16,458 bases of DNA. Origin: Gloeopeniophorella convolvens. Taxonomy: Eukaryota > Basidiomycota > Agaricomycetes > Russulales. How positions within the stretch are numbered: position 1 is the first letter of the stretch; each line of letters starts with the position of its first letter. This document shows positions 1-16,458 of this stretch, in pieces. The stretch spans positions 1-16,458 of the forward strand of contig WTXD01000224.1 of NCBI GenBank assembly GCA_022496205.1, written 5' to 3'. The translations under genes and the position numbers were made by a program. The notes under the pieces are model-generated. The model worked only from the letters and a program-made list of their open reading frames with translations. It was not told the DNA's origin and made no database searches.

Positions 1-3000
1 CGTGGAACCCAGTCAATCTCGTTCCGAATGCATTCATCTTCCTCAAGCCACCTCTCAAGCTGTGCTTTAGCTCGGAGCCAGTGTACACGGTGGACTGAAT
101 CTCTTGACATCAGGGAGCTCATGGAACTGTAAGCCTGAGAACTCACAATCATCCATCCATGCCAAGGAGTGGTCTTGAATGTTGCCAAAAGACCAAATCC
201 ATGACATCTGTTTATTTCGTTGCCCATTCTGAGCAGACCCGAGCACGATTGTTGCTACTTTGAGATCTTCCTTCCGGAGTTGCGGCAGAGGCTCACGATC
301 CTCATCAGCCAATCCGAGGCGAGAGAGGGCGTCTCTGGCGATACTATAGACCCTGGCGTGCTCCCGAACACTGGAATCTATGTTCAAGATATCTCCCCAG
401 GCGCGTGTCTTCTTTTTCTTCTGATTCTTGGCGGCTCTCACAGTAGTCCGAAAGAGTGCTGATTTGAGCCCTAAAGCTAGACGGATACGGTGAATGGCAT
501 CGGAGGCCTGGCCTCTTCGGAGCTTGGCTTCCTTGGCAGCTAGTGACTCAACTCCGTGTTTTTGACACCAGTCCCAACCTACTGAAGAGGGCAGGAAAAT
601 CTCAGCATCCTCGACGAATGTCGGCACGGAGTTTGACTCCATGTGGTCATCATCACTGTCGGAGGAGTCTAAAGTGACCGGTGGCAGGGAGGTGCCGAAG
701 TCCTCATTATCAGCATCGTCAAACTCCGCATAGTCCTTAGAGCGGGCCAGGATGACATTGTCCGAAAAGCTATACTTGAGTATCATGCTATCTGCCTGGT
801 GTTGGAAGGCATCCACCGAAGTTTGAAGTTTATGCCTTCGATCTTCGATGGCTGTCTGCTCCAGCATTGTCGCGTGTTTGCCAAGGTTGCGGACATCTCG
901 GCGAAGGGCAGATCTAAATCCGAGAGGCACAGTCAGAACCGGAGAAGTGGTAAGAGCTTGCTACATACTGTGTTTCCTGAATTTTCAAACCGGAGGCAAG
1001 CCATGCCGTTTCCCCTTGCCCGAGATGTTGACTAGTCTCCGTTTGGGCTAATGTCTTGTGAATCTCCGACCTTGATGGTGCTGAGGGGTCATTAGCTCTA
1101 GAACACATGTTTATAAGCGTGAACATACCTTTAGCAGTCTTGGTATCATAAATGTCCATAACTTGATTGTCTTCCCATCTGTGGTTCTGGGCATAGGCCT
1201 CCTGGCAGAGCCACTCAGGAACCTTGCCAGCAAAGCGGGTAGACAGTTTGGTATAAACATCCGCGGCTAATGGAAGTCCAATGGTAACACGCTTGAATCG
1301 GAGAAGAATAGCGGGGACTTTGCAGAATATTATCAACACCGGAGATGTGCGATGCAGAATACACATACCAATGTTAACCAACTTTTTCCAGTTCCAATAG
1401 TTCATATGACTATCTAGAATCTCTTGACGGTGAGCGAGTGTCATTCCTCGGATGCTCCGAGAAACTAGATTCAGTGGAGCCCAGACTGTCTCGATGATCT
1501 CCCCATCAATCTGTCGTGCACCCTTGATAAAGCTCGGGGAGAAACGGGACAGACAGATATCTTGATGTCCGTGAATGTGAAATAGGCCAATTCCAACCAG
1601 GAGTTTTAAAGTTGGCCGTATAGTGAGATGAGGACTCTTGTCAACACGCTTCCGGAGGTGAACACCATATTGGCACATGATGTCATACATAACAAGGGCT
1701 TGCGGGATATCCTCCATATCATACTGAAGGGCATTGCATAGGCTGTAATCCATATTTACTTGTCTGTGATGAGACTTTAGTTGAGGAGAGCAGTGTTATA
1801 GCTCAACAAATGGCTTACCGTTCACCCTTTTGAAAATCGACCACGGAGTTCGGCACATAGAAGCCATGTCCGCATGCTGTTGCACCGACTCCCGTTACAT
1901 CCAGATGTGGTCTAGATGAGTATGCCCGCTCGATTGCCTTGTAGGTATTGCATGTACCATGCTATCTCCGAAGTTAGCAAACTCCGCCATTGAAGCCTTA
2001 GATAGGAACATGCCTGGGAGATTTCTTCAGCATATTTGAGATGCTCCTTGTACTTGAGGGGCTCAACCATAAAGGTGGTCCCAGCCGAAAGAGCAACATC
2101 AGCCTCCGAAGTCCGAGCCCGCATATGTTCAGCAGTGAAGTTGCCATCCATAATGAATGACCGGATGATGCTACCTCTAAGTTGATAGAACTTAGTGGGC
2201 TTTCACTCGGTCAATAAGATAGGCACGCACGGACGAAACCGCTCCTTCCAATCAGGTGGAAGATTTTTGGATGGCTGTGGACATGCCGGGCAGAAAATAG
2301 CGAGATCCCCATCTTGAGGACGATGGTCAGGACTAAAGCCGAAGCCATTGCGCTTCCTTGAGAGTAGATCCCTCCACTGCCGTGCAGCTCGAAGGAGTTG
2401 TTTGTACCGCGTCTGAATATGCAAATCAGGGTAGGAGCTATTTGAATAGATAGTCACTTACCGGTACTCTTTCAGGAAACATTCCATTTGTAATAGTTCG
2501 GAGTTTTGCATAGAACTGTTGAGCCGTTGTTTTGCACTCAAGATTATCAATAAGGAAGTCATCCAGCACGGCGAAAGAGAAGACTGTCTCGATTTGATGA
2601 AAGGTAGCTGACAAGAAGCCCATATCGAAGAGTTGCATGCTGTATGACTTTGCGGAGCGGCAGATGCAGTGAAGGACGGGCAGCCGATGAACTCCTGTGG
2701 TATCAACAAAGGTTTGAGCCAAATTGCCGGTTGTGTCATGTTGTCGCCGTTTACGAAGGGAGAGTCCATCGGCCACAGTGATGTCCGGGGCAAAGAACAG
2801 GTCAGGTGGAGGCAACTCCTGACTGCTGATTGGTGGCTGTGGGATTGTGTTCAAAGTCGGGGGTGAGAGCACAGGATCATCATTCTGGCTGCTACTTGGG
2901 GTTTGATGGGCCAATTCCCAAGCGGCTTGGCGTGAACCCTACAGAACATTAGCTCCTTGGATGAACAATACTCGCATAACATACCTCTACTGTCTCAGGG

Positions 3001-3708
3001 CACGGAGATCCGCCATGTCCAAGGCAAATCATTAGACCAAGCTGTCCTAGAGATGTCCGAGCAAAGTGGTCTGCCGTCCATTGGTAAACTCGGTGGAAAG
3101 GAGTTCGAGAGTGAGATACAAGGCAACATGAGACACAGAACATAGGCCGTCCTAAGCAGTCGGAGCAACGTATGAAAGCATCTTGTGAGCACTTGACACA
3201 CTTCCTAGGCAATGGCGGTGCCTCAGCTTCCAAAAGAGAATCTAGATATTTGTCACGGAGTTCAAGCCATTGATGCATTGGGGACTTTGGGACGAATCAG
3301 ACACTCAAATACTGTTCTAGGGAGATAGTAACGGTATCAGCATACCTGTGTTGTTTTACCGGAGTTTGTGGCAGGTGCTGATGAATCCGTTGCTGCGTGA
3401 TCCAAGGGACTGCAATCATCAATATCTCCAGGGTCAGGAGCAGGCCCATTCAGGTGCATCTGGTGATGTGGAGAATCTGGGGGAGGTGTGGCCTGCTGTA
3501 TCACCGGCGTGAAGGCCATCGGAATTGCATCCCGACGACTAGCACGCTTGTTGGTAGTCGTAGGAGGATCTCTGGAGTTTGCTTTTGGGGCTCTCTCCCT
3601 CAGGATACGCTCCGATCCACGAATTCCTCGTTGTGTTTGGGTGGTACGATGTTCCAGTTCCAGAACATCACTCTCTGGAACAAGCTGTGCTCCACGACCA
3701 CGGCCCAT
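1..3708 (-). CDS. KDZ transposase with CxC2 cysteine cluster (C-terminus cut by window edge)
   Basis: Predicted cut-and-paste DNA transposase of the Kyakuja-Dileera-Zisupton superfamily. Exons (complement): 3708-3346, 3284-2985, 2938-2462, 2412-2231, 2176-2014, 1961-1819, 1763-1369, 1317-1129, 1080-969, 913-147 and 94-1 (partial). This gives about 1061 residues with no stop or frameshift, and all ten introns (46-61 nt) agree in phase. The start MGRGRG at 3708 is the only suitable ATG in its exon. Residues 150-185 form the CxC2 B-box-like zinc site (CX2CX7CX2CX6CX2CX4HX5H). The RNase H-like core shows MDGNF (Asp 451), MYDIMCQ (Asp 570) and HIHGHQD followed by IDGEIIE (Glu 631/634), the acidic positions expected of this superfamily. 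The C-terminal part keeps the family's RVHWLRAKAQ stretch. Intron 5 (2013-1962) uses a GC donor. Intron 4 (2230-2177) removes an in-frame TGA. The copy may encode a full protein. Confidence 0.9.
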
Positions 3709-3841
3709 ACCGTCAAGTAGGCCTCGAGGGGAGGGGAGGAAGATTATATTGATGGACAGACATTCAGCTCTAAGAACAGCGCAATATATATTATTTTGTG
3801 CCCTAGTGGCAATACATCCGGAGTTGCGAATATCACAGAAG
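3709..3841 (-). promoter_or_regulatory. Spacer upstream of the KDZ transposase
   Basis: This short gap separates the stop of the Zn2Cys6 gene from the transposase start. It must hold the terminator of the first gene and the promoter or 5' leader of the second, unless they share a transcript. It contains an AT-rich run near 3784-3797 and one copy of the element motif, CCGGAGTTGCG, at 3818-3828. No clear TATA box was identified. Confidence 0.35.
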
Positions 3842-5418
3842 TCACTTGGACACATTCTTGGCCTCAGCTGCACGAAAAGCCCTAACAAGCCCCGTAGCCT
3901 GTTCGAATGCTGTACCCAAGTCTGTGACTACTGCGTCATCACTCGGGGCACTAATGAGGCCCATGAGCTGAGCCATGCCAAGGACCAACACCCTGATCTC
4001 GTGAAGCTCAGCCTCCATATTCGCCATACCATAGGCGATCTCATTGAAACCTATAGTAGGGGGCTCAGGTTCGACTGACTGGTCCTCGGAGATAGTGACC
4101 GAAGGGACATGATCAACATCCATGGAGTTGGGGTCCACAGGATGTGCGTTGTCGGTGGCAGTAGAAGGCCCAGCTATGGGTATCGATGCTAAGGGTTCCG
4201 AGATTGATAATCGTCAACTCCGGGAACTCAAAACAAGTAGAATGGTACTGACGGGGTGCCGCTTGAAGGGGGGAGATAGATGCGGGACGAGGTGCCTTTC
4301 GCACAACACGGAGAGGCGGCACCCGGAGTGATGAGGGGTCGCATCTGATCTTGGCCTTTTTACAGGCTTCGCATGCCTTACTACGTCCTCCTCCTTCAGG
4401 GGCCACACAGACTAGCCAGAGCTTATTACACCTGACACAGCTGTGCTAGGCTATAATGAGTAAGGAAGACACTCCGAGTGGCTGACTGATAGCTTACAGG
4501 GTTAAGTCGGGGTGCCCGCTCCTTCCCTCGCCTACGTGGCGGAGTCTTGGACAGTACCTCGATGGCTGATGCCTTGGCAGCCCCGTCCAAAACAAGAACA
4601 GATCCTCCATTAGATGAAGGAGAGTCTGGAGTTTCGAGTTCAAGGTCACGTTCATCGAACTCGACACTCTCGTCTTCCTCATCCTCACCAAGGACCTCAG
4701 GGTACTCAACTGAACTAGCACGAATGCGGCTATGGGGGTACATGTCCGGCGCATGGCGTAGTGGTTCACTTTGAGAGCGTGTCGGAGATGCACTGAGGCC
4801 AAGTTCACCTGCGTATATGCAAGTTAGATAGGTAACATATTTATTATCTGAATCACACACGTTCTTCCCTGCGGAGTTGCGCCAGCTGATCACGTGTCAA
4901 TGAAACCATCCACCAGCGTTCCCGCATTGGGACACGGTTAAGGTATGGTTGGAGGTCGGTCGTGAGGGGGATGCGCCGTGACTGAGGATTGACAGGTACT
5001 GCTCGGGAATCATCTGCCCGGATGGCAAGAAGGTTCACAGGCTCATTCTTTTTGATGCATGCCATCTCTGCAGCGGCACTCAGAATGATTGGGTGCAGAG
5101 GGAGGGGGTTGCCAGAGTTCGCATAGCTTAGACGACATGTGGACGCAGCAGCCTGCAGAACTGTAAGCCTTATTTGGAGGAGTTAGCAGACAAATGGATA
5201 CGCACCAACTCCTGTGCAATTCCTGATATAAAGAAGTCAACGCTGACACCAGGGCTCAAGCGGAACTTGGTTAGAGCACTGTCTATGCATGCAGCAGTGA
5301 CGAGGAGTCTGTCCGCCGGGTCGGTGATGTATGCTCGCTCTATACCTTCAATGATATCCACGGGTTGAGCTGTAGCAATAGGGGGAATGGCATCTGGGGG
5401 AGTTGGAGTGCCGGACAT
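3842..5418 (-). CDS. Zn2Cys6-type cysteine-cluster protein, KDZ-element accessory gene
   Basis: Five exons (complement): 5418-5206, 5152-4861, 4808-4498, 4445-4253 and 4188-3842. They encode 451 residues in consistent phase. The start is MSGTPTPP; the reading frame opens further upstream, but no other ATG is available. Residues 275-307 read C-X2-C-X6-C-X11-C-X2-C-X6-C, which fits the Gal4-type binuclear zinc cluster spacing, so DNA binding is a reasonable inference. The second half (KACEACKKAKIRC) is lysine-rich as in true Zn2Cys6 proteins. Unusually, the cluster sits in the middle of the protein, after an acidic Glu/Asp/Ser-rich stretch and a basic patch (PPRRRGKERAPR). The C-terminal ~100 residues look helical and follow an acidic VEPEPP linker. 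It is transcribed in the same direction as the transposase, with 133 bp between its stop and the transposase ATG. Role in transposition or in regulating the element is inferred only. Confidence 0.8.
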
Positions 5419-5725
5419 AGTGCTCACAGACCCAGTATGCAGAGAGGAAGGAGAGTGTGAGGACAAGAGAAATTCCCCAAAGCCCCTTGTGAAAAGTCTT
5501 TCTCTATTGTGGACGTAGGATTGATATGCTGATTCCGGTGCAGCTTATGTCCCGATATACCCGAGGTGACCCTACATTGATCAAATAGAAGGCCATTATT
5601 GCAAATCCGGACTCCGGAGATGTCTCACCGCCATTTGGGTTGGGTTGATAGATTTGCCGGAGGAGTTGAACGATTCAAAGGAGACTGCCTTGCGCATCAA
5701 CTCCCCGGAAATTCTAGAGGCAAGT
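5419..5725. promoter_or_regulatory. Divergent promoter region between the two gene pairs
   Basis: The 307 bp between two head-to-head start codons hold no gene and probably contain both promoters. I see no convincing TATA box. The region holds a double CCGG site at 5605-5619 (ATCCGGACTCCGGAG, with the palindrome CTCCGGAG at 5612-5619) and a GCCGGAGGAGTTGAAC stretch near 5656-5671. Both resemble the CGGAGTT motif spread over the element. Confidence 0.45.
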
Positions 5726-6746
5726 ATGCCACCACGCAAGGTTACTCCTTCGTCCTCCAGAGTTCCCACTAGAAAGGTCGAGGTTGTCATTACAACCAAG
5801 CCGCCATCACGGCAGAAGACATGTATGTTATTCTTACCTACCGTGGGTTGTGGCAGCATTTACTAATAGGCTACAGCGACGGCATCAGCTTCTCATGTTG
5901 ACAATGCCATGGCACCAGTGATAGTGGCTCCAAGTGCTCTCGCCGGAGTATCTCTTGACTTTGCTGGCCTATTGGATGACTTTGACGATGTCCCAAACGT
6001 CGTGGAGGATTCAACTGGGGTGACAGACATTATTATTGACTCATCTCAGCCCCTGGAGAAGAGCCTTACGCCTCCCCCACCATCACAGCCACGGGAATGG
6101 GGCCTTCCACCTCCGCCTCCATCTCAAACTCAGGAAATAACTCCTGCCCCTCCACCGCCCTCACAGCCACGCGAAACAACACCAGCGCCCCCCCCTTCCT
6201 CTCAGCTCCGTGACAGACTCCGGGCCTCCCCTCCTGTGCCCACGGTTGAGGATATAGAGCAGGTGGGTGCACATCAAGAGCCGTCAGAGAATCAGGCAAA
6301 AAAATAGCAGGTGGTCAGGAAGCAGAGGTGCGTACTCCGAGAGGTACATAATGTAAATTTTGCTTCTAACATTACATGCCTTCAATAGATCATAGGAGAT
6401 GAGGATCATGTCATGGAGATGGAGGCGGCTGGGTCCCCACAGAACATTGACCTGTCCTTCGATGCCAAAGTAAGTCAAGAGTGGGATCATTTTAGGTAAC
6501 TTTCTAATGGATGTCTTGTAGATGAGCACGCCCATAGGTCATGCACTCTCGAGCAGCCCAGGTTTCCTGATAAAAGACTCAATTCTCGACTGGATGTCAG
6601 AGTCGGATGATTCACTCAACTTTGAGGGTGCAGCTGAGGAACTCCGGTCGATAGCTGCCACATGGGATGGGCACGCTCGGAGACTGCGTAGGTTGGCGGC
6701 CTATCTCGATGCATACACGGAGGCATCGTCATCTCATGTAGAGTAG
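5726..6746 (+). CDS. Proline-rich hypothetical protein, KDZ-element accessory gene
   Basis: Five exons (5726-5822, 5877-6262, 6308-6343, 6389-6469, 6522-6746) encode about 274 residues. I do not recognise the family. The start MPPRKVTP is the only in-frame ATG. The N-terminus is basic and Ser/Thr-rich. An acidic segment (LLDDFDDVPNVVED) follows, then about residues 97-145 hold four imperfect ~15-residue repeats built on PPPPSQ-x-RE. The C-terminal ~75 residues look helical and end in a charged stretch (ARRLRRLAAYLDAY). Intron 1 has a perfect TACTAAT branch site. Intron 2 removes an in-frame TAG, and exon 3 is only 36 nt, so the middle of the model is the least certain part. It lies 204 bp upstream of the next plus-strand gene. 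Confidence 0.65.
6066..6213 (+). repeat. Imperfect minisatellite coding PPPPSQ repeats
   Basis: Four diverged units of about 45 nt, each encoding Pro-rich text ending in SQ(P/T/L)(R/Q)(E/D), lie inside the proline-rich gene. The DNA copies differ at many silent sites, so the array is not recent. Confidence 0.6.
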
Positions 6747-6950
6747 TGCGTAGTAAAATAATTGGCAACAAGGAGCTGTTTGTGATCTCAACCTTGAACC
6801 TCCGGATGAGACATATCACCGCACCGATCTTAGCTGCAAATGTGAATAACTCCGGTCGAGGTGCAACAGTGTCAGATGGACCGGAGTTGCGCCATCTCCC
6901 TCCCCTCTGTCATACTAACACGTCACCTCTACGGTTTTTGACCTCTACCC
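6747..6950 (+). promoter_or_regulatory. Spacer and likely promoter of the WFxNH gene
   Basis: This 204-bp gap between two co-directional genes carries two copies of the element motif in opposite orientation: AACTCCG at 6848-6854 and CGGAGTT at 6882-6888. They are 27 bp apart and within about 100 bp of the downstream ATG. I saw no obvious TATA box. Confidence 0.4.
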
Positions 6951-9226
6951 ATGGCTCAAGGCACTGACGATGACTTTTCCTTCGACAATTTCGATGAGGA
7001 TGATGAAGAAGAGGTCTCTGACCATAATCCTGCCACCTCCGGAGTTGGCATGAACACTCAGCCAGCAACTCGATTGTCGCCAGTGGTACCCCCTCCTGCT
7101 GTCTCTGGTGGCTTTAAACTCCTTCCTGAGGATTCCGAAGTCCTTCGTCACTATCTTGAAGAGTTTCAGGATGCAACCTCTCCTACACGCAAGGACTTGG
7201 TCGAGCGAGTAGTTAACAAGATCTACCAGACTCGGCCTCACACAGAAAAAGTTGACAAGGTGGTAGCACGCATAGTACGTTGCCTATGTGGTCACCAACT
7301 ACTCTGATGAATAGTGATTGTTCCATAGAAAGTCCGGAAGTGGTTCTATAATCACTGCAAGCTAGCCACTCGCCCATTCATGAAATTTGTTCGGCGGTGG
7401 TCGGCTAGGCTTGTATTCTATCAGGAGAACTATGAGCGCATCATGGTCCTTGCTGAGGAGTTATCAGGGGAGCCCAGAGGCTCCCGTGCTTTCCTGGCAT
7501 CTCTCCAAGATGCTACAACTCGCCTGCTCAATGAGTGCACTGATGATGAGCTAGAGGAGTTACAAACTCGTGCGGAGGAGTGGTCAGAGGTATCTCCACC
7601 TCCGGAGGTTCAACACCGGCAAGAGTTCTAGTCTTTTCTTGCTGCGTAGTCTAATCAATGTAACAATCTCATCTTAGCATGGCGGAGAAAGTCCGCCACC
7701 GCATCATTAGGGACTTCCAGGATCAGATCTACCGCTTCTGTGGCATTCGTACATTTGTTCTCATCGCTTTCAAAGGTGAAGATAATAGGGTTCGCACGTC
7801 TGCGTGAGTTATCACCTCCTACTCAACTCCAGCAGTCTGATTTGTTGATATATAGGGAGGAGTGGAACACGTATACGAAGGGAGACAACTTCACTCGTTA
7901 CTATCCAAATTGGAGACAAGTCACACTTTGGGACTCCTGGAACAAGTACGCAAAAGAAGCATTCTTAGGTGGGCTTTGTCAGTAACTCCGAGCACATAAT
8001 GCTAACTATGCATTCAAGCTGATGAGGTTGTTGCTGCGGAGCGGCGTTTTCGTACGGTGCACAAAAATATTGAAATTGAGTTCGCTCCCAATGGTTATCC
8101 GCTCCTTCCGGACATCAAGGCTGCAGACAACTACCATGTTAAGAGAATCCAGTGTATGGTACGGGACTATATGACAGCCCACCTTAGTAGGTCCTCCACT
8201 CTGGAGTTAGCTCAGGGCTAACATGTGCCTAGAATATTTTTCCAAAAGGTCGAAGGTTGCCATCCCTTGGTCACGCCTCATCACCGAGCCTCTGGAGTGG
8301 ATGACAGCTGATTCTATGCCAGACGGTTTCACTTGGCGGGAACCATCTAAGCTGAAGATTGGTGCACTCTGGGAACTCCTGTCCCACTGGAGGTCCCGCG
8401 TCAATGACGGCCTCCCTTGCATTCAGTGGGCGGACTCATGCCCTTTCCTTGCTGATCTAGACTCTCCAGTTCCGACAACTCCGCCACCACACCCTGCTCG
8501 TCCTGCTATACATCTAGAAGCAGCATCTATACCCAGCCAACATCATACAGTTCTGTCAACATCCTCACCAGATCCTGTAGTGGATCCGGAGACCCCTCCA
8601 CATCCACGACGCCCGCGCATCAATGAGGTTGTGTTACCTCCTGCTGTAGAAGATAGTCCGGAGGACAATTTCTGGAACCCTCAGCCCGACATGCTACGTA
8701 CTCCAACACCCACCGGACAAGCACCCGCGAGGGCACTGAGGGTGCTGGAGCCATCCCCACCACCGGAAGAAAGATCCCCAACCATCCCTCGGCGGAGGCC
8801 GTCCGCCCGAATGATCATCCGGTCCCCTACTAATGCCAGCAGTGGCCAGGGGGAAGTTGGTATGCATTTTCTTCTTCAGCCAATACCCTGACTGATGGAC
8901 ATGGTAGGTGGTGGTGCGAGGCTAGCTATAGTGCCTCCGAGTGGTGGAGTGTCACACCATTCATCATCAAGCAACCCCTCTGCATCCGCGGGAGGCTCAG
9001 CAGGCACTGCTATGCCCCTCAAAAAGAAGAAGGCACTCCGAAAGACCTTGCAAGCCAGCTCCCCCAGCTCCCCAATCCTTATAAGGGAGAAGAGGGTACG
9101 CAAAACGACGGAGAAAGCTCGGTGTGTACAGTACAGTATCACCGGGGTTATCACTAACAGCACTTCAGAAATGCTGATACAGGGCCTGGAGCTGGACGTA
9201 TGCCTCTGGCCATCTTTAACAGCTAG
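6951..9226 (+). CDS. WFxNH (homeodomain-like) protein, KDZ-element accessory gene
   Basis: Eight exons (6951-7274, 7329-7618, 7678-7803, 7856-7968, 8019-8186, 8233-8859, 8908-9121, 9169-9226) encode about 639 residues with all phases matching. The N-terminus is acidic (DDDFSFDNFDEDDEEE). Residues 109-119 read KVRKWFYNHCK, which resembles helix 3 of a homeodomain (WFxNR). The rest follows the layout of a large basidiomycete family of uncharacterised proteins as I remember it: a PPPEVQ linker, an EKVRHRIIRDF helix with a 'CGIRTFVL' strand, a 'YPLLPDI' segment, and KVAIPWSRL with FTWREPSKL near the middle. A Pro/Ser-rich, basic tail follows. Introns have good branch sites (GCTAAC in introns 4 and 5). 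Intron 2 (7619-7677) appears to use a GC donor; a weaker GT donor at 7631 is the alternative. DNA binding is inferred. The exact C-terminus could differ if a GTATGC donor at 9198 is used. Confidence 0.75.
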
Positions 9227-9521
9227 TGAAGGGATTGGATAAATGTAGTGTGACCATAGTACCTGCTGCAATTTCATGTTCTTGCATTGTTCTGCTCTAG
9301 CAACTACTAGCGGAGTTCAGGAATGTGGCACTATCATATTGGAATCCGGAGTTGAACAATTCGGTGATAGTCAACTATTGTGAGCGGAGTTCCGTAGTCT
9401 TTCTCAGCCAATGATTTCCAGAGATGATCATGATTGATGTGTGCAGTGGCTATCTTAGAAACACAGACCAATATGGTAGGTACATGAACATCGAGGACCG
9501 GGGTCTACCCTCACATTACCA

Positions 9522-9718
9522 GCCGACATCGGCCAGGACATCAACTCCGAAAACTGCACTGGCCCGAAAACTGCACTGGCCGACATCGGCTAGTTCATGC
9601 GCACCAGCGACCCCATGTATGCCAGCCGACATCAGTTGCCTGGTCAACTTCGGAGACTGCACCGATGTCGGATGGCCCATCGGAGTTGAAGGTTTTATAT
9701 GATTCGGCCGATGTCGGC
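9522..9718. repeat. Cluster of GCCGACATCGGC repeats, three direct and two inverted
   Basis: The near-palindromic 12-mer GCCGACATCGGC occurs at 9522-9533 and 9579-9590, and a diverged copy starts at 9625. The inverted form, GCCGATGTCGGC, is complete at 9707-9718 and partial (CCGATGTCGG) at 9662-9671. Three copies facing one way and two facing the other can fold into a large stem or present paired protein-binding sites. Confidence 0.75.
9548..9581 (+). repeat. 17-bp perfect tandem duplication
   Basis: The 17-mer CGAAAACTGCACTGGCC occurs twice without a gap, at 9548-9564 and 9565-9581, within the right subterminal region. The first copy overlaps an AACTCCG motif. Confidence 0.85.
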
Positions 9719-9727
9719 CAACCCATG

Positions 9728-9739
9728 AACTCCGGAGTT
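9728..9739. repeat. Perfect 12-bp palindrome AACTCCGGAGTT
   Basis: Two copies of the element motif are fused head to head to form this palindrome, about 40-50 bp inside the inferred right end. The scattered copies elsewhere are mostly single half-sites. Confidence 0.8.
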
Positions 9740-9780
9740 GTTCACAGTCAGTTCTCTCACTAGACACGGAAGTCCGTAGT

Positions 9781-9981
9781 GTGAATTATGTGGTTCTGCT
9801 CGGTCGCCCGTTCGACACGCTCACCGAATCGGTGGTCCAGAACTATCGCAACGAGGACCAGACAATCACCATCTCCGACCCGAACACTGGTCGCAAGGCT
9901 ACCGTCCTGACGGTCGCACGCGGATCATTCCGACTCGCGGAACGTCGGCTCCAGGCTAACCTGCTGTCGGCGGATTTTTGA
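9781..9981 (+). pseudogene. Ty3/Gypsy retropepsin, C-terminal fragment
   Basis: The frame reads VNYVVLLGRPFD and then an ITISDPNTGRKATV segment, matching the flap-distal end of fungal Gypsy proteases (LLGRPFD is the conserved ILGxxx-type core). The catalytic DTG triad and everything before it are absent, because the sequence switches to KDZ element sequence just upstream. The frame stops at TGA 9979-9981 and overlaps the RT frame by a few bases at a run of five Ts. It is therefore a gene remnant, joined to pol either by a programmed -1 shift or by a decay mutation. Confidence 0.8.
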
Positions 9982-12900
9982 GTATCGATGATTTGGTCGC
10001 AGACCAAGGAGAGCTCGCGTGCGCATTTACCTTCGACCCTGATTCAGAGGAACCACTTTCTTTAGATGCGTTCGCAGAGATACCCGCGAATCCTACGGAG
10101 GAGGATGTCGCATCCGCATATGTTTCGCTTTGTGATTCGGACTCGCCCGCATTCAACACGCTCATGCAGACTCGGTTCATTGAGGGCGTCGCGCAACCGA
10201 CCCCAAGAGCTGAGTCGTCTTCTCATTCTTCTTCTCTCGTGTTTTCTGTTTCGGATACGGACTCTCTTTCGTCCCGCATAGATGCCGCGGGATTCTCACA
10301 CTCTCTTTATCACCCGACTTCGCGACCCAACGCGCCCCTCGCTGTGTACGCGAAGAAGTACAAACCCGTCGCGCACAAGGTCAGACCCGTAGAAGCAGAG
10401 CTCCCGAGCTGCTTCCGGATCGTGCGTAGCATCCAAGGCGACCCTCTCGCGGACATGCCGACGCTCAACCCGAATCCGCCCGACTTCACGCCGACCGGTC
10501 GTTACACGACAGAACGACGGGATCAGTTCGATTCCGTCCACAAGGGGGATTTCCTTCTACCCGAAGAGCGGAAGCTGATGCACCACTTCATGATGCAGCA
10601 GAGCCAGGGCTTCGCGTGGGACGACACGGAACGCAGTCACTTTCGGGAGGACTTCTTCCTGCCAGTAGACATCCCGACGATCCCGCACAAACCGTGGACC
10701 CAGCGCAACATCCCGATTCTGCCGGGAATCTACGACGAGGTCTGCCGCCTCATCAAGACGAAGATTGCGGCGGGCGTGTACGAGCCGTCCAACTCGTCGT
10801 ACCGGTCGCGATGGTTCTGCGTCGTCAAGAAGGACGGGAAGTCTCTGCGGATCGTCCATAGCCTCGAGCCACTCAACGCGGTGACCATAAAGCATGCGGG
10901 AGTGACCCCGTTCACCGACCAGATTGGTGAGCACTTCGCGGGTCGCCCATGCGGCGCGATGCTCGACCTCTACATGGGATACGATGAACGGGGATTAGCT
11001 GAGTCCACCCGCGATCTTACGACGTTCCAGACTCCTTTCGGTGCCCTTAGACTCGTTACGCTACCGATGGGTTGGACGAACTCGGTACCAATCTTCCACG
11101 ACGATGTCACGTACATCCTGCAGCCCGAGATTCCCCACGTGACCGTCCCGTATATCGACGACGTTCCCGTGCGCGGCCCCGAGTCGCGCTACCTCCTACC
11201 CGATGGTACGGAGGAACGTATAGCGGAAAACCCGGGCATCCGTCGCTTCGTCTGGGAACATTTCCAGAACCTCAACCACATGGTCCAGCGCGTCAAGTAT
11301 TGCGGCGGCACCTTCTCGGGCCACAAGTTACTCCTTTGCGGGCCCGAGATCACCATAGTCGGTCACCGTTGTACGCCGGAAGGACGCCTACCCGACCCGG
11401 CGCGCGTGGACAAGATTGTCAAGTGGGGCCCCTGTCACAATGTCTCGGATGTTTGCGCATTCCTCGGGACCATTGGAGTTTGCCGTATCTTCATCTCCAA
11501 CTTTGCTCGTCGCGCTAACGCCCTTGTACACCTCACGCGCAAGGGAGTACCTTTCGAGTTCGGACCTGAACACCTTGCGGCACAAGAGGACCTTAAGAAC
11601 GCGCTTCTCACGTCACCCGCGTTGCGACCGATCGACTACTCATCGGCCGCGCCAGTTATCCTCGCGGTAGATACGTCCCCGATCGCAGTGGGGTTCTACC
11701 TGTGCCAAGCCGACCCCGATAACCCCCGAAAGCGTTACTTCGCGCGATTCGGATCGATCCCCCTCGATGATCGCGAACGGCGCTTCTCGCAGCCAAAGCT
11801 CGAGCTGTTCGGATTGTATCACGCGCTCAAGGCATACAAAGCGTACCTCCTAGGCGTCCGCAACCTCGTCGTGGAAGTCGACGCGCGTTACATCAAGGGG
11901 ATGCTCAATAACCCGGACATCGCGCCTTCGGCGAGTATGAACCGCTGGATCGTAACGATACTGACGTTCCACTTCACACTCGAGCATGTTCCCAGTGAGC
12001 GGCATGGACCCGATGGGCTCTCGCGTCGACCCGAGCAACCCAGCGACATCCCCGAAGCAGAAGATCCCGACTTCGAGGACTGGATCGACAACCTCTACGG
12101 CTTCCTGCACCTTCTCAACCCGGCTCCCGCTTCTTCGCTCTCTTCTTTCTCTCTTTTCTCTCTCGCAGCCGACTCGGTACCCGGCGCGCCGCCACCAGAT
12201 CACGATGGCGAACCCGAAACCGAAGATTATACCCTCATTCCAAGATCAGAGCAAGCGGTCCAAGCAGACGCGCGCGTCGCGCTAGTCCACGACTGGCTGA
12301 CGTTCTTCAAGCGACCACACGAGCTTTCCGACCGCGACTTTGCGGTCTTCATCCGGTACGCATCCGACTTCTTCCTCGACGAAGGTACTTTGTGGCGGCG
12401 CGATCCGCAGGGCGCACACAAATGCGTACTCTACGCAAACCGGCGGATGGAAGTGCTTCGCGCGGCGCATGACGACACAGGCCATCGTGGCTACTTTGCG
12501 ACCCGAGCCCTCCTCGCAGAACGGTACTGGTGGCCTTTCCTCGGCTTCGACGTCACGTGGTTCGTCAAGACGTGCCACCTGTGCCAAGTGCGACAGACGA
12601 AGACCATAGCGATCCCGCCAGTCGTCGCGACGCCTGCGCCGCTGTTCGCAAAGATGTACATGGACACGATGCATCTCCCGCGTTCCGGCGGGTTCTCCTA
12701 TATCGTCCAGGGTAGATGCTCGCTGACGCACTTCCCCGAGTTCCGCATGCTTCGGACAGAGACTGCGCAGACACTCGGCGAGTGGATCTTCCAGGACATC
12801 CTATATCGCTGGGGAACGCTTGTGGAGATCGTCTCGGACAACGGGAAGCCCTTCGTCGCCGCGCTCGGGTACCTCGAGAAGAAGTATCATGTCAAGCACA

Positions 12901-13205
12901 TCCGCATCTCGGGCTACGACTCACGCGCGAACGGCATCGTCGAGCGTTCCCACTTCGACGTTCGGCAAGCATTGTACAAGGCAGCGGACGGCGAGCAGTC
13001 GCGTTGGGCACAGGTGGCGTACTCAGTCTTCTGGTCGGATCGGGTCACGGTTCGCAGGCGCATGGGTTGTTCCCCCTACTTCGCGGCGACCGGCACGCAC
13101 CCAGTACTTCCGCTCGACATCCTCGAGGCGAACTACTTGCTTCCGCCTCCCGAGTCCATCCTCTCGTCGACAGATCTCATTGCGCGTCGCGCAATCACGT
13201 TGTAG
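9978..13205 (+). CDS. pol: Ty3/Gypsy Pol: reverse transcriptase, RNase H, integrase (degenerate end)
   Basis: One open frame of 1075 codons, probably not starting with its own ATG but read on from the protease by a -1 shift at the T run near 9975-9979. Reverse transcriptase motifs include LDLYMGYDE and the catalytic YIDDVPV (about residue 391). RNase H shows AVDTS (about 562), KLELFGL, EVDARYIKGM and the final HGPDGLSRR aspartate. Integrase has the HHCC finger (GHRGYF, then CHLCQ; about residues 830-870) and the DDE core: MDTMH, SDNGKPF and NGIVERS, with the last two acids about 35 apart. The frame ends at TAG 13203. The expected C-terminal text continues in frame (KRLDQLSLLRDRVHAARNRA) past this stop and a second stop at 13272. 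All catalytic residues are present, so it decayed recently, but it cannot make a normal full Pol. Confidence 0.88.
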   Translation: MSIDDLVADQGELACAFTFDPDSEEPLSLDAFAEIPANPTEEDVASAYVSLCDSDSPAFNTLMQTRFIEGVAQPTPRAESSSHSSSLVFSVSDTDSLSSRIDAAGFSHSLYHPTSRPNAPLAVYAKKYKPVAHKVRPVEAELPSCFRIVRSIQGDPLADMPTLNPNPPDFTPTGRYTTERRDQFDSVHKGDFLLPEERKLMHHFMMQQSQGFAWDDTERSHFREDFFLPVDIPTIPHKPWTQRNIPILPGIYDEVCRLIKTKIAAGVYEPSNSSYRSRWFCVVKKDGKSLRIVHSLEPLNAVTIKHAGVTPFTDQIGEHFAGRPCGAMLDLYMGYDERGLAESTRDLTTFQTPFGALRLVTLPMGWTNSVPIFHDDVTYILQPEIPHVTVPYIDDVPVRGPESRYLLPDGTEERIAENPGIRRFVWEHFQNLNHMVQRVKYCGGTFSGHKLLLCGPEITIVGHRCTPEGRLPDPARVDKIVKWGPCHNVSDVCAFLGTIGVCRIFISNFARRANALVHLTRKGVPFEFGPEHLAAQEDLKNALLTSPALRPIDYSSAAPVILAVDTSPIAVGFYLCQADPDNPRKRYFARFGSIPLDDRERRFSQPKLELFGLYHALKAYKAYLLGVRNLVVEVDARYIKGMLNNPDIAPSASMNRWIVTILTFHFTLEHVPSERHGPDGLSRRPEQPSDIPEAEDPDFEDWIDNLYGFLHLLNPAPASSLSSFSLFSLAADSVPGAPPPDHDGEPETEDYTLIPRSEQAVQADARVALVHDWLTFFKRPHELSDRDFAVFIRYASDFFLDEGTLWRRDPQGAHKCVLYANRRMEVLRAAHDDTGHRGYFATRALLAERYWWPFLGFDVTWFVKTCHLCQVRQTKTIAIPPVVATPAPLFAKMYMDTMHLPRSGGFSYIVQGRCSLTHFPEFRMLRTETAQTLGEWIFQDILYRWGTLVEIVSDNGKPFVAALGYLEKKYHVKHIRISGYDSRANGIVERSHFDVRQALYKAADGEQSRWAQVAYSVFWSDRVTVRRRMGCSPYFAATGTHPVLPLDILEANYLLPPPESILSSTDLIARRAITL

Positions 13206-13310
13206 AAGCGCCTCGATCAGCTCTCACTCCTTCGCGATCGCGTTCACGCGGCACGCAACCGCGCGGCCATCTAGTTTGAGCGGGACCACTTCGCGTCCAT
13301 TCGGGACTTC
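13206..13310 (+). pseudogene. Decayed integrase C-terminal segment of the Gypsy fragment
   Basis: Directly after the pol stop the same frame continues as KRLDQLSLLRDRVHAARNRA, then a second TAG at 13272-13274, then FERDHFASIRDF. This matches the coiled stretch after the integrase core in fungal Gypsy elements. Similarity is lost after IRDF, so the chromo/SH3-like tail and the 3' LTR are missing. Confidence 0.65.
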
Positions 13311-13466
13311 GCACAACTTGTTGCCAGCTGTATAGGGTCTTTGGTATACCGGATCATCTCGGTCCGGTTCTTTCCCGGGCCCAGCGGATGCACTACGCAC
13401 TGTATGGATACCAGGGAATTGAATGTCTGTAACCAGAGGGAACTTGAGCGCGCAGATATGTACAAA
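13311..13466. other. Junction between Gypsy remnant and SPT5-like gene
   Basis: These 156 bp lie between the last recognisable Gypsy codons and the stop of the minus-strand SPT5-like gene. They probably hold that gene's 3' end. I see no LTR, polypurine tract or clear polyadenylation signal. Confidence 0.4.
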
Positions 13467-16191
13467 TTATGTATCAAGAATGGGGACTACATTGTCTTGA
13501 ATGAACATGACGGATCGATCAGGCCCAGGGAACGAAGCATCGAATTGGACACGATACCACGCAGTGCCAGTCTCGCGCTGGATCCTCTCCTCCACTTTGC
13601 CGACCCATCCTACCCACTCACCGAGTACGATTACGACTTCGCTCCCAACCGATGGTGGCCATGGGACGAGATGCCGCGGGTCCGCGGACACCTGCGTCGG
13701 AACTCGCCCTTCCACGACGTTCACTATGACCTCCCCTGGGTTTGGAAGGAATAACCTCTCGGCGAGGATCACCGTTTTGGCCGACTTCTTCCGCGCAGTC
13801 GACTTCCCTCCGCTTGTGTTAGGAATTGACAAGGCGAGGTGTTTGTAGGCGAGCAGTGTCTGGATCTCCTTTGTATGAATCCAGTGATCTTGCGCTGTAA
13901 ACGGTTTTCACTACGTAAAGATGCGTGATCTACTACGACTTACGGTCACGGAACAGGGTTATGGGGGGGTTGTCAACCGCCAGAGAGGGTGGCGGCGGCG
14001 TTGCTCGGCCGCTGTCTTCTATGTCAGGGGGCGGCGGGGTCACTGTTCGTGGTTGGGGTGATGGCTCGCGCATTCTGTCAGCCCACTTTTCCGTACTAGC
14101 AATGTCATATCAGTATACATCTTGCCTAGAGACGACGCGGCTTACACGAGCGCGAGGTGCTTCCAAGGGAACCACTCCTCGTGATGGCTGTACACTACGT
14201 AGTACGAATGCAGTTGTACACTCGCCCCGTCTTCGTTGCAGCCTTTGACACTGCCGCGATGTCCCTTCATGGGCCCCTTTGTCACCATGACGTCCTTGCC
14301 CGAGAGGTGCACCACAGTCGCGCCGTAGAAATTGATCACTTTGTCTTGCTTTGCACATATGCGGACTTCGGACACGTCAAGGATGACCTGTAACACGCAA
14401 CAATCAGCCATGGAATGCTCAATTATTCTCCAGGTTTACTGTGCGTACCTTTATGTGGTTGTCTTCGGGCGCGAGCCGGAGTTTAGTCCCCTCGTGGGAC
14501 AAAATGCGGGCGCGCACGAGTCCCATACGGCCAGTCTTCTCTTCTACGCGGTCGAATTCGACCCAGAGACCCGGCGGAAACTTGCGCCCCAGCCACTCCG
14601 GTTCGTCAAATTCAACGGCGTAGGTGTTCGTTGGCATCTGCTTTCAATCAATGGGGGTTACAAACCTAAGGTTCTGACACACCTCGACCATGTAATCCAT
14701 ATCTACGTATACCAGCTTGTTGGTTTCATAGTCTGCCTGGATCACTACACCCCTGGACGTAGACCAGTGGGCCTTGACCGGGTCCCCAGGAATGAAATAC
14801 GGGACCATTGAATCCACGTCCAAGATGCTGCGCATCTCAGGTAGGCTTGCGCCTGCTGAGTTTCCCCTGGCGACAACTTGCGCTTTTCTGTCAGTGACCC
14901 TGTCGGCATACCCTACCAGCCCTTGCAGCTCCCCAGACGTCACCAGTACTCGCGTGCCCTGTTTGACTGTGTCGTGGATGCTGCGGAGAAGCCAGGGAAC
15001 AAACGTTGGCTCGTCCCTAAGAGTGGCCGACCCGAAAAAAGGGGTTAGATCTATCGGTGGCGAGGTGCACGCGCGAACGTGAGTCGACGGAATGGGCCAG
15101 AATACAACGTGGTCGTCATATTTGACGTCGTCGAGCAGGTAGCAACCGTTTTCTTGAAGCTTGACGCGATGTCGGCCCCACTCTTCCAGGGCTTTGTCGA
15201 CGTCCCAGCCGTGGGGTTCAGGGCGGGAGGCCCTTTTCCTCTTCGATGCGCGCGGAACGCCTTCGCCTTCCCGAGCATGGCTGCGCAGATCCGCCTTGGG
15301 GCGGAGTCTTGGAACCAGGGCGACCACGAGGTTTTGGTCGTACTCGTCGTTCTTGTCGAACACGAAGCCTACGTCTCCGTGGTATCGACCGAGGTCGCAG
15401 CGCACCCACTGCCCAACCTCGATCTTCTCTCGAAGGAGGGCGCGTGAATGCAGTAGAGGTGGGCGCGAGTCCAAATCGATCAAGACTGGAGGGGTGGGCA
15501 GCACGAGAACTAGCCCTGAGATCGCATGGGTCACGGCAGAGCGCCCCAGAGATTCGATGAAAACATAGCCAGGGATGCTATCCCTGCTGAAGGCGCTGGC
15601 TATTGCGGGCGACCGGGATCCGGTCGCCTGAATGGAACGCCTTGCCAATTGGAATACAACGTCTCTCTCGCACCCCCGCTGTGCAGGCGCGATGAGAACG
15701 GTGGCTTTCTGGGATACAGAATAGTTGTTCATACCTTCACTTTCACACACCAGACGTCGGGGTCGTTGATGTGTGAGAGCCTGAGGTCCACGGGGAACGA
15801 GTCGTCCGCCGAGGGGTCGCGCGGCCGGGCGTTGGAGGCAACAGACCTAAACCTCTGCGCATGCTGTTCAGCATCCCGTGCAGCTTCCTGGACGCTCTGA
15901 TCGCTGCTCAGAAGCCTGTTTGCTCCGAGGGTATCATCACCCTCTTCATCAAGGCCTTCCTCGAGGTCATCTCCATCGTCTGGCCACCATGTTAGCACGA
16001 ACCGTTACCGGCGGGCAGGCATGGGCGCACCGTTCAAGAAACCATCATCTTCCTCATCCTCCTCCTCCTCCTCCTCCTCCCTGTCATCGCGAATGGCTTC
16101 CAAGTCCAAGAAGCGAAGACCCTATCGCTATTTGTAAGGCATCATTCCGTGAGGTGCATGCAATACATACCGGATAGTCTGAAAGGGACAT
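13467..16191 (-). CDS. SPT5-like transcription elongation factor paralogue (NGN + KOW domains)
   Basis: Eight exons (complement): 16191-16171, 16121-16031, 15979-15735, 15678-14683, 14637-14449, 14387-14146, 14095-13944 and 13894-13467. They encode 787 residues. All seven introns (45-61 nt) keep phase. The N-terminus (RFLDLEA, then a Glu/Asp run and GFLND) matches the acidic start of Spt5. Residues 110-187 form the NGN domain (DVWCVKVK, AFSRDSIPGYVFIES), which in Spt5 binds Spt4 and RNA polymerase II. KOW-like domains follow near 205-240 (VGQWVRCDLGRYHGDVG), 365-395, 415-450 and 543-570 (VMVTKGPMKGHRGSVKG). After a Pro-rich linker (VTPPPPD), a last KOW lies near 735-765 (VGSEVVIVLGEWVGWVG). 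It is shorter than a canonical fungal Spt5 (about 1000 aa or more) and I see no C-terminal heptad repeats. It is thus more likely a divergent paralogue than the essential SPT5. Function is inferred from domains. Confidence 0.85.
16050..16081 (-). repeat. GAG trinucleotide run coding poly-glutamate
   Basis: About seven GAG codons in a row (CCT units on the plus strand, 16058-16080) lie in exon 2 of the SPT5-like gene and extend its acidic N-terminal stretch. Such runs change length easily. Confidence 0.8.
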
Positions 16192-16458
16192 GATGTGAGG
16201 TGCTAGTGTATGAGGGAGGATAGGGGGCGCGAGGCTGAGCAACCTGGACCACAGAGGCGGCGTTTATGTACCCTCTGACCTGTGGATAAGTGGAGTCAGG
16301 TATGCGGGTGAAAGACGTAACACAGACTTAGCACGGCGGGGTGGGCACAACTCCAGGCACACCGACGTCTTGTCCATACTGCGCAGTAGCTAAACCCTGG
16401 GCTGCATGATCAGCACGCTTCCTTATACTTGTCTTTAGGGTACTCTCCGTTGTTATCC
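16192..16458 (-). promoter_or_regulatory. Presumed promoter of the SPT5-like gene
   Basis: This gene-free flank precedes the SPT5-like start codon. A TATAAGG sequence lies on the minus strand at 16421-16427, about 230 bp upstream of the ATG, which is rather far for a core promoter unless the 5' leader is long or has an intron. Nothing else was recognised. Confidence 0.3.

Follow-up and report, generated by a model that had tools for sequence, protein, structure and literature searches.

The window, the whole 16,458-nucleotide stretch of contig WTXD01000224.1 from Gloeopeniophorella convolvens that was analysed, carries a KDZ DNA transposon (element W, positions 1..9760, no strand assigned). 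The start of the contig truncates its left end, and its right end lies at about 9760. A sequence on contig C359 that is 80% identical to the end region also stops there. W is near single-copy, and this relative, which matches positions 9576-9760 and whose locus holds four copies of CGGAGTT, is the only other match of the end region. The CpG observed/expected ratio is 0.66 inside W and 1.19 to its right. The KDZ transposase core (PF18758, E 4.5e-27) is encoded on the minus strand at 914..2012, and an ORF carrying CxC2, a cysteine cluster found in KDZ transposases (PF18803, E 3e-16), on the same strand at 2438..2914. Core and associated CxC cluster together place W among the KDZ transposons, for which a target-site duplication of about 7-8 bp also serves as a class criterion. 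The minus strand further encodes a six-cysteine Zn2Cys6-like domain (4341..4439), joined to the transposase in the deposited gene model P0121. On the plus strand, a gene at 7329..8888 has no assigned function; a Pfam search with it returned no match, and tblastn detected relatives in two related KDZ families of the same genome, here called A and B (contigs C276, C83, and C5). Six-frame Pfam scans of positions 1-9777 gave the KDZ and CxC2 domains and otherwise only a weak match of zinc-binding type; Zn_clus was not listed. Near the right end (9522..9718, no strand assigned), pattern matching identified five copies of an end-only palindrome, GCCGAYRTCGGC, exact at 9522, 9579, and 9707 and with two mismatches at 9625 and 9661. 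With six matches in the window against 2.5 expected (at least six in 6 of 200 shuffles), this palindrome is notable for its clustering, not its number.

The word CGGAGTT is spread over exons, introns, and spacers of W. All 25 starts listed in the earlier note are exact matches, 15 on the plus and 10 on the minus strand. Eight fall in exons of P0121: 275..281 (+), 550..556 (-), 627..633 (+), 722..728 (-), 1980..1986 (-), 2499..2505 (+, in the CxC2-coding exon), 3360..3366 (+), and 4872..4878 (+). The other 17 are outside the exons of this deposited model. Two of these, 3819..3825 (+) and 4216..4222 (-), lie between P0121 exons, so that an intron position assigned earlier to both 1980 and 4216 stands for the latter and fails for the former. 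Two more, 1844..1850 (+) and 3256..3262 (+), are outside P0121 exons yet within segments that match relatives at the protein level, and the exon count therefore depends on the gene model. Further sites are 6640..6646 (-), 6848..6854 (-), 6882..6888 (+), 7040..7046 (+), 7984..7990 (-, between segments with protein-level support), and 8477..8483 (-). The remaining seven are packed into the subterminal region 9311-9739, at 9311..9317 (+), 9347..9353 (+), 9385..9391 (+), 9543..9549 (-), 9681..9687 (+), and 9728..9739, where two overlapping copies (9728 on the minus, 9733 on the plus strand) form the palindrome AACTCCGGAGTT. The rest of the window (9778-16458) holds a lone copy at 14477.

CGGAGTT is the top 7-mer of positions 1-9777 with 25 copies, and the runner-up, which overlaps it, has 20. 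An order-2 Markov model of the element predicts 1.89 copies and an order-3 model 4.9 (P ~10^-10 for 25 copies), although the latter absorbs part of the motif itself. Genome-wide we counted 3443 copies in 36,680,048 bases, which gives 0.92 expected in W (Poisson probability ~10^-26.5); even positions 1-9300 by themselves contain 18 copies, with 0.87 expected. Equal frequency across the genome, which would have overturned the original claim, is thus not the case (0.094 per kb genome-wide against 2.6 per kb in W). The proposal that coding cannot account for the sites also held: synonymous-codon shuffles of the annotated exons contained 1.23 copies on average against eight observed, and none of 2000 reached eight. 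With another exon set, seven were observed against 0.88 (0 of 1000 shuffles). The related AGGAGTT occurs 13 times in W against 0.93 expected (14-fold), so the core word is [C/A]GGAGTT instead of CGGAGTT alone, and the CpG is dispensable for it. The CGGAGTT sites have no flanks in common, so they are not fragments of a longer repeat, and a search of W for a tandem array of the word found none. Across the genome, dense CGGAGTT pairs turned up at 11 sites, fewer than the 37 of the reversed control, giving no sign of a second dense CGGAGTT element.

Because CGGAGTT had been selected for standing out, we compared it with the best 7-mers of eight control stretches: these scored 3.8-6.5, W scored 19.1 on the same scale, and W, C276, C83, C21, and C5 together spanned 19-63. 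A KDZ search of the genome gave segments on 28 contigs, 12 belonging to W, A, and B and 16 to others. Stretches on four of these 16 contigs were inspected. The top 7-mer scored 3.5 on C368 and 3.3 and 4.0 at two places of ~3 kb each on C369. The score of 31.4 on C342 traces to a single, localized array of 42-bp tandem repeats, and that of C1 (9.1 in 3 kb, 6.4 in 8.55 kb) to a cluster at one end. The dispersed word is therefore established for the W/A/B group and not for KDZ elements at large. All three families come from the one fungal genome covered, that of G. convolvens, and a scan of viral contigs for relatives outside it found none. Among the matches listed in another search were Lactarius proteins with ~50% identity.

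The relatives do not carry the W word but different ones, which the earlier note had not foreseen. Of 29 overlapping loci around other KDZ matches, 28 lack CGGAGTT and one has a single copy. Family A has its own dispersed word, RCACGGACCGTKC, with 27 copies of ACGGWCCGT in 10 kb against 0.13 expected at the genome rate and, for CGGWCCG, 35 copies in a 10-kb part of C276 where 0.22 would be expected; some family A motifs sit in local tandem repeats. Family B has C[T/G]GAGCAAACA, with 45 copies of CTGAGCA in 17.4 kb against 3.1 expected and 27 against 4.8 in its 13 internal kb. In a complete B element the word ends at the element borders, and the inverted ends carry it in arrays with a period of ~71 bp. 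Set side by side, the words of W and its relatives read CGGAGTT, ACGGACCGT, and CTGAGCAAACA; they have C[G/T]GA in common. Codon shuffles are weak for C83 (37/1000) and C5 (13/1000 and 22/1000), and decayed family A copies have lower top-7-mer scores (12.4 on C165 and 9.2 on C117), while C9 of family B scores 11.8. Between copies, the CTGAGCA sites of B are kept better than controls (16/18 and 15/17, P 0.02-0.04), and the conservation of GAGCAAA in B is not significant. Family A sites are not conserved among copies: of 93 C276 sites aligned in nine copies, 52 are intact, and C83 keeps 7 of 22, compared with 0.77 for windows overall.

A six-cysteine Zn2Cys6-like layout is encoded in W, A, and B and in none of 12 other stretches, so that it co-occurs with the dispersed words, three related families being a small sample; in the C83 stretch of family A and the C9 stretch of family B, the search did not detect it. 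In W, it has the Zn2Cys6 spacing CX2CX6CX12CX2CX6C and scores 19.9 bits against PF00172, below the cut-off of 21, with positions 1-14 of 39 aligned and thus one half only. No relatives of the first 448 residues of P0121 were found at E up to 1 among 7999 candidates scored, a PDB sequence search with the Zn2Cys6-like exon gave one match, to an unrelated phosphate-loop protein, and a structure model of this exon was poor (pLDDT 53). Zinc-cluster proteins usually recognize CGG as half-site, and CGG is found inside the words of W and A. The likeness to Gal4-type proteins lies in this and in the shared cysteine layout. The differences are, apart from the score below the Pfam cut-off, that the lysine-rich half comes second in the W domain and first in classical Zn2Cys6 proteins, and that CGG and CCG in family A are one base apart, unlike in classical sites.

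The nearest precedents are the VANC proteins of VANDAL elements in Arabidopsis and TnpA of CACTA elements. According to the available parts of the reports, a 9-base motif in VANDAL21 is the binding site of VANC21, other families have related VANCs that act on them, and VANC sites are mainly non-coding (PMC5735166, PMC10398659). W, A, and B share with them, so far as those texts describe, numerous copies of a short motif, specific to the family, distributed over a DNA transposon, different motifs in related families, some in local tandem repeats (here in family A), and a fast-evolving element-encoded protein as candidate reader. They differ in superfamily (KDZ) and kingdom, and W motifs also lie in exons (8/25, more than in codon shuffles), whereas VANC sites are mainly non-coding. 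Sequence-specific binding and loss of methylation characterize VANC/VANDAL; for W, A, and B the corresponding steps are hypothetical. The six-frame Pfam scans of 1-9777 showed no VANC-type domain. CACTA/En-Spm elements, as far as the accessible text goes, have family-specific motifs near both ends bound by a second element protein, TnpA, and motif and protein vary widely between families (PMC2613891). A subterminal repeated motif is likewise present at the right end of W and at both B ends; restriction to the ends is not, since 18 of 25 W sites lie in 1-9300 and the B interior also carries the word. W, A, and B moreover have a KDZ transposase, and their word runs through the whole interior, unlike the CACTA motifs in that account (PMC2613891). 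Fungal KDZ elements are similar in having a catalytic core with a CxC cysteine cluster and lengths of ~10 kb and more, and the portions of the two papers at hand describe neither a dispersed family word nor a Zn2Cys6-like partner (PMC12730594, PMC12810828).

An origin of the excess as an artefact, whether from base composition, codon usage, or an ancient tandem repeat, would fit a 7-mer selected for standing out and the order-3 expectation of 4.9, but the excess survives that model and the codon shuffles, the sites have neither common flanks nor a tandem array, and control stretches show no like excess. This explanation is extremely improbable, and we rejected composition, codon use, and tandem repeats as causes. 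The earlier note also proposed epigenetic marking, with selection retaining the CpG of the motif; the reader of such a mark could be the host or the element. In C276, 88 of 221 CpGs fall in CGGNCCG sites that make up 3.1% of its length, the element being otherwise CpG-poor, and CpG deamination accounts for 40 of the 43 substitutions that nine copies show at C276 sites. However, the B word has no CpG, the equally CpG-free AGGAGTT is enriched in W, and the word holds only 24 of the 415 CpGs of W. The CpG was thus abandoned as the common principle of the code, and a mark of this kind is very unlikely. A search of the genome for TET/JBP gave no match, and the control of this search was also silent. 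Speaking against an anti-silencing use of the word, Cryptococcus KDZ copies were reported, in the available part of that study, to be nearly devoid of CpG methylation (PMC12810828).

A stronger competitor, although still rather unlikely, is that the word is a transposase or TnpA-type end site without a part in silencing, its internal copies being by-products or helping the long element to fold into a complex for transposition. The seven W sites in the last 430 bp before the right end, the ~71-bp spacing in the inverted B ends, and the subterminal CACTA motifs bound by TnpA (in the accessible text of PMC2613891) are in its favor, as is the KDZ element on C1, where CACGTGA clusters at 39.6-40.3 kb with more copies at 50.2-51.6 kb and few between. 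Against it, the interiors of W (18 sites in 1-9300) and B (27 in 13 kb) hold the word far above expectation, and the separate end-only palindrome of W would suit end recognition. Self-marking for target immunity, which would prevent self-insertion, fits dispersal over the whole element, and autoregulation by a zinc-cluster regulator fits with Zn2Cys6 proteins being typically transcription regulators. Autoregulation needs sites only in promoters, however, and those of W lie throughout; we consider this pair of roles unlikely.

The recognition code for a transposase or accessory DNA-binding protein suggested in the earlier note is well supported: A and B have words of their own, the eight controls have none, and all three families encode a Zn2Cys6-like domain. 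A different word in each related family suggests that each makes a protein recognizing its own DNA. The word is probably bound by an element-encoded protein, and the Zn2Cys6-like protein is somewhat favored for this role. Such a protein would bind along the entire element, most densely near the ends, and could let the element machinery distinguish its own DNA from that of the host. Its likeliest use would be to shield the element in its entirety against silencing or to undo silencing, as VANC does for VANDAL, with help in transposition at the ends as a second role. Anti-silencing as the use of the word is a tentative assignment, with chances a little below even. The overall reading, family-specific putative binding sites of an element-encoded protein with anti-silencing as the likeliest use and transposition as a second one, has in our judgment an even chance of being correct. 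Points against it are the sub-threshold zinc domain with its poor structure model, the A and B stretches in which that domain was not detected, the small number of families, the unconserved A sites, the weak codon shuffles for C83 and C5, and the W sites in exons, where VANC sites are mainly non-coding. More speculatively, the KDZ families may have a self-recognition code that arose independently of plant VANDALs, in which a Zn2Cys6-like protein and an element-wide word, exons included, change together, so that shielding or activation would be confined to a family's own copies even where close relatives sit in the same genome.

To our knowledge, sequence-specific anti-silencing by transposons is known from one plant system. 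The discoverers of VANC, in the part of their report available, considered it worth learning whether the host machinery for anti-silencing is conserved across kingdoms (PMC5735166). A single fungal genome with three words, each linked to a zinc-cluster candidate, makes this cross-kingdom question testable. Even if the word serves transposition only, an element-wide family-specific word had not been described for KDZ elements in the portions of the literature surveyed. If the proposed recognition is true, it would yield new word-protein pairs and account for how related transposons sharing a genome remain distinct.

Within 1-9777, the part of the window occupied by the KDZ DNA transposon W, CGGAGTT (or its complement AACTCCG) is the most frequent 7-mer. 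All 25 starts listed in the earlier note are present (15 forward and 10 reverse), as is the single copy reported for the rest of the window, at 14477. The genome-wide rate (3443 copies in 36,680,048 bases on 404 contigs) predicts 0.92 copies in W; the word is thus not equally common across the genome, and its excess in W is 27-fold (Poisson about 10^-26.5). AGGAGTT, which lacks the CpG, is enriched as well (13 found, 0.93 expected), and the CpG-loss products TGGAGTT (5) and CAGAGTT (2) are scarcer. The 40 best sites in W, combined into a weight matrix, gave the core CCGGAGTT; positions beyond it carry at most 0.3 bits each, so the sites are not pieces of a longer repeat, and a tandem-repeat search of W detected no array of the word.

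The claim that coding cannot explain the excess held in synonymous shuffles with two exon sets. The exons of P0121, the protein model deposited on W (5418 to 148, minus strand; 1382 of 1424 codons placed), hold eight of the 25 sites, in several frames and on both strands, whereas 2000 shuffles averaged 1.23 and never exceeded 6. With an alternative exon set based on protein-level matches to relatives, seven were found and 0.88 expected, a count reached in none of 1000 shuffles. Outside the P0121 exons there are 17 sites, compared with 0.53 expected from the genome rate.

Domain matches place a KDZ transposase bearing a CxC2 cluster on the minus strand of W and, upstream of it on the same strand, cysteine spacing reveals a six-cysteine domain (CX2CX6CX12CX2CX6C), Zn2Cys6-like and below Pfam's cut-off. 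P0121 fuses the two, but they are possibly two genes, since a methionine-led stretch starts at residue 467. The plus-strand gene at 7329-8888, without a match in the Pfam scan, has relatives in the two families described below. To the right of W, an ORF from 9978 with RNase H and integrase domains probably belongs to a Ty3/gypsy-type element, followed by an ORF with Spt5-type NGN and KOW domains (14644-15750, minus strand).

Searching the genome with the W transposase returned 33 matching segments, and DNA comparison delineated two related families, A (contigs C276, C83, C165, C117, C164, C115, C220, C6 and C89, later joined by C21; about 92-99% alike across shared stretches) and B (C5 and C9; best stretches 89-93%). 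Copies of the same family cannot be counted as independent, and the evidence therefore amounts to three families rather than a dozen cases. CGGAGTT is absent from 28 of 29 overlapping loci around the KDZ matches (L010-L038) and occurs once in the other; each family has a different top word in its place. In family A, C276 contains 35 CGGWCCG in 10 kb (0.22 expected) and 27 ACGGWCCGT (0.13 expected; genome total 488), and CGGWCCG is missing from W 1-9777. In family B, C5 contains 45 CTGAGCA in 17.4 kb (3.1 expected; genome total 6476). The excess score of the top 7-mer is 28 and 23 in the family A stretches of C83 and C21, respectively, compared with 3.8-6.5 in seven control stretches and 5.5 in a second Plavaka stretch. 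The three words have C[G/T]GA in common.

The dispersed pattern is shown only for the W, A and B group; the other KDZ elements examined deviate. KDZ segments lie on 28 contigs, 16 of them outside the group, and stretches of four of these 16 were examined. The top-7-mer test found no enriched word in C368 or at both places in C369, and the score of 31 in C342 was traced to one local tandem array of 42-bp units. AT-rich tandem arrays with 42-43 bp units were seen in C342 (L055 1474-2596) and in C83 (L050 3374-4110 and 5145-5881), the latter two facing each other and having the appearance of a small non-autonomous element's ends. In C1, CACGTGA is clustered at one end of the KDZ element, with further places 10 kb off (L005 76-764, that is C1:39619-40313, and C1:50154-51588, flanking the KDZ segment C1:41953-42741); these are probably subterminal sites of another KDZ family. 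ACCGGT is also clustered at the first place. Past its family A part, C165 contains four CGGAGTT in 3.7 kb (L042 6262, 7171, 7260 and 9701), and another repeat may carry the word too, as the 6262 site lies in a stretch (6247-6941) 94% alike to C5.

CpG is depleted in C276 outside the word sites (observed/expected 0.25), yet CGGNCCG sites, 3.1% of its length, hold 88 of its 221 CpGs. In alignments of C276 with nine other family A copies, 52 of 93 sites remain intact; 40 of 43 substitutions are CpG deaminations, and 17 positions are gapped. This is decay rather than conservation and, judged by the substitutions, older family A copies lose the word through methylation-type mutation. In family B, alignment shows CTGAGCA intact at 16 of 18 sites in one direction and 15 of 17 in the other, where controls reach 0.62-0.67 (P 0.02-0.04), both directions resting on one alignment; retention of GAGCAAA was not significant against controls (P 0.05-0.35). 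The transposon stretches of C140, C276, C83 and C5 show CpG depletion with TG/CA excess, which, together with site substitutions almost only of the CpG-deamination type, suggests methylation-driven mutation in Gloeopeniophorella convolvens.

The chief rival reading is that the word is an end-binding site serving transposition. The complete relative in C5 is bounded by imperfect inverted repeats (455 bp, 85%), in which copies of the word recur at intervals of about 71 bp, in forward orientation on the left side and in reverse on the right, and the right end of W resembles these ends, with seven CGGAGTT sites within 9311-9739; a separate, end-only palindrome, GCCGAYRTCGGC, occurs there in five copies with at most two mismatches. 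The layout expected for end-only sites is that of CACGTGA in C1. The W, A and B words spread far beyond end-recognition needs: 1-9300 alone contains 18 CGGAGTT (0.87 expected), the internal 13 kb of C5 contains 27 CTGAGCA (4.8 expected), and along C5 that word is common between about 34 and 51 kb and scarce beyond these limits. This family-specific spread argues for a protein that marks the whole element as self.

The six-cysteine layout, whose protein is the candidate reader of the words, was found in W, four stretches of family A (C276, C165, C117 and C21) and C5 of family B, and not in two C83 stretches (A), C9 (B), five KDZ stretches outside the three families or seven controls. Zn2Cys6-like sequences in family A lie at L057 4948 and 6444 (C21), L041 1582, L042 919 and L045 9544; apparently the family carries three or more different ones, two of them adjacent on C21. 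The nearest worked-out case is the Arabidopsis anti-silencing system, in which VANC21 binds YAGTATTAY in VANDAL21 and strips methylation from it, and a related VANC acts on other families (PMC5735166). Part of the family A sites form local arrays with a 14-16 bp period, resembling those reported for VANC targets. VANC-like marking of the whole element is taken as the most likely reading, in which a protein would recognise its family's own word along the entire transposon.
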